From contig NZ_JABWDU010000002.1 of assembly GCF_013371465.1 (NCBI RefSeq), positions 248,001 to 312,000 of the forward strand: a DNA stretch of 64,000 bases, written 5' to 3'. Shown piece by piece: positions 1-64,000 of this stretch. The notes below the pieces were generated by a model. That model was not told where the DNA came from. It saw only the letters and a list, made by a program, of their open reading frames with translations, and made no database searches. The stretch comes from Ensifer oleiphilus (GTDB lineage Bacteria > Pseudomonadota > Alphaproteobacteria > Rhizobiales > Rhizobiaceae). Position 1 is the stretch's first letter. The number at the start of each line of letters is the position of its first letter. The translations under genes were made by a program, and so were the position numbers.

Positions 1-182
1 TGTCAGACGAAACACAAACGCGTTACTACCGCGCGCCGGCGTACTTCGACGCGATCGCAAAAAATCATATAGCAAAAACAGTTCGCTACAACGGTGCGCC
101 ACTCAAAATACGCACTCCTGAGTTGGATCGATGAAGAAACGCAACCATGATGGCAGGCTAAAATTCTTGGTGCAAAAACAAC

Positions 183-1004
183 CTACCCGTAAAGGCTGTA
201 GAGAAACCGCGCCGCAATCAAAATCATGAAGACACCAAATCCAGTCTCGAGCTGACGCCGGTTCATGGCGTGAGCGGCACGCACGCCAAGCGGCGCGACC
301 AGCAATGTGATCGGGATGATCAATGCGACCGCGATCCAGTTGATGAATCCGGTTGAAAGCGGCGGTAGCCCCGGCAAGCCCCACCCGGCCCAGACGTAGC
401 CGAAAAGTCCGGGGATCGAGATCAGCACCCCGACGCCGGCCGAGGTCGCGACCGCCTGATGGATCGGGCGGCCATAGAGCGTCATGAAGGTGTTGTTGAG
501 CACACCGCCGCCGATGCCCATGAGCCCTGAGAGGATACCGATCGCGACGCCGACCAGCCATTTTACCGGATTGCGCGGTAGATCGGAGCCAAGCCGCCAG
601 CTTGCGCGGTTGAACAGCATGCGAAATGCGACGGCAAGTGCGATCACCGCAAAGATCAGCCGAAGCGTTCCGCTGCTGACGGACGATGCGATGACCGATG
701 CCAGGATGGCGCCGAGCGGTACGGCGACGGTCCAGTTTCGCAACAGCGCCATGTCGACTACGCCCCGCTTGTAGTGCGACAGGAAGGATCGCACGGAGGT
801 CGGCACGATAATGGCCAGAGACGTTCCGACCGAAAGATGCATGCGAACGGCATCGTCGATACCGAGCAATCCAAACACCTGGTAGAAAACAGGAACAAGG
901 ATCGCCCCGCCGCCAATGCCGAAAAGACCGGCAAGCAGCCCAGCGACCACGCCGGCGGCGGCCAGCGCCAGCGCAAACATCATCAGTTCAGAAACTGGCG
1001 GCAC
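183..1004 (-). CDS. TauE/SafE family sulfite/organosulfonate exporter-like permease
   Basis: This 273-residue, very hydrophobic protein belongs to the TauE/SafE (DUF81) family of inner-membrane permeases, which are thought to move small sulfur-containing or organic anions. Two glycine-rich half-motifs mark the internal repeat of the family: LAGLFGIGGG near residues 24-33 in the first half and LSGLMGIGGG near residues 158-167 in the second. About eight membrane segments fit the hydropathy. I chose the GTG start because GGAG lies seven bases upstream; an internal ATG-ATG at residues 8-9 is the alternative. The gene stands alone and reads away from the extensin-like gene. The substrate cannot be read from sequence, and it is not next to the sulfonate importer 6 kb away. 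Confidence 0.85.
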   Translation of the reverse strand: MPPVSELMMFALALAAAGVVAGLLAGLFGIGGGAILVPVFYQVFGLLGIDDAVRMHLSVGTSLAIIVPTSVRSFLSHYKRGVVDMALLRNWTVAVPLGAILASVIASSVSSGTLRLIFAVIALAVAFRMLFNRASWRLGSDLPRNPVKWLVGVAIGILSGLMGIGGGVLNNTFMTLYGRPIHQAVATSAGVGVLISIPGLFGYVWAGWGLPGLPPLSTGFINWIAVALIIPITLLVAPLGVRAAHAMNRRQLETGFGVFMILIAARFLYSLYG

Positions 1005-1084
1005 GGATGCTCCGATCGTGACAGTGGAAATCCGGCGAAGAAAGCCAATATTGCCGCCGTCACGCCGGTTCTGTCACGAAACGG

Positions 1085-1207
1085 TGATGCTTTTCAATCA
1101 GTTTGGCGTGGCACGCGGCCAGCCGCCTCGTGATTTGCACGCATCGCCTTAGTTCCGGAGCTTCTTCTCCGGACGTCGGCCGGCTCCCCCGCCGGCCTCT
1201 TTTTTTG
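1085..1207 (+). ncRNA. Candidate trans-acting small RNA ending in two hairpins
   Basis: No protein gene lies on the plus strand here, yet the strand carries a clear intrinsic terminator with nothing coding upstream of it. Just before it sits a second perfect hairpin (arms TCCGGAG at 1154-1160 and CTCCGGA at 1167-1173). A terminator loop of consecutive Cs, following a stable hairpin, resembles the C-rich anti-Shine-Dalgarno loops of several rhizobial trans-encoded sRNAs. The 5' end given is a guess: I did not find a convincing -35/-10 pair. I cannot assign it to a named sRNA family. Confidence 0.4.
1178..1207 (+). terminator. Intrinsic terminator with seven-T run
   Basis: Arms GGCCGGC (1178-1184) and GCCGGCC (1191-1197) enclose a six-base TCCCCC loop and are followed by TC and a run of Ts. 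It is oriented for plus-strand transcription, whereas both flanking genes read leftward, so it serves an unannotated plus-strand transcript. Confidence 0.8.
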
Positions 1208-1237
1208 CCGGCTCACGACCACAATGCTGCACGCCCC

Positions 1238-2473
1238 TCAATCGCAGTGACGGTAACCGGTCTTGCGCGTCCTCAGGTCGAAGTGGAAATGATCCTTGTG
1301 AAACGGATCGCTGCCAGGCCCGAGCACCGTGTTGAAGTATTTGCAGCTGTCGGTGCGCACGGCCTTCAACAGTCCCTTTTCGCGAAAGGCGAAGAAGCCT
1401 TTCTTGCGCACGTCGATTTCCTTACCGTTCTTCAAGACGAACTTGCCGACGTCGATGGCGTTACCATGCGCGTGCTCGGACATCGGGTTGCCCCGGCGCG
1501 AATTCATCGTGCGGCAGGAATAACCGCCGAGCGGCTTGATCGTCTTGACGCCGGACCAGTAGCGATAGCGTGACGACGGCGCCAGTTCGTATTTCACCCA
1601 CTTCGCGAAGGCTTCGGTCACTTCGCAGTTAAGCTTGACTGCAGGCTTTACGTCGATGCCTCCGGAGAGACCGCTGAGTTGGATCGGATAGTCGATGCCG
1701 CAAGACGGACCGTTGCTGATGCGTGGGATGTCGCGGAACTCGACCCCGAGCTTGCGCAAGCGTTGGCGGCAGGCAATTTCCGAGCGCGGCATCTGGCCGG
1801 TGAACTGCGATTCCGGCTCCGACAGCGGATTGCGTGCCCGCGGCAGCATCGCCACCTCCTGCGGTTCCTGGGCGCGCTGCATTGCACGCTGACGCTCGAA
1901 GGCGAGACGACGCTGAGCTTCTTCGGCGGAAATTTGCTCCGCCGTCAAAGGCGGCAGATCCGGGTCGCCGCCAAGGCTCGCCTGCGCCTCGTTCAGCGTC
2001 TGTGGCGGGCTGCCGAGCTGACGCACATTATCCTCGCCGATGCCCCCCACAACAGGCTGGCTGGCGTTGCCCTCGGCAATCTCGTTGTTCTGCTCCTCCG
2101 CCAGCCCGACGACGGGCTGAACGCCGAGCATCGCATCCATGTTGACGCCTTCGGAAGGAATGGCGGTCGAGCCGGTATTGACCGGCTGGGCACCGGTAAG
2201 CGCCGCCTCTTCGCTATCGATCATCGGCAAGGCACGACGGGCCGGTTGATGTCTGCCGTTGCCGTTGCTGAACGTCGAAACCGGTTCTCCTGAAGGATAG
2301 GCCGCAACCTCCTGCTCCGGCACGGCATCGACCGGAACCGGTCTGATCGCACCGACGCGATCGCCGCTATCGATGCGCGCCGACGGCGTCAGCACATCGG
2401 TCGTGCAGGCGACGAGCGAGATCGACAGCACGAACGCCGTCAACGGACGATGGAGAGAGGGAACATACGCCAT
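1238..2473 (-). CDS. Extensin-like C-terminal domain lipoprotein
   Basis: The 411-residue protein starts with a signal sequence and a lipobox (SLVAC, Cys at about 23), so it is probably a lipoprotein. Residues about 30-225 are low-complexity, rich in Pro, Gln, Ala and Glu, and look like a flexible linker. Residues about 230-411 match the extensin-like C-terminal family, whose fold resembles the LAS/D-Ala-D-Ala carboxypeptidase metallopeptidases. The matching landmarks are conserved cysteines, SEHAHGNAIDVG and DPFHKDHFHFDL, which contain the expected His/Asp/His zinc ligands. A role in cell-wall peptide cleavage is inferred from the fold, not proven. The start is ATG; the ribosome binding site is weak. 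It is a single-gene unit flanked by non-coding DNA. Confidence 0.85.
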   Translation of the reverse strand: MAYVPSLHRPLTAFVLSISLVACTTDVLTPSARIDSGDRVGAIRPVPVDAVPEQEVAAYPSGEPVSTFSNGNGRHQPARRALPMIDSEEAALTGAQPVNTGSTAIPSEGVNMDAMLGVQPVVGLAEEQNNEIAEGNASQPVVGGIGEDNVRQLGSPPQTLNEAQASLGGDPDLPPLTAEQISAEEAQRRLAFERQRAMQRAQEPQEVAMLPRARNPLSEPESQFTGQMPRSEIACRQRLRKLGVEFRDIPRISNGPSCGIDYPIQLSGLSGGIDVKPAVKLNCEVTEAFAKWVKYELAPSSRYRYWSGVKTIKPLGGYSCRTMNSRRGNPMSEHAHGNAIDVGKFVLKNGKEIDVRKKGFFAFREKGLLKAVRTDSCKYFNTVLGPGSDPFHKDHFHFDLRTRKTGYRHCD

Positions 2474-2688
2474 ACCGATTTGCCGCCTTCATCCTGAACG
2501 ATATCAACGACATCGCCGCACTAATCGACGTCAAAACGGTGCAGGCCACCTGTGTCGCAAGCCGGGCACGCCGCCGAAAAAGGCCGATTTCCGCTGCATT
2601 TTATTCAAACACGGTAAATGAAGCCTTGCGAACGGCATCCAACATCCGGCAGGTCCGACGCCGGCAGCGCTCCGACGGCACGATACAA

Positions 2689-2724
2689 AAGGCCCGCGCA
2701 GAATTCTCTGCGCGGGCCTTTGCA
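2689..2724 (-). terminator. Terminator of the Kazal-module gene
   Basis: A long inverted repeat (GGCCCGCGCAGA / TCTGCGCGGGCC around an AATTC centre) lies just beyond the stop codon of the leftward Kazal gene. On the minus strand it is followed by TTTTG, so it fits a factor-independent terminator for that gene. Confidence 0.75.
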
Positions 2725-2745
2725 GTTCTTGCGATTTACCCGTGC

Positions 2746-3297
2746 TTAGCGGCACTCACCGGGGTGCACGACCCGGAAACCGGCGCCGCCAGCCTCGCAG
2801 GAGTTCGGGAAGGTCTGGATCCGGTTGCCGCGCTGGCCGCAGACCGGCGCGTATTCGCGGGTGCAGAACTGGCCCTGCGGCGGACGGTCGTCGTCGCGGC
2901 GGCACTCGCCGGGCGCAACCACACGGAAGCCGTCGGCACGCGCCATGCAGGCGTTCGAGAAGGTCTGCTGCTGGCGGCCGCGCTGGCCGCACACAGGCGC
3001 ATATTCCCGCGTGCAAGCCTGCGGCTCCCGCTCGGGCGGACGGTAATCCGGGCGGCACTCTCCGCGATGGATCACATTGAAGCCGTCGGCCCGCGCCTGG
3101 CAGGAATTCGAGAAGGTGCGCATGCGATTGCCGCGCTCACCGCAGACAGGTGCATACTCCATCGTGCACATCGGCGGGCGGATCGGCCCCGGGCCAGGCC
3201 GCGGTTCATCGACCACGACGGTACAGGCCGACAGAAATCCGAATGCCAAAAGAATAGCCGCCCCCGGCCGCGTGAAAAGAAGTCTGAGAAGCGCCAT
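2746..3297 (-). CDS. Lipoprotein with three Kazal-type protease-inhibitor modules
   Basis: From the ATG at 3297 (preceded by AGGGGA) the protein has 183 residues. It has a signal sequence with lipobox LSAC (Cys25), a Pro-rich spacer, then three tandem modules at about 44-81, 95-132 and 145-182. Each reads C-x7-C-x13-C-x14-C with the conserved EYAPVCG, TF(S/P)N and GEC elements of Kazal-type serine-protease inhibitors. Only four of the six classical cysteines are present per module, the reduced pattern seen in bacterial Kazal-like proteins. The modules are close copies of one another, indicating internal duplication. Inhibition of host or self proteases at the outer membrane is an inference. 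A longer in-frame start 18 codons upstream lacks a signal-peptide layout. Confidence 0.85.
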   Translation of the reverse strand: MALLRLLFTRPGAAILLAFGFLSACTVVVDEPRPGPGPIRPPMCTMEYAPVCGERGNRMRTFSNSCQARADGFNVIHRGECRPDYRPPEREPQACTREYAPVCGQRGRQQQTFSNACMARADGFRVVAPGECRRDDDRPPQGQFCTREYAPVCGQRGNRIQTFPNSCEAGGAGFRVVHPGECR

Positions 3298-3583
3298 GAA
3301 TATCCCCTGGAGAGCACCGGTAGCCACCGACCCGGCGCCATGCCGTATCATTCCGCCCCCGTCCAGCCGTATCTAACCCCGCACACGGATTGGTCAAGCC
3401 CGCTTCGTCCCTGACGCACAGGCGGTTGAACAGGACGTCGAGAGATCAACGTGCGCACGCAGCGCAAGCCTTCAGCGCCGCATCCGCACTCCCGATCCCA
3501 TGGCGCGCCTCGGCGAACGCCGGAGATGGCAAAAGGCTTGCGCGCTTTCGCACGCAGGCCCTCATCAATCGTGGGATGCCATG

Positions 3584-5398
3584 TCAGGCGGCGCGGCCGT
3601 AGGCGGTATGCCGCGTCGTTTCCTGCAGGCGGAACTTGGTCAGAAGCATCTTCAACTCGCGGCTCTCGGCTGCAAGCGTCTGGCTTGCGGCCGTCGTCTC
3701 CTCCACCATGGCCGCGTTCTGCTGGGTCATCTGGTCCATGCTGTTGACGGCGGTATTGACCTCGGCAAGGCCCGTCGCCTGTTCGCGGGCCGCCGTTGCA
3801 ATCGAGGCAACCTGTTCGTTGACGCGGTTGACCAGCGCTTCGATCTCGGTCAACGCATCGCCGGTCGAGCGCACGAGGTCGACGCCGGCGCCGACTTCGC
3901 GGACCGATGTGCCGATCAGTTCCTTGATCTCCTTGGCGGCACCGGCAGAACGTTGTGCAAGTTCGCGCACTTCCTGCGCCACCACCGCAAAGCCACGGCC
4001 GGCTTCACCTGCCCGAGCTGCCTCGACGCCGGCGTTCAGCGCCAGAAGATTGGTCTGGAAGGCGATCTCGTCGATCACGCCGATGATCTGGCTGATCCGG
4101 CTCGACGAGGTCTCGATCCGGCCCATGGCGTCGATGGCGTTGCGCACGATGCCGCCGGACTTTGCCGCACTCGCCTTGGTCTCATCGACCATGTTGCGCG
4201 CTTCGTTGGCCCGGTCGGAGGAATGGCGCACGGTCGAGGTGATCTCGTCGAGTGCCGCTGCCGTCTCTTCGAGTGCGGCCGCCTGTTGCTCTGTGCGGCG
4301 CGAGAGGTTGTTGGCGGCTTCGGAAATGTCGCCGGCGCTGGCGGTGACGATCTCGGTGGAATGCGAGATCGAACCGATGACATCGCGAAGGGCCGCAACC
4401 GCCGTGTTGAAGTCCTGTCTGAGCTTGCCGTATTCCGGGGCGATATGGCCGATTTCGGCCGTCAGGTCGCCGTTTGCGAGCAGTTCGAGCGCTGCCCCCA
4501 CCGTTTCCATCGCATCGGCCTGCGCATCGGCGGTCGCCCGCTGGCGCTGCTCGTTGCCGCGCCGCTCGGACTCCAGCCTGTCCTGTTGCTCGGATTCGCG
4601 CGAACGCAGCTCCAGCCGCTCGCGGACGGAGTCGCGCAGGACAACGAGAACCTTGGCCATCTGCCCGATCTCGTCGCCACGGTCGGTTTCCGGCACGTCG
4701 GAAGACAGGTCCTCGTCGGCAATCGACCGCATCGACGCCTTCAGTTTTTCGACCGGCCTGACCACGCTGCGCACGATCGCCAGCGCCGCCATCAGGATCG
4801 CCAGTGCTGCGGCAAGAAGAATGCCGGCCACCTGCCAGGCGCGCTCGCGGAACATGGCCGTGAGATCGTCGGAATAGACGCCGGTGCCGACCACCCAGCC
4901 CCAGGGTTTGAAGCCGGCGACATGGCTGTATTTCAGCACCGGCTCGTCGGCGCCCGGCTTCGGCCAGTAATAGTCGACGAAGCCCTGCCCGCTCTTTTCC
5001 ACGGTCTTGACGAATTCTACGAAGAGGTGCTTGCCGTTCGGATCCTTGTTGGCGGAAAGGTCGCTGCCATCCATTTCCGGCTTGATCGGATGCATGATCA
5101 TCGTCGGATGCATGTCGTTGATCCAGAAATAGCCGCTGCCCTGGTAGCGCATCGCCTTGACCGCTTCGAGCGAACGCTTCTGCGCGTCCTCACGCGACAG
5201 CGTGCCGGCCGTTTCCTGTTTGTGATAGGCCTCGAACACCGCAACGGCATTCTCGTTCATGGCCGACAGCATCGCCTTGCGTTCGCCGACGAGCTTGTCC
5301 TGCGCCTGAAACAGGCCGAATGTCAGCGCCGCAGCCATGGTCAACAGTGCGAATGCGACGAGCGCATAGAGCCGCACCGAAATCCTGAATCTCTTCAT
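3584..5398 (-). CDS. Methyl-accepting chemotaxis protein, single Cache sensor
   Basis: This is a 604-residue chemoreceptor. The chosen ATG at 5398 follows AGGGGA and starts directly on a TM segment (residues ~8-30). A periplasmic single-Cache (sCache_2 type) domain follows at about 35-185, recognised by [22 protein letters not shown] and the GWVVGTGVY end. A second TM segment, a HAMP domain (about 208-262), a linker and the long coiled-coil signalling domain follow. The tip contains the hallmark [21 protein letters not shown]. The C-terminus (TAYGRAA) lacks the NWETF-like pentapeptide that tethers CheR/CheB, which is common in rhizobial receptors. Small organic acids are frequent sCache_2 ligands, but the ligand here is unknown. 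It is monocistronic, with no che genes nearby. Confidence 0.93.
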
Positions 5399-5612
5399 CC
5401 CCAGTCCCCTGCCTCCAGTAGAAACGTGCAGGGTAAGGATGTCTGTTTGCAAAGCCCCTAACAAACGATCCCTAAATTTGACAATTCTCAATTAACACCT
5501 TCGCAACGAATGAAATTCGTGATCGTCAAACAGACGCGATTTGTCGGCCGGTGCACTTCCCTGACGAAGCTGCCATGCGCTACATCTTCTGGGACATGAG
5601 GGAGACACAGCC

Positions 5613-5999
5613 ATGACCGCAGACACCAGACCGACCGGCGAACTGACCTTGCGCACACTGGCCATGCCAGCTGACGCCAATGCCGCCGGCGACATCTTCG
5701 GCGGCTGGGTGATGGCGCAGATGGACCTTTCCTGCGGCATCCGTGCAGCCGAGCGGGCCCGCGGCCGCGTGGTGACGGCCGCAGTCAAGGAAATGGCCTT
5801 CGCGCTGCCGGTCAAGATCGGCGATACGCTCTGCATCTACACCGATGTCGTGAAGGTCGGGCGCACCTCGATGACGCTCAAGGTCGAGGCCTGGGCGCAG
5901 CGTTATCTCTCGCACCTGATGGAGAAGGTCACCGACGCAATCTTCGTCATGGTGGCGCTCGACGAGAACGGCAAACCAAAGGTCGTGCCGGCGGAATAG
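5613..5999 (+). CDS. Acyl-CoA thioesterase, YciA-like hotdog protein
   Basis: A 128-residue single hotdog-fold protein of the YciA/BACH class, which hydrolyses short- to long-chain acyl-CoA to free acid and CoA in the cytoplasm. Family landmarks are ANAAGDIFGGWVMAQMD at residues 20-36, containing the catalytic Asp on the hotdog helix, and the VKIGDTLCIYTDV strand. Length is typical. A GGGAGA ribosome-binding site precedes the ATG. The next gene begins 11 bases after the stop and probably shares the transcript. Confidence 0.9.
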   Translation: MTADTRPTGELTLRTLAMPADANAAGDIFGGWVMAQMDLSCGIRAAERARGRVVTAAVKEMAFALPVKIGDTLCIYTDVVKVGRTSMTLKVEAWAQRYLSHLMEKVTDAIFVMVALDENGKPKVVPAE

Positions 6000-6010
6000 G
6001 AGGAGCGAGC

Positions 6011-6601
6011 GTGGACCCGACCCAGCCCGATCCGGCGATTTTCTCGCATATCCGCGTCGTCATGGGCATGATCGTCAGCCTCAGTCTTGCGCGGCTCCTG
6101 AGCGGGCTTGCGCTTTTCGTGCAGCACCCGGGAAAAACCCGGGTCTACTGGATCCACCTCGGCTGGGTCCTGTTCATGTTCGTCTTCCTCGTGCATTTCT
6201 GGTGGTGGGAATTCCACCTCCACGCCCTGCCCGTGCTCGACGTCACCGTCTACCTCTTCGTCATCCTCTATTGCTGCGTCTTCTTTTTTCTCTGCGTGCT
6301 CCTGTTTCCGACAACGCTCGAGGATTACAGCGACTACGAGCATTATTTCATGTCGCGGCGAAAGTGGTTCTTCGCCTTTCTGGCACTCGCCTTTGTCGTC
6401 GATCTCGTCGACACCGCACTCAAGGGCAAAGCCTATTTCGCGTCCTATGGGCTCGAGTATCCGGTGCGCAACGTGACCTACATCGCGCTGTGCCTGATCG
6501 CCGCCTGGACGCCGAACCGGCGTTTCCACGCGGCCTTCCTAATCGGCGCGGTCACTTACCAGCTGATCTGGATGTACCGGGCCTTCGATCTGCTGGATTG
6601 A
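6011..6601 (+). CDS. Conserved integral membrane protein, function unknown
   Basis: A 196-residue protein with a GTG start placed seven bases after AGGAG. It has about five hydrophobic segments and a Trp/His/Phe-rich segment (HFWWWEFHLH, about residues 60-69). I recognise no characterised family. It follows the thioesterase by 11 bases, so the two are probably co-transcribed and a link to acyl or lipid metabolism is possible but unproven. The many aromatic residues in the first half could be a binding site, but no cofactor motif is evident. Confidence 0.7.
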   Translation: MDPTQPDPAIFSHIRVVMGMIVSLSLARLLSGLALFVQHPGKTRVYWIHLGWVLFMFVFLVHFWWWEFHLHALPVLDVTVYLFVILYCCVFFFLCVLLFPTTLEDYSDYEHYFMSRRKWFFAFLALAFVVDLVDTALKGKAYFASYGLEYPVRNVTYIALCLIAAWTPNRRFHAAFLIGAVTYQLIWMYRAFDLLD

Positions 6602-6634
6602 GAGCGAGGCGGAGGAATGCCGCCCCGCTCGCTT
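6602..6634 (+). terminator. Possible terminator after the thioesterase operon
   Basis: An 11-base-pair stem with one A-C mismatch (GAGCGAGGCGG / CCGCCCCGCTC, loop AGGAATG) begins right after the stop codon. Only TTT follows, so it may be a weak or factor-assisted terminator. Confidence 0.45.
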
Positions 6635-6689
6635 TGCTCAGCGCCCGGTCAAACCCGCGGCTTGCGGCTTGCGCTCGGCCAGTAACCGG

Positions 6690-6960
6690 CCCGGCGGTCT
6701 GCCGTAGATTGCGCTCGCTCATGCCGATATGACCAGCCTATTCGGCGAGCGTGCGCCGGTCGGCCGGAGTGGCAAGCATGCCATCCGTCATGGTGCGAAG
6801 GCGTGTATCGACCGGACGCGGAAGATGAACCTGATCGACGGGGGAATTCGCCAATTCGGCGAGAATCAGGCGAGCGATGCAGCCGTCCATACCCGCCTCG
6901 TCAAAAAGCGTCAGCAATGTCACCGCGCGGATGAGAAGGGGCCAGAAGAACGTGAGAACC
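6690..6960 (-). pseudogene. Decayed AraC/XylS-family regulator (C-terminal fragment)
   Basis: Reading the minus strand in one frame gives a stretch ending in LPRPVDTRLRTMTDGMLATP followed by ADRRTLAE, then TAG, then AGHIGMSERNL. In intact AraC-family proteins this junction reads RTLAEWA..GMSERTL, so the TAG stands exactly where a Trp codon (TGG) belongs. That is a single G-to-A nonsense change. Downstream the second helix-turn-helix is scrambled by frameshifts, and upstream the frame is broken by TGA before any cupin domain. The fragment thus covers the region just before and into the first HTH. It lies upstream of the sulfonate importer on the opposite strand, so it may be the remains of a divergent regulator. 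Confidence 0.65.
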
Positions 6961-7203
6961 GGCCAGAAAACAGGAGGTCACGGATCTGCCGTCAGCGCCC
7001 CGAAGCCGTCGGCCCGCGCATGACGTCCCGCACCGACGACATGACGATTATTCCTGCACTGCCGGGCCCTGCCGCAAAAGCGTTCCGCAAAGCGGCCCGA
7101 CAACAAAACAAACAAACTCCATAAATTTTATAATCTTCTTTTACACTGCTTCCAGTTCACAAGGACGGCGGCCATGGCCCTCCAGCAAACAGGAGCGGGA
7201 CAG

Positions 7204-8157
7204 ATGTTCAAACTGACCAGACGGCTTTTCGGCACCGGCCTCTTCACCGCCGCAGTACTCGCCTCCTTCGGCGTCATGGCCGAGGACCTGAAGGAATTTC
7301 GCATCGGCTTCCAGAAGACCGGGCTGCCGGTCGTCGCCCAGCAGCAAAAGGTGATCGAGAAGGCGCTGGAGCCAAAGGGCATTGCGGTGTCCTGGGTGGA
7401 GTTCACCGCCGGGCCGCCGCTGGTGGAGGCGTTGAATGTCGGTTCCATCGATGCCGGCTGGACGGGCGATGCGCCGCCGATCTTCGGCCAGGCGGCCGGC
7501 TCGGCGATCGTCTATGCCGCGGCCCTCCCTTCAAACGGCAAGGGCGAGGCGATTTTCGTCAAGCCGGGCTCGCCGATCCAGTCGCTTGCCGACCTCAAGG
7601 GCAAGAAGATCGGCGTCGGCAAGGGCACCAGTGCCCACAATCTGGTGGTCGCGGCGTTGGAAAAAGCCGGCATCGGCTTTGGCGACGTCACCCCTGTCTA
7701 TCTGAGCCCGGCCGATGCGGCCGCCGCATTCGCCAGCGACAAGATCGATGCCTGGGCCGTATGGGATCCGTTCTTCGCCATCGCCGAGACGCGCTACAAG
7801 CCACGCGTGCTGACGACCTCGGCTGACACCTTGAAGGTCAACACCTATTTCCTCGCCAATCGCGATTTCGCAGCCAACCATGCCGAGACGATCACCACCA
7901 CGATCGCAGCTTTGAAGGAGGCTTCGGTCTGGGCCGACGCCAACCGCGACAAGGTTGCCGCTGCGCTTCATGAGGTGACCGGCGTACCGCTTGAGGCCCA
8001 GACGATCGCAGCCAACCGCAGCGTCTTTTCGATCGGCCCGATCACCGATGATATCGTCGCCGGCCAGCAGCAGACCGCAGATCGCTTCTTCAAGCTTGGG
8101 CTGATCCCCAAGCAGATCACCATTTCCGACGCGGTCTGGGCAGCACCCGGCAACTGA
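7204..8157 (+). CDS. ssuA: Aliphatic sulfonate ABC transporter, periplasmic binding protein (SsuA-like)
   Basis: A 317-residue periplasmic binding protein of the SsuA/NMT1-like family. The ATG at 7204 is preferred because AGGAGCGGGA stands before it and a Sec signal peptide ending VMA-ED follows; an ATG ten codons earlier has no signal. Recognisable features are IGFQKTG after the leader, the EFTAGPPLVEALNVGSID segment, GVGKGTSAHNLVVAALEKAG and AWAVWDPF. It captures sulfonates (or a related sulfur or nitrogen compound) for the permease and ATPase that follow. Upstream (7120-7140) is a strikingly AT-rich patch with a TATAAT but no good -35, as expected for an activator-dependent promoter. Confidence 0.87.
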   Translation: MFKLTRRLFGTGLFTAAVLASFGVMAEDLKEFRIGFQKTGLPVVAQQQKVIEKALEPKGIAVSWVEFTAGPPLVEALNVGSIDAGWTGDAPPIFGQAAGSAIVYAAALPSNGKGEAIFVKPGSPIQSLADLKGKKIGVGKGTSAHNLVVAALEKAGIGFGDVTPVYLSPADAAAAFASDKIDAWAVWDPFFAIAETRYKPRVLTTSADTLKVNTYFLANRDFAANHAETITTTIAALKEASVWADANRDKVAAALHEVTGVPLEAQTIAANRSVFSIGPITDDIVAGQQQTADRFFKLGLIPKQITISDAVWAAPGN

Positions 8158-8258
8158 TCCCTCTCTCCTCCCAAGGCGAGAACCGGCCGGCGTCGAGACG
8201 AACGTTTCGGCGCCGGCGCCGCGAAGACAGAAGGCTCTGACCAAACGAGGACCCAGTC

Positions 8259-9041
8259 ATGGTGATGACCGCAACGAGCACCATTGCGCGAAACCTTGCG
8301 GGCTGGCTTCTGCCCGCCGCCCTGATCCTCGCCTGGGAAGCGGCCTCCAGAACCGGCCTGATTTCGGACGGCGTGATGGCGCCGCCCTCGGCTGTGCTTG
8401 CCGCCTTCCTCCGACTGTTCGCCTCCGGAGAGCTTGTCGAAAACATCGGCATCAGCACATTGCGCGCGCTCACCGGCTTTGCCATCGGCGGCTCGATCGG
8501 CTTTGCCTTCGGGCTTGCCAACGGCCTGTCACGATTGAGCCGGGACCTGACCGACACGACGTTGCAGATGGTGCGTAACATCCCGCATCTGGCGCTGATC
8601 CCGCTGGTCATCCTGTGGTTCGGTATCGACGAAGAAGCCAAGCTGTTCCTCGTGGCGCTCGGTGTCTTCTTCCCGATCTACGTCAATACGCTGCTCGGTA
8701 TCCAGGGTGTCGACCCGCAACTCCTGGAGATGGGGCGGATCTACGGCATGTCGAAGCGCCAGCTCTTCTTCCGCGTCATCCTGCCCGGCGCCCTGCCGGC
8801 CATCTTCGTCGGCCTTCGCTACGCGCTCGGCATCATGTGGCTCACACTGATCGTCGCCGAAACGATCGCGGCCTCCTCCGGCCTCGGCTACATGGCGATG
8901 CAGGCACGCGAATTCCTGCTGATCGATGTCGTCATCCTGTCGATCCTGATCTACGCGCTGCTCGGCAAGCTCGCCGACAGCTTCGCAAGGCTGCTCGAGC
9001 GACTGACGCTGCAATGGCACCCGGCGTTCCAGCCGGCCTGA
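8259..9041 (+). CDS. ssuC: Aliphatic sulfonate ABC transporter permease (SsuC-like)
   Basis: A 260-residue inner-membrane permease with about six TM segments and the cytoplasmic EAA loop ([24 protein letters not shown], about residues 157-180) that docks to the ATPase. It matches SsuC/TauC in length and in the [18 protein letters not shown] segment. GAGGA precedes the ATG. It is 101 bases after ssuA and 40 bases before ssuB in one operon. Neither the ssuD monooxygenase nor the ssuE flavin reductase is in this cluster, so sulfonate desulfonation must be encoded elsewhere, or the substrate is different. Confidence 0.88.
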
Positions 9042-9081
9042 TCCGGCACTGGCCCGGAAAGACGAAGAGAGGTACGATCCG

Positions 9082-9909
9082 ATGTCCGTCATCGCCCTTC
9101 ACCCAAACCGCGAGCAAGAGCGCAACCGCATCGACGCGCCCGGGACCGAGCGCGCCGCCCCCTTGCCACAGGCGTCGCCCGCCGTGCCGCTCGCCTTTTC
9201 GCTGAGCGGCATAGGCAAACGCTTCGGCGACAAGACCGTGCTCGACGGCATCGACCTCGACGTGCCCGAAGGGCAGTTCGTTGCCGTCATCGGAAAGAGC
9301 GGCTGCGGCAAGAGCACGCTGTTGCGCATTCTGGCCGGGCTCGACAAACCAACCAGCGGCACCTTTACCATCCCCGCCGGCAGCACGCCCGATCGCCGAA
9401 GCCGCATCATGTTTCAGGAGCCGCGTCTGCTTCCCTGGGAAAGGATCGGCCGGAATGTCGAGGTCGGGCTGACGGGCATCGCCAAGGGCGAAGTCGCCCG
9501 CGATCTGTCGTTGAAGATCCTTGATGAGGTCGGGCTTGCCGATCGCGCCGAGGAGTGGCCGTCGGTGCTGTCGGGCGGTCAGAAGCAACGGGTGGCGCTG
9601 GCCCGGGCACTCGTCGCCCACCCGTTCGTTCTCGCGCTCGACGAACCGCTTGGCGCACTCGACGCCCTGACGCGCATCGAGATGCAGCAGCTGCTGGAGC
9701 GCATCTGGCAGCAACAGAACTTTACCGCGGTGCTCGTGACGCACGATGTTGCCGAGGCCGTGGCGCTCGCCGACCGTGTAGTCGTCATCGATGAAGGCCG
9801 CATTGCGCTCGACCTGCCCATCCCGCTCGCCCGCCCCCGCCGCCATGGCAGCCCGGATACAGCGCGGCTGGAAGGGCAGATCCTGGATCGATTGTTCGGC
9901 CGGGGATAA
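9082..9909 (+). CDS. ssuB: Aliphatic sulfonate ABC transporter ATPase (SsuB-like)
   Basis: A 275-residue ABC ATPase that powers the SsuA/SsuC importer. It has an unusual ~35-residue polar N-terminal extension, then Walker [10 protein letters not shown] (about 71-79), the Q-loop [10 protein letters not shown], the signature LSGGQKQR, Walker [13 protein letters not shown] and the switch His in VTHDV. The QEPRLLPW form of the Q-loop is typical of the sulfonate/nitrate/taurine group. It is the last gene of the operon and converges on the DUF486 gene 22 bases away. Confidence 0.9.
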
Positions 9910-9931
9910 GGAAAGTCCCGCGGTGGTGGCC

Positions 9932-10285
9932 TCAGCCCTTGAAGATGAAGGAGGCACCGATGGCGATCAGGGAGAAGCCGACGAGATGGTTCCAGCCGAT
10001 CGATTCCTTTAGCCAGAACACGGAGAATGCCGCGAACACCAAAAGGGTGATCACCTCCTGCATCGTCTTCAGCTGGGCCGCCGAATAGACCTCGTGGCCG
10101 ATACGGTTGGCAGGCACGGCCAGGCAATATTCGAAGAAGGCAATGCCCCAGCTTGCGGCAATCGCCATGTAAAGCGGCGATGAGGTGTATTTCAGGTGCC
10201 CGTACCAGGCAAACGTCATGAAGACGTTGGAAATCAGCAGCAGCAGGATCGGCCAGAGATAAGCCGGGTTGATGGCGAACGACAT
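9932..10285 (-). CDS. DMT-superfamily small membrane protein (DUF486)
   Basis: A 117-residue protein with four predicted membrane helices, matching the DUF486 family, which resembles small multidrug-resistance-type members of the drug/metabolite transporter superfamily. Conserved landmarks are NVFMTFAWYGHLK, SWGIAFFEYC, PANRIG and LKTMQEVITL. I chose the ATG at 10285, which follows GAGGG and begins directly before the first helix; 30 more in-frame codons upstream look non-coding. Function is unknown. Confidence 0.85.
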   Translation of the reverse strand: MSFAINPAYLWPILLLLISNVFMTFAWYGHLKYTSSPLYMAIAASWGIAFFEYCLAVPANRIGHEVYSAAQLKTMQEVITLLVFAAFSVFWLKESIGWNHLVGFSLIAIGASFIFKG

Positions 10286-11013
10286 GAGGACCCTCGAAGG
10301 CGCGAATCGGTCCGGCAGAATGGTCTTTCTAGCCTCCTTCTGACAAGCTCCAACATCATGCTTGCAGCAGCGCACGCCGCATCAACCCGCCAATTTGCCG
10401 GAGCTTTTTCATGGATCCGGTTTCGTGCGACGTCGGCATGCGAAGGTGACCACAACACGATTGCCACCTCTCACCGCATTCCGTCTAGCGCCGCCCCGCG
10501 CAGACGGATGGTATCAATTCCGCCCTCTTGCATCGCATTTCCGGCTTCAACGCGGTAGGCCGCCTCTGAGGATACCTCCCCAATTAAGGCAGGAAGTGCC
10601 GGTCAATGGCGGGCCAGACCAACTGACGAACACGGCGCAGACACAAAAACAACGCGTATCGGTCGTAAAAGTTGACGATATCTAACCCAAAAGAGTTAGA
10701 TTACGCACGAAAATTCTCCATTTTTGCCCTTTGCCACAATTTTGCACCAGACGGCGGGCAAAAGTCCGCGCACCGTCCGACGGGACAGGCAGGGGAATAC
10801 CACACTCCGACGGCAATCGCCGTGAAGTTGGCACCGCGTTTTCAGCGCGGTTCGCCGGCGCGCTGATGCTGCGTTCAAGTGCGACGCGCAGGCGCTTGCC
10901 GCCGATATCCCCGAAACAGTGATCGATGCAGATGAAAACCGGGGGCAGTGTTCGGCGATTGCCAGGCACATCCGGAATGCACGCACCAAACAACTTGGCA
11001 AGGAGACCTGACC
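10286..11013. other. Gene-free stretch with a candidate regulated promoter
   Basis: No convincing coding sequence is seen in these 728 bases. The only clear structure is the palindrome at 10680-10701 described separately. The DNA is less GC-rich around 10620-10745. The last 20 bases hold the AAGGAGA ribosome-binding site of the next gene. Confidence 0.5.
10672..10701 (+). promoter_or_regulatory. Candidate promoter overlapping a perfect 7-bp-arm palindrome
   Basis: Arms ATCTAAC (10680-10686) and GTTAGAT (10695-10701) are exact inverted repeats eight bases apart. A TTGACG (10672-10677) lies 18 bases before TTAGAT, which is itself the right arm. The layout fits a repressor site on a -35/-10 pair. 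The nearest plus-strand gene starts 310 bases downstream, so the target is uncertain. Confidence 0.35.
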
Positions 11014-11457
11014 ATGAAGGTCCTGGCGTTTCTCGCGGCTGCCTATGTCGCGCTCTTGACACCGGATGTGGCCACGGCGGGCATGTTGGCCCAGGCCCAG
11101 CAATATAATGGCCTGCACGAGGTCAAGAACAACAGGCGGCTGCGCACCGCACTCGGCATCAACCCGGCGCGCACCCCCTGGTGCGGCCACTTTATGGGCC
11201 TGATTGCCCGAAAGTCGGGCCGAACGCCGCCGCAAAGTTTTGGCATAGCCCGCTCATGGCTGCGCTTCGGCGCGCCGGTCAAGCTCTCCTATGCCCGCCC
11301 CGGCGATATCATCGTCGTGCGCGCCGGTCGCGGCTATCATGTCGGCATCCTCTCCGCCCTGTCGAAATCGACGGCGAAGGTGATGGGTGGCAATCAGTCC
11401 GGCCGCGTCACGGTTTCGCAGTTCAGCCGCGGCCAGGTCGTCGCCGTCAGGCGTTAG
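11014..11457 (+). CDS. Secreted TIGR02594-like protein, possible CHAP/NlpC-type amidase
   Basis: A 147-residue protein with a Sec signal peptide (MKVLAFLAAAYVALLTPDVATA) placed after an AAGGAGA site. The mature part has the order expected of the TIGR02594 group, distantly like CHAP/NlpC-P60 cell-wall amidases. It contains TPWCGHFMG with a candidate catalytic Cys (about residue 54) and GRGYHVGIL with a candidate His (about residue 109), followed by MGGNQSGRV. Such proteins may cleave peptidoglycan peptides, but this member is short and the activity is inferred. It is monocistronic with a long non-coding leader. Confidence 0.75.
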   Translation: MKVLAFLAAAYVALLTPDVATAGMLAQAQQYNGLHEVKNNRRLRTALGINPARTPWCGHFMGLIARKSGRTPPQSFGIARSWLRFGAPVKLSYARPGDIIVVRAGRGYHVGILSALSKSTAKVMGGNQSGRVTVSQFSRGQVVAVRR

Positions 11458-11481
11458 CCGGCGAAGGAAACAGGTTCTAGA

Positions 11482-12039
11482 TCATCCGATGCGCGGTTCG
11501 TTGCCGCCGTCGGGTTGTGCGTCGTCGAGCGCCAGGCGCATTGCGCAGCGCCGCTCGACCGGCAAGCCGTATGTCGCCTCCTTCGCAAGGGTCCGCGTCA
11601 GCCTGGCATCGAGCGCATCGGCTTCAAGCGTCACGAATCCGAGCTTCCGGTAGAAACGCTCGTTCCATGCGAGTTCGCGGAACGTCGTCAGCGTCACCGC
11701 GCCAAGCGATCGCGCGCGCGCATGGGCGACGGCGGCCGCGATCAAGGCACGCCCGAGCCCAAGGCCCTGTCGATCATGCAACACCGCGAGTTGCCAGATG
11801 TGCAGGGCACCGTCGATGATCTCGGCGCAGAGAAAGCCAAGCGGACGATCGCCATCGTCGACGGCGACCCAGGAGAGACCGGCACTAACGAAATCGAGAT
11901 GCGAGTCAACGGACTGCACATCGTCGTCGGCAATCCAGGCCAATTCGGAAACACTGCGAAAAGCTTCTCCCGACGATCTCTCGATATCGGGAAGCGCCGG
12001 TGCGTCGTCTTGGCGGGTCAGTCGAATCAGGGCGTTCAT
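11482..12039 (-). CDS. GNAT-family N-acetyltransferase
   Basis: A 185-residue cytoplasmic acetyl-CoA-dependent acetyltransferase. The acetyl-CoA-binding loop is HDRQGLGLGRALI (about 88-100), preceded by the LHIWQLAVL strand and followed by AWNERFYRKLGF, the usual C-terminal motif. The N-terminus (IRLTRQDDAPALPDIERSSGEAF) fits the small group of GNATs that begin with the DAPAL..IE pattern. The acceptor is unknown. It is one of five GNAT genes in this window and is not close in sequence to the next one. Confidence 0.85.
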   Translation of the reverse strand: MNALIRLTRQDDAPALPDIERSSGEAFRSVSELAWIADDDVQSVDSHLDFVSAGLSWVAVDDGDRPLGFLCAEIIDGALHIWQLAVLHDRQGLGLGRALIAAAVAHARARSLGAVTLTTFRELAWNERFYRKLGFVTLEADALDARLTRTLAKEATYGLPVERRCAMRLALDDAQPDGGNEPRIG

Positions 12040-12243
12040 GGCGGCATCCTATCGACGGCATTCGCTCCGTCGAGCCTGTCTTTGGCGAGACCGATCCGGT
12101 AAGGCAGCATGGGTTGCACGGATAGGTTTTATGTATGAAGACAACGACTTATCCCCCTCTCTTCGCCATCCACACACGATCCTCGCCCGGAGGCCGATCG
12201 CGCCATGCGCACGAGCTTCCTCATCAGCGTGTAGCTCGCGCCC

Positions 12244-12744
12244 CTAGAGGAGCGGCAGTGCCATCAGCATCTCATCGAAATACTGCCCATCGACGCAAAG
12301 AGCGCGCGTCTCCAGCCCGTAGCCGACAAAGCCGAGTTTGGAGTAGAGCCGGATAGCTGCGGCATTGGAGGAGACGACGGTCAACTGCAATTGCTCGACC
12401 TTGCCCCGGGCCTCGTCGATCACCGCCTCCACCAACAGTTGCGACAGACCGCTCCGGCGCGCCGCCTCGACCACATACATGCCCCAGAGGATACCCTTGT
12501 GCCTTGTCTTGATGGCGCCCGGGATCGTCAGGCCCGCGACACCCACAAGCACGCCGGCCGAATCGAAACCACCGACGATCGCGGCGACCGTCAGCCGATG
12601 GGCGAACCACTCGAGCGGCTGCTTCGCCTCATCCTCGTAGGACGCACCGAACGACTCGGGATGGCGCTTGAGACCATCGAGGCGCACGGCCCGATAGGCG
12701 TCTATATCTCGCGGCTCAAGGCGGCGGAGTTGAAAGGTAGGCAT
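12244..12744 (-). CDS. GNAT-family N-acetyltransferase
   Basis: A 166-residue acetyltransferase with the N-terminal LRRLEPRDIDAYRAVRLDGLKRHPESFG pattern, a MYVVEAARRSGLSQLLVEAV acetyl-CoA loop and a VVSSNAAAIRLYSKLGFVGYG C-terminal motif. The HPESFGASYEDE segment is found in GNATs related to amino-acid or small-amine acetylation, but no acceptor can be assigned. It follows 140 bases of non-coding DNA and is independent of the upstream GNAT gene. Confidence 0.85.
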   Translation of the reverse strand: MPTFQLRRLEPRDIDAYRAVRLDGLKRHPESFGASYEDEAKQPLEWFAHRLTVAAIVGGFDSAGVLVGVAGLTIPGAIKTRHKGILWGMYVVEAARRSGLSQLLVEAVIDEARGKVEQLQLTVVSSNAAAIRLYSKLGFVGYGLETRALCVDGQYFDEMLMALPLL

Positions 12745-12885
12745 TCAGGGTCAAAATCCTGTTCCGGGCGGACGATCCTCTCTGCATCGACCCAGCCCTG
12801 TCAACGCCAATCCACGATCTAAGTGTTGAATTCTGAACTTTAGACATACCTTCTAAAATACTGAATCAACTATCAAATAGCCTGT

Positions 12886-13548
12886 TCACGATTCAACCCG
12901 CGGCGCCCGTTGCGCGATCCGTTCCAGCGCCGCACGCAACCCCGCCTCCGGGCTCGTCAAAGGGCACGGTCCTCGACGCACAAGATCCGCCGCACCCGCC
13001 ATGGAGGCTTGTGCAAGCGCCACGATCGAAGCGCCATCGTCATAGGAAGCGTCGGCAGCCTTGGCGATGGCAGCGAGATAGCCGTCACGGTCACCCGCTT
13101 TAAACGATTTCCAGGCGCAGGCGACGAGGCGCACCTCGAAGGTGACACCCTTGAGCTTCGCGGCTTCGGAAAACAATGCGGTTGTCGGAGCCACCGTCGT
13201 CTCGACGGCGCAGAGCGCCACGACCTTACCGTCGGCGTCCGCGGCCCTTTCGGCAAGCGCCGCATCGATCCGCAACACCGGCACCGGCGCCTGACCAACA
13301 ATCGCCGTACTGGGCCCGAGCGTCGAGCAGGTGAGGAGCACGGCATCGGCGTGCGTTGCCAGTGCGCTCAGCGCTGCGGCTGTCTCGCTGGCAATCTCGT
13401 CAGTGAGACCGCCGGCCCGTTCCGCGGCATCGAGCAGGTCCGGCCGCACCGTGTGATGAAGCACGCCACTTGCAAGACCGAGCTTGCGCGCGGCAGCTTC
13501 GAAAACGGCACAGTTGCTGTCGGCCGTGTGCAGGCAGGCAATGATCAA
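12886..13548 (-). CDS. Aspartate/glutamate racemase-superfamily protein, one catalytic Cys only
   Basis: A 220-residue member of the Asp/Glu racemase superfamily. The first catalytic Cys is in VLLTCSTLGPS (about residues 72-82). In the second half, where the other Cys normally lies, the protein has VALAQASMAG, so the second cysteine is replaced by Ala. Two-Cys racemases need both residues; single-Cys members such as arylmalonate decarboxylase or maleate isomerase relatives do other chemistry. This protein therefore probably is not a simple racemase. It is a single gene, divergent from the cyclase pair and 308 bases away from it. Confidence 0.75.
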   Translation of the reverse strand: MIIACLHTADSNCAVFEAAARKLGLASGVLHHTVRPDLLDAAERAGGLTDEIASETAAALSALATHADAVLLTCSTLGPSTAIVGQAPVPVLRIDAALAERAADADGKVVALCAVETTVAPTTALFSEAAKLKGVTFEVRLVACAWKSFKAGDRDGYLAAIAKAADASYDDGASIVALAQASMAGAADLVRRGPCPLTSPEAGLRAALERIAQRAPRVES

Positions 13549-13856
13549 GATGCTTCCCTCGTCCTGAATTTCAGGCCAGGCGCAGGCTATCGCGCACGCG
13601 CCGTTGGCGTTTCGGGATACCTTGCACGTTCCGCTGCCGGGGGAAACAGCGTTCGGTCAAGCCCACAACGCAAACTCTTTGTCGCTCCCAGCGCGCAATC
13701 CACGAGCGAAAGACCGCTTGGCCCGCAAATGGCCTCAAAATCGGCGCAGCAGTCATCGGTTAGATACGATGATCGCGTTTTCGCGCTTCTAGAGATACCT
13801 AATTTACGATACCCTTAATTTCCTCTAGCCATACGCCGCAGGAGGGGCTCGCCCCC
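13549..13856. other. Divergent promoter region between the racemase-like and cyclase genes
   Basis: These 308 bases hold no coding sequence I can support. The right part (13755-13825) is AT-richer and carries two similar short runs, GATACGATGA and GATACCTAATT, followed by ACGATACCC. They could be promoter elements for the cyclase genes, whose AGGAGGGG ribosome-binding site is at 13840-13847. Confidence 0.4.
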
Positions 13857-15611
13857 TTGGAACGGAAACTCGCAGTCATCCTCGCTGCCGATGTCGCTGG
13901 CTATAGTCGCCTCGTCGCGACCGACGAGGAAGGTACGCTTGCGACGCTTGGCACCTATTGCGCCACGATCGGCGATCTCGTCGCCGAGCATGGCGGGCGA
14001 GTATTCAGCACTGCCGGCGACAGCGTCGTTGCCGAATTCCACAGCGCCGTCCAGGCCGTGCGCGCCGCCGTGGCGATCCAGCGCGCCCTGCAACGCCGCA
14101 ATGCCGATCTGGCGCCGGAGAAACGCATGGAGTTCCGCATCGGTATCAATCTCGGTGATGTCGTGGTCGAGGGCGCCAATCTGCTCGGCGACGGCGTCAA
14201 TGTCGCAGCACGGCTGCAGCAGGTGGCTCGCCCTGCCGGCGTGTGTATCTCAGGCACGTTGCATGACCAGATCGAGGGCAAGCTCGACTTCCCGATGGTC
14301 AAGCTCGGCGAGCAGAAGTTGAAGAACATGCTGCGACCGGTGCTCGTGCACAGCGTCGACTGGCGCGAGGACCCGACGGGCCCGGATGTGCCGGGAATGC
14401 CGCTCCGGCTGCCGGACAAGCCGTCGATCGCCGTGCTTCCCTTCGTCAACATGTCCGACGATCCCGGCCAAGACTACTTTGCCGATGGGCTGACCGAAGA
14501 CATCATCACCGGGCTCTCGCTCTGCCGCTGGTTCTTCGTCATCGCCCGCAACTCCTCCTTTGCCTACAAGGGGCGCGCGGTGGACGTGAAGCAGATCGGC
14601 CGTGATCTCGGCGTGCGCTATATCGTCGAGGGCAGCGTGCGCCGATCCGGGAGCCGCGTTCGCGTCACCGGGCAGTTGATCGAGGCCGAGACTGGCGTGC
14701 ATCTCTGGGCACAGCGCTTCGATCGAGAGGTGGCCGACATCTTCGCCATCCAGGACGAACTCACCCAGCATGTCGTCGCCGCCATAGAACCCGAAATCTT
14801 GATCGGCGAAAATCGCCGGGCTCTGCTGCGCGGCACCGAAAATCTCGATGCCTACGAGTGCCACATGCGCGGCACGCTGCTGCACAACGCACAGGACACG
14901 GCCGCGCATTTCGCCGAGGCGATCGACTGGCACCGCCGCGCGATCGCGCTCGATCCGGACTTCGGTCGCGCTCATATGATGCTGGCGCGCTCGCTCTATG
15001 CCCGATGTTTCTTCGGTTTCAGCGACGATATCGACCGCGACAGGGCCGAACTGCTTGTCGCAGCCGAGCGCGCCATCGCGCTCGAAGACAGGGATTCCTA
15101 TTCTCACTACGTGATGTGCCTTGCCAATTTCGCCACCCGCCGGCCACATGCGGCGGTTGCCGAGGCACAGCAGGCCATCGATCTCAACCCCAATCTCGCT
15201 CTGGCCCATATGGCGCTCGGCTGGGCCCGCATCTTCGTCGGCCGTTTCGCCGACGCGCTCGATCCGCTGCACAAGGCCCTGCGGCTGAGCCCGCACGATC
15301 CGCTGACCTACCTTTTCCTCAACCGGATCGCGCTTGCCCATTACCATCTCGGCAACTACGAGGAGGCGCAGCACCATGCCGAACGCGGGCTGCTGTTGCG
15401 GCGCACCTACTTCAACCTGGTCGTGCTGCTCGCCTGCCTCGGCCAACTCGGACACACCGAGGATGCCTGCAAGCTTGTCGACGAGGCGGTCGCCAACGCC
15501 CCCCTCGATCTTCCGCGCTACTGGCAGATCTTTACCGCCTATGTCGACCCCGCCGATTACGCGCATTTCAAAGACGGGCTGCGCAAGGCGGGCCTGCCAG
15601 CCGTTCCGTGA
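13857..15611 (+). CDS. Class III nucleotide cyclase-TolB-like-TPR protein
   Basis: A 584-residue soluble protein. Residues 1-165 form a class III cyclase domain, with the first metal Asp in LAADVAGYSR, the second in AGDSVVAEF and the Asn/Arg pair in GDGVNVAARLQ. Four residues before the second Asp, where the substrate-specifying Lys normally sits, this protein has Ser, so adenylate cyclase activity is doubtful. Residues ~180-330 are the TolB-like/FlgO-like domain (PSIAVLPFVNMSDDPGQDYFADGLTEDI). The remainder is TPR repeats. The start is TTG after AGGAGGGG. Only six bases separate it from the CHASE2 cyclase gene, so the two are co-transcribed and may act together. Confidence 0.88.
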   Translation: MERKLAVILAADVAGYSRLVATDEEGTLATLGTYCATIGDLVAEHGGRVFSTAGDSVVAEFHSAVQAVRAAVAIQRALQRRNADLAPEKRMEFRIGINLGDVVVEGANLLGDGVNVAARLQQVARPAGVCISGTLHDQIEGKLDFPMVKLGEQKLKNMLRPVLVHSVDWREDPTGPDVPGMPLRLPDKPSIAVLPFVNMSDDPGQDYFADGLTEDIITGLSLCRWFFVIARNSSFAYKGRAVDVKQIGRDLGVRYIVEGSVRRSGSRVRVTGQLIEAETGVHLWAQRFDREVADIFAIQDELTQHVVAAIEPEILIGENRRALLRGTENLDAYECHMRGTLLHNAQDTAAHFAEAIDWHRRAIALDPDFGRAHMMLARSLYARCFFGFSDDIDRDRAELLVAAERAIALEDRDSYSHYVMCLANFATRRPHAAVAEAQQAIDLNPNLALAHMALGWARIFVGRFADALDPLHKALRLSPHDPLTYLFLNRIALAHYHLGNYEEAQHHAERGLLLRRTYFNLVVLLACLGQLGHTEDACKLVDEAVANAPLDLPRYWQIFTAYVDPADYAHFKDGLRKAGLPAVP

Positions 15612-15617
15612 GGCGCC

Positions 15618-17789
15618 ATGACCCGTGCGCAACAGCTCGGCGTCTTGATCGGTCTGGCTGTCGTCGCCGTGCTGACATTGCTGCGCGCCAGCGATCCCCA
15701 GCTTCTGAAGCAGGGACGCGACGTCACCTTCGATGAGTATCAACGGCTGTCCCCGCGCGCCTACGAGACCATGCCGGTCAAGGTTGTCGATATCGACGAA
15801 GCGTCGCTGCGCGCCTTTGGGCAATGGCCCTGGCCACGAGACAGGCTGGCGAAGCTGACCGACAGGCTTGTGGAGATGGGAGCGTCGGCGATCGCCTTCG
15901 ACATCCTGTTTGCCGAACCGGACAGGCTGTCGCCGCGCAACGTGCTGCGCGACGTCCCCGAAATCGATCCATCACTGCTTCAGCGCCTGCCCGACAATGA
16001 CGAGGTCTTTGCCCGGTCGATCGCCGGAAAGCCCGTCGTCCTCGGCTTCGGGCTGACCAATGAAGGGAGCTACCTGCCGCAGGTCAAGGCGGGTTTCGCC
16101 TTCACCGGCGAAAGCCCTTTTGGTGCGCCGCCGCGCATCCGCGCAGCCACACCGCTTCGACCGCAACTGGAGAGCAATGCCGCAGGGCTCGGCCATATCA
16201 GCCTGAACCCCGGAAATTCCTCGGCCGTCGTGCGCGCGGTGCCGCTGTTTCTGAGCGATGGCCAGCAGTTCTATCCCAGCCTCGCCATGGAGGCACTGCG
16301 CGTGGCGCAAGGCGGCTCGACCTATGTGCTTGCCGGGGCGCCCGACGTGCCGGATACGCTGACGGCCGCCAAGGTCGGCGACTTCGTCGTGCCGGTGACC
16401 GCCTCCGGCGAACTCTGGCTCTATGTCAGCCCTGATACGACCGAACGCTATGTCTCCGCCCGACGCGTGCTTGAGGATGGCGATATATCCCCCGATATCG
16501 CCGCCGCGATCGAAGGCAGCATCGTCTTCATCGGCACCTCTGCCGCCGGCCTGCAGGACGTGCGCACGACGGCGCTCGGCCAGAACGTTCCCGGTGTCTC
16601 GCTGCACGCCCAGATCGTTGAGCAGATCCTCTCCGGCCGCTATCTCTCGCGTCCGGACTGGGCCAATGGGCTGGAAATCCTGTCGATTGCGGTCGCCGGC
16701 TGTCTGCTCGTGCTGCTGACGACCTTTGTCAGTCCTATCGTGGCGCTTGCCTGCGGCCTGGCCATCACAGCGCTGGCGCTCGTCGCGTCCTGGGTTGCAT
16801 TCTCCTATGCCGGCCTGCTGTTCGATCCGCTGGCGCCGATCCTGGCGGCCTCCATCACCCATTTCTCGGCGACGGCCTTCCGTTTCCTCGTCACCGACCG
16901 CGAGCGCCGCGAGGTCCGCCAGGCCTTCGGCCGCTATCTCTCTCCCTCGCTGCTCTATCGGATAGAACACAACCGCAACGCCCTTCGGCTCGGCGGCGAC
17001 GATCGCGAGCTTACCGTCATGTTCGTCGATGTGCGCAGCTTCACCGAGATCAGCGAGCGCATGGCGCCGACCGATGTTGTTGCCTTTCTCAACACGCTGC
17101 TCGACGCGCTCAGTCGGCATGTGCTTGCCAACGAGGGCACGCTCGACAAGTTCATCGGCGATTCGATCATGGCCTTCTGGAACGCGCCAGTGGACGTCGC
17201 CAACCATCCGAGAAAGGCGTTGCGCGCCGCACTCGGGATGCGCGAGACCTTGGCGCGGCTCAATGCCGACGACGCGTTCGGCTTCGGTGCCGCGCAGGAG
17301 GTCGGCATCGGCATCGGCATCCATACGGGCATCGCCTGCGTCGGCAACATGGGTGCAGAGACGCGCTTCAACTATTCGGCCGTCGGCGACACCGTCAACA
17401 TCGCTGCCCGCATAGAGGCGGCCTGCAAGGACGTAAGCTTCGACATCCTGGTGTCCGAGGCGACGGCGCAGGCCCTGCCCGGCTGCGCATTGCTGGAAGC
17501 AGGCGCCCTGGGGCTGAAAGGAAAGACGACCCGCACCCGGCTGTTTGCCGTCGCCGGCGATGAAGACGTCGCCGCATCGCCCGATTTCGGCGAACTGCAA
17601 CGCCTTCATTCAAGACTGGTCGAAAACCTGCGTGTACGCACCTCGGCCAGCCGCAGCCTTGCCAACGCCGCCAAGCTCAAGGCAGCAGCCATCACGCCCG
17701 GCCTGGTGGCGTTCTACGGCAGGATCACCCGTCGCTCCGACCATTTCACAGAAATCCCCGCCGATCAGGCGAGCCGCATCGCCGAATAG
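15618..17789 (+). CDS. CHASE2-domain adenylate/guanylate cyclase
   Basis: A 723-residue membrane sensor cyclase. An N-terminal TM (about 5-22) leads to a large extracytoplasmic CHASE2 domain (about 30-335, with VVDIDEASLRAFGQWPWPR and FIGTSAAGLQDVRTT). Three TM helices follow (about 345-420), then a class III catalytic domain (about 455-645). All catalytic residues are present: metal Asp residues in FVDVRSFTEI and FIGDSIMAFW, the Lys in LDKFIGD that favours adenine, and VGDTVNIAARIE. It should make cAMP in response to a periplasmic cue. It is directly downstream of the TPR cyclase and converges with the FecR gene only three bases away; FecR proteins are recurrent neighbours of CHASE2 proteins. 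Confidence 0.93.
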   Translation: MTRAQQLGVLIGLAVVAVLTLLRASDPQLLKQGRDVTFDEYQRLSPRAYETMPVKVVDIDEASLRAFGQWPWPRDRLAKLTDRLVEMGASAIAFDILFAEPDRLSPRNVLRDVPEIDPSLLQRLPDNDEVFARSIAGKPVVLGFGLTNEGSYLPQVKAGFAFTGESPFGAPPRIRAATPLRPQLESNAAGLGHISLNPGNSSAVVRAVPLFLSDGQQFYPSLAMEALRVAQGGSTYVLAGAPDVPDTLTAAKVGDFVVPVTASGELWLYVSPDTTERYVSARRVLEDGDISPDIAAAIEGSIVFIGTSAAGLQDVRTTALGQNVPGVSLHAQIVEQILSGRYLSRPDWANGLEILSIAVAGCLLVLLTTFVSPIVALACGLAITALALVASWVAFSYAGLLFDPLAPILAASITHFSATAFRFLVTDRERREVRQAFGRYLSPSLLYRIEHNRNALRLGGDDRELTVMFVDVRSFTEISERMAPTDVVAFLNTLLDALSRHVLANEGTLDKFIGDSIMAFWNAPVDVANHPRKALRAALGMRETLARLNADDAFGFGAAQEVGIGIGIHTGIACVGNMGAETRFNYSAVGDTVNIAARIEAACKDVSFDILVSEATAQALPGCALLEAGALGLKGKTTRTRLFAVAGDEDVAASPDFGELQRLHSRLVENLRVRTSASRSLANAAKLKAAAITPGLVAFYGRITRRSDHFTEIPADQASRIAE

Positions 17790-17792
17790 CAA

Positions 17793-18896
17793 TCAATCGT
17801 CGTCGTTGTCGCGGTCGTTTCGATCGCGGTCACGGCCGCCATGGCGATCGTTGTTGTCATTGCCATGATCGCGATCGGCACGCTCTCCGCTGTCGCCATC
17901 ATCGTTGCCGCCAGCGTGGTCGTCGTTATTGGAACCAGACGAGCCATTATCGTCGTGTTCGCCTCTGCCGCCACCGTGCCCGCGATCCCCGTGATCGTCA
18001 TCGCGATCCTTGTCGTGATGGCCATGCTCCTTGTCCCGGTCCGGCTTGTCACGGTCGGGCTTATCGCGATCCGGTTTCTCATGATGAGGCTTTTCGTGAT
18101 GCGGCTTTTCGGCGTGCGGCTTTTCCGGTCTGGGTTTCTCCGGCTTGGGCTCCTCGCGCTCGATCGGCGCCTGCTGTGGCGCGATCCGCGCCGGCGGACG
18201 TTCGATAACATCACGAACCGCCGCCTGCAGCCCGCAGCCGGCACCGACGGCGCCGATCGTGCCGGAAAGCCTCTGACCGCCGGACAGGAAAGGCAGGGCC
18301 TGCGCATTGCCGAGGCTGCGCAATGTGCGCTGGCTGACGCGCGCCGCCCGGCTGACCCCACCGCCGGGTGTGGCAACGACACAATCGCAGCGCCGCGTCA
18401 GTTGCCGGCAACCACCGGCGCCGCAAAAGCTGGCCGCACCGTTCAGCAGAACGACCGCCGTCGTGCCGTCGCGCCCCACATAGAAATCGAACGCCGTGCC
18501 ACGCACGCCGATGGTGCCGGCCGGCGTGACGATCTCGTAAGCCGAATGTTTGGATTTGCCGCTGACCCAGCGAAAGGTGCCTTTGGCGGCCGTGATCGTC
18601 AGCTTCTTCACCGACTTGGTGCCGTCATAGACGAATTGGTCGATGACCACGGAAGAGCCCCAGCCGACGGCGAGCTTGGTCCCGTCCTGAAAGACGAACT
18701 GGCCAAGACCGGACTTTGACGTCCGGATCCGTTCGTCCCGGTAGACCGGGTCCCTGACCGCCAGCGGACCGCTTGCGCCCGACACCTCGGTCCTGATCGA
18801 GACCGCTTGACCGACGGGTTCGGCCGCAAAGCTCGTGGCAGGGCAAAGAAGCATTGCACGAAAAGCGATAAGGGCGGCACCACTCAAACGCGACAT
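17793..18896 (-). CDS. Secreted FecR-domain protein with a charged Asp/His/Gly tail
   Basis: A 367-residue protein starting at the ATG after GGAGGGGG, with a Sec signal peptide ending SFAA. Residues ~25-160 are a FecR domain (VYRDERIRTSKSGLGQFVFQDGTKLAVG, ITAAKGTFRW, TPAGTIGVRGTAFDFYV). A Cys-containing segment (FCGAGGC, RRCDC) follows. From about residue 230 the protein becomes extremely polar, with repeats of EKP(H/R), DRDKP and then Asp/Gly/His/Asn runs. No TonB or sigma-anti-sigma partners are adjacent, so it is not an iron-dicitrate sensor. The Asp/His-rich tail could bind metal or DNA-like polyanions outside the membrane, but this is a guess. Confidence 0.8.
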   Translation of the reverse strand: MSRLSGAALIAFRAMLLCPATSFAAEPVGQAVSIRTEVSGASGPLAVRDPVYRDERIRTSKSGLGQFVFQDGTKLAVGWGSSVVIDQFVYDGTKSVKKLTITAAKGTFRWVSGKSKHSAYEIVTPAGTIGVRGTAFDFYVGRDGTTAVVLLNGAASFCGAGGCRQLTRRCDCVVATPGGGVSRAARVSQRTLRSLGNAQALPFLSGGQRLSGTIGAVGAGCGLQAAVRDVIERPPARIAPQQAPIEREEPKPEKPRPEKPHAEKPHHEKPHHEKPDRDKPDRDKPDRDKEHGHHDKDRDDDHGDRGHGGGRGEHDDNGSSGSNNDDHAGGNDDGDSGERADRDHGNDNNDRHGGRDRDRNDRDNDDD

Positions 18897-19074
18897 GGCC
18901 CCCTCCAAACCACAATTGATATCATGCGGCAGGCTGGAGTGTCTTCTCGCCCATTCGGGGTAACCAGACCGCAACCGGCACTTGCTGTCTCATTCAACGC
19001 CACCATAGATGTCAGCGCCGCCTCCGCGCGGCGCGAGACCGAGGATATGCATCGAATTGATGTGTGGCCGGCGC

Positions 19075-19659
19075 TCAGAAGCGCAGCCGGTGCGTGATTC
19101 CCAACTGCCCGGAAGGCGTAAGGCCCATGTTTTCCCAGAAAAGTCCGGCTTCAGCGGTGCCCACATTCACGGTGACCTCAGGGACATGTTTGAGCGCATG
19201 ATCAAGCAACTTGGTCGCCAGTTGACGCCCAAGACCAGCCCCCCGCAATGGTGGCCGGACATAGAAGCGGTGAAGCTGCAACGCATCCGCAATCGATGGA
19301 TCGACAGTCAGTCCTGCTATTCCCGCACATGTCCCGGCTATCGTCGCAATCAGCAAAGTCTCTCCACGGCCATCGAAGCGCATATTTCCTGCACACCAAT
19401 CCTCATGCAGGCGTTCAATAGACCGACAGCCCTCGGATGAGGCGTCATTTCTCAGATCATCGAAATCCTGAGGCAGAGACGACGTCGGCAAACAACGATC
19501 AATGATAAGAATCTTCCCCTCAAGCCATGCGTCAGGAAGCGATCCCGGGCGGCGATGGTTCCTCCTATTGGCAAAGCAAACGGAACGGTAGCCGCGATCA
19601 TCTTCATCGCGACATGACGGCTGCCGCAGGGCCAACGGGAGGCGGAAAATTCCACTCAT
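19075..19659 (-). CDS. GNAT-family N-acetyltransferase, start uncertain
   Basis: The C-terminal ~145 residues are clearly a GNAT domain: LRNDASSEGCRSIERLHEDW, AGIAGLTVDP, FYVRPPLRGAGLGRQLATKLLDHAL (acetyl-CoA loop) and a final TPSGQLGITHRLRF. The first ~45 residues from the ATG at 19659 (after GGGA) do not look like the family, and no ATG, GTG or TTG lies at the expected domain start. GAGGGGAAG does stand before the ATT codons that open the domain. A rare ATT start or a mutated start codon is possible. It is divergent from uvrB, with 62 bases between the starts. Confidence 0.7.
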   Translation of the reverse strand: MSGIFRLPLALRQPSCRDEDDRGYRSVCFANRRNHRRPGSLPDAWLEGKILIIDRCLPTSSLPQDFDDLRNDASSEGCRSIERLHEDWCAGNMRFDGRGETLLIATIAGTCAGIAGLTVDPSIADALQLHRFYVRPPLRGAGLGRQLATKLLDHALKHVPEVTVNVGTAEAGLFWENMGLTPSGQLGITHRLRF

Positions 19660-19721
19660 TCGTTTCCCTTTTGTACTCATTCCCCCTTTATTTTCGTTAG
19701 GACTCTGTCCATATTCCCGCC

Positions 19722-22670
<2,949 letters not shown>

Positions 22671-22730
22671 ACGAACCATACAGCGTCAGCCGCGTGCTGC
22701 CGCCATCGCCCCGCTCCTTGCCGCCCTCCA

Positions 22731-23486
22731 CTACACCTTCATCTCCGCCAGCGCCCGATGCAGCGGCGCGTCGGAAATCTGGATGGCACCGGTGAACGGG
22801 ATGTCCATGTCGAGCACGACATAGACAGAGCCGGCGATGAACATTGCAGATACCAGGAACATGGCGACAACCGCGGCATTTTGCGGGGCGCGGTAGCCGA
22901 AGCTTGCGAAGATCAGCGCCATCCACGCGATCAGCATGCCGATGACGGGCATCGGGATCGCGCCTTCGGATTGTTCGACGATCGTCCAGCGCTGTTCGAC
23001 GATGCGGTTGTACCGCTCGCGCGCGGCCGCCAGCAGGGATTCGTGCAGGCTGTCGGTGGGCTGCATGGCCGCCAGGCTGTTGCCGATCGTATCCAGGCGC
23101 TGCTGTGCGGAATTGGGCGTCTGGTGCAGCGCATCGTTGACGCGCTCGGGGTTGGCGATCGCCGCTTCCACATAGGCGATCAGATATTGCCGGGCATCGT
23201 TGCCGGCGAGGCCGTAGGTCCTGAGCGTCCGGTCGAGCAGGATCAGGTTGGTGGCGAAGGAATGCACATTGTCGTCGATGCCCTCGAAGGTGTTCTTGGC
23301 CGAATTGATCATCAGGCCGAAAACCAGCGACGCCATGACCACAAAAATATTGGCGACGAGCCGCACCACGGTGTTGGTATCGTCGTCGCGATGGCGCGCC
23401 GGCAGCTTGGGGTAGACATGCATCATGCCGAGCGCGGCGACGCTCAGGAAAAGAAAGGCGGCAAAGGCAATCAGGATCGCACTCAT
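22731..23486 (-). CDS. DUF4239-type membrane protein
   Basis: A 251-residue membrane protein of the DUF4239 group. It has two N-terminal TM segments (one immediately after the start, one at about 45-65), a ~100-residue soluble helical region (about 70-170) and two C-terminal TM segments, an arrangement recalling bestrophin-like folds. The landmarks are LVFGLMINSAKNTFEG and LLDRTLRTYG near the second helix. The start follows AGGAG in the right position. It converges with uvrB 60 bases away. Function is unknown. Confidence 0.78.
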   Translation of the reverse strand: MSAILIAFAAFLFLSVAALGMMHVYPKLPARHRDDDTNTVVRLVANIFVVMASLVFGLMINSAKNTFEGIDDNVHSFATNLILLDRTLRTYGLAGNDARQYLIAYVEAAIANPERVNDALHQTPNSAQQRLDTIGNSLAAMQPTDSLHESLLAAARERYNRIVEQRWTIVEQSEGAIPMPVIGMLIAWMALIFASFGYRAPQNAAVVAMFLVSAMFIAGSVYVVLDMDIPFTGAIQISDAPLHRALAEMKV

Positions 23487-23791
23487 TCCAGCCCCGCTCC
23501 TGCTTAGCCGCCGCCCTCTGGGCCGGGGCAAGTCAACGCCCCCTGCCGCATGTTTCTATCCTTAAATGCCCTTCGATCTAGGGATAGAAATATGCAGCAG
23601 GTCAATGCGCTACAGCATCCTTTACGCATCTTATAAGACGCGCGGCGCTGTAGGATAGAACGTTTGACGAGGCGTGCAACGCCCTTACGCGCGCCGAACC
23701 TTCGCAAGGCCAGATCGAGCGACCGCTTGACATTCAGGGCAAGACATTGCCGGCGGGGTAGGATCATCGCCTCGCGATTACCGGCTTCATC

Positions 23792-24514
23792 TCAGTTGCC
23801 GTCGCTTGCCGCCGCCTGCCCCAGCACCCCCACCAGCGCCTTGCCATCGGTGAAATAGGGATCGCCGCCGCCATTGCGTCCGGTCGTGGTGGCGCCGATG
23901 CCGGGGATCTCGTAGGTCGATGCGATCTGACCGGCCTTCTGCAGATCCGACATCACCAGGTTTCGCTCCGCATCCAGATCCGGGCCGATATGATGGGTGA
24001 TCTGGCCGGTATCGTGGCTGAAGCCGACGCCGCGGTCGAAGCTGGCCGAACCGAGCCAGAGCGACCCGCCGCCCTCAGCGGTCTGGTTGCTCAACCAGAA
24101 GCGCACATGGTTGCGCTCGTCTGCGCTTTTGCCGACCGGCTTTTCGAACGCCAGATCCTGCTTCCGCCCCTCGAAGAACAGAGGGCTGACCGGCGCATCG
24201 AGGTCGGGCCGATCCAGAACCACGCTCAAGCCGATATCGACAGACGAGCGAAGCGTGATCTTGTCGGCCGGATCCCAGCCGGCGGCTGCGAAGGCGCGGA
24301 TCACCTGCTCCTTCGAACCGACGAGGCCGACATTGATGGGGTCGCCCGGGATATCCTGCTCCGTGGTGGTCACCATGGGGCTGAAGCGGTCAATCCGGCT
24401 GCGGTCGCGGAAAAGCCAGAGGTCCGGCAGCAGGAAATAGCTGACCAGCAGATAGGCTATGAGCCCGGCGGAAAGGACGCTCAACACTGCACGAAGTTTG
24501 CTGTGGCGGGTCAT
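23792..24514 (-). CDS. LssY C-terminal-domain membrane-anchored protein
   Basis: A 240-residue protein with one N-terminal TM anchor (about 10-32) and a soluble domain matching the LssY C-terminal family. That domain is named from a Legionella secretion-locus protein and its biochemical role is unclear. Landmarks are DPINVGLVGSKEQVIRAFAAAGW, DPADKITLRSSVDIG, SPLFFEGRKQDLAFEKP, ERNHVRFWL and HHIGPDLDAERNLVMSDL. It faces the periplasm if the single helix is an uncleaved anchor. It is monocistronic. Confidence 0.8.
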   Translation of the reverse strand: MTRHSKLRAVLSVLSAGLIAYLLVSYFLLPDLWLFRDRSRIDRFSPMVTTTEQDIPGDPINVGLVGSKEQVIRAFAAAGWDPADKITLRSSVDIGLSVVLDRPDLDAPVSPLFFEGRKQDLAFEKPVGKSADERNHVRFWLSNQTAEGGGSLWLGSASFDRGVGFSHDTGQITHHIGPDLDAERNLVMSDLQKAGQIASTYEIPGIGATTTGRNGGGDPYFTDGKALVGVLGQAAASDGN

Positions 24515-25026
24515 ATGCGTTCACCTCGATCCCGGTGCGGCGATATCAGCTAAACCCGATACGGCCCGGAAAGCAACGGGGCGGCAACCGTGCAATCCTG
24601 CCGGCACGACAGCTTTCCATCATCGTCTCGGCAGACAGGCCTCTTGCAATCTCGACCTAGGCGCCCTCGGCCCATCCACGCTCGGATACGGGCACTGCGG
24701 CGACATCCGCATCGGGCAGCTTGGATGAAGGAGCAGCGTCTCACGCAGATCATGGCACGCAACCACCTGAATTCATCCGGCCCGCGCGACGCGCGAAAGA
24801 CAGGCTTTCAATCGCGGGGACGATCGGCTGCAGCGCGCTGCATCAAGTTCGACATTCAAAAAACGACGTAACGCTGTCTATTTGCAGAATAATTTCTCTA
24901 CAGAAACGATACCGATACAAGGAACTGTTCACGGCCTGCGGACCGGCGACGGGCGTCCGGACCCGAACGGTGGACTGCACGGTCAGGATCCTGCCGCGCC
25001 GCTTGTTGGCAGGATGTGCGCTGCCT
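24515..25026. other. Gene-free stretch
   Basis: No coding sequence is supported in these 512 bases. The right part (24870-24925) is AT-richer and contains ACGATACCGATACAAGG, which partly resembles the TGTATCG palindromes found elsewhere in the window but lacks symmetry. No terminator is evident for the J-domain gene that ends at 25027. Confidence 0.4.
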
Positions 25027-25614
25027 CTACTCTGCCGCGTGCGCCTTAACCTCCAGCGCCTCCAGTTCGTAGGAATAGCCTTCCAGCATTTCATAGGCCT
25101 GCTCGATGGTCTTGATCTGCTCCTCGGTGGTCTTGATCGCCTCGGCGATCGAGCGCGAGCGGGCGCGCAGCATCGAACCGAGCACGTCTGTCTCCGGCCG
25201 GCGGCCGAGGCGGTCGAGGTGCTTGCGCACCCGGGCGCGGTGACGCTCCAGCTCGAGGATGTGGAAGCGGCTCTTGACGATGTCGTCGGAGAGCTTGCGC
25301 CGCATGGCGGCAACGGGATCGAAGCTGCCAGGCTCGCGCTCGTCGAGGATGAAGTCGTTGACCAGCGTCTCCAGCATCATCAGGCCCTTGAGGTCGCGCG
25401 GCTCGGCGAGCTGCGGGTCGTAACCCGTGTCGTCAAAGACCTTCCGGCGCACCGGGTCCTTCAGCAGTTCATAGACCGCCTGCAGCCGGGCAAATTGCTC
25501 CGCATCGCCGCCCGAGTCGGGATGGGCCGCCTTGGCCGCCTTGCGATAGGCCGTGCGGATTGTCTGGTCGTTCGCGTCGCGCTCCACGCCAAGCATCTCG
25601 TAGGGATCGATCAC
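25027..25614 (-). CDS. J-domain (DnaJ-like) protein
   Basis: A 195-residue protein beginning with a J domain (about residues 3-68) that includes the HPD tripeptide in AAHPDSGGD, which stimulates Hsp70 ATPase. It has none of the Gly/Phe-rich, zinc-finger or client-binding regions of DnaJ, so it is a J-only co-chaperone. Residues ~90-185 are predicted helical and charged (RSRSIAEAIKTTEEQIKTIEQAYEMLEG), likely a coiled coil that targets it. No dnaK is nearby. Its partner and client are unknown. Confidence 0.88.
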   Translation of the reverse strand: MIDPYEMLGVERDANDQTIRTAYRKAAKAAHPDSGGDAEQFARLQAVYELLKDPVRRKVFDDTGYDPQLAEPRDLKGLMMLETLVNDFILDEREPGSFDPVAAMRRKLSDDIVKSRFHILELERHRARVRKHLDRLGRRPETDVLGSMLRARSRSIAEAIKTTEEQIKTIEQAYEMLEGYSYELEALEVKAHAAE

Positions 25615-26400
25615 GCTGCCCCCTGTTCGTCTCGCATTCCGATTTCTCCGCCTGACCTAACGCACGTACCGGAAGACCGGAACCAATCACCGGTAAAGCC
25701 TGCGCGTTATCCCAAACATGTTCAAGTGCTGATGCGATGTGAAGGGATCAGCGCCGCACACCGCCGCTGCGCTCATCGGGACAATGCCCCTCCGGCGCGG
25801 CGGCGCGCACGTTCGGCCGAGGTCGGGACGAAATTGTGGTGAGAAACGGGCCCTCCCCGGTTTTTACGCGCCACGTGCGCGCCGACCGGTCGCGCGGCGC
25901 TCGCAGGATCGGCAACCCCGGCGACAGCCACCCGGGCGGCAATGATGGGCTCTTCTGTCACGTTCGGCATCGTCCCTCGTTATGCCCGGGACAGTGCGCC
26001 ATGGTGCCGCCGGTCGAGAAGAATGGATATTGCGTGACCGATACCGCAACTCGTCGCGCCTGCACAGGCTGGTCCTCAGGCCGCATGCAGGTGCGGGTCC
26101 AAAACCCCTGAGAATGCTGTGGTTGACGGCTCATTTTCCCCAAATATGCCGCGCAAATGGGTCTTGCCTTTTTTTGCAAATACTGTCACTGCTGCTACCG
26201 TTCGGGCGTTTTCAATCCCGGAGACTGGACTTTCTCTTTTGTGCCCGGCTTGCCGGGCCGGCCGGAAGCGGCAAATGGACGTTCTTTCCCCGTTATCGTG
26301 ACTACTCGACGCCTATCCGCTTGCATGCGGAAGACGACACACCCACATCCTCACGGGGGCGCGGGTAAAGCTTTAAGACTGAAGGAAAAGGACTTCTTCC
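25615..26400. other. Long gene-free stretch including the cspA leader
   Basis: These 786 bases show no coding sequence I trust. The part from about 26150 is presumably the transcribed leader of cspA. It contains a T-rich patch (26163-26178) and a small hairpin TCCGC-TTGCAT-GCGGA (26328-26343). Long structured leaders are usual for cold-shock mRNAs. Confidence 0.45.
26123..26150 (+). promoter_or_regulatory. Candidate cspA promoter
   Basis: TTGACG at 26123-26128 is followed after 16 bases by TATGCC. It would give a leader of roughly 245 bases before the cspA ATG, in line with other cold-shock genes. It is assigned by eye only. Confidence 0.35.
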
Positions 26401-26613
26401 ATGGCCACTAAGGGCACCGTAAAATTCTTCAACCAGGACAAGGGTTTTGGTTTCATCACGCCGGACGGCGGCGCTAAGGACGTATTCGTCCACATCTCCG
26501 CTGTACAGGCCGCAGGCCTTGCTACGCTGAAGGACGGCCAGGTTGTCACGTTCGACACCGAAGCTGACCGCATGGGCAAGGGCCCGAAGGCCGTCAACAT
26601 CCAGGCTTCGTAA
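26401..26613 (+). CDS. cspA: Cold-shock protein, CspA family
   Basis: A 70-residue single cold-shock domain. Both nucleic-acid-binding motifs are present: RNP1-like KGFGFITP (about 15-22) and RNP2-like VFVHISA (about 30-36). It binds single-stranded RNA/DNA and melts mRNA structure. An AAGGA site precedes the ATG. It is monocistronic, with a long leader and an intrinsic terminator downstream. Rhizobia carry many CspA paralogues, so the symbol denotes the family rather than a particular locus. Confidence 0.95.
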
Positions 26614-26642
26614 GCCGGATCGTCCGACTGGGCTTTTTGGAA

Positions 26643-26675
26643 GCGGCGCTCCCTCGGGGGCGCCGTTTTCGTTTG
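26643..26675 (+). terminator. cspA terminator
   Basis: A GC-rich hairpin (CGGCGC / GCGCCG around a TCCCTCGGGG loop) followed by TTTTCGTTT lies 30 bases after the cspA stop codon. Confidence 0.8.
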
Positions 26676-26793
26676 GGCTGATGGCTTCTGCGGGAGACGC
26701 GGCCAATACCGGCGGCTCAAGCCCCGGCGGATCGAGCGCTGCGACGCTCGCGCCTGCAGTCCAACAAGCGGCGAGCAGCCTCTATCGAAAGGC

Positions 26794-27882
26794 CTACTCC
26801 GCCGCCTGCTTTGCGGCGGCCGCTTCGAACACTGCTTCGAATGCGGCGTGAATGACTTCGGGCCCCGCGCCTTGCCGCGTGGCGTCGGACGACAGGATCT
26901 GGCGGTAGCGCCGCGCGCCTGGCCAGCCCTGGAACAGCCCGACCATATGCCGCGTGACATGGGCGAGCCGCCCGCCATTGGCAACGTGGCCGCTCGCATA
27001 GTCGGCCATGACATCACGTATCTCCACCCAGAACGACAAGTCCAACCGATGGCCACGCTCGGAGAAGTCCACACCGTTGCGGTCTGATCTCGCCGCGCCG
27101 GTGAGCGGATGCGGGAAGAAACCGTCGACCGCTGTCAGCATGGCGCTGTCGTGATAGGCGGCACGGCCAAGCATCACGCCGTCAAGCCCCTTCATTTCCT
27201 CGAAAGACTGACTCAAAGTCTGAAGTCCGCCGTTGAGGCCGATGAAAAGACTGGGATTTTCGAGTTTCAATCGATGAACGAGATCGTAATCGAGCGGCGG
27301 GATGTCGCGGTTCTCCTTCGGCGACAGTCCCTGCAGCCACGCCTTGCGCGCATGCACCCAGACAGCGTCGGTTCCCGCGTCCGCGACGCGCGACACCAGA
27401 TCGCGCAGGGCCACTTCCGGATCCTGCTCGTCGATGCCGATGCGGCACTTCACCGTCACCGGGATCTTCACAGCCGCCTTCATCGCCGCCACGCATTCCG
27501 CCACCACACCGGGCTCTTGCATCAGGCAGGCACCGAAGGTCCCGGATTGCACCCGGTCCGACGGGCAGCCGACATTCATGTTGATCTCGTCATAGCCGAA
27601 CTCCTCGGCAATGCGCGCAGCCTCCGCCATCTTGCGCGGATCGTTGCCACCCAATTGCAGCGCAAGCGGATGCTCGGAGGTATCGTAGCCAAGCAGCTTG
27701 TCGCGATCCCCCCGGAGGATCGCGTCGGCGACGATCATCTCGGTATAGAGCAGCGAATGCTGCGAAAGCCGGCGCGCAAAAAACCGGTAGTGGCGGTCCG
27801 TCCAGTCCACCATAGGGGCCACGGCGAAGACCGGAGTGTTGAAATAGCGTCTATTGCGCGACGTTTCGGCCATATCAGGCAT
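26794..27882 (-). CDS. dusA: tRNA-dihydrouridine synthase A
   Basis: An FMN enzyme that reduces uridine to dihydrouridine in the tRNA D-loop. From the ATG at 27882 (GAGAG upstream) it has 362 residues, close to DusA of other bacteria. Evidence: the N-terminal FAVAPMVDWTDRHYRFFARRLS (FMN phosphate region), NMNVGCPSDRVQSGTFGACLM with the catalytic Cys (about residue 107), VTVKCRIGID, HARKAWLQGLSPKENRDIPPLDY and GLDGVMLGRAAY. The open frame continues 116 codons upstream, but that part is not Dus-like. A second ATG three codons later is equally possible. Confidence 0.93.
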   Translation of the reverse strand: MPDMAETSRNRRYFNTPVFAVAPMVDWTDRHYRFFARRLSQHSLLYTEMIVADAILRGDRDKLLGYDTSEHPLALQLGGNDPRKMAEAARIAEEFGYDEINMNVGCPSDRVQSGTFGACLMQEPGVVAECVAAMKAAVKIPVTVKCRIGIDEQDPEVALRDLVSRVADAGTDAVWVHARKAWLQGLSPKENRDIPPLDYDLVHRLKLENPSLFIGLNGGLQTLSQSFEEMKGLDGVMLGRAAYHDSAMLTAVDGFFPHPLTGAARSDRNGVDFSERGHRLDLSFWVEIRDVMADYASGHVANGGRLAHVTRHMVGLFQGWPGARRYRQILSSDATRQGAGPEVIHAAFEAVFEAAAAKQAAE

Positions 27883-28298
27883 GTCTCTCAAAAACGATCG
27901 ATGCGCGGCGAGCGCGCAACTTCGATCTTCGTGCGTCCGTCCCAGCCAGATAGGTGCAAGGCGGTCGGTTTTGTAGCGATACAGGAGGACGGCATTGAAA
28001 CGAATGCGCCACATTGGCCTCGGATCCGGCACCGCCCGAGAGGCCCATAGCACGAGATCGCCACACTGGCCACCCGGAGCTGGCGGCTGCCGGCATCCGA
28101 AGTTTTCGCAACTGGAACGCTCTTCCGCACGGATTGACATCACGCTTCGATCGTCAACGAGAACCGGCGTCGGCGAACAGCAAGCATCTTCCCCGGCACC
28201 AACCCCGTCTTTCGACCACGGCAACACCAAAATTGGCGCAATTGCCCAGCGCCATTCCTTGATAGGAAAGGTTCCTGGATTCGATGAAGGGCATCTCC

Positions 28299-28757
28299 AT
28301 GCGAAGTTTCATAGCCGTTGCGGCACTCACCCTGGCAGTCGTGAGCACCTCAACTTCCCTCGCCCAGCCTTTTAAAACGCCGACCGCGTTGATTGAGGCG
28401 CTCTATGCGCCCTATCTCGGCAATGGCGATACGTCCGAGCGAGACGCGTTTTTCTCCGACGGGCTGACCGAGCTTTATGCCACCGACGCGCAAAAGAGCC
28501 AGGGCGAGGTCGGTGCCATCGGCTTCGATCCCGTCATCAACGGCCAGGACTGGGACATTGCCGACCTTAGCGTAGGCAAGGCAGAAATCAGCGACCAGAC
28601 CGCTATTGTAACCGTGCGCTTCGAAAACTTCTCCACCCCCGTTACCCTGCGATACAGCCTGATCGATGAAGGCGGAAACTGGCAGGTCGACGATATCGAG
28701 AGCGTCGAAGGCGACACCCGGTGGAGATTGAGCGAGATCTTCGCAAACGCGCAGTAA
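28299..28757 (+). CDS. Small secreted protein, DUF3828-like
   Basis: A 152-residue protein with a Sec signal peptide (MRSFIAVAALTLAVVSTSTSLAQ). I take the second ATG, at 28299, because AAGGG stands eight bases before it; an ATG five codons earlier has a poorly spaced site. The mature region (PTALIEALYAPYL, LYATDAQKSQGEVGAIGFDPVINGQDWDI, VTLRYSLIDEGGNWQVDDI) resembles the DUF3828/NTF2-like periplasmic proteins. Function is unknown. It begins a run of small genes on the plus strand. Confidence 0.75.
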   Translation: MRSFIAVAALTLAVVSTSTSLAQPFKTPTALIEALYAPYLGNGDTSERDAFFSDGLTELYATDAQKSQGEVGAIGFDPVINGQDWDIADLSVGKAEISDQTAIVTVRFENFSTPVTLRYSLIDEGGNWQVDDIESVEGDTRWRLSEIFANAQ

Positions 28758-28868
28758 TGAAGCCACGCCGCATTGAGGCGAATTCGCACTTGGCCAGGTC
28801 GCGCAGAAGGACGGACGCAACTATCATCGGCTTGACAGGCAGTGTCACAGGCGATTAGGGCAGCGTCC

Positions 28869-28882
28869 CTGTATCGATACAG
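28869..28882. promoter_or_regulatory. Perfect 14-bp palindrome CTGTATCGATACAG
   Basis: The site is an exact palindrome centred between 28875 and 28876, and ends 25 bases before the start codon of the next lipoprotein gene. An imperfect relative (TGTAGCGATACA) is at 27972-27983 upstream of dusA. Size and symmetry suit a TetR- or LacI-type repressor. Confidence 0.4.
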
Positions 28883-28906
28883 ACGCCAGGAACAAGGGAA
28901 GACGGC

Positions 28907-29290
28907 ATGAAACGCGCGATCGCGGCACTCCTTACTCTTCAGCTCGCAGCGTGCCAGTCGATGGCACTCGAGGACCAGGAGATCGCAACGCCGAAGCCCC
29001 CATCCGTGCCGACGCTCTCCGGCGCCGATCTTCAGGCCGCCATTGTCGGCAAGTCGCTGCGTTACACGATCAACGGCGTCGTCTCGACCTATTTTGCCGA
29101 CGGCCGCTACGGCTATCGCGACTACGAGGTGCGCGATGGCGGCACCTACACGATCGCCGGCGACGAGGTTTGCATCACGTTCGAAGATGGTGGCAAGCGC
29201 TGCGACCAGTTCGCCCGGATCGGCCCCGATTTCGTCAGGATCGAGGAAGGCGGCCGCCAGACCAAAGTGGCAGGCGTCGGACCAGCCTGA
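28907..29290 (+). CDS. Small lipoprotein of unknown function
   Basis: A 127-residue protein with a short leader and lipobox LAAC (Cys16). The mature part ends in a compact beta-rich region: GKSLRYTINGVVSTYFADGRYGYRD, GGTYTIAGDEVCITFEDGGKRCDQF and GPDFVRIEEGG. This pattern is shared with several small rhizobial envelope proteins, and two cysteines in it could form a disulfide. I cannot name a family. A GGGAAG site precedes the ATG and a perfect palindrome lies just upstream. Confidence 0.7.
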   Translation: MKRAIAALLTLQLAACQSMALEDQEIATPKPPSVPTLSGADLQAAIVGKSLRYTINGVVSTYFADGRYGYRDYEVRDGGTYTIAGDEVCITFEDGGKRCDQFARIGPDFVRIEEGGRQTKVAGVGPA

Positions 29291-29346
29291 ACCGGCGACA
29301 GCGTCGTTGGCCCAAACAGTCCGACAGCAATTGCCGGAGACCAGCC

Positions 29347-29808
29347 TTGCCGAAGCATGAAACCCGCCCTGCCCGACCGGATGAGCGTCTGGCGCTGATC
29401 GAACTTCAGCGGCGTGCTTCGCTCACGCACGAGGCCTATCGTGCGCTTCTTCTTCACAATCCCGATGCCATCGATCTTCCGATCGAACACATCGCCCAGG
29501 GCGGAACGCTGGTCGCGACCATCGATGCGGTTCCTGCCGGCTTTGCAGTCGTCATCACCCACGCGGATGGCACCGTCGAACTCGATGGCCTGTTCGTCGA
29601 ACCCCGATGGGCACGGATGGGGATAGGCCGGCGCCTCGTCCGCGAAGCCTGCTGCAAGGCACGCCAATGGGGTGCCGCAACGCTGATCGTCGTTGCCTCG
29701 CCCGAAACCCAAGGCTTTTATGCGGGCTGCGGCTTTGTCGTCATCGGGAAGGCGAAGACACGCTTCGGCAAGGCCGTGACCATGCATCGGCACATCGCCG
29801 ACGGATAG
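29347..29808 (+). CDS. GNAT-family N-acetyltransferase (TTG start)
   Basis: A 153-residue acetyltransferase starting at TTG, preceded by CGGAG at the right distance. The domain contains LIELQRRASLTHEAYRALLLHNPDAI, a DGLFVEPRWARMGIGRRLVREA acetyl-CoA loop, and SPETQGFYAGCGFVVIG. The frame is open further upstream, but that part overlaps the preceding lipoprotein gene in another phase and is not coding. The substrate is unknown. Confidence 0.82.
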   Translation: MPKHETRPARPDERLALIELQRRASLTHEAYRALLLHNPDAIDLPIEHIAQGGTLVATIDAVPAGFAVVITHADGTVELDGLFVEPRWARMGIGRRLVREACCKARQWGAATLIVVASPETQGFYAGCGFVVIGKAKTRFGKAVTMHRHIADG

Positions 29809-29934
29809 TGGCGTCCGGCGCAGGCGCGATCATCTGCCGGACAGGCCGTTGCTGCCATAATCGACTTCCTAACAATTTGTTAAGCAGAATCGCCGATCGT
29901 CCCAAAATGGCATGATTGTCATCGGAGCGAAAAC

Positions 29935-30057
29935 ATGAGCTACGATTGGAGCGGTGCAAGACGGCGCCGAACATTAGCGGTCACGGTGAGTGCCGCTCTT
30001 ATGCTGGCCGCACTGGCGGCAACCATCGCTGTATCTGTTGCCGGCACGATCTTCTAG
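29935..30057 (+). CDS. Predicted 40-residue single-pass membrane peptide
   Basis: The ATG at 29935 follows GGAGCG at seven bases. The peptide has a positively charged start (WSGARRRR) and one hydrophobic helix of about 25 residues (AVTVSAALMLAALAATIAVS), then a short end. Its layout is that of small bitopic membrane proteins. There is no homology evidence, so I rate it as plausible only. Confidence 0.45.
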   Translation: MSYDWSGARRRRTLAVTVSAALMLAALAATIAVSVAGTIF

Positions 30058-30311
30058 CCGCGCGGCGCAACCCTGACGGCCAGGCAGTGGCCTTTTGGGG
30101 CAATCGTTGATCGGCAGGTGACCTGCGTGGCCGATGCACCGATCGACGCGCGCATACGGACCTCTTATTCCTCGGCGGTCTCCCGGCACGGGGCGAGCGG
30201 CAAATTCCCGCATATCCACCTCGCGAACCCCTTATTCCCGAGGGGTTCAATTATCAGGGGTTGTGGCATAGTTCGCCGGGCACTGCGGCTTGGGTGCCGG
30301 GGGAGAATGAC

Positions 30312-30551
30312 GTGAACCCTTTGCGCTCGACACAATGTATCGCGCTGTCGCAGCCTGATATCGACACGCTGCAGCGGGTCTTCGATGACATCTGCGCCGA
30401 GCACCGCTGGCCGCGCGACAGCGCGCGCGCGCGCCGGCATGCCCGCATGCTAATCGACGAATATCTGGCGGGCACGACAAACGAGCAATTGCTGCTCGTC
30501 GTCGGCCGCTGGTTCGCCTCCCGGCTGGCAGAGACATCGACCTCGGCCTAG
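30312..30551 (+). CDS. Small conserved hypothetical protein
   Basis: A 79-residue protein beginning at GTG, seven bases after GGGGGAG. It is acidic-to-neutral and mainly helical (PDIDTLQRVFDDICAEHRW, ARARRHARMLIDEYLAGTTNEQLLLVVGRWFAS). I recognise no family. An alternative ATG 17 codons upstream has no ribosome-binding site. It is probably a cytoplasmic small protein. Confidence 0.6.
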   Translation: MNPLRSTQCIALSQPDIDTLQRVFDDICAEHRWPRDSARARRHARMLIDEYLAGTTNEQLLLVVGRWFASRLAETSTSA

Positions 30552-30707
30552 AGGTTGCACGGCCGCGAAACGCACCCGGAAAAGCTGCTTACAAAAGCGT
30601 TATCCTGCGCTACATTAGAGCAATTGACTGTTTGCCGCGTGGGAGGAGCCCTGCCGTAAGCTGTCCCGATGCCGACATTCATTGAGATGATCTCGAGGAG
30701 GAGACGC

Positions 30708-30947
30708 ATGTATCAAATCATTTGGAACCAGCCGATCGAACTCGACCTCGTGACGGGCGATGTCCGTACCGTAAAGGGTCCTTCAGACGCGCTTGCCTGC
30801 CTTGCCGACCATTGGCCGCGCCGTGGACCGAGCTATGTCGCCGCCCGCAGCGCCTGCCGCGCCGCCATCGACGGTCGTCGGACTGTCGAAGAGGCGCGAT
30901 CGCTGTTTATCTCGGCTGCGCGCGAAGCTGAATTGAAAGCCCATTGA
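30708..30947 (+). CDS. DUF982-family small protein
   Basis: A 79-residue protein starting after an excellent AGGAGGAGA site. It matches DUF982, a family common and multi-copy in rhizobia: an N-terminal WNQPIELDLVTGDVRTVKGPSDALACLADHWPRRG stretch followed by AARSACRAAIDGRRTVEEARSLFISAA. No molecular function is known. The gene stands alone. Confidence 0.8.
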   Translation: MYQIIWNQPIELDLVTGDVRTVKGPSDALACLADHWPRRGPSYVAARSACRAAIDGRRTVEEARSLFISAAREAELKAH

Positions 30948-31317
30948 GAGGCATTTTTCGGCTGCCTTGAGTGCCCCGCACTCACCCCTTTGCCGTTGGC
31001 ATGCGAAGAGCATGCGGGATGGCGATTTGATTGGCGCCTGACTCCGTTTCAGAGAAATGACACGTGGCGGCGCGACCGCGCCCGGAACCAAGCCTGCGCA
31101 TGGGATGAGGTGATTGCGGTTGCGTGCCGATTTGGCGCACCATCTTCAAAACGCACACAAATATCCCGGAAATGGCCCGATTTCTGTCGTGAAGCGTTCA
31201 TTTCTCTCCGGTATATCATGAGGTGCCTCACAAAAACCAATTTCGAAGCGCCTCAGTCCCATTCAAGGGAAAAGCATAATGTCCCGGCAAAGGGACAACG
31301 AAAACGGGAGAGATATC
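30948..31317. other. Gene-free leader of the next small gene
   Basis: Nothing coding is seen in these 370 bases. A probable promoter lies at 31189-31217. From about 31010 the sequence is more balanced in base composition than its surroundings. Confidence 0.4.
31189..31217 (+). promoter_or_regulatory. Candidate sigma-70 promoter
   Basis: GTGAAG (31189-31194) and TATATC (31212-31217) are separated by exactly 17 bases, near the rhizobial CTTGAC-N17-CTATAT consensus. It would drive the small gene at 31318 with a leader of about 95 bases. Confidence 0.45.
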
Positions 31318-31521
31318 ATGAGTGAACAGAATCTCTATCGCATCGTTGAAGTCACGGTGACCCGCGGCGGTGACCGTCGCGATGTCGGCATCATGACCGT
31401 GCGCCAGGCCCTGGAACTTCAAGTCCCGAGCTTGGAATACAGCCATCCGGAGCTGAACTCTCGCTCCGACGGCCGGTTTCTCACGCGCGACCAGTTGCAA
31501 GCCTACGCGGTCTGCGCCTGA
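31318..31521 (+). CDS. Small conserved hypothetical protein
   Basis: A 67-residue protein starting at the ATG after GGGAGAG. Sequence pattern: YRIVEVTVTRGGDRRDVGIMTVRQALELQVPSLEYSHPELN, then FLTRDQLQAYAVC. It looks like a compact mixed alpha/beta protein. I recognise no family. The 13-codon upstream extension to another ATG lacks a ribosome-binding site. Confidence 0.6.
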   Translation: MSEQNLYRIVEVTVTRGGDRRDVGIMTVRQALELQVPSLEYSHPELNSRSDGRFLTRDQLQAYAVCA

Positions 31522-31588
31522 GATAAACCCTTGCAGCACCCGGGAAGGGTGCTAACGTCCGGCTGGGATTCTAAACAGCCGGACAATC

Positions 31589-32275
31589 ATGCAAACAGTC
31601 ATTCCACTTTCGCCACCCGTCCTGCTGCCGATCACAGGCAGCCTCGTCGGTTTTCCTGTGCGCCGGGTCTATTGCGTCGGTCGCAACTATGCGGCCCACG
31701 CCATAGAGATGGGGCACGACCCGGATCGCGAGCCGCCGTTCTTCTTCCAGAAGAACCCGGACAATCTGCTGGTGGCGGACAAAACCTTCCCCTATCCCCC
31801 GCGAACAAGCGATGTGCATCATGAGGTGGAGCTGGTTGTCGCCTTGAGGAGCGGTGGTGCCGACATCCCGGTCGAACAGGCGCTCGACTGCGTCTACGGC
31901 TACGGCGTCGGCATCGACTTTACCCGCCGCGACCTGCAGGCGGAAGCCAAAAAGGCCGGCAAGCCCTGGGCTGCGGCGAAGGCATTCGAGCATTCTGCGC
32001 CCGTTTCCGAAATCGTTCCGGTCGAGGCAATCGGCCACCCCGCCAACGGCAATATCTGGCTGAAGGTCAACGGCGAGCTTCGCCAGCAGGGCGATCTCGA
32101 CCAGATGATCTGGAAGATCCCCGAGGTCATCTCGGAGCTTTCGCGGCTGTTCACGCTGGCGCCAGGAGACATCATCATGACTGGGACACCTTCGGGCGTC
32201 GGTCCTGTGGTGCCCGGCGACACGGTAACCTGTGGCGTCGATGGCGTGGCCGCCCTCGCCGTCACCGTTCGCTAG
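31589..32275 (+). CDS. Fumarylacetoacetate hydrolase-family protein
   Basis: A 228-residue FAH-superfamily enzyme, similar in size to fumarylpyruvate hydrolase and 5-carboxymethyl-2-oxo-hex-3-ene-dioate decarboxylase-type members. Landmarks: VYCVGRNYAAHAIEMG, FFFQKNPDNL, VHHEVELVVAL with the metal-binding Glu pair, CVYGYGVGIDFTRRDLQ and the PGDIIMTGTPSGVGPV closing motif. Metal-dependent C-C bond hydrolysis of a beta-diketone or decarboxylation in aromatic or sugar-acid catabolism is expected. No catabolic neighbours narrow the substrate. A strong hairpin follows. Confidence 0.88.
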   Translation: MQTVIPLSPPVLLPITGSLVGFPVRRVYCVGRNYAAHAIEMGHDPDREPPFFFQKNPDNLLVADKTFPYPPRTSDVHHEVELVVALRSGGADIPVEQALDCVYGYGVGIDFTRRDLQAEAKKAGKPWAAAKAFEHSAPVSEIVPVEAIGHPANGNIWLKVNGELRQQGDLDQMIWKIPEVISELSRLFTLAPGDIIMTGTPSGVGPVVPGDTVTCGVDGVAALAVTVR

Positions 32276-32279
32276 GATC

Positions 32280-32333
32280 AGAGCGCTTCCGCAACCGTCG
32301 TGTTCGGTGCCGTGGAAGCGCTCGATCGTTTTA
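32280..32333 (+). terminator. Large bipartite hairpin, probable terminator
   Basis: GAGCGCTTCC (32281-32290) pairs with GGAAGCGCTC further on, and an inner pair (ACCG / CGGT) closes a TCGTGTT loop. A TTTTAT follows after GATCG. It lies immediately after the FAH-family gene. Confidence 0.55.
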
Positions 32334-32345
32334 TCCTGACGCATA

Positions 32346-32443
32346 TCCTGACGGAAAACCGCTACATAATTTCCTGGATATGCCGTCATCACTTTTGAAC
32401 CATTTCCTTACGGAAAACCGCTACGCGCTTTTCCTGGAAATGC
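32346..32443. repeat. Two direct copies of a rhizobial stem-loop repeat
   Basis: The segments at 32346-32383 and 32405-32443 share TCCT(G/T)ACGGAAAACCGCTAC and then TTTCCTGGA. Each can fold through GGAAA(A)...(T)TTTCC around an 11-12-base CCGCTAC loop. A third, diverged copy occurs at 45036-45058. Together these fit a dispersed intergenic palindromic element of rhizobia, placed here between two genes on the same strand. Confidence 0.6.
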
Positions 32444-32465
32444 TCCTGACCGCAAGGATCACACG

Positions 32466-32996
32466 ATGCCGCTCTATGCCCTTGGACCGTTGCGCCCGCA
32501 AACGCCTGCCCAGGGCAGCTACTGGGTGGCGCCGGACGCCAACATCATCGGCCAGGTGGAAATCGGCGAGGATGTCGGCATCTGGTTCGGCGCGACGTTG
32601 CGCGGCGATAACGAGCCGATCCGGCTCGGCGCCGGCACCAATATCCAGGAAAACACCGTCATCCATGTCGACCCAGGTTTTCCCGTGACCATTGGCGAAG
32701 GCTGCACCATCGGCCACGGCGCGATCATCCACGGCTGCACCATCGGCGACAACTCGCTGATCGGCATGGGTGCAACGGTGCTGAATGGCGCGAAGATCGG
32801 CCGCAATTGCCTGGTCGGCGCCAATGCACTGGTGACCGAAGGCAAGGAATTCCCTGACAATTCGCTGATCGTCGGCGCGCCGGCCAAGGCTATCCGCGTG
32901 CTGGACGATGCCGCCGTCGAAGGGCTGAAGCGCTCGGCGAGCCACTACGTCAAGAACTGGCAACGCTACGCGATGCAGCTGACCAAGCTCGACTGA
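32466..32996 (+). CDS. Gamma-class carbonic anhydrase-like hexapeptide protein
   Basis: A 176-residue left-handed beta-helix protein of the YrdA/PaaY/gamma-carbonic-anhydrase group. It has hexapeptide repeats (IGQVEIGEDVGIWFGATLRGD, IRLGAGTNIQENTVIHVDPG, CTIGHGAIIHGCTIGDNSLIGMGATVLNGA) and the three metal-ligand histidines (about residues 67, 84 and 89). Trimeric Zn/Fe enzyme or carnitine-type transferase roles are known in the family; activity here is not certain. AAGGATC precedes the ATG. It converges with zur. Confidence 0.9.
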   Translation: MPLYALGPLRPQTPAQGSYWVAPDANIIGQVEIGEDVGIWFGATLRGDNEPIRLGAGTNIQENTVIHVDPGFPVTIGEGCTIGHGAIIHGCTIGDNSLIGMGATVLNGAKIGRNCLVGANALVTEGKEFPDNSLIVGAPAKAIRVLDDAAVEGLKRSASHYVKNWQRYAMQLTKLD

Positions 32997-33012
32997 ACCG
33001 ACGACCGCGCCG

Positions 33013-33408
33013 TCAGACGCAGCTCTGGCAGTGGCCGCGGATCTCGATGGTGGTCTTTTCCGTCTTGAAGCTCTGGGCCCGTGTCAGCGCCGACAACCGC
33101 TGCTCGATGGCGATGTCGTGGAACTCGGTTACCTGCCCGCACCCTTCGCAGATCGTGAACGCCGTGACCCCATGGTCATGCTCATGCTCGTGCGGGCATG
33201 TGCAGGCAACGAAAGCATTGAGGCTTTCAAGCCGATGCACGAGGCCATATTCGAGCAGCTTGTCGAGCGCGCGATAGACCTGAAGCGGCGCGCGAAAACC
33301 CTGATCGCGCAGCTTGTCGAGAATGGTGTAGGCGCTCAAGGGGCCTTCGGAATGGCTGAGCGCATCCATCACCATCGTCTGGTTCTTGGTCAGTTGCGGG
33401 GTCGCCAT
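33013..33408 (-). CDS. zur: Zinc uptake regulator Zur (Fur family)
   Basis: A 131-residue Fur-family repressor. It has an N-terminal winged helix (LTKNQTMVMDALSHSEGPLSAYTILDKL, PLQVYRALDKLLEYGLVHRLES) and a C-terminal metal domain with two Cys pairs (CEGCGQ, CQSC) plus a His-rich HEHEHDH segment. The ATG overlaps the znuB stop as TGATG and has GGAGGG at eight bases, so it is translationally coupled to znuB. In zinc excess it should repress the znu genes; two Zur-like palindromes lie between znuC and znuA. Confidence 0.94.
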   Translation of the reverse strand: MATPQLTKNQTMVMDALSHSEGPLSAYTILDKLRDQGFRAPLQVYRALDKLLEYGLVHRLESLNAFVACTCPHEHEHDHGVTAFTICEGCGQVTEFHDIAIEQRLSALTRAQSFKTEKTTIEIRGHCQSCV

Positions 33409-34238
33409 CAATGATGCCCTCCAGGCGTGGAATGAGACGCTGTCTCCAACCGGCGCCGCCCGATCGGCAGCAGACTCAGTACGAAAAGCGCAAGTGCTGC
33501 AACGACGATAGACGGTCCCGAAGGCGTATCCCAGTGCAGTGAGCCGAAAAGTCCGCCGGTCACGGCAAGCGCGCCGATCACCGAGGCGAGAACCGCCATG
33601 ATCTCAGGCGACGTCGAAAAACGCCGCGCAGTTGCCGCCGGGATGATCAAGAGCGACGTGATCAGGAGGATGCCGACGATCTTCATGGCAATGGCGATGA
33701 CCAGCGCCATCAGCAGCATGAAGAACAGTCTTGCCCGCTCCGGCTTCATGCCTTCGGCTTCCGCAAGCTCCGGATTGACCGTCGACGCCAGCAGCGGCCG
33801 CCAGAGATAGACGATGGCGAAGATCACCAGGATGCCGCCGCCCCAGATGATGTCGATGTCGGATTCCGATACCGCCAGGATGTCGCCGAAGAGAAAGCCG
33901 ACGAGATCGATGCGCACCCAAGTCATGAAGGCGACGATGACGAGGCCGATCGACAGCGCCGAATGCGAGAGGATGCCAAGCAGCGCGTCGGTCGACAGTG
34001 CCCCGCGCCGCTGCAGAAACAACAGCAGCAGCGATACCGCCGCCGCAACGATGAACACCGCCACCATCAGGTTGAGATCGAGAAGCAGCGACAGCGCCAC
34101 GCCGAGCAGCGCCGAATGCGCCATCGTGTCGCCGAAATAGGCCATGCGTCGCCAGATGACGAAGCAGCCGAGCGGTCCGGCCATGACGGCAATGCCTATG
34201 CCGGCGATCAGCGCCCGGACGAAGAAATCGTCAAGCAT
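33408..34238 (-). CDS. znuB: Zinc ABC transporter permease ZnuB
   Basis: A 276-residue integral permease with about eight TM helices of the ABC-3 (zinc/manganese) family. It includes ALIAGIGIAVMAGPLGCFVIWRRMAYFGDTMAHSALLGVALSL near the start, a DTMAHSALLG motif, and ATARRFSTSPEIMAVLASVIGALAVTGGLFGSLHWDTPSGPSIV towards the end. It forms the channel for zinc delivered by ZnuA and is driven by ZnuC. It overlaps znuC by eight bases and zur by one, so the order is znuC-znuB-zur. Confidence 0.94.
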   Translation of the reverse strand: MLDDFFVRALIAGIGIAVMAGPLGCFVIWRRMAYFGDTMAHSALLGVALSLLLDLNLMVAVFIVAAAVSLLLLFLQRRGALSTDALLGILSHSALSIGLVIVAFMTWVRIDLVGFLFGDILAVSESDIDIIWGGGILVIFAIVYLWRPLLASTVNPELAEAEGMKPERARLFFMLLMALVIAIAMKIVGILLITSLLIIPAATARRFSTSPEIMAVLASVIGALAVTGGLFGSLHWDTPSGPSIVVAALALFVLSLLPIGRRRLETASHSTPGGHH

Positions 34239-35136
34239 CGCGCTTCTCCTTCAATTCGAAGCCATGCAGACGGCTATGGTGGCCGCAGCCGCAATCATCG
34301 CCATGGTCATGCACGTTGTCGTCCTCGTCGTGATGGTGACCGTCGCCGGGGTAACAGTGCTCGGTGATCGAGCCGTCCGCATGCAGCACGCGCCCGTCGG
34401 GCAGATGGGTGTGGTCGTGATTGTGGCTGTAGACCGCAAGCGTGCTGGCCGCGCGCCGACCGAACAGCTTCTGGTATTCCGGGCTCTGGCTGACGGCCTG
34501 CGGCGTGCCGGTGCAGCAGACATGGCCATTGAGGCAAACCACCGTATCAGTCTCGGCCATGACGATGTGCAGGTCGTGGGAGATCAGCAGGATGCCGCAG
34601 CCGGTGCGGTTGCGGATCTGCTTGATCAGTTCATAAAGCGCGATCTCGCCGCTGAAGTCGACCCCCTGCACCGGCTCGTCGAGCACCAGCAGGTCCGGCT
34701 TGCGGGCAATCGCCCGTGCCAGCAATGCCCGCTGGAATTCGCCGCCCGACAGATGCTGCACCTCGGCTTTGGCCAGATGCAGCACGCCGGTCGACGACAG
34801 TGCCTCCTCGATCTCGCGACCCTTCAAGGGTCCGGTCAAGGTCATCAGGCGTTCGACCGTCAGGGGCAGCGTCCAGTCGACGGCAAGCTTCTGCGGGACA
34901 TAGCCGACCTTCAGGCCAGACTTGCGCTCGACATAGCCCTCGTCGGCCTTCAGCACACCGATCGCGGTCTTTGCCGTGGTCGACTTGCCGGAGCCGTTGG
35001 GACCGATCAGGGTGACGATCTCGCCCGGGCTGATCGAAAACTCGACGCCACGCACCAGCCAGCGTCCGTTGCGGCGCACACCGGCATTGTTCAACCGGAC
35101 CAGCGGGGTCGTTTCTGGGGATCGGAAATTCAGCAT
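34231..35136 (-). CDS. znuC: Zinc ABC transporter ATPase ZnuC with His/Cys-rich tail
   Basis: A 301-residue ATPase from the ATG at 35136 (upstream codons look non-coding). Walker A GPNGSGKST (about 44-52), the signature LSGGEFQR, Walker B LLVLDEPVQGVD and the switch His in SHDLH are intact. The last ~60 residues form a non-ATPase tail rich in His, Asp and Cys (SHNHDHTH, DGHHHDEDDNVHDHGDDCGCGHH), a zinc-binding feature typical of rhizobial ZnuC and absent from E. coli ZnuC. It could sense or buffer cytosolic zinc. The promoter region contains two Zur-like sites. Confidence 0.94.
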   Translation of the reverse strand: MLNFRSPETTPLVRLNNAGVRRNGRWLVRGVEFSISPGEIVTLIGPNGSGKSTTAKTAIGVLKADEGYVERKSGLKVGYVPQKLAVDWTLPLTVERLMTLTGPLKGREIEEALSSTGVLHLAKAEVQHLSGGEFQRALLARAIARKPDLLVLDEPVQGVDFSGEIALYELIKQIRNRTGCGILLISHDLHIVMAETDTVVCLNGHVCCTGTPQAVSQSPEYQKLFGRRAASTLAVYSHNHDHTHLPDGRVLHADGSITEHCYPGDGHHHDEDDNVHDHGDDCGCGHHSRLHGFELKEKRDA

Positions 35137-35178
35137 CAAAAAATTCCGGGTTGGCAGTTGCCACTGGCTATCGCACAC

Positions 35179-35191
35179 GTTATAGCATAAC
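35179..35191. promoter_or_regulatory. Zur box 1 (GTTAT-N3-ATAAC)
   Basis: A near-perfect 13-bp palindrome between znuC and znuA matching the core of alphaproteobacterial Zur sites. It lies 42 bases from the znuC start and 148 from the znuA start. Confidence 0.7.
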
Positions 35192-35199
35192 GCAATTGA

Positions 35200-35214
35200 T
35201 GTAATAACATTACA
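35200..35214. promoter_or_regulatory. Zur box 2 (TGTAAT-N3-ATTACA)
   Basis: A second palindrome nine bases from the first, with 6-bp exact arms. The pair suggests cooperative binding or separate control of the divergent znuC and znuA promoters. Confidence 0.65.
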
Positions 35215-35338
35215 TTGAAACATCGACACGTTCAACCGGACGTGCGCCTGCTGTTTCAAGTGTCCGAACTGCGCCTGTGCCTGACCGAAAAGATAAGCGG
35301 TTCAGGACCTTGCGTGACATTCAAGCCCGGAGAAACCG

Positions 35339-36382
35339 ATGAAGTCGTCTTCCGCCCTGCTCTTTGCCTCCACAATCCTGCTGTCGTCTCCCGTTGCGGC
35401 GGCCGGGCCTAATGTGGTGGCTTCGATCAAGCCTGTCCACTCGCTCGTCGCTTCGATCATGCAGGGCGTCGGCGAGCCCGCGCTGATCGTCGAAGGCGCC
35501 GCCTCGCCCCATACCTACAACATGAAGCCGTCGAACGCCGCAGCACTGCAGGCAGCCAAGGTGGTCTTCTGGGTCGGCCCGGGGCTCGAAGCCTTCCTCG
35601 ACAAGCCGCTCGATGCGTTGAGCGGCGGCGCCAAGGTGGTGGAACTCAGCGAAGCCCCGGGGCTTGAGAAACTGAAATTCCGCGAAGGCGGCGCCTTCGA
35701 GGCACATGATCACGACCACGAAGGTCATGAAGGCGAAGCGGGCCACGGCGAAGAAGGCCACAAGCACGCCGAGGGCGAGGCTGAACACGATCACGCGGCA
35801 GCACCCGAGACGGCTGCCGCCCATGACCACGATCACGCACATGAGGGGCATGATCACGACGGCTTCGATATGCACCTGTGGCTCGACCCGCAGAATGCCA
35901 AGGCGATGGCGACAGAGATCGAAAAGACGTTGGCCGAAGCCGATCCGGACAATGCGGCCGCCTACAAGGCCAACCTAGAAAAGCTCAACCTTCGCCTCGA
36001 CGCGCTCGACAAGTCCCTGGTTGAAACCGTCGCACCGGTGAAAGACAAGCCCTTCATCGTCTTCCACGATGCCTACCAGTATTTCGAGCATCGTTACCAG
36101 GTCCGGGTGGCCGGCTCGATTACGGTCAGCCCGGAGGTCCTGCCCGGCGCCGAGCGCCTGTCGCAGATCCATGCCAAGATCAAGGAACTGGGCGCGACCT
36201 GCGTCTTTGCCGAGCCGCAGTTCGAGCCGAAACTGATCAATGTGGTGATCGAAGGCACGCCGGCCAAATCCGGCACGCTGGACCCGGAAGCAGCGACGCT
36301 GGATGCCGGTCCCGATCTCTATTTCCAGCTGATGGAAGGCATCGGCACGTCGCTCAAGACCTGCCTCACATCGGCAAACTGA
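35339..36382 (+). CDS. znuA: Zinc ABC transporter periplasmic binding protein ZnuA
   Basis: A 347-residue protein with a Sec signal peptide ending VAAAG. The cluster A-I fold is recognised by VASIKPVHSLVASIMQGV, PHTYNMKPSNAAALQAAKVVFWVG, FDMHLWLDP and VFHDAYQYFEHRY, which include the expected zinc-ligand histidines. Between about residues 120 and 177 is a mobile His/Asp/Glu-rich loop (HDHDHEGHEGEAGHGEEGHKHAE), a zinc chaperone element typical of ZnuA. GGAGAAA precedes the start. It is divergent from znuCB-zur; a Zur-type site pair lies upstream. Confidence 0.95.
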   Translation: MKSSSALLFASTILLSSPVAAAGPNVVASIKPVHSLVASIMQGVGEPALIVEGAASPHTYNMKPSNAAALQAAKVVFWVGPGLEAFLDKPLDALSGGAKVVELSEAPGLEKLKFREGGAFEAHDHDHEGHEGEAGHGEEGHKHAEGEAEHDHAAAPETAAAHDHDHAHEGHDHDGFDMHLWLDPQNAKAMATEIEKTLAEADPDNAAAYKANLEKLNLRLDALDKSLVETVAPVKDKPFIVFHDAYQYFEHRYQVRVAGSITVSPEVLPGAERLSQIHAKIKELGATCVFAEPQFEPKLINVVIEGTPAKSGTLDPEAATLDAGPDLYFQLMEGIGTSLKTCLTSAN

Positions 36383-36426
36383 TCCGTCCTCCCAAGGCGG
36401 CAACCGTCCGTCCTTCCAAGGCGGCT

Positions 36427-36456
36427 AGGGTGGGCGCACGCGCCCGCCCTTTTCTT
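36427..36456 (+). terminator. znuA terminator
   Basis: GGGTGGGCG and CGCCCGCCC form a nine-pair stem (one G-U) around CACG, followed by TTTTCTTT, 44 bases after the znuA stop codon. Confidence 0.7.
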
Positions 36457-36468
36457 TCCCCTACGTAC

Positions 36469-36485
36469 GTAACGGTATAACATAT
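36469..36485. promoter_or_regulatory. Possible Zur half-site palindrome before the COG0523 gene
   Basis: GTAACGGTATAACATAT lies just upstream of the COG0523 GTPase start. The right half ATAACATAT matches the Zur consensus but the left half is diverged. Confidence 0.35.
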
Positions 36486-36495
36486 AGGGATAAAT

Positions 36496-37698
36496 ATGGA
36501 AAAACTTCCTGTAACCGTACTGTCCGGCTTTCTCGGCGCCGGCAAGACGACGCTGCTCAACCATGTGCTGACCAACCGCGACGGCTTGCGTGTTGCCGTG
36601 ATCGTCAACGACATGAGCGAAATCAACATCGACGCCGCACTGATCCGCGACGGCGGCGCCAACCTGTCGCGCACCGAAGAACAACTGGTCGAAATGACCA
36701 ATGGCTGCATCTGTTGCACGCTGCGCGACGATCTCTTGCGTGAGGTGCGCCAGCTCGCCGAACAGAACCGGTTCGACTACCTGTTGATCGAATCGAGCGG
36801 CATCTCCGAGCCCCTGCCCGTCGCCACTACCTTCGACTTTCGTGACGAGGACGGCGAGAGCCTTGCCGATGTCGCCCGTCTCGACACGATGGTGACGGTG
36901 GTCGATGCCGCCAATCTGCTTGCGGACTATGCCTCGCTCGATTTCCTCGCCGATCGCGGCGAGACAGCGGGCGAAGGCGATACCCGCACCCTAGTCGACC
37001 TGCTGGTCGAGCAGATCGAGTTTGCCGACGTCGTCGTGCTCAACAAGATCGGCACGGCAACGTCAGAGCAACGGGACGCCGCACGCAAGATCATCGTCGG
37101 GTTGAACCCGGATGCGCGACTGGTGGAAGTGGATTTCGGTCAGGTCGAGTTGCGCGACGTGCTCGGCACCGGCCGCTTTGACCTTGCCAAGGCCGAGCAG
37201 CACCCGCTCTGGTACAAGGAACTGCACGGCTTCAAGGATCATATCCCCGAAACCGAGGAATACGGCATCCGCTCCTTCGTCTACAAGGCACGCCGCCCGT
37301 TCGATCCCACGCGCTTTCAGGCGTTTATCAACCGCTCCTGGCCGGGCGTGGTGCGTGCAAAGGGCTTCTTCTGGCTGGCAACGCGGCCGTATCATGTCGG
37401 CGAACTGAGCCAGGCCGGCGCGCTGGTCAGGACCTCGAAGATGGGCCTGTGGTGGGCGGCAGTTCCCAAGGAACAATGGCCGCGCGAGCCCGGCTTCCTG
37501 AAGGCCGTCGGTCCCTATATCGACCCTGTTTGGGGTGATCGCCGCCAGGAGATCGTCTTCATCGGCGCTGACCCGATGGACCAGGCCACGCTGACCGCCG
37601 TACTCGACGCCTGCCTGGTCAACGACACCAGCTTTCAGCCGGACCGATGGCGGGATCTGCCGGATCCCTTCGCAAGCTGGTCGCTACGGGCAGCCTGA
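36496..37698 (+). CDS. COG0523-family zinc-related GTPase (ZigA/YciC-like)
   Basis: A 400-residue CobW/COG0523 metallochaperone GTPase. Walker [15 protein letters not shown] (about 10-23) and the metal-binding CxCC motif in NGCICCTL (about residues 73-80) are present, with [11 protein letters not shown] and VVLNKIGTA for nucleotide binding. The C-terminal CobW_C domain contains [28 protein letters not shown]. These proteins help deliver zinc under zinc starvation and are often in the Zur regulon. Their position right after znuA, with a Zur-like element upstream, supports this. Confidence 0.93.
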
Positions 37699-37916
37699 TG
37701 CAGCCGGCGGGACGACAGCAGCGGCGGCCGCGCTTCACCTGCATGGGTCTCAATGCGGCCGGAAGGCCGGTGCCGATGTTCGATCCGTTCTTCGACGGAC
37801 TGGATGACGCGGGAGAAGGTCTCATGCCTGCCGGCCCGGTGGAACTTCTGCTGTTCGGTGGGCGGGATAGGATCGCCGCCGCAGACCTCCCCGCGAAGTA
37901 TCGGACGACGGCGTAG
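37698..37916 (+). CDS. Possible small coupled gene after the COG0523 gene
   Basis: The ATG overlaps the preceding stop as TGATG and the frame encodes 72 residues (ending LPAKYRTTA) without similarity I can name. TGATG overlaps often mark translational coupling. There is no independent ribosome-binding site and codon use is not distinctive, so this may be chance. Confidence 0.3.
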   Translation: MQPAGRQQRRPRFTCMGLNAAGRPVPMFDPFFDGLDDAGEGLMPAGPVELLLFGGRDRIAAADLPAKYRTTA

Positions 37917-37920
37917 ATTG

Positions 37921-37954
37921 GATCGAGGGGGCAGCCCTGAAAAGCTGCCCCGAT
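37921..37954. terminator. Inverted repeat between convergent genes
   Basis: GATCG and GGGGCAGC pair with GCTGCCCC and CGATC around CCTGAAAA. It lies between the convergent COG0523 unit and the RcnB-like gene. A weak T tract on the plus strand (TTGGTTT) fits a bidirectional or factor-assisted terminator. Confidence 0.45.
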
Positions 37955-37962
37955 CGCTTGGT

Positions 37963-38355
37963 TTAACGGGCCGTTGCCAGGCCAACGATGACGCCGGTCG
38001 CAAGGCTGATCAGCAGGAAATCGTTGTCGACGCGCACCCACTGCTGACCGCGCGGCGGCTGGCGCAGCTTGTAGCGGCGATAGTCGCGTACCTGCGCCAT
38101 ATGGCGGCGTTCGGCCGGGCTCAGGCGATGGCCGCGGGACCAGCGCTGCCTCTTTTCGATGGTGACCCGCTTTTCGATGGTCACGTGCCTGTCACCACGG
38201 CGCTCCACGTTGCGGTCCATATGGCGATCAACCTGATGGCGCTGGTAGCGGTCATGGTTCTGCGCGACTTCGAAGGAACCTGCCGGCTGCGCAAAGGCGG
38301 CGACCGGCGTGATCAGGAAGGAGCTGGCGACCAGGGCGGTCAGGAGACGTTTCAT
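37963..38355 (-). CDS. RcnB-family periplasmic protein
   Basis: A 130-residue protein with a Sec signal peptide (MKRLLTALVASSFLITPVAAFAQ). The mature part carries basic His/Arg-rich stretches (DRHMDRNVERRGDRH, two KRVTIEK repeats) and a C-terminal RcnB-like core (YRRYKLRQPPRGQQWVRVDNDFLLISLATGVI). RcnB of E. coli helps keep nickel/cobalt in balance in the periplasm; the role of rhizobial members is not established. It is close to the zinc island but is separated by an inverted repeat. Confidence 0.8.
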   Translation of the reverse strand: MKRLLTALVASSFLITPVAAFAQPAGSFEVAQNHDRYQRHQVDRHMDRNVERRGDRHVTIEKRVTIEKRQRWSRGHRLSPAERRHMAQVRDYRRYKLRQPPRGQQWVRVDNDFLLISLATGVIVGLATAR

Positions 38356-38467
38356 CGGGGTATTCCTTTCGTTATTTACGCCCCGAAAATAGGCCCGACT
38401 TCCTGAACCGAATATGAAACACTACATTACAAATGCGTAATGATATTCCATGCTTATGAGGGTTTCC

Positions 38468-40108
38468 TTACAAACGGACGCCTCCTTCAGACAGGCTGAC
38501 GTAACGGAACCGATCGAAATCCGCCGCCAATCCCGCGCCAGACGTGTCAAAGGCGAACATGCCGGCAAAGGCACCGGTGAAGGATCCGTGTTCGCCGCGG
38601 CCGCCCTCGTCCGACACCACGCCGGCATCGAGAACCGGACCGATCGCCTGCCAATCCATCCCAACCTTGGTGCGCCAGAAAAACTGCAGGTCATTGTCGT
38701 GGATCTCCATGGCAAGCCCGATCGGTCCCGCCGGAACAGCGATGCCGCTTCCGACGGGAAACTGCAGCCGTGCATGCGGGAAGTCGCCCGGACAGGACAG
38801 GATTGTCAGCGCCCGCCCGAGTGTTTCATGCCAGGTCAGGCCAAGCGCATGAAACTTGTGGCGGTTGTAGTAGTGCGTGAGCCCCGCCACCTGCTGGTAG
38901 GTCCCGGGTGCGAATTCGACGGAGGTTTCAGCGCGGAAGGAATGATGCTCCTGCCGACGGGCGACGAGGGCCTGCTCGAACCAGCTGCCTATGCTCTCGC
39001 GGCCAAAGAGCCTCAGGTGCCCTGCCCGCCTTTCAAGTGAAAAGATCCGCTCCGGCAGCGGTGTTCGCAGCCATTGGAATTCGGACGGCAACGCCGTCTC
39101 GTCGAAATCGGTCTCGACCACACGCGGCGCCGACTGGGCCCGAGCGCCCTCCGGGGCTTGGACCGTGATCTCGGGAACCAGGCCCCCGTTTTCAAGATAG
39201 AGCCAGCCATCGTCGCGCCAGACGCATTTCTGCAGCGCCGTCTCGCGGCCAAGCGTGCAGCGGCGCGAGGGCGGCAGCGGCCGGCCGCAGAGATGCGTGT
39301 GATAGGCCTGCCCATCCGGCGTCTCGACATACTGGCCGTGCCCTGCACGCTGCAGCGCCGCGTCGGGGTGGTCCTTCGAGGTGATCAGGTAGGTGTCCGG
39401 ATGCATCTCGTAGGGACCCTCGATCGTGCGCGACCGCGCCATGGTCACGGCATGATCGTATCCGGTTCCGCCCTCCGCCGTCGTCAGATAGTACCAGCCA
39501 TCGCGCTTGAAGAGATGCGGTCCCTCGACCAGACCGAGCGGCGACCCGGCAAAGATGTTCTTCACCGGCCCGGTAAGCCTGCGCTTCCGCTCGTCCCATT
39601 GCTGCAGCAGAATGCCGTCGAAGGCCGGATGCTTCGGCGAGCCGCCAAAGCTCTCGCTGCGGTGGTTCCACTGCATGTTGAGAAACCACTTGCGGCCATC
39701 GTCGTCATGAAACAGCGACGGGTCGAAGCCGGATGAATTCACGTAGACCGGATCGGACCAGACCGCTTCGATCGCCTCCGCCGTGACGATGTAGTTGTGC
39801 GCGTCCTTGAAGTTGCCGTCGAAGCGCTTGACGTCGGTATAGACGAGAAAGAACAGCCCATCGTCATAGGAGAGGCACGGCGCCCAGACGCCGCAGCTGT
39901 CAGGGTTGCCGCGCAGATCGAGCTGGCTTGCCCGCTCCAGTGGCCGGCGCACCAGCCGCCAGTTTACCAGATCGCGCGAATGATGGATCTGGACACCCGG
40001 ATACCACTCGAACGTCGACGTGGCGATGTAGTAGTCCTCGCCAACGCGGCAGATCGACGGGTCCGGGTTGAAGCCGGGCAGGATGGGGTTGCGAATCAGG
40101 GCAGTCAT
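38468..40108 (-). CDS. Glycoside hydrolase family 43 (beta-xylosidase / alpha-L-arabinofuranosidase type)
   Basis: A 546-residue cytoplasmic GH43 enzyme with no signal peptide. The N-terminal five-bladed propeller has the family's three acids: the base Asp in NPDPSICR (about residue 16), the pKa-setting Asp in SSGFDPSLFHDDDG and the acid Glu in LVEGPHLF. The C-terminal ~200 residues form the beta-sandwich of GH43 xylosidases (GH43_C2-like). It should release xylose or arabinose from imported oligosaccharides. ATG at 40108, with GGAGGAAG upstream; the GTG at 40117 overlaps that site. A LacI-type palindrome lies 60 bases upstream and matches those of the ABC operon 16 kb away. Confidence 0.92.
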   Translation of the reverse strand: MTALIRNPILPGFNPDPSICRVGEDYYIATSTFEWYPGVQIHHSRDLVNWRLVRRPLERASQLDLRGNPDSCGVWAPCLSYDDGLFFLVYTDVKRFDGNFKDAHNYIVTAEAIEAVWSDPVYVNSSGFDPSLFHDDDGRKWFLNMQWNHRSESFGGSPKHPAFDGILLQQWDERKRRLTGPVKNIFAGSPLGLVEGPHLFKRDGWYYLTTAEGGTGYDHAVTMARSRTIEGPYEMHPDTYLITSKDHPDAALQRAGHGQYVETPDGQAYHTHLCGRPLPPSRRCTLGRETALQKCVWRDDGWLYLENGGLVPEITVQAPEGARAQSAPRVVETDFDETALPSEFQWLRTPLPERIFSLERRAGHLRLFGRESIGSWFEQALVARRQEHHSFRAETSVEFAPGTYQQVAGLTHYYNRHKFHALGLTWHETLGRALTILSCPGDFPHARLQFPVGSGIAVPAGPIGLAMEIHDNDLQFFWRTKVGMDWQAIGPVLDAGVVSDEGGRGEHGSFTGAFAGMFAFDTSGAGLAADFDRFRYVSLSEGGVRL

Positions 40109-40167
40109 TCCGGGCACTTCCTCCGTTTATCGGCCGCATCCAGCCCCAAACCATCGCTATTTTCAAG

Positions 40168-40183
40168 ACTGCAACGTTACAGT
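40168..40183. promoter_or_regulatory. LacI-type operator upstream of the GH43 gene
   Basis: ACTGCAACGTTACAGT is a 16-bp palindrome with one mismatched pair. It matches the operators at 56094-56109 and 56414-56429 (core TGTAACGTTACA), the former beside a LacI-family gene's target operon. Relative to the leftward GH43 gene it lies 60-75 bases upstream of the start codon. Confidence 0.6.
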
Positions 40184-40453
40184 TGGCCGATCGACATATA
40201 CCGCCCCCTAGGGGATTCCCGCAGTATCGTCCTTCCCGGCCTTCACATCTGCAAGTGAAACCCACTGGCGATACTGGGTAGTGCCTGCCATGCCCAATGA
40301 TTGGGCAATCGCCTCAAAGCTCTATTCGACTTTAGTCTGGGGTGGCGGAACTAACAGGGAAAATCGAGCCTCGGACTTGAACGCGGGCTTGAAATCGGCA
40401 CTCTGCCTGTGCTTGGCACAAAAACCAAAACAGCCACTGCGGGGAGGAAATCG

Positions 40454-41029
40454 ATGAAAGCGTTACTCGGCTTCAGCCGACTCATAGACACGATTACCGA
40501 GTTCATCGGCAAATCGGTCTCCTGGCTCATTCTGGTTGCTGTGCTTGTCAGCGCCGGCAATGCTGTCATCCGGAAAATCTTCAACATGTCTTCGAACGCC
40601 TGGCTCGAGGCGCAGTGGTACCTCTTCGGTGCCGCCTTCATGTTTGCCGCCGCCTACACGCTGAGCCAGAACGAGCACATCCGCATCGACGTCGTCTACG
40701 GCCAGTTCTCGCGCCGCGTACAACACTGGATCGACCTGTTCGGCCACGTCTTCTTCCTGATGCCGTTCGTGCTGCTGATGCTCTACTACTTCGTGCCCTA
40801 CGTGAAGATGTCCTACATCTCGGGCGAAGTCTCCTCCAGTGCGGGCGGCCTGATCATCTGGCCAGCCAAGGCCATCCTGCTCTTCGGCTTCCTGCTGCTC
40901 GCCTTCCAGGGCGTGTCGGAAATCATCAAGAAGGTCGCGATCATGACCGGCAACATGGACGACCCGACACCCTACGTGCCGACCCATGCGCCGCTTGACG
41001 ACGTCGTCGCCCCGGAGGCCCGTCCATGA
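40454..41029 (+). CDS. TRAP transporter small permease (DctQ/TakQ-like)
   Basis: A 191-residue protein with four TM helices: the small membrane subunit of a tripartite ATP-independent periplasmic transporter. It fits the DctQ family in length, in EAQWYLFGAAFMFAAAYTLSQNEHIRIDV, and in FFLMPFVLLMLYYFVPYV. GGGGAGGAAA precedes the ATG. Its stop overlaps the dctM-like start as ATGA, so they are coupled. The matching binding-protein gene is on the other strand at 43750-44856. Confidence 0.9.
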   Translation: MKALLGFSRLIDTITEFIGKSVSWLILVAVLVSAGNAVIRKIFNMSSNAWLEAQWYLFGAAFMFAAAYTLSQNEHIRIDVVYGQFSRRVQHWIDLFGHVFFLMPFVLLMLYYFVPYVKMSYISGEVSSSAGGLIIWPAKAILLFGFLLLAFQGVSEIIKKVAIMTGNMDDPTPYVPTHAPLDDVVAPEARP

Positions 41030-42873
41030 TCGAATTCATTGCTGAAAACCTGGCACCGATCATGTTCGTTTCGCTGATCGTGTTCCTGCTCTTGGGCTAC
41101 CCTGTCGCCTTCTCGCTCGCCGCCAACGGCCTGTTGTTCTTCATCATCGGCGTGGAGCTCGCTCCCATGTCGGACTCCATCAACCTGTCCTGGCCATTGC
41201 TCAACGCTTTGCCGGACCGGTTTTGGGGGGTGATGTCGAACGACACATTGCTCGCCATCCCCTTCTTTACCTTCATGGGGATCGTGCTCGAGAAATCGGG
41301 CATGGCGGAAGACCTGCTCGATACCATCGGCCAGCTCTTCGGGCCGATCCGCGGCGGGCTGGCCTATGCCGTCATCTTCGTCGGCGCGCTGCTGGCAGCC
41401 ACCACCGGCGTGGTTGCCGCCTCCGTCATCGCCATGGGCCTGATCTCGCTGCCGATCATGCTGCGCTACGGCTATGACCGGAAGGTTGCCTCGGGCGTCA
41501 TTGCCGCTTCCGGTACGCTCGCGCAGATCATACCGCCGTCGCTCGTCCTGATCGTTCTTGCCGACCAGCTCGGCCGCTCGGTCGGCGACATGTATGCCGG
41601 CGCCCTCATCCCGGGCCTGGTTCTGACCGGCCTCTACATGCTCTACATCCTGATCATGACCTTCGTCCGGCGCGACTCGATGCCGGCGCTGCCGCTGGCA
41701 GCCCGCACGCTCGGCTCCGGCGTCACGTCGCTGATCATTGCCCTCATCGTTGCCGGCGCCTTTGCCTATGCGGCGCATATCTATCTCTACCCGACCCACG
41801 GCGAAAACGCCGACATCCTCGGCGCGACCGTTGGCGTCGGCTTCATCTATGTCGTCGCGCTGCTCGATCGCGGTTTCAAGATCAACGCGATGTCACGGCT
41901 TGCCCAGCAGGTCATCATCGTGCTGATCCCGCCGCTGGCGCTGATCTTCCTCGTGCTCGGCACCATCTTCCTCGGCATCGCCACGCCGACCGAAGGCGGC
42001 GCCATGGGGGCCGTCGGCGCCCTGATCATGGCAGCGGCCAAGGGGCGCCTCACAATGGAAGTCGTGCGTTCGGCACTCGCGGCGACCACCCGGCTTTCGG
42101 CCTTCGTGCTGTTCATCCTGATCGGTGCCCGCGTGTTCTCGCTGACCTTCTACGGTGTCAACGGGCACATCTGGGTCGAACATCTGCTGACGGCGATGCC
42201 GGGCGGCGAAACGGGCTTCCTGATCGCGGTCAACCTGCTCGTCTTCTTCCTGGCGTTCTTCCTCGACTTCTTCGAGCTTGCCTTCATCATCGTGCCGCTC
42301 TTGGCCCCGGCTGCCGACAAGCTCGGCATCGACCTGATCTGGTTCGGCGTTCTGCTCGGCATCAACATGCAGACCAGCTTCATGCATCCGCCCTTCGGCT
42401 TCGCGCTTTTCTATCTGCGCTCGGTCGCGGCAAAGGTGCCTTATCTCGACAAGGTCACCGGCAAGATGACGCAGCCGGTCACCACCGGGCAGATCTATTG
42501 GGGCGCAGTTCCGTTCGTCGGCATCCAGATCATCATGGTCGCGCTAACGATCATGTTCCCGCAGATGGTCATGCACTACAAGGGAAGCGGTGAAGTCATC
42601 GATCCGAACACGATCAAGATCGAGGTGCCCGGTTTCGGCGCTGGCGGCGGCGGGCTGACGCTGCCCGACAACGGCGGCGGCCTCGGCCTTCCCGGCGGCC
42701 TGCAGCTTCCAGGCGGCAGCCCGCTCGACCAGAAGCCGGCCGACCAGGGTGGCGCCCAGCCGCAGGCAGCACCATCGAACGACCTCAGCCAGCCGCCTTC
42801 GTTTGGCAGCCCAGGTGCTCAGCCGCAGACGGCACCGTCAAACGACCTCAGCCAGCCGCCGTCGTTCAAGTAG
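41026..42873 (+). CDS. TRAP transporter large permease (DctM/TakM-like) with a Pro/Gln-rich tail
   Basis: A 615-residue large TRAP permease with about a dozen TM helices, coupling substrate uptake to a sodium gradient. Family motifs: FLLLGYPVAFSLAANGLLFF, FTFMGIVLEKSGMAEDLLDTIGQLFGPIRGGLAYAVI, GVIAASGTLAQIIPPSLVLIVLADQLG and PTEGGAMGAVGALIMA. From about residue 535 it continues into an atypical soluble tail of Gly/Leu/Pro/Gln-rich sequence that ends in two near-identical copies of a 17-18-residue unit (AQPQxAPSNDLSQPPSF). Most DctM proteins are 420-440 residues long. The stop is followed by a terminator. Confidence 0.9.
   Translation: MIEFIAENLAPIMFVSLIVFLLLGYPVAFSLAANGLLFFIIGVELAPMSDSINLSWPLLNALPDRFWGVMSNDTLLAIPFFTFMGIVLEKSGMAEDLLDTIGQLFGPIRGGLAYAVIFVGALLAATTGVVAASVIAMGLISLPIMLRYGYDRKVASGVIAASGTLAQIIPPSLVLIVLADQLGRSVGDMYAGALIPGLVLTGLYMLYILIMTFVRRDSMPALPLAARTLGSGVTSLIIALIVAGAFAYAAHIYLYPTHGENADILGATVGVGFIYVVALLDRGFKINAMSRLAQQVIIVLIPPLALIFLVLGTIFLGIATPTEGGAMGAVGALIMAAAKGRLTMEVVRSALAATTRLSAFVLFILIGARVFSLTFYGVNGHIWVEHLLTAMPGGETGFLIAVNLLVFFLAFFLDFFELAFIIVPLLAPAADKLGIDLIWFGVLLGINMQTSFMHPPFGFALFYLRSVAAKVPYLDKVTGKMTQPVTTGQIYWGAVPFVGIQIIMVALTIMFPQMVMHYKGSGEVIDPNTIKIEVPGFGAGGGGLTLPDNGGGLGLPGGLQLPGGSPLDQKPADQGGAQPQAAPSNDLSQPPSFGSPGAQPQTAPSNDLSQPPSFK
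42754..42870 (+). repeat. Two near-identical repeats in the permease tail
   Basis: Residues ~577-597 and 598-615 of the large TRAP permease repeat AQPQ(A/T)APSNDLSQPPSF. The DNA copies are also very similar, indicating a recent tandem duplication. Confidence 0.8.
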
Positions 42874-42899
42874 AGCGGACCGGCAGATGGAAATACGAA

Positions 42900-42928
42900 G
42901 GGCGGCCCATCGGCCGCCCTTTTCATTT
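42900..42928 (+). terminator. Terminator of the TRAP permease operon
   Basis: GGGCGGCC (42900-42907) and GGCCGCCC (42912-42919) with a CATC loop are followed by TTTTCATTT. It is 26 bases beyond the dctM-like stop. Confidence 0.85.
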
Positions 42929-43199
42929 CGGCAAGGATGTATCCAGTCACTGGAAGCTTGCAGCAAGGCGTCTGCGCCGACCACCCCACCCTCATTCCTG
43001 TGCTCGTCACAGGAATCCAGGCAACCCAAGTTATTGGGCTAAAACAGTCTTTTGACTCCGCGGACGTGGGGTCGCTGGATCTCCGCCACATGGGCGAAGA
43101 TGAGGGGAAGAAGCATACGCCTCTCGCCAGGAGACCATCTTCCGGCCTTGACCTCAGCCAATGGGCAGGACGATTGCGGCATGCGGCGGGCGACCCCGC
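42929..43199. other. Gene-free stretch between convergent units
   Basis: No gene is seen. A hairpin repeat lies at 42994-43016, and a second small inverted repeat AACCCAA-GTTA-TTGGGCT follows at 43021-43040. The region separates the TRAP permease genes from the leftward cupin gene. Confidence 0.4.
42994..43016. repeat. Hairpin of a common rhizobial intergenic repeat
   Basis: ATTCCTGTG and CACAGGAAT are exact inverted arms around CTCGT, within CCCTCATTCCTGTG and CACAGGAATCCAG. This string is a very common intergenic element of Rhizobiaceae, which in some frames gives spurious proteins containing IPVLVTGIQ. Confidence 0.7.
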
Positions 43200-43613
43200 T
43201 CACTCCAGCCGTTTTGCCGGGTTGTCGCGGTACCAGTCGACGATCATGGGCATCATCGACTCGAACGGCCCGCCGACATAAACATTGAGCAGGCCCATGC
43301 GCGACGTGCTCTCGTTGCGAAAATCGTGCAGGGTTCCGCGCGGAATGACGCAGATCGATCCCTTCTCCATCCGGTGCCAGGTGTCGCCGACGAGAATGCT
43401 GGCGGTTCCCTCGATCACGTAGAAGATTTCATCATTGTCGTCATGGCTGTGCGCGCCCGGGCCTTCGTGCCGCGCCTCCACCCACCATTCCGAAATAGAG
43501 AACCGGCCTTGCGTTTCCGGGCCGTCCGCTTTGAACACCGCCTGTATCGCACCCATGTCGTAGCGCCGGCCGCCATCCGGACCGTGCACGATCGATTGGT
43601 TTTCGCTCGGCAT
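43200..43613 (-). CDS. Cupin-domain protein
   Basis: A 137-residue single-cupin protein. GGAGGAGGA precedes the ATG. The cupin metal motif is GPGAHSHDDNDEIFYVIEGTASILVGD (HxH...E) with the second His in PRGTLHDFRN. Such proteins bind a metal and act as dioxygenases, isomerases or sugar- or small-molecule-binding modules. It lies between the TRAP permease and binding-protein genes and may assist the use of the imported compound. It could be transcribed with the dctP-like gene only past an intervening terminator. Confidence 0.85.
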   Translation of the reverse strand: MPSENQSIVHGPDGGRRYDMGAIQAVFKADGPETQGRFSISEWWVEARHEGPGAHSHDDNDEIFYVIEGTASILVGDTWHRMEKGSICVIPRGTLHDFRNESTSRMGLLNVYVGGPFESMMPMIVDWYRDNPAKRLE

Positions 43614-43687
43614 GACATCCTCCTCCTCAGGCGTTGATGCCGCAACCTTACCACGAAATCCGGGGGAGATGCTGGTCGGGAGGTGGA

Positions 43688-43726
43688 ACAAAAAAGCCAC
43701 CCGCAACCGAAGTTGCGGGTGGCTCT
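43688..43726 (-). terminator. Terminator of the TRAP binding-protein gene
   Basis: GCCACCCGCAAC and GTTGCGGGTGGC around CGAA, with a run of six As on the plus strand (Ts on the minus strand), lie just after the stop codon of the dctP-like gene. Confidence 0.85.
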
Positions 43727-43749
43727 GGCAATCGAGTGCAGCCGAAAGC

Positions 43750-45233
<1,484 letters not shown>

Positions 45234-46262
45234 CTATAGCTCGGCCGAAGTCGCCCAGAGATTGACGTCCGCCTCGCGGGCGTAAAGATCGATCTCGGCC
45301 AGTTCTTCCGCCGTGAACGTGTCGTTTTCGAGCGCCTTGACGCAATCGACGATCTGCTCGGAACGGCTCGCGCCGATCAGCGCCGAAGTGATGCGGCCAC
45401 CGCGCAGCACCCAGGCAAGCGCCATCTGCGCCAGCGTCTGGCCGCGCTTTTCGGCAATGGCGTTGAGCTTGCGGATATTGTCGATGATCTCGGGCCGGAT
45501 GAAGTCCTTCTTGAGGAAGTGGTTCTGTGCGGCACGGCTGTCCTGCGGAATGCCGCCGAGATACTTCGTCGTCAGCATGCCCTGGGCGAGCGGCGAGAAG
45601 ACGATCGAGCCGATGCCGAGATCTTCCAGCGTGTGCACGAGACCGTCGTCCTCGATCCAGCGGTTGAGCATGGAATAGCTCGGCTGGTGGATCAGGCACG
45701 GCGTGCCCAGCTCCTTCAGGATCGCGGCCGCTTCGCGGGTACGCTGCGAATTATAGGAGGAGATGCCGACATACAGCGCCCGGCCCGAACGCACGATATG
45801 GTCGAGCGCGCCGCAGGTCTCTTCGAGTGGCGTGTCCGGATCGAAGCGGTGCGAATAGAAGATGTCGACATAGTCGAGGCCCATGCGCTTCAGGCTTTGG
45901 TCGCAGGACGCGATCAGATACTTGCGGCTGCCCCACTCGCCATAAGGACCCGCCCACATGTCGTAGCCGGCCTTGGACGAGATGATCAGTTCATCGCGTA
46001 ACTGCGCGAAGTCCGTGCGCATGATTTCGCCAAAGGCGGTCTCGGCCGAGCCCGGAGGCGGGCCGTAATTGTTCGCGAGATCGAAATGGGTGATGCCGAG
46101 GTCGAATGCGGTCCGGCACATGTCGACCTTGCGGTCGTGCGGGGTGTCGCCGCCGAAATTGTGCCAGAGCCCCAGCGAGATCGCCGGCAGCTTCAGGCCG
46201 GAGCGCCCGACCCGGTTGTACTTCATGGTGTCGTAGCGGTTTTCCGCCGGTAGCCAGGTCAT
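45234..46262 (-). CDS. Aldo-keto reductase, YghZ-like (L-glyceraldehyde-3-phosphate reductase group)
   Basis: A 342-residue NADPH-dependent aldo-keto reductase, AKR14-like in size. The family landmarks are GITHFDLANNYGPPPGSAETAFG (catalytic Asp/Tyr region), ISSKAGYDMWAGPYGEWGSRKYL with the catalytic Lys, DIFYSHRFDPDTPLEET and the GASRSEQI end for cofactor. GGAGGAATT precedes the ATG. It is the last gene of the nine-gene sugar operon, separated from the dehydrogenase gene by 114 bases containing a hairpin. A role in reducing a sugar aldehyde or detoxifying methylglyoxal is possible. Confidence 0.88.
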   Translation of the reverse strand: MTWLPAENRYDTMKYNRVGRSGLKLPAISLGLWHNFGGDTPHDRKVDMCRTAFDLGITHFDLANNYGPPPGSAETAFGEIMRTDFAQLRDELIISSKAGYDMWAGPYGEWGSRKYLIASCDQSLKRMGLDYVDIFYSHRFDPDTPLEETCGALDHIVRSGRALYVGISSYNSQRTREAAAILKELGTPCLIHQPSYSMLNRWIEDDGLVHTLEDLGIGSIVFSPLAQGMLTTKYLGGIPQDSRAAQNHFLKKDFIRPEIIDNIRKLNAIAEKRGQTLAQMALAWVLRGGRITSALIGASRSEQIVDCVKALENDTFTAEELAEIDLYAREADVNLWATSAEL

Positions 46263-46317
46263 CGCAATTCCTCCGCGATTTCGATGGCGGCAAACACCCG
46301 CCATCCTGCAAAATGAG

Positions 46318-46346
46318 AAAGGTTTCCGCGGCTGCGGAAACCTCTG
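46318..46346 (-). terminator. Intra-operon hairpin before the AKR gene
   Basis: AGGTTTCCGC and GCGGAAACCT pair exactly around four bases; TTTCTCATTTT follows on the minus strand. It lies between the dehydrogenase stop and the AKR start and could lower AKR expression or be a processing site. Confidence 0.5.
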
Positions 46347-46376
46347 TTCAGAAACGTCTAAACTGGTCCGGTGCGG

Positions 46377-47555
46377 CTATGAAGCGGCAGCGGTACGATT
46401 TCCCGATATTTCTTCTTCCGGCTCGATCAGCAGCGCCCTCGCCTCCTCGATCCCAAGTGCGGCCGGCTGGGTGCAGGTGGTCGAAAGCTCGATGAACCGC
46501 CCTTCCTCGCCGGATTTCAGGATCGACACCATCACGTCGACGCCGTGCAGCGCGCGGTCGAGCGAGCAGCGAGCATCACGCCCTTCGAGAATGGCGATCG
46601 CCATGTCGGCGAGACCGGCCGTGCGGTAGTTTGCCATCGGCCCCTGTGGGTGTTCCTGGTTTTCGACCGCGAAGGGATGATCCCACATTTCGAGCGGCTG
46701 GATGTTCTTGTCGCGGCCGCTTGCTTCCACCGTCCCGCCGAAGAAATTGGGATCGGGCACGAAGATCGAACCTTCAGTGCCGTAGAGTTCCATATTGGCA
46801 TGGCGGTGAGACCAGACATCCCAGCTTGCCGACAGCGTGATCGTCGCGCCGTTTGCGAATTCCAGCAGTGCGTGGATGTTGGTCGGCGTCTTCACCGGGA
46901 TCTCTTCGCCGTTGCGCGGCTCGCTGGTGATCGTGCGCGTCGGATTGGCCATCGACGACAGTGCCGCCACGCGCTTCACCGGACCGATGAGATTGATCAG
47001 GTTGGCGATGTAGTAAGGCCCGAGATCGAGGATCGGCCCGCCTCCCGGCAGGAAGAAGAAGTCCGGGTTCGGATGCCACATCTCCATGCCGGGGCTCATC
47101 ACGTGGCAGGTACCCGACGTCACGCGACCGATCTTGCCGGCGTCGATAAAGCTGCGGGCAAGCTGATGCGCGCCGCCGAGGAAGGTGTCGGGCGCGCAGC
47201 CGACCGTCAGGCCCTTCGCCCTGGCAAGTGCGCGGAGTTCCTCACCCTGCTCCAGCGACAGCACCAGCGGCTTTTCCGAGTAGACGTGCTTGCCGGCTTC
47301 CAGAATGCTCTTCGACACCGGGAAGTGGGCATCCGGGATCGTCAGGTTGACGACGATGTCGACATCCGGGTTGGCGAGCAGCGCCTCGATGCTCTCGGCC
47401 TTGACGCCATACTCGGCGGCGCGTGCTTGCGCCGCCGCCGGATTGATGTCCGCGCAGGCAACGACCTTGATGCCCCTGAAGAGCGGCGCAAGCTTGAAAT
47501 AGGTGGTGGAGATGTTGCCGCATCCGATGATGCCGACGCCAAGTTCCTTGGTCAT
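46377..47555 (-). CDS. Gfo/Idh/MocA-family dehydrogenase
   Basis: A 392-residue NAD(P)-dependent sugar or polyol dehydrogenase. The Rossmann start is VGIIGCGNISTTYFK, with the EKP catalytic lysine in HVYSEKPLVLS (about residue 95) and GPILDLGPYYIANLINLIGPVKRVAA further on, including the DLG/H-type motif of the family. The C-terminal domain carries the usual substrate-binding beta sheet. It follows the sugar isomerase by 16 bases in the operon, which suggests oxidation of a sugar produced from the imported glycoside. Confidence 0.93.
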   Translation of the reverse strand: MTKELGVGIIGCGNISTTYFKLAPLFRGIKVVACADINPAAAQARAAEYGVKAESIEALLANPDVDIVVNLTIPDAHFPVSKSILEAGKHVYSEKPLVLSLEQGEELRALARAKGLTVGCAPDTFLGGAHQLARSFIDAGKIGRVTSGTCHVMSPGMEMWHPNPDFFFLPGGGPILDLGPYYIANLINLIGPVKRVAALSSMANPTRTITSEPRNGEEIPVKTPTNIHALLEFANGATITLSASWDVWSHRHANMELYGTEGSIFVPDPNFFGGTVEASGRDKNIQPLEMWDHPFAVENQEHPQGPMANYRTAGLADMAIAILEGRDARCSLDRALHGVDVMVSILKSGEEGRFIELSTTCTQPAALGIEEARALLIEPEEEISGNRTAAAS

Positions 47556-47571
47556 GGACTAAACCTGTTTC

Positions 47572-48333
47572 TCAATAGGATTGGATGGAGGCGAGAGAGC
47601 GCTTGGCAAAACGCTGGAAGTCGCTCGGATTGTCGTGCTCGGCGATGAAATAGCGCGCCTTGGTGGCCGAGAGCGCCTGGAACAGCCCCTTCCAGTCGAC
47701 CGTACCTTCGCCAACATCGGCCCAGCCGTCCTCGTCCTTCTTCTCGCCTGATGGCGCGATGTCCTTCACATGCACGGCGGTGATCCGGTCGGCATATTTC
47801 TTGATCCAGGCGATCGGATCGGCGCCGCCGCGGATGATCCAGGCGATGTCGGCTTCCCAGGACAGATCCGGCCCGCCGGCAAAGATCAGGTCCTGCGGAA
47901 TGCTGCCATCCGGCAGGGCTGCGAATTCGAAGTCATGGTTGTGCCATCCGAAGATCAGGCCAGCCTCGCGATAGGGCTTGCCGGCTTTCTGCAGGCGCTC
48001 GCCGAAGGCGCGCCATCCGGCAGCATCCGTCGGGCGGTGTTCCGGCAGCAAGTAAGGGCAATAGATCGCCTGGATGCCAAGCGCCTTGGCGATTTCGAGC
48101 ACCCGCGCCGGATCGCTCTCGAGCATATCGAGGCCGAAATGGGCCGTCGGCATGGCCAGGCCATTGTCGTCGAGACCGCTCTTGAAACTTGCGATTTCGG
48201 CATCGCTGAGCGCCGCATAGAGCGCACCATAGCCTTCGACCTGGCTGTAGCCAGCCTCGCCAAGCGCCTTCAAAACGTCGGCAAAGGGCGGAAAATTGCG
48301 GGCACTATAGAGCTGGAAACTGACGTCTTTCAT
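47572..48333 (-). CDS. Sugar phosphate isomerase/epimerase (TIM barrel)
   Basis: A 253-residue xylose-isomerase-like TIM-barrel protein. The start chosen follows GAGGAGG. Landmarks: FQLYSARNFPPFADVLKALGEAGYSQVEGYG, GLIFGWHNHDFEF (His/Asp metal ligands), LSWEADIAWIIRGGADP and YFIAEHDNPSDF (Glu ligand). Enzymes of this group interconvert keto and aldo sugars or their epimers and occur in many rhizobial sugar operons beside Gfo/Idh/MocA dehydrogenases, as here. The exact substrate is unknown. Confidence 0.9.
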   Translation of the reverse strand: MKDVSFQLYSARNFPPFADVLKALGEAGYSQVEGYGALYAALSDAEIASFKSGLDDNGLAMPTAHFGLDMLESDPARVLEIAKALGIQAIYCPYLLPEHRPTDAAGWRAFGERLQKAGKPYREAGLIFGWHNHDFEFAALPDGSIPQDLIFAGGPDLSWEADIAWIIRGGADPIAWIKKYADRITAVHVKDIAPSGEKKDEDGWADVGEGTVDWKGLFQALSATKARYFIAEHDNPSDFQRFAKRSLASIQSY

Positions 48334-48408
48334 CAAAGATCCTCCTCGGGAAATCATCGTGATCGGTCTGATCGGTGGGAACGGGACAGGGACCTCCCGC
48401 CCGTGTTG

Positions 48409-49104
48409 TCATCCCGCCCTGAGCCAGGTGTCGTAGTCCGACACCAGCAAGTGGACGGGGGATGTGTCTTCCTCGATCGCCGAGAAGCGACCGACGGGTT
48501 CGCGGAAGTAATTGTCCGTGAGGTCGTCGTTGACGGTCGAAACCTCGCCCATCAACACGTCTCCATCCTCCGCCCAGAAGGCGTGCCAGTTGCCGGGCAG
48601 AAGCGTCACGCTCTCGCCGGGAAGGAGCTTCAGCAGATCGCCGGCCTTCAGCCTTCTCAGCCGCGCATCGGTCGCAACCTCGACATCGCTGTCCTCATCG
48701 ACGCTGCCGTCGGGGCGCGAATTGTACATCTGCAGCACCAGCGTGCCGCCGCCGCGGTTGATGATGTCCTCGGTCTTGATGGCGTGGCGATGCAGCGGAT
48801 TGACCTGTCCGTTCAGGGTGATCATCAGCTTTTCGGCATAGACCATGCCCTGCCCCGCCCTGAGGTTCGAGGCATCGCCGTTGCGAAGCGTAAAGAGCAC
48901 CAGGCCGAATTCGTCGAAACGGCCCTTGCCGTAATCGGTAATGTCCCAGCCGAGGCGGGCATCGAAGATGGCAGGGCAATCGGAGGCGACACGCGCCTTC
49001 AGCTCCTCCGGCTTCCAGTAGGCAAAGGGTGGAAGCGTGAAGCCGAAGCTGCGCATGAAGGCATCGCTACGGGCGATGATGTCGTTGACGTGGCTACGTT
49101 TCAT
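48409..49104 (-). CDS. D-lyxose/D-mannose ketol-isomerase
   Basis: A 231-residue cupin-fold D-lyxose isomerase-family protein, which interconverts D-lyxose/D-xylulose and D-mannose/D-fructose. Recognised by YGKGRFDEFGLVLFTLRNG, MVYAEKLMITLNGQVNPLHRHAIKTEDIINRGGGTLVLQMY (Mn ligands His, His, Glu) and LPGNWHAFWAEDGDVLMGEVSTVNDDLTDNYF. Its place next to a beta-mannosidase gene supports a role on mannose released from mannosides, giving fructose. Confidence 0.9.
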   Translation of the reverse strand: MKRSHVNDIIARSDAFMRSFGFTLPPFAYWKPEELKARVASDCPAIFDARLGWDITDYGKGRFDEFGLVLFTLRNGDASNLRAGQGMVYAEKLMITLNGQVNPLHRHAIKTEDIINRGGGTLVLQMYNSRPDGSVDEDSDVEVATDARLRRLKAGDLLKLLPGESVTLLPGNWHAFWAEDGDVLMGEVSTVNDDLTDNYFREPVGRFSAIEEDTSPVHLLVSDYDTWLRAG

Positions 49105-49110
49105 GATGGG

Positions 49111-51585
49111 TCACCCCTTTCCCTGGCAGGATTCAAGATCGAACACGGCAAAACGTGGCATCACACCTTCGGCGAATCGCGTCTTCGGCGTGAAGCGGAT
49201 GACCTTGGTTTCCCCTGCAGTCAGATCGAAGGCATTGTCGGAGTAGCGCCCGGCAACATCGGCCTCGATCATCACATGCAGGGCCAAGCCGGCGGCCGTG
49301 ACTGAAACGTCGAAGACACCGTCATCCGCCGGCGCTACGGCAAGCGTCAGCCCGGAAGGCTGAAGATCGAGCGCCTTGTAGGTTGCGTTCACGTGATGCC
49401 CCTCGCCCCGCATGCCGTTGGATGCCTCGAAGGACCAGAACAACAGCGCGTTGGCGGGGATGTCGCGTGCAGCGATGCTCACCAGGGTCGTGGCCCGGTC
49501 CGGCGGGCATGTGCCGGCTGCTGCCATCAGCGGTTCGCGCTTGCCGTCAAGCGTGACGACGAAGGCCTGCAGCTCCACCGTCACCGGCGCGGCGGTGTCG
49601 TTGACCATCGAGAATCTGATCTCCCTGCCGTCGTTTGACGGAATGGCGGCAACGGCCACCGGCTGGAAGAAGCGCCGCACCATGTAGTGCATTGCCTTCC
49701 AGCTGCCGCCGTAATCGAGGCTCGACCAGGAGGCCACCGGCCAGGTGTCGTTGAGCTGCCAGTAGAGCGTGCCCATGCAATGGGGCTTGAGCGAGCGCCA
49801 GTAGTCGACGGCCGTGCGGATCGCCAGCCCCTGCTGGATCTGGCTCAGATAGACAAAGTTTGGAAAGTCCTTAGGAAATCGGAAGTAGCGGAACATCGTG
49901 CCGGCGATGCGCTCGTTGCCGCCGACATTCTTCTGGTGGCTCTCGATCACCGGGGCGGCAATGTTCAGATCCTTCTCAGCCGCAAACTGGCGAATGACCG
50001 GCATCGACGTATAGGACTGGAAGCCGAACTCCGAGCAGAAGCGCGGTCGCACGGAGCGGTAATTGTCGAAGGACTTGTTCTCGTGCCAGACCGACCAGTA
50101 GTGCATGTCGCCGGAACCGTCCGAATGCCAGGCGTCGCCGAAATCGAGATAGCCGGATGCCGGGCTTGAGGGCCACCACAACGCCTCCGGCAAGGCGCCC
50201 TTCAGCGCCACTTCCACCGTCCGGTTCAGCCGGTCATAGGAAACGAGATAACGGTCGCGATCCTTGCGCGGCTCGTCGAACCAGGTGAGCGCACCGACCA
50301 GCTCGTTGTCGCCGCACCAGAGCGCGATCGACGGATGAGAGGACAGGCGTTTGACCTGGTAGTCGACTTCGGCGGCAACATTGTCGAGGAAATCCGGCGT
50401 CGAGGGATAGAGATTGCAGGCGAACATGAAGTCCTGCCAGACCATCAGGCCCAGCCGGTCGCAAAGATCGTAGAACCAGTCCGGCTCGTAGAAGCCGCCG
50501 CCCCAGACGCGGATCATGTTCATGTTGGCATCGACCGCCGACGTCAGCAGGTCCTCGATACCCTCTGGCGTTACCCGCGACATTAGCGCGTCGGCCGGTA
50601 TCCAGTTGGCGCCCCGGCAGAAGATCTCCCGACCGTTGACGCGGAAGGCAAACCGGCTGCCCGCGTCGTCCTTGTCAGTCAGGAGTTCGATCGTGCGAAA
50701 ACCGATCTGTCGGCTCACATGCTCCTGCGGCACCTCGACAGTCAGCAGCGAAAGGTTTTGCTCGCCGCTTCCGGCCGGCCACCAGCGTTTCGGCGCAGTC
50801 ACGGTAAAGACATGGGTGATCCGGGTCTCCCCAGTCCCGACGGCGCAATCGAGCCGCTCCCTCTGGTCGTCGAGCGAGAAATGAATGGGCAGGATGCCCG
50901 GGCCGTCAGAGAAAAGCGTGACGGTCACCTGCAGATCGACCGATCCGTCGTCGAGCCAGATCTGTTTTGTCGTAACATGCTCGATGCGAGCGATCTCCAG
51001 CCGCCGCAGCGCCAGCGTTCCGTAAACGCCAAGCGGCGCAATCGCGATGTTCCAGTCCCAGCCGAAGTGGCACTGGGGCTTGCGCAGCATGTTGCCGTTG
51101 GCGATCGGCGAGTTGCCGGGGTGATAGGGCACGTAGAAGGGCTGGGCCGCCTGCCGGCGCGCGCCCTCAGCTATCGAGGACGGCAGCACGATGCGGATGC
51201 GGTTTTCACCCGCGACCAGCGCGCGTGACACATCCGGGCGATGGCGGCGGAAGCAATTGTCGGCTTCGAGCACCATCAGGTCGTTGACGAAGACGGAGGC
51301 GACCGTGTCGATGCAGTCGAGGTCGAGATACCAGTAGCCGCCGAGATCGCCTGAAGCGATCGACACCGTGCGCTCGATCACCCAGTCCTTGTGCGCGACC
51401 CACTGAACGTCGTCCTCGTTGCGGCCTACATAGGGGTCGTCGATGATGCCGGCCCTTTGCAGCGCCGTGTGCACGTCGCCCGGCAGCACCATGGGGACGG
51501 CATGGCTTTGGTCGCTGGCAATGAGCTGCCAGTCGCCTGAAAGGTCGAGATGGACAGCGGTTCGGTTCAGGTCCTCTAAGAGCAT
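49111..51585 (-). CDS. Glycoside hydrolase family 2 beta-mannosidase
   Basis: An 824-residue cytoplasmic GH2 enzyme without signal peptide. The order sugar-binding domain, Ig-like domain, TIM barrel and C-terminal domain is complete. Motifs: VWGGGFYEPDWFYDLCDRLGLMVWQDFMFACNLYP, the acid/base Glu in ALWCGDNEL and the nucleophile Glu in FCSEFGFQSY. These are the beta-mannosidase versions of the GH2 signatures. It cleaves terminal beta-D-mannosyl residues of imported oligosaccharides. The start is the ATG at 51585; a GTG two codons upstream is possible. It sits between the ABC ATPase gene and the mannose isomerase gene. Confidence 0.92.
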   Translation of the reverse strand: MLLEDLNRTAVHLDLSGDWQLIASDQSHAVPMVLPGDVHTALQRAGIIDDPYVGRNEDDVQWVAHKDWVIERTVSIASGDLGGYWYLDLDCIDTVASVFVNDLMVLEADNCFRRHRPDVSRALVAGENRIRIVLPSSIAEGARRQAAQPFYVPYHPGNSPIANGNMLRKPQCHFGWDWNIAIAPLGVYGTLALRRLEIARIEHVTTKQIWLDDGSVDLQVTVTLFSDGPGILPIHFSLDDQRERLDCAVGTGETRITHVFTVTAPKRWWPAGSGEQNLSLLTVEVPQEHVSRQIGFRTIELLTDKDDAGSRFAFRVNGREIFCRGANWIPADALMSRVTPEGIEDLLTSAVDANMNMIRVWGGGFYEPDWFYDLCDRLGLMVWQDFMFACNLYPSTPDFLDNVAAEVDYQVKRLSSHPSIALWCGDNELVGALTWFDEPRKDRDRYLVSYDRLNRTVEVALKGALPEALWWPSSPASGYLDFGDAWHSDGSGDMHYWSVWHENKSFDNYRSVRPRFCSEFGFQSYTSMPVIRQFAAEKDLNIAAPVIESHQKNVGGNERIAGTMFRYFRFPKDFPNFVYLSQIQQGLAIRTAVDYWRSLKPHCMGTLYWQLNDTWPVASWSSLDYGGSWKAMHYMVRRFFQPVAVAAIPSNDGREIRFSMVNDTAAPVTVELQAFVVTLDGKREPLMAAAGTCPPDRATTLVSIAARDIPANALLFWSFEASNGMRGEGHHVNATYKALDLQPSGLTLAVAPADDGVFDVSVTAAGLALHVMIEADVAGRYSDNAFDLTAGETKVIRFTPKTRFAEGVMPRFAVFDLESCQGKG

Positions 51586-51675
51586 TTCCACATTCCGTTG
51601 ATCCCCGGCGACGGTGCCGGCATGCCAGTGTGTCGAAACGCGCCGGGTGATGGAAGCCGGCGCGTCTCGCAATGT

Positions 51676-52767
51676 TCAAAGACGGTTTTCGCTCACCGCG
51701 TCAAAGATCGAGGCGACCGCCATGTCGAAGGACAGCGTGACCGCCGTTCCCGGCTTGTAGCGCCGCTGCCCGGCGATGCGCACCGACATCGACTGTCCGG
51801 CAAGCTTCAGCCAGAGCAGATTGTCGGCGCCCATCGGCTCCTCGATATCGACGACGGCCTGATGCGACGGCTGGCCGCTCGATGCCTCGTCGACGCGCAC
51901 ATGCTCGGGCCTGACGCCGAGAACGACCTTCTGCCCTGCCTTGAAGGGCCCACGCGACGGATAGGCCGACACGTCGAAATCGACGCCATTGGCATGCACG
52001 AAGGCCCGATCGTCTCTCAGTTGCAACTCGCCGCGGAAGAAGTTCATCGACGGCGAGCCGATGAAGCCGGCGACGAACAGGTTCTCCGGCGCATTATAGA
52101 TCGTCATCGGATCGGCAAGCTGCTGGATGACGCCGCTCTTCATCACCGCGATGCGATCGGCCAGCGTCAATGCCTCGATCTGGTCGTGGGTGACGTAGAT
52201 CATGGTGTTCTTCAGCGACTGATGCAGCCGCTTGATTTCCACGCGCAACTCCGAGCGCAGCTTGGCATCGAGGTTCGACAACGGCTCGTCGAACAGGAAC
52301 ACGTCGACATCGCGCACCAGCGCCCGGCCGATCGCCACGCGCTGGCGCTGGCCACCGGAAAGCTCGGCGGGCTTGCGCTTCAAGAGCGGCTGGATCTGCA
52401 GGATTTCGGCGGCGCGGCTGATCCGCCGGTCGATCTCGGTCTTCTCGACCTTCGCCACCTGGAGCCCGAAGGAGAGGTTCTTCTCCACCGACATCTGCGG
52501 GTAGAGCGCGTAGGACTGGAACACCATGCCGATGCCGCGGTCCTTGGGCTCCTCCCAGGTAACGTTCTTGTTCTTGATGAAGATCTGGCCGTCGCTGACA
52601 TCCAAGAGGCCGGCGATGCAGTTGAGCAAGGTCGACTTGCCGCAGCCGGACGAGCCGAGCAGCACCAGGAATTCGCCGTCCTTGATGTCGAGGTTGAGCG
52701 TGTCGAGCACAGTGACGGCACCGAAGCTCAACGACAGATCCTTGACCGATACGCTGACGTTTTCCAT
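51676..52767 (-). CDS. Carbohydrate ABC transporter ATPase (MsmK/UgpC type)
   Basis: A 363-residue CUT1-type ATPase with Walker [10 protein letters not shown] (about 37-45), the Q-loop VFQSYALYP, the signature LSGGQRQR, Walker [17 protein letters not shown] and a C-terminal OB-fold regulatory domain (residues ~235-363). It completes the importer with the two permeases and binding protein and drives uptake. It starts four bases after the second permease gene and ends 90 bases before the mannosidase start. Confidence 0.93.
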
Positions 52768-52771
52768 GCCC

Positions 52772-53749
52772 TTACCCTTTCACTGCGCCGGCGGCGATGC
52801 CGCGGACAAAAAGCCGCCCGGAGACGAAGTAGACGAAAAGCGGAACGGCGCCTGTGAGGATGGTCGCCGCCATGTTGACGTTGTATTCCTTCACGCCCTG
52901 CACCGAGTTGACGATGTTGTTGAGCTGAACGGTCATCGGGTAGTATTCGGGCCTTGTGAACACGACGCCGAACAGGAAGTCGTTCCAGATACCGGTCACC
53001 TGCAGGATCATGGCGACGACGAAGATCGGCATCGACATCGGCAGCATGATGCGGAAATAGATCGTCCAGAAACCGGCACCATCAACGCGCGCCGCCTTGA
53101 ACAGCTCTTCCGGCAGGCCGGCGAAATAGTTGCGGAACAGAAGCGTCAGGATCGGCATGCCGAAGATCGTGTGCACGATGATCAGCCCGGTCAGCGAGCC
53201 ATAGACGCCAAGCTCGCGCAGCACGATGACGATCGGGTAGATCATTACCTGATAGGGGATGAAGGCGCCGACGATCAGGATGGTGAAGAACAGGTCCGCA
53301 CCCTTGAACCGCCAGTTGGCAAGCGCGTAACCGTTGATCGAGGCAATCGCGATCGACACGATTGTCGAGGGAACGGTAATGCGCACCGAGTTCCAGAAGC
53401 CGCGCGAAAGCCCGTCACAATTGAGGCCGGTGCAGGCGCTCGACCAGGCCTTGACCCAGGGCTCGAAGGTGATTTCAAGCGGCGGTGCAAAGATGTTGCC
53501 GAGCCGGATTTCCGGCATGCCCTTCAGCGACGTCATGATCATGACGTAGAGCGGCAGCAGATAGTAGAGCGCCACGACGATCAGGGTGCCGTAGATCATG
53601 ATGTTGCGGCCCGAAAGCGCCCGGCGCGGCTTTCGGCCCCGTGGACCCGCCTGGGTCGCCCGCGCCTGGACTTTTTCCGCTTCGGGCTCGATGCCCGCGT
53701 CGATTGTGTTGAAAGCGACGATCTCAGGCACGCTTGCGCCCTCCCCCAA
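52772..53749 (-). CDS. Carbohydrate ABC transporter permease (MalG type)
   Basis: A 325-residue permease of the CUT1 MalG class. A long polar N-terminal extension (about 45 residues) precedes six TM helices. The EAA loop is [24 protein letters not shown] (about residues 216-239) and contacts the ATPase. It overlaps the upstream permease gene by 26 bases, a strong sign of co-translation. It forms a channel with the MalF-type subunit. Confidence 0.92.
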
Positions 53750-54632
53750 ATTCGAGATAGGCCCAGGGCACGATGATGATGGCGACAGTCACGAGCATCA
53801 TGGTCGAGGCGGCAAAGCCCTGGCCGAGATTCTGCGCCTGGAACATGTAATCGTAAACGTATTTGGCCGGCACTTCCGAAGCGATTCCCGGGCCGCCGCT
53901 CGTCTGCGCCACGACGAGGTCGTAGACCTTGACGATGCCACTCGCGATGATCACCAGCGTGGTGATGAAGACGCCGCGCATCATCGGGATGATCACCAGC
54001 AGATAGGTCTTCCACATCGGGATCCCGTCGACGCGGGTCGCCTTCCATATGTCCTCGTCAATGCCGCGCAAGCCGGCGAGCATCAGGCACATCACGAGCC
54101 CGGTTCCCTGCCAGAGTGCGGCAATCAGGATGCCGTAGATGACGATGTTGGAATTGTAGAGCGGATCGAAGGCAAAGCTCGTCCAGCCGAGCGAGCGCAC
54201 CACCGACTGGATGCCGAATTCCGGGTTGAGCAACCACTGCCACACGAGGCCCGTCACGATGAAGGACAGCGCGAAGGGATAAAGCATGATCGTGCGGAAA
54301 GTGTTTTCAAATCGGATCTTCTGATCCATCAGCGCTGCGAGCACGAAGCCGATGACGAGGCTGAAAACCAGCGAGAAGAACCCGTAAATCAACAGGTTCT
54401 GGACCGACATGAGCCAGCGCGGCGCCGCCCAGAGCCGCTCGTACTGATCAAGGCCGACGAACGAGAGCCGCGGCAAGAGCTTGGAATTGGTGAAGGAATA
54501 GACGACCGTCCAGATCGTGCCGCCGAGGAAGATGACCACGGCCGTCAGGATCATCGGGACGGAGGCAAATTTCGCATTCAGGTTCCGCGACCACTGGTTC
54601 GGTCGACCCGAACCGCGTGTGTGACCCGCCAT
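53724..54632 (-). CDS. Carbohydrate ABC transporter permease (MalF type)
   Basis: A 302-residue CUT1 permease with about six TM helices. The EAA motif is EDIWKATRVDGIPMWKTYLLVIIP, and FVGLDQYERLW near the N-terminus is typical of MalF-type subunits. It pairs with the MalG-type permease. It is 211 bases after the binding-protein gene, with a strong hairpin in between. The substrate is inferred from neighbours as a beta-mannoside or related oligosaccharide. Confidence 0.92.
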   Translation of the reverse strand: MAGHTRGSGRPNQWSRNLNAKFASVPMILTAVVIFLGGTIWTVVYSFTNSKLLPRLSFVGLDQYERLWAAPRWLMSVQNLLIYGFFSLVFSLVIGFVLAALMDQKIRFENTFRTIMLYPFALSFIVTGLVWQWLLNPEFGIQSVVRSLGWTSFAFDPLYNSNIVIYGILIAALWQGTGLVMCLMLAGLRGIDEDIWKATRVDGIPMWKTYLLVIIPMMRGVFITTLVIIASGIVKVYDLVVAQTSGGPGIASEVPAKYVYDYMFQAQNLGQGFAASTMMLVTVAIIIVPWAYLEFGGGRKRA

Positions 54633-54733
54633 GTTTCGTTCCTCCGGAACTGCATTCTGCTTCGGATGACGGGCAGAAAGTGCGCGAAGGAAGATCCCCC
54701 GGCAGCCGCCTCGTCACGTTGACAGCCCTCCCC

Positions 54734-54764
54734 GGTCCGTGTCGAAACCGGTTCGACACGGACC
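54734..54764 (-). repeat. Strong 13-bp hairpin after the binding-protein gene
   Basis: GGTCCGTGTCGAA and TTCGACACGGACC are exact inverted arms around a five-base centre, with no T tract on either side. Such stems after binding-protein genes protect the upstream mRNA and make the binding protein more abundant than the permeases. Confidence 0.6.
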
Positions 54765-54843
54765 GACGGCACGGCTAGCGCCACGCCGAACGGGAGACCA
54801 GGGCCGGCCACGCCTGGGCGGCCGGCAGGTCAGAGCTGGTCGG

Positions 54844-56079
54844 TCACTCCGCCGAGGCGATGATGTCGGTAAAGCGCTTTTGCGCATCTTCCGGCGTCAT
54901 CGACGCATTGGCGAAGAACTCCGAGAACAGATCCTCCTTCTGTTTCTGGCTGTCGGCCGACAGAAGCTGGTCCGTGCCCTGGATCACGTTGCCCTTGGCA
55001 AGAATGTCCAGGCCCTTCTTCATGCAGTCGTTGGCGGCAGCAAGGTCGACGTCACCACGCACCGGCAGCGAACCCTTCTTCAGGTTGAACGCAACCTGCG
55101 TCGCAGGGCTCAGCAGCGTCGATGCCAGCACTTCCTGCGCCTTGGACTTTTCCTCGTCCTTCAGAAGCGGGAAGTAGAAGGCGTCGCCACCGGTCGAGAT
55201 GACCTCGTTGACGCCGAGACCCGGCAGGCAGGTGTAGTCCGTTCCGGCCTTCTGGCCGGCAAGCTGGAACTCGCCTTGCGCCCAGTCGCCCATGATCTGC
55301 CCGCCGGCCTTGCCGGTGATGACCATGTTCGTCGCCTGGTTCCAGTCCTGTACATTGGTGCCCTTCGACATCCGGCGCGCATCGTCCGCAGCTTTGAACA
55401 CCTTGGCGATTTCGGGACCGGCGGCCACTTCCTCGTCCTTGTCGCCAAAGACCTTCTGGAACGTATCCTTGCCGGCAATCGCCACCATCAGCACGTCGAA
55501 CGCACCAGCGGCCTGCCACGCCTGTCCGCCGACGGCGAGCGGCACGATGCCGGCCTTTTCGAGCGCCGGCGCTGCTGCGACGAACTCGTCCCAGTTCTTC
55601 GGCACGTCGACGCCCGCCTGCTTGAAGGCGGCATTCGACAGCCAGAGCCACTGCCAGGAGTGGATGTTGACCGGTGCGCAATAGATCTTGCCATCGATGG
55701 TGCAGGAATCGAGCAGGCTTGCCGGCTTGATGATGTCCTTCCATTTCTCCCTGGTCGCGACATCGGTAAGGTCGCGCATCAGCCCGGCTTCGACAAGCTC
55801 CTCAGCCTGGCGACCATGGTTGAACTGCGTGGCTGCCATCGGGTCGCCACCGGTGATGCGGCTGACCATGATCGGCCGCGCCGTGCTGCCCGCGCCGGCG
55901 ATTGCACCGTCAACCCAATGGTTGCCGGTCGCATCGAAAGCCTTTGCGAGTTCGGCCACTGCAGCCGCCTCGCCGCCCGATGTCCACCAATGGGTTACTT
56001 CAAGATCTGCTGCACTTGCCGCACCGAGCGGCAGCGCCACCGTCACCGCCAAAGCGGCCGCGAAAGAACGTAAATTCAT
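54844..56079 (-). CDS. Carbohydrate ABC transporter binding protein (CUT1)
   Basis: A 411-residue periplasmic sugar-binding protein with a Sec signal peptide (ending GAASA). The mature start LEVTHWWTSGGEAAAVAELAKAF and the later FNHGRQAEELVEAGLMRDLTDVA, PVNIHSWQWLWLSNAAFKQAG and GGDAFYFPLLKD fit group CUT1 proteins related to the glucose/alpha-glucoside and GtsA lines. It is the first gene of the nine-gene operon. GGGAGGAG precedes the ATG, and a promoter and LacI-type operator lie directly upstream. Ligand not determined. Confidence 0.92.
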   Translation of the reverse strand: MNLRSFAAALAVTVALPLGAASAADLEVTHWWTSGGEAAAVAELAKAFDATGNHWVDGAIAGAGSTARPIMVSRITGGDPMAATQFNHGRQAEELVEAGLMRDLTDVATREKWKDIIKPASLLDSCTIDGKIYCAPVNIHSWQWLWLSNAAFKQAGVDVPKNWDEFVAAAPALEKAGIVPLAVGGQAWQAAGAFDVLMVAIAGKDTFQKVFGDKDEEVAAGPEIAKVFKAADDARRMSKGTNVQDWNQATNMVITGKAGGQIMGDWAQGEFQLAGQKAGTDYTCLPGLGVNEVISTGGDAFYFPLLKDEEKSKAQEVLASTLLSPATQVAFNLKKGSLPVRGDVDLAAANDCMKKGLDILAKGNVIQGTDQLLSADSQKQKEDLFSEFFANASMTPEDAQKRFTDIIASAE

Positions 56080-56093
56080 GAGTCTCCTCCCTC

Positions 56094-56109
56094 ACTGTAA
56101 CGTTACCGT
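56094..56109. promoter_or_regulatory. LacI-type operator of the mannoside operon
   Basis: ACTGTAACGTTACCGT is a 16-bp palindrome with one mismatch. It starts 15 bases before the binding-protein start codon and covers the expected transcription start, an ideal repressor position. Confidence 0.7.
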
Positions 56110-56113
56110 AAAA

Positions 56114-56142
56114 AACTTAGAGGAAACATTCTCAGTCCGCAA
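56114..56142 (-). promoter_or_regulatory. Promoter of the mannoside operon
   Basis: On the minus strand TTGCGG (56142-56137) and TAAGTT (56119-56114) are exactly 17 bases apart, and the operator starts five bases downstream. Confidence 0.5.
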
Positions 56143-56413
56143 CTCCCACCCCAATGAATTTAAACAGAAACTTTTGTTGCAACCTATAGGGGTGTTTACG
56201 GCCATCAAATGAACACTCGATCCTTACGGATGGATCTGGAAAGCAAAACACGACAGGCGAATATCTCACTGTTTCTGATGCATATTGCGCAAAGTGCCAC
56301 CGATTTTGCTGCATATGCTCTCTCGCAGGCGCACAATGCTTGATGCGACGGAGGCCACTCAACCAGAGTGTTTCATTCACCGCAGTGCAGCAACAAAAAT
56401 GCTCGACAGCGCT

Positions 56414-56429
56414 ACTGTATCGTTACAGA
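56414..56429. promoter_or_regulatory. Operator-like palindrome upstream of the LacI gene
   Basis: ACTGTATCGTTACAGA keeps the 16-bp pattern with two mismatched pairs. It lies 123 bases before the LacI-family start codon and could mediate autoregulation or looping with the operator at 56094. Confidence 0.5.
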
Positions 56430-56551
56430 TTTATCGCAGAACCATCTTCCCGAAGCAGGATAGCTCCTCGTCACATTTCGTATATAAGGCGAAGAAGTGA
56501 CGCGATATGGGACGGCGGGCGACAACGGCAAGGGCGGGTGTGGGGACGGCG

Positions 56552-57610
56552 ATGGACAGCAAGACGAAGAACAGACCGCTGACGCCGCCGCCGGATGGCG
56601 GCAGGCCGACGCTGAAGACGATCGCCTTCATGACCGGGCTTGGCATCACCACCGTTTCGCGCGCGCTGAAGGATGCACCCGATATCGGCGCTGAAACCAA
56701 GGAGCGCGTACGCCTCGTCGCCAAGCAGATCGGCTACCAGCCGAACCGCGCCGGCGTGCGGCTGAGAACGGGCAAGACCAATGTCATCAGCCTGGTGCTG
56801 ACATTGGAAGAAGAAATCATGGGCATCACCAGCCCCATGGTCGTCGGCATCACGGAAGTGCTTGCCGGCACGCCCTATCATCTTGTCGTGACGCCCTATA
56901 GCGCCACAAAGGATGCGCTGGCGCCGATCCGCTACATCCTAGATACCGGTGCTGCCGACGGGGTGATCATCTCGCGCACGGAACCGCACGATCCGCGCGT
57001 GGCACTTCTGACGGAGCGCGGCCTGCCCTTCGTCACCCATGGCCGGACCGAAATGGGGGTCGTCCACCCCTATCACGACTTCGACAATGAACGTTTTGCC
57101 TATGAGGCCGTGCGCGAGCTGGTGGAGCGCGGCCGCAAACGGCTGGTGCTCCTGGAGCCGCCGCCGCACCTGACCTTCTATTCCCACATGCGAGCCGGTT
57201 TCGAACGCGCACTTCGCGACTTCCAGGCGGATGCGGTTAGCTTCCACCACATCAACATCGACCACACGCTGGTCGAGATCCGCGACGCCTTCGAGACGCT
57301 GATGCGATCGGACGATCCACCCGACGGCATCGTATCGGGCAGCGGCTCGGGCGCGATCGCGCTGATTGCCGGGCTGGAGGCCGCCAAAAAGACGCTCGGC
57401 AAGGATGCCGACATGGTGTCCAAGGTGCCGAGCGACTTTCTGCGCTGGCTCCGCCCCGAAGTGGTGACCATGTACGAGGACATCCGGGTTGCCGGCCGCG
57501 AACTCGCCAAGGCGGTGATCGGCCATATCGACGGCCAGCCGTCCGAGACGTTGCAAAGCCTCAGCCAGCCGGAGTTTCAATCCGCCGTCCCCGTCTCGAT
57601 CAAGCGGTAA
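56552..57610 (+). CDS. LacI-family transcriptional regulator (AglR-like)
   Basis: A 352-residue LacI/GalR repressor. After about 19 polar residues comes the helix-turn-helix TLKTIAFMTGLGITTVSRALKDAPDIGAETKERVR (about 20-54), with the hinge helix QIGYQPNRAGVRLRTG next, then the ligand-binding domain including DGVIISRTEPHDPRVALLTERGLPFVTHG and SGSGSGAIALIAGLEAAKKTLG. The sequence is close to AglR, regulator of rhizobial alpha-glucoside genes, but it sits beside a mannosidase operon here. The ATG at 56552 follows GGGGA; a start 15 codons upstream is possible. It probably represses the leftward operon. Confidence 0.92.
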   Translation: MDSKTKNRPLTPPPDGGRPTLKTIAFMTGLGITTVSRALKDAPDIGAETKERVRLVAKQIGYQPNRAGVRLRTGKTNVISLVLTLEEEIMGITSPMVVGITEVLAGTPYHLVVTPYSATKDALAPIRYILDTGAADGVIISRTEPHDPRVALLTERGLPFVTHGRTEMGVVHPYHDFDNERFAYEAVRELVERGRKRLVLLEPPPHLTFYSHMRAGFERALRDFQADAVSFHHINIDHTLVEIRDAFETLMRSDDPPDGIVSGSGSGAIALIAGLEAAKKTLGKDADMVSKVPSDFLRWLRPEVVTMYEDIRVAGRELAKAVIGHIDGQPSETLQSLSQPEFQSAVPVSIKR

Positions 57611-57744
57611 CGCCCGGCCCAGCGAATGCGCCCTGTGGTATTGCGGCACCAACACCGATCAGCTTGTCGCGCCGTGCGGCAAGCTGTGGACGCACTGACA
57701 TCGCATCGGTAGACGACACTCGTGCAGAAAGCAGAGGGTCCGAG

Positions 57745-58191
57745 ATGAACATCGTCGTGAGAAAAGCCAGAGCCGAAGACGTCGGGGCGATCTTCGACAT
57801 CCGCACCAGCGTCGTCCAGAACCACCTCTCGCGCGAACAGCTGTCGGAAATGGGCATCACGCCGGCGACACTGGTCGAAATGCTGGCAGCCGACGCCGGT
57901 ATCTGGATCGCCGAGGTTGACGGCACCCCCGCCGCATTCTCCTCGATCGACGAAGAGGACGGCTCCGTCTTCGCGCTCTTCGTCAACCCTGATTTCGAAG
58001 GGCTGGGACTTGGACGGTTGCTCTTGCAGGAGGCGGAAACCGCCCTCTTCCGCAGCCACGAGACCATCTGGCTCGAGACCGACGGCCGCGAAGGCATCCG
58101 CGCCAATGGCTTCTACCGCAAACACGGCTGGATCCATGTCGACACGATGGCGAATGGCGACGTCCGATACGAGAAGCGGCGTCCCCTATGA
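57745..58191 (+). CDS. GNAT-family N-acetyltransferase
   Basis: A 148-residue acetyltransferase starting at the ATG after AGAGGG. It has VRKARAEDVGAIFDIRTSVVQNHLSREQL at the N-terminus, an ALFVNPDFEGLGLGRLLLQEAE acetyl-CoA loop and an ETDGREGIRANGFYRKHGWIHVD tail. The longer open frame upstream has no ribosome-binding site. The acceptor is unknown. It converges with the hydrolase gene. Confidence 0.88.
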   Translation: MNIVVRKARAEDVGAIFDIRTSVVQNHLSREQLSEMGITPATLVEMLAADAGIWIAEVDGTPAAFSSIDEEDGSVFALFVNPDFEGLGLGRLLLQEAETALFRSHETIWLETDGREGIRANGFYRKHGWIHVDTMANGDVRYEKRRPL

Positions 58192-58203
58192 AAAGGCTCG
58201 GAC

Positions 58204-58770
58204 TTACAGCGCCCCGAGAAACCGTTCGACACGGCCCCAGGTGAGACTTGCAGCTTCGGCGTCGAAATCCGGCAGAGAGGCGTCCGTATAGAGATGTCCG
58301 ACACCGGGATAGCTGAAGGCTTCGAGTGCAATCGGCGACCGGTCCGCCAGTGCCCGCCATGCGGCGACATCCTCCGCCGGCTCGTAGATATCCGGATCGG
58401 CCAGATGCAGCTGTACCGGCACGCCGTCGCGTGCATTCTCAGGAATCCCGACGATGCTATGCAGCAGCAGAACACCCGACGTTTCCGGCCGCTTCGCCCA
58501 GAGGTGTGACGCGACGGCAGCGCCGAAGGAGAAACCGCCAAGGACAGCCGATGCCGGCTGGCCGGCGACGACCGCTTCCGCCCGCTCGCATAGTGTGCGC
58601 CAGCCGATCCTGTCCTTGAGCGCGAAGCCCTCGTCTACCGAGCCGGCAACCTGGCCGTCGAAGAGATCCGGCGTGAGAACGTGATGACCAAGGGCCTGCA
58701 GCCGCGTGGCGGCGTCGCGTTCGAGTGCGCGCAACCCGCGGATGGAATGAAACAGGATCACTGTCGCCAT
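58204..58770 (-). CDS. Dienelactone hydrolase-like alpha/beta hydrolase with Ser nucleophile
   Basis: A 188-residue alpha/beta-hydrolase of the dienelactone hydrolase superfamily. True dienelactone hydrolase has Cys as nucleophile; here the nucleophile elbow reads GGFSFGAA with Ser, as in other DLH-family esterases. Asp is in LADPDIYEPAED and the His in VGHLYTD. The DAATRLQALGHHVLTPDLFDG segment fits the family. GAGGAG precedes the start. It is a single gene between a GNAT gene and gnd. Confidence 0.85.
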   Translation of the reverse strand: MATVILFHSIRGLRALERDAATRLQALGHHVLTPDLFDGQVAGSVDEGFALKDRIGWRTLCERAEAVVAGQPASAVLGGFSFGAAVASHLWAKRPETSGVLLLHSIVGIPENARDGVPVQLHLADPDIYEPAEDVAAWRALADRSPIALEAFSYPGVGHLYTDASLPDFDAEAASLTWGRVERFLGAL

Positions 58771-58899
58771 CGATTTGCTCCTCACGTCGGCTGCCAGCCT
58801 GACAGGTGACATAGGATAGCGTAGTGAACGAGGCAATGCCGTCCGTGACCTGACATCCGCGCCTGCGGCCTAAGCGTGAAGACGCCACAGGCGCCAAAC

Positions 58900-58928
58900 G
58901 AAAAGGGGCGGCCAAGGCCGCCCCGTTC
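58900..58928 (-). terminator. gnd terminator
   Basis: GGGGCGGCC and GGCCGCCCC (two-base loop) with AAAA on the plus strand, i.e. TTTTCGTTT on the minus strand, lie 25 bases after the gnd stop codon. Confidence 0.85.
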
Positions 58929-58949
58929 GAAAATCCGGTCTTCGCCCGA

Positions 58950-60380
58950 TCAGGCGTTGAGACCGCTGCCCCACGGACCGTGATGGGCGTCTGCGCCATC
59001 GACGCGGTCAAAGCCATGGGCGCCGAAGAAGTCGCGCTGGGCCTGGATGACGTTGGCCGTGCCGCGGCCGCGGCGGTAGCTGTCGAAGTAGCCGAGAGCC
59101 GAAGCGAGCGCCGGTGCCGGCAGGCCGCCAAGCGCTGCCGCCGAAACGACGCGGCGAAGCGCTCCGTCGGTTTCCTTGACCATCGCGGCAAACGCCGGGG
59201 TGACGATCAGGTTGGCGGCATCCGGCGCCTTGGTGAAGGCAGTGGTGATTTCATCCAGGAACTGCGAACGGATGATGCAGCCTGCGCGCCAGATCTTGGC
59301 GATCGTCGGCATCGGCAGCGACCAATTGAACTCTTTCGAGGCGGCGGACATGACGGCAAAGCCTTGCGCATATGCGCCGATCTTGGCGGCCAGCAGGGCG
59401 TTTTCCAGGTCCTTGATGAAGGCAGCCTTGTCGGCAACCTTGAACTCGCCGACATCAGGCAGGCCGAGGATCTTTTCGGCGGCTTCGCGCTCGTCCTTGG
59501 CGGATGAGATGCTGCGCGCGGCAACGGCCGCTTCGATCGCGGTCGCCGGTACGCCCATGTTCTGCGCTTCGATCACCGACCACTTGCCGGTGCCCTTCTG
59601 GCCGGCCTTATCGAGGATCAGGTCGACGATCGGCTTGCCGGTCAGCGGATCCGCCGCCTTCAGCACCTTCTCGGTGATCTCGATCAGGTAGGAATTCAGG
59701 CGGCCCTTGTTCCAGGCGCCGAAGACCTCGCCGATTTCGCCGGCCGTCATCTTCAGGCCGTCGCGCAGGATGCCGTAGATTTCGGCGATCATCTGCATGT
59801 CGGCATATTCGATACCGTTGTGGATGGTCTTGACGAAGTGGCCGGCGCCGTTTTCGCCGAGCCAGGCAACGCACGGGTCGTTGTCGTACTTGGCGGCGAT
59901 CGAGGTCAGCACAGTCTCGACGCGCTTGTAGGAGTCTTCCGTGCCGCCAACCATGATCGACGGACCGTGGCGCGCACCCTCTTCACCGCCGGAAACGCCC
60001 ATGCCGATGAAGGTAAGACCGCTGTCCTTCAGCGCATCGAAGCGGCGCATCGTGTCGCGGAAGTTGGCATTGCCGGCATCGATCATGATGTCGCCCTTGG
60101 CAAGGTACGGCTCGAGGATCTTCATCTGCTGGTCGACCGGCTCGCCGGCCTTGATCATGATGATGATCGGGCGCGGCGGGCGGATGGCGGCAACGAACTC
60201 TTCGATGGTATCGCAGGGCACGATCTGGCCCTGGAGTTCGCCGGCTTCCGCGTAGAATTTGTGCGTCGCCTCGACGGTGCGGTTGAAGACCGCGATCTTG
60301 TTGCCTTTTTCAGCGATGTTGAGCGCCAGGTTCGAGCCCATGACGCCGAGACCGATAAGGCCGATTTCCGCCTGTGACAC
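58950..60380 (-). CDS. gnd: 6-phosphogluconate dehydrogenase, decarboxylating
   Basis: Oxidises 6-phosphogluconate with NADP+ to ribulose 5-phosphate and CO2 in the pentose phosphate pathway. The 476-residue length is typical. It shows the Rossmann start IGLIGLGVMGSNLALNIAE, GDIMIDAGNANFRDTMRR, GMGVSGGEEGARHGPSIMVGG, HFVKTIHNGIEYADMQMIAE (catalytic Lys) and a C-terminal SYRRGRGTANVIQAQRDFFGAHGFDRVD. The start is GTG at 60380 with GGAGG at seven bases; further upstream codons do not look coding. It is monocistronic with its own terminator. Confidence 0.96.
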   Translation of the reverse strand: MSQAEIGLIGLGVMGSNLALNIAEKGNKIAVFNRTVEATHKFYAEAGELQGQIVPCDTIEEFVAAIRPPRPIIIMIKAGEPVDQQMKILEPYLAKGDIMIDAGNANFRDTMRRFDALKDSGLTFIGMGVSGGEEGARHGPSIMVGGTEDSYKRVETVLTSIAAKYDNDPCVAWLGENGAGHFVKTIHNGIEYADMQMIAEIYGILRDGLKMTAGEIGEVFGAWNKGRLNSYLIEITEKVLKAADPLTGKPIVDLILDKAGQKGTGKWSVIEAQNMGVPATAIEAAVAARSISSAKDEREAAEKILGLPDVGEFKVADKAAFIKDLENALLAAKIGAYAQGFAVMSAASKEFNWSLPMPTIAKIWRAGCIIRSQFLDEITTAFTKAPDAANLIVTPAFAAMVKETDGALRRVVSAAALGGLPAPALASALGYFDSYRRGRGTANVIQAQRDFFGAHGFDRVDGADAHHGPWGSGLNA

Positions 60381-60560
60381 GTGATTGCCTCCATTGGACA
60401 GGAGAGCCGGACGCGATCTGGATAAGCGCGTGGGAGCCGGCCCCTCGAATTGAACTTCGCGCGCTCGCATTGCCCCTCGGGAAAGGGGCGGACGCAAGAT
60501 GCGACGGCGGAGGCTGTTTTGGCATTCAAATCGATTAACGACAAGCGATTCTTGAGAAAA

Positions 60561-60719
60561 TCACTCCTTTTCGGGCTTGCCGTCGCCATCGTCGAGCACC
60601 CGCCAGGAGGCACCTTCGAGGTCTTCGTACTGGCCGCTCTTCAGCGCCCAGAGGAAGGCGACGAGACCGAGACCGCCCAGGAACAACGCAATCGGAATGA
60701 GATAGATCAGCGTGTTCAT
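60561..60719 (-). CDS. fixS: cbb3 oxidase maturation protein FixS/CcoS
   Basis: A 52-residue single-TM protein (MNTLIYLIPIALFLGGLG) followed by the family AFLWALKSGQYEDLEGASWRVL segment. CcoS/FixS is needed for cofactor assembly of the cbb3-type cytochrome oxidase. Its ATG overlaps the fixI stop (ATGA), giving translational coupling. The gene is too short for ordinary length cut-offs but is certain from sequence and context. Confidence 0.95.
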   Translation of the reverse strand: MNTLIYLIPIALFLGGLGLVAFLWALKSGQYEDLEGASWRVLDDGDGKPEKE

Positions 60720-63004
60720 GAGGCGGCTCCCATCGCGTCCATTGCTGTGGGCGCCTGTCGTTCGGTCGTTGCAGCACTCTTGGCCTTACCCGCCCGCAGC
60801 CGCAACGCATTGGCAACGACGATCACCGACGAGGTCGACATCGCGACGGCGGCAATCAGCGGCGTGGCGTAGCCCATGATGGCGATAGGCACGGCGATGA
60901 TGTTGTAGCCGATCGCGAGCGCGAAGTTCTGCCGGATCAGCCTACCGGCGCGGCACGACGTGTCGATCGCCATCGGCACGGCGTCGAGACCCTGGTGCAG
61001 GAACACGAAATCGGCAGCCTGCCGACCGACATCGGCTGCCGTTGCCGGCGCCATCGACACGTGGGCGGCGCGCAGCGCCGGCGCGTCATTGATGCCGTCG
61101 CCGACCATGAGCACGCGGTGGCCGCCCTCGGCCGCAGCCGCGCATTCGTCGACCTTGCCGCGCGGCGACAGTTCGGAGCGCCAGCGCTCGATGCCGAGCC
61201 TGCGGGCAAGCGCTGCTACGACGGGTTCGCGGTCACCGGAGAGAATGCCGGTTCCAAACCCCATGCGGGTCAGCTTGTCGACGCTTTCGCGCGCCAGCGG
61301 CCGCAGCCGGTCTTCGAAGCGGAAGCAGGCAAGCTCGCGTCCATCGAGCGACAGGATCACCTCAGACTGGCCGCTCGCCTCGCCGGCGTCGCCGCAGGCA
61401 AAAGCGCGACTGCCGAGACGATAGATGCCGTCTGCGGTCACAGCTTCGATGCCGGCACCCGGGATCTCCCGGATATCGCCGGAAAGAACCGGCGCGATCG
61501 GCGCCGCATCGTGGATGGCCATCGCCAGAGGGTGGCGCGAATGCACGGCAAGGCCGGCAGCGGTCGCCAGCACCGTCGGCTTGATGTCGGCACCATTGGT
61601 CAAGCGCGGTTCACCCGCCGTCAGCGTGCCTGTCTTGTCGAACAGAACCGTATCGATCTCGGCCAGGCGCTCCATGGCGGAGCCATCCTTGACCATGACG
61701 CCGTTCTGGAAGAGGCGGCCTGCGGCAATCACCTGCACGACCGGCACCGCCAGCCCGAGCGCGCAGGGGCAAGTGATGATCAGGACGGCGACGGCCACCA
61801 GCATGGCATGATGGAAATCACCATCGATCAACATCCAGCCGGTGAAGCTCAGAAAGGCCAGCAGATGCACCGCGGGCGAGTAGTATTGAGCCGCACGATC
61901 GGCGATGCGGCGATAGCGTGCCCTGCCCCCTTCGGCGGCTTCCATCAGCCCCATAATTTCGGCGAGCAGCGAGTCGCGCGCAGCCGCCGTCGCCTCGACC
62001 GTCAGCGGACCCGTCAGGTTGAGCGTGCCGGCCTCCACCGTGTCGCCTGTATGCACCGGCGCCGGCGCGCTTTCACCGTTGACGATCGACCGGTCGAGGT
62101 CGCTGGAGCCAGTGAGGATGCGCCCATCGACCGGAATGCGCTCGCCGGCCGCAATCGCCAGCTTTTCGCCCGGCTTGATCTCATCGACGGGCCGGTATTC
62201 GCGGCCACCATCCGCATCGATCACCATGGCTCCGCGGGGCGAGAGGCGCGCGAGGCTGCTGATTGCCGAACGGGCACGGCCGCGCATCATGTGGTCGAGC
62301 GTGCGGCCAATGAGCAGGAAGAACAGAAGCATCACCGTGCCGTCGAACCAGGCGTGGGTGCCGTGGGTGATCGTTTCATAGAGCGAGATGCCGAACGACA
62401 GCGTGATCGCCAGCGCGATCGGCACGTCCATGTTGGTGCGCCCATGCTTGAGCGCATTCCAGGCGGACGCATAGAAGAACCGGCCGGCATAGATCAGCGT
62501 CGGCGCGGCGATGAGTGCCGAAATCCAGTGAAAGAGATCGCGCGTTGCCGCCTCGGCACCGGACCAGACCGAGACCGAAAGCAGCATGATGTTGGTGGAC
62601 GCGAAGCCGGCGACGGCCACGGCCCGCACCAGCTGTTTCAGATGCGTGTCGCCCTCTTCCTCGCCGGGCGCAAACAGATGCGTCTCGTAGCCGCGCTCGC
62701 GGATTGCGCGCGCCAGTTCGCGCGGATCGGTGCGCTCGCCGGATAGGTCTTCCTTCCAGACGATCGACACCCGGCGCGAGGAAAGGTTGACGCGGGCGCG
62801 CTCCACCTCCGGCCGGGCTTTCAGGGCACTTTCGATGGTGGAGATGCAGGCGCCGCAATGAATGCCGGGCACGCTGAGATCGGTCTGGCGCAGACCGCCG
62901 CCCAGGGCCCGGCTGGTCAGCCACAGCTCCTCGGAGCTGGGCAAGGCTTGCCCTGATCTGTCGATCTCCAGCGCGGTTTCGGCGCCGGCAGCGCAGCAAC
63001 TCAT
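60716..63004 (-). CDS. fixI: FixI/CcoI copper-translocating P-type ATPase
   Basis: A 762-residue P1B-type ATPase that moves copper for cbb3 oxidase assembly. The N-terminus has an HMA domain with GIHCGACIST (about 46-55). Eight TM helices include the metal-binding CPC in ITCPCALGLAVP. The catalytic sequence is complete: actuator NGESAPAPVHTGDTVEAGT, phosphorylated Asp in DKTGTLTAGEP and hinge MVGDGINDAPAL. It overlaps fixH by four bases at its start and fixS by four at its end. Confidence 0.96.
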   Translation of the reverse strand: MSCCAAGAETALEIDRSGQALPSSEELWLTSRALGGGLRQTDLSVPGIHCGACISTIESALKARPEVERARVNLSSRRVSIVWKEDLSGERTDPRELARAIRERGYETHLFAPGEEEGDTHLKQLVRAVAVAGFASTNIMLLSVSVWSGAEAATRDLFHWISALIAAPTLIYAGRFFYASAWNALKHGRTNMDVPIALAITLSFGISLYETITHGTHAWFDGTVMLLFFLLIGRTLDHMMRGRARSAISSLARLSPRGAMVIDADGGREYRPVDEIKPGEKLAIAAGERIPVDGRILTGSSDLDRSIVNGESAPAPVHTGDTVEAGTLNLTGPLTVEATAAARDSLLAEIMGLMEAAEGGRARYRRIADRAAQYYSPAVHLLAFLSFTGWMLIDGDFHHAMLVAVAVLIITCPCALGLAVPVVQVIAAGRLFQNGVMVKDGSAMERLAEIDTVLFDKTGTLTAGEPRLTNGADIKPTVLATAAGLAVHSRHPLAMAIHDAAPIAPVLSGDIREIPGAGIEAVTADGIYRLGSRAFACGDAGEASGQSEVILSLDGRELACFRFEDRLRPLARESVDKLTRMGFGTGILSGDREPVVAALARRLGIERWRSELSPRGKVDECAAAAEGGHRVLMVGDGINDAPALRAAHVSMAPATAADVGRQAADFVFLHQGLDAVPMAIDTSCRAGRLIRQNFALAIGYNIIAVPIAIMGYATPLIAAVAMSTSSVIVVANALRLRAGKAKSAATTERQAPTAMDAMGAAS

Positions 63005-63498
63005 GGACGCTCTCCCGGGGCGATGAAGCGAATGGCCTGGCGGTAGACGACCTTGTCACCCGAGGTCGCGGTGATATCGGCAATCCATTGGCCACGTTTC
63101 AGGTCGGTAGCGGCGACAAAGACGCCCTCGCCCTGATGCGCCATTTCGACTTGCACGTCCTCGTGCTCCTCGACCGGGCGCTTGAACACGGCAACGACCT
63201 TGTCGGCCGAGGTTTCGGCCTTGCCTTGACGCGTCAGCGTGTAGCGAACGGCGCCCGGCTCAAGGCTCAGCTTGCCGTCCAGGCCGCTTTCCGCAAAGGC
63301 GCGCGCCTCCTTGACCTTGCCGTTGAACTGCTGACTGGCGACATAGGTGTTCTGCACCACCAGCCCGCTCCAGCTATGGCTGGCGTTCCACGCCATGATC
63401 AGGTTGACGGTGATGATGGTGCCGAAGAACAGCACCATCACGCCGAGCATGTGCCAGCCGGTGAAGACGCGGGGTTGCCTGCCTTGATCAGCGGTCAT
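63001..63498 (-). CDS. fixH: FixH, cbb3 oxidase assembly protein
   Basis: A 165-residue membrane protein with one N-terminal TM (about 17-37) and a periplasmic domain of the FixH family: FTGWHMLGVMVLFFGTIITVNLIMAWNASHSWSGLVVQNTYVASQQFN, then beta-rich sequence. It assists assembly of cbb3-type oxidase with FixG, FixI and FixS. Start and stop overlap fixG and fixI by four bases each, so the four genes are translationally coupled. Confidence 0.95.
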   Translation of the reverse strand: MTADQGRQPRVFTGWHMLGVMVLFFGTIITVNLIMAWNASHSWSGLVVQNTYVASQQFNGKVKEARAFAESGLDGKLSLEPGAVRYTLTRQGKAETSADKVVAVFKRPVEEHEDVQVEMAHQGEGVFVAATDLKRGQWIADITATSGDKVVYRQAIRFIAPGERP

Positions 63499-64000
63499 TT
63501 CGCGGCTCCCGGTGTGTTGAAGTTGGCCTTGTAGACATCGCGTTCATGGCTCGACGGATCCTCCACAATCAGGCTGAAGCCGTCTTCCGCTTCGCCGAGT
63601 TTGTCTTTCGGCACGGTCACGAACACCTTCAGCGCCGTCACCTTGTCCGGATCGACGCCGACGGCAAAACTGCGGCCGTCGCCCGGCGCATGGCCCGCAA
63701 TGCGCATCATCGCCGACGGCATGCCGTCGATGGTGAGCGTGATCGTGCGCTGTTCGGGGATCATGTTCAAGAGCTTGACCATGTAGCCGTTGCGCACCGA
63801 GCCATCCGATTCGACCACGAATTGCGGGTTGCGATCGTGCAGGACGTTGAGTTCGAGCCGGTCACGCGCAAGCAGCGCATAGAGCAGGCCGATGCCGACA
63901 AGCGTCCACACACCGAGATAGACCAGCACGCGTGGCCGGAAGACGATCTTCCAGTTGAAATGCTTGACCTTGTCGACGAACGTGCCGTCGGCATCGCGCA
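63495..64000 (-). CDS. fixG: FixG/CcoG cytochrome oxidase accessory protein (C-terminal part)
   Basis: The C-terminal part of FixG/CcoG, whose N-terminus is beyond the right edge. The visible ~168 residues include a TM segment (LVYLGVWTLVGIGLLYALLA) and the immunoglobulin-like C-terminal domain (NVLHDRNPQFVVESDGSVRNGYMVKLLN, ending VYKANFNTPGAAK). In the complete protein, [4Fe-4S] clusters lie upstream and reduce copper for oxidase assembly. In rhizobia fixGHIS follows fixNOQP, so those genes are expected just right of this window. Confidence 0.95.
   Translation of the reverse strand, partial: RDADGTFVDKVKHFNWKIVFRPRVLVYLGVWTLVGIGLLYALLARDRLELNVLHDRNPQFVVESDGSVRNGYMVKLLNMIPEQRTITLTIDGMPSAMMRIAGHAPGDGRSFAVGVDPDKVTALKVFVTVPKDKLGEAEDGFSLIVEDPSSHERDVYKANFNTPGAAK

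Follow-up and report, generated by a model that had tools for sequence, protein, structure and literature searches.

A predicted envelope lipoprotein of Ensifer oleiphilus with three four-cysteine Kazal modules, and its relatives in the Rhizobiaceae

The stretch of Ensifer oleiphilus DNA that we analyzed (64,000 nucleotides, hereafter the window) encodes a predicted lipoprotein with three modules that are Kazal domains, as judged by profile matches and predicted fold. We consider it probable that this protein is an envelope lipoprotein carrying three independent canonical inhibitor heads, which would act mainly against foreign serine proteases. Inhibition of serine proteases by the modules is quite likely, and a predominantly foreign set of targets (enzymes from a plant, a protist, or a competing microbe) is a tentative suggestion. 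In the mechanism that we propose, three serine protease inhibitor heads of the standard mechanism would sit on flexible linkers and be tethered by a lipid, with both the anchor and the outer-membrane site being predictions. Each head would be held together by two disulfides (C2-C4 and C3-C6), with the 1-5 bridge gone and the β-hairpin lengthened, and the loop C-T-x-E-Y-x-P-V-C would serve as a substrate-like plug for the protease. Head 1, with Met at P1, would be directed toward chymotrypsin-, elastase-, or subtilisin-like enzymes, and heads 2 and 3, with Arg at P1, toward trypsin-like enzymes. The envelope would be guarded from foreign serine proteases in this way, with an ecotin-like mode of working that implies no kinship to ecotin. 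A first-pass annotation of the same DNA had already suggested that host or predator proteases could be blocked, which was a reasonable guess.

The interval given in that annotation (2746-3297) corresponds exactly to the extent of the gene including its stop codon, while the minus strand had not been given there (Table 1). A longer frame with an ATG at 3351 is also present. At the position of the 3297 start, 14 of the 15 other copies from the genus have ATG and one (L004) has TTG. Downstream of the gene, the hairpin from 2724 to 2684 reached -32.5 kcal/mol (z = -5.1), a value that none of 200 shuffles equaled. The consensus terminator scan did not list this hairpin, and the sole terminator-like site that it reported, at 3256-3269, lies inside the gene (1 found vs. 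1.0 expected). Since the hairpin follows the gene, solitary transcription may follow as well, and the Kazal lipoprotein gene is probably transcribed alone.

Table 1. Coordinates of the Kazal lipoprotein gene and its features within the window.
Feature	Position	Strand	Basis
Lipoprotein gene, three four-cysteine Kazal modules, 183 aa	2746..3297, stop codon included	minus	translation, Pfam, genus orthologues
Probable ribosome-binding site AGGGG, 6 bases before ATG	3304..3308	minus	read from sequence
Signal peptide, residues 1-24	3226..3297	minus	inferred from sequence
Lipobox Cys25 (LSAC, residues 22-25), predicted lipid attachment; Thr next	3223..3225	minus	pattern
Pro-rich stalk, residues 26-43	3169..3222	minus	sequence; low pLDDT in model
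Kazal module 1, residues 44-81, P1 Met46	3055..3168	minus	sequence, module alignment
Kazal module 2, residues 95-132, P1 Arg97	2902..3015	minus	sequence, module alignment, structure model
Kazal module 3, residues 145-182, P1 Arg147	2752..2865	minus	sequence, module alignment
Strong hairpin and short U run, probable terminator	2684..2724	minus	fold computation

The description of the modules as Kazal-like was borne out by matches to the Pfam profiles Kazal_1 (PF00050; E = 9.4e-15, 54.8 bits vs. a cut-off of 21) and Kazal_2 (PF07648; E = 8.6e-14, 51.8 bits vs. a cut-off of 22.8), as well as by a predicted fold that resembles solved Kazal inhibitors. Since both profiles scored above their cut-offs, the module pattern does not represent a chance match. 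Furthermore, all 41 members of A2, which comprises the window protein and 40 of the 51 proteins listed in a filtered set of relatives, match both profiles. The NCBIfam profile search revealed no model near its cut-off for the protein. A zinc-ribbon (PF11781) and SSI stayed below their cut-offs for the window protein and are probably chance or cysteine-spacing matches; of the 41 relatives, 11 matched PF11781 and 6 matched SSI at E-values of up to 1e-3, with a lowest SSI value of 3.3e-6.

The model of module 2, based on 99 aligned modules, has a mean pLDDT of 94.9 and shows the strand-strand-helix-strand order of Kazal domains, in which the first two strands span five residues each and the predicted reactive loop lies exposed between cysteines 2 and 3 (classical numbering). 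It superimposes on the leech tryptase inhibitor (1an1_I; Z = 6.5, 0.8 Å over 36 residues) and on GmSPI-2 (4hgu; Z = 6.1, 1.2 Å over 36 residues), and its best solved fold matches are Kazal inhibitors together with one follistatin-type chain, all with Z below 8. With Foldseek alone, the single module gave weak E-values (best 0.051), and the full-length model was matched best by rhodniin (4.9e-4), a Kazal inhibitor with two domains. The full-length model (pTM 0.30) contains three confident heads joined by lower-confidence linkers, which agrees with the three separate heads proposed before; the modules may be pictured as beads on a string, whose relative arrangement we leave aside at this pTM. 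When the profile of 99 modules was compared with the PDB, termite TFP4 (E = 4.5e-8) and GmSPI-2 were closest, the latter also being the nearest PDB protein by sequence (E = 1.5e-4).

The first-pass annotation had reported a C-x7-C-x13-C-x14-C spacing with four instead of six cysteines, and this spacing is exact in all three modules of the window. It had also proposed a search for the four-cysteine pattern in other genomes, which has now yielded 130 distinct modules in 62 relatives, all fitting the pattern with no cysteine in between. For this count, the gaps were left free and only frames holding at least one strict module were used: C-x7-C-x13-C was found in 130 of 130 modules, followed by x14 in 127 and by x15 in 3. 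The four-cysteine make-up and the 13-residue gap between the second and third of these cysteines likewise occur in all 53 distinct modules of the first set, again with free gaps.

A classical Kazal domain has six cysteines that form the bridges 1-5, 2-4, and 3-6. According to the alignment to 2m5x and 4hgu, the window modules are not of this classical type: cysteines 1 and 5 are missing, and cysteines 2, 3, 4, and 6 are kept, as in two-bridge domains of the GmSPI-2 kind. In the GmSPI-2 kind, however, ten residues separate cysteine 3 from cysteine 4, where all 130 modules have 13, and C-x13-C in place of the usual x10 implies a β-hairpin that is three residues longer.

Published work on related inhibitors allows for a closer comparison. 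Galleria mellonella silk proteinase inhibitor 2 (GmSPI-2; PDB 2m5x, 4hgu) is described there as having bridges 2-4 and 3-6 only and as inhibiting subtilisin and proteinase K (PMC4169406); it shares four cysteines as well as C-x7-C and C-x14-C with the window modules but is a single free module from insect silk with a C-x10-C hairpin and Thr at P1. Domain 1 of horseshoe crab CrSPI-1 (PDB 3pis) also has two bridges, Cys1-Cys19 and Cys8-Cys35, and the loops of both CrSPI-1 domains bind subtilisin (PMC3082530). It differs in a loop that is one residue shorter, an x10 hairpin, another C-terminal part, and a three-bridge partner domain. The extended β-hairpin is documented for TFP4 from the termite defence gland (PDB 2n17), which resembles module 1 in its C-x7-C-x13-C spacing and Met P1 and which blocks chymotrypsin (Ki 91 nM) and elastase while leaving trypsin unaffected (PMC4433142); unlike the window protein, TFP4 is soluble, with six cysteines, three disulfides, and a longer C-terminal part. 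The loss of the 1-5 bridge and the long hairpin are each known from animals.

Four-cysteine Kazal domains of another type occur, some of them active, in the multi-domain proteins of EPI1a from Phytophthora infestans and human LEKTI. As stated in one study, EPI1a and most LEKTI domains are devoid of cysteines 3 and 6, EPI1a is a two-disulfide domain blocking a plant subtilase, and LEKTI domain 1 inhibited no standard protease (PMC1236909). The inactivity of LEKTI domain 1 weighs against our preferred reading. These eukaryotic domains have lost cysteines 3 and 6 rather than 1 and 5; an assignment of the window modules, which keep cysteines 3 and 6, to the EPI1a-type class was therefore ruled out. 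Ecotin, presented in a review as a bacterial envelope serine protease inhibitor with broad targets (PMC9904509), is a functional parallel only; it is dimeric, periplasmic, and from an unrelated family, and the window protein gave no match to its profile PF03974 at E-values up to 1. The Kazal literature that we found deals mostly with animals and oomycetes. A Kazal-like protein is mentioned for the bacterium Nitrosomonas europaea in the same study as EPI1a (PMC1236909), and papers pairing Kazal with Rhizobium, Sinorhizobium, or Ensifer concern, in the portions consulted, oomycete inhibitors or human LEKTI, as does PMC8364246. Among the papers listed in our literature searches, most of which were judged by their listing, none dealt with this family or described two bridges together with a long hairpin for a bacterial protein that is tethered, and activity data for the family were not found.

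The three modules had previously been called near-duplicates. While they are indeed alike, with 26, 26, and 28 of 38 residues identical between modules (84, 81, and 86 of 114 nucleotides), this wording is slightly strong, as the same module is closer across species. Since the modules differ more from each other than the same module does across species, the repeat predates the genus and a recent amplification of modules was ruled out. Within the 62 distinct proteins, three modules were found in 30, two in 23, and one in 9, with the loci being short, so that a few proteins may be cut.

The earlier assignment as a lipoprotein is likewise supported by pattern, through a signal peptide and the LSAC lipobox. 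In the full-length model, the signal region forms helices at residues 3-9 and 11-22, within a low-confidence part. Cys25 is invariant in the A2 alignment, whose members had been chosen with a lipobox filter; without this filter, 59 of the 62 distinct relatives carry a lipobox-like motif. The Thr that follows the lipobox cysteine is compatible with sorting to the outer membrane under the E. coli rule.

The P1 position of the putative reactive loop is occupied by Arg or Met in 118 of the 130 distinct modules (Arg 76, Met 42, Gln 5, Lys 3, Asn 2, Leu 1, Glu 1), with Met, Arg, and Arg in the heads of the window protein. Lys or Arg at P1 goes along with trypsin-like targets and Met with chymotrypsin- or elastase-like ones, as stated in the study on TFP4 (PMC4433142). 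Neighboring positions are also strongly conserved in the 99 modules of alignment A3 (99 of 108 module references were used), with Thr at P2 in 91, Glu at P1' in 85, and Tyr or Phe at P2' in 99. The filtered set of relatives had been required to contain a lipobox whose first residue is L, V, or I, an Asn two residues before the third cysteine, and PVC in the loop, by which at least the loci L053 and L066 were lost. Because Asn, Pro, Val, and Cys are in part made invariant in A3 by this filter, we recounted the residues with the free pattern: Asn21, Pro7, and Val8, none of which this pattern requires, are present in 130 of 130 modules. We take Asn21 to be the equivalent of Asn33 in OMTKY3, which supports the reactive loop there.

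For eight contact positions of Kazal inhibitors, the mean entropy was 1.19 bits, compared to 1.34 bits for the 26 other non-cysteine positions. The reactive loop is thus conserved rather than hypervariable, contrary to what rapid coevolution with the proteases of one host, as in an arms race, would lead one to expect. Within the genus, the median dN/dS of 0.14 (105 pairs of 15 genes, with L008 left out due to its different length) indicates purifying selection; over six regions, it ranged from a minimum of 0.06 in module 1 to a maximum of 0.21 in module 2. Switches of P1 among the same 15 genes are confined to module 2 (Arg in 6, Met in 9).

The Kazal lipoprotein gene belongs to the core genome of the genus, being present in 16 of 16 genomes, the genome of origin included. 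Within the Rhizobiaceae, it was found in at least 120 of 247 genomes and 61 of 109 genera. The class-wide draw revealed it in at least 10 of 289 genomes, including its own, and the order-wide draw in at least 5 of 150, four of them (again including its own) from the same family; absences are upper bounds in the family, class, and order draws, as scoring covered at most 30, 26, and 50 candidates from each genome, respectively. PF00050 matched 17 of 398 genomes in a phylum-wide draw, all from the same class and ten, its own included, from the same family, with this profile alone missing several genomes found by A1.

Outside the family, most readable loci belong to a VCGCDGKTYGN subtype that has additional cysteines and whose hairpin is short, the exceptions with a 13-residue gap being L069 and four Novosphingobium loci (L035-L038). 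This reading covers 24 loci by pattern; no hit was obtained for L070, L071, L076, L080, or L087, and the one for L089 was spurious. VCGCDGKTYGN-like loops were seen at L073, L075, L077, L079, L088, L090-L094, and L111, including one QCGCDG and several with a preceding cysteine-rich stretch. The reactive loop of these other alphaproteobacterial Kazal proteins (e.g., L088, L091, L093) is similar to that of the window protein, but the extra cysteines and short hairpin set them apart. Furthermore, L072 and L074 contain frames of 509 and 520 residues, apparently from another family, with a Kazal-like module at the end, whose second and third cysteines are spaced as C-x14-C.

Candidate targets were also sought in the genome of origin. 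Its four matches to the trypsin family all combine Trypsin_2 with PDZ domains and are therefore HtrA-like, and it also encodes one S8 subtilase (G000:C26:502127-503530; L116:2128-3531), for which export appears likely by eye only. The N-terminal stretch of this subtilase is rich in Asp and Gly. With HtrA-like enzymes and a single S8 protease, the genome itself offers few of the enzymes that Kazal inhibitors usually target. That the lipoprotein protects the envelope by acting as a brake on this subtilase or on proteases of the HtrA type appears unlikely. S8 relatives do co-occur with the Kazal gene, which is present in 27 of 36 genomes with an S8 relative vs. 93 of 211 without one (Fisher p = 0.0009, ignoring phylogeny and genome size; up to 6 candidates per genome scored) and, by genus, in 19 of 25 vs. 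42 of 84 (p = 0.024; genome size may confound). This exceeds expectation and favors an own target in some species, and the conserved P1 residues would suit a fixed own target. However, 93 of the 120 Kazal-positive genomes, including G008 of the same genus, yielded no S8 relative at 1e-40, the S8 and Kazal genes lie on separate contigs in the genome of origin, and we know of no HtrA protease that is a Kazal target. Based on these 93 genomes, we prefer foreign proteases as the main targets, although a target within the bacterium's own genome is to be taken seriously as a rival explanation. Somewhat less probable again is that the modules serve for binding or as structural beads, like those in follistatin, with the protein acting as an adhesin or envelope spacer. 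Kazal-like modules of follistatin, FSTL1, and complement C6, a kind that need not inhibit, are among the fold matches, and purifying selection says only that the sequence matters. Yet the consensus of inhibitors is retained in the exposed loop, with Thr at P2, Glu at P1', Tyr at P2', and the invariant Asn, P1 is nearly always Arg or Met, both of which are inhibitor-type residues, and TFP4 and GmSPI-2, which came closest among solved proteins in the profile comparison, are active inhibitors.

If the heads do inhibit, they might be directed at the host, shielding the bacterium from apoplastic serine proteases of plants in the way Phytophthora EPI1 acts on tomato P69B. Several relatives originate from plant-associated rhizobia, according to record titles and hosts, and the two-disulfide domain EPI1a provides a precedent for blocking a plant subtilase (PMC1236909); on the other hand, it is the other cysteine pair (3 and 6) that EPI1a lacks, relatives were also found in Novosphingobium as well as in Pseudochrobactrum, for which cattle lymph nodes are the listed source, and the loop is conserved, not diversifying. 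We regard this reading as improbable, on a par with the brake on own enzymes. A broader role is possible but doubtful, in which tethered one- to three-headed Kazal lipoproteins with Arg/Met sites, as a distinct subtype with two bridges and a long hairpin, would substitute for ecotin in the Rhizobiaceae and form a broad shield against proteases of protists, plants, and rival microbes. Ecotin was found in 1 of 247 Rhizobiaceae genomes, as a partial match, with the E. coli control being positive, and PF03974 had no match in the genome of origin; the ecotin review places ecotin in Rhizobium (PMC9904509).

Should inhibition of foreign proteases, the reading that we prefer, hold true, it would constitute a rhizobial envelope defense against proteolysis in about half of the sampled Rhizobiaceae, whereas inactive modules would leave an ordinary envelope lipoprotein family. 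The modules would also show which disulfide a bacterial Kazal domain can spare.

With respect to genomic context, flanking genes for an MCP and an extensin-like protein (PF06904) are kept at 9 of 19 named loci (L020-L028), whose titles name Ensifer or Sinorhizobium except for one "Rhizobiales bacterium" and Rhizobium sp. Leaf453; neither gene was found beside the Kazal gene at the other 10. A Sinorhizobium meliloti record has the same order of MCP, Kazal, and extensin-like genes, with the Kazal gene annotated as "hypothetical protein". This shared order suggests that the gene is vertically inherited. A phage or mobile origin was ruled out by the shared gene order together with the phage search, in which none of 50,697 records matched at 1e-5, and the plasmid matches, which comprise 9 records of 0.43 to 4.6 Mb that are all typed as non-mobilizable. 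An operon with the extensin-like gene was also ruled out, given the strong hairpin between the two genes and the lack of the extensin-like gene at 10 of 19 loci. The extensin-like protein of the window (1238-2473, minus strand; PF06904, Extensin-like_C), which adjoins the Kazal gene in Ensifer-type genomes, has a lipobox-like LVAC near its start. At L023, a second frame from about position 5820 (corresponding to L008:2402-2941, G015) encodes an adjoining three-module copy that is 51% identical and carries Met, Gln, and Gln at P1, so that its predicted specificity appears to have diverged. Finally, CP090106.1 (L082), although labeled as plasmid pSymB, is 3.72 Mb long and carries uvrB, and may be a mislabeled chromosome.
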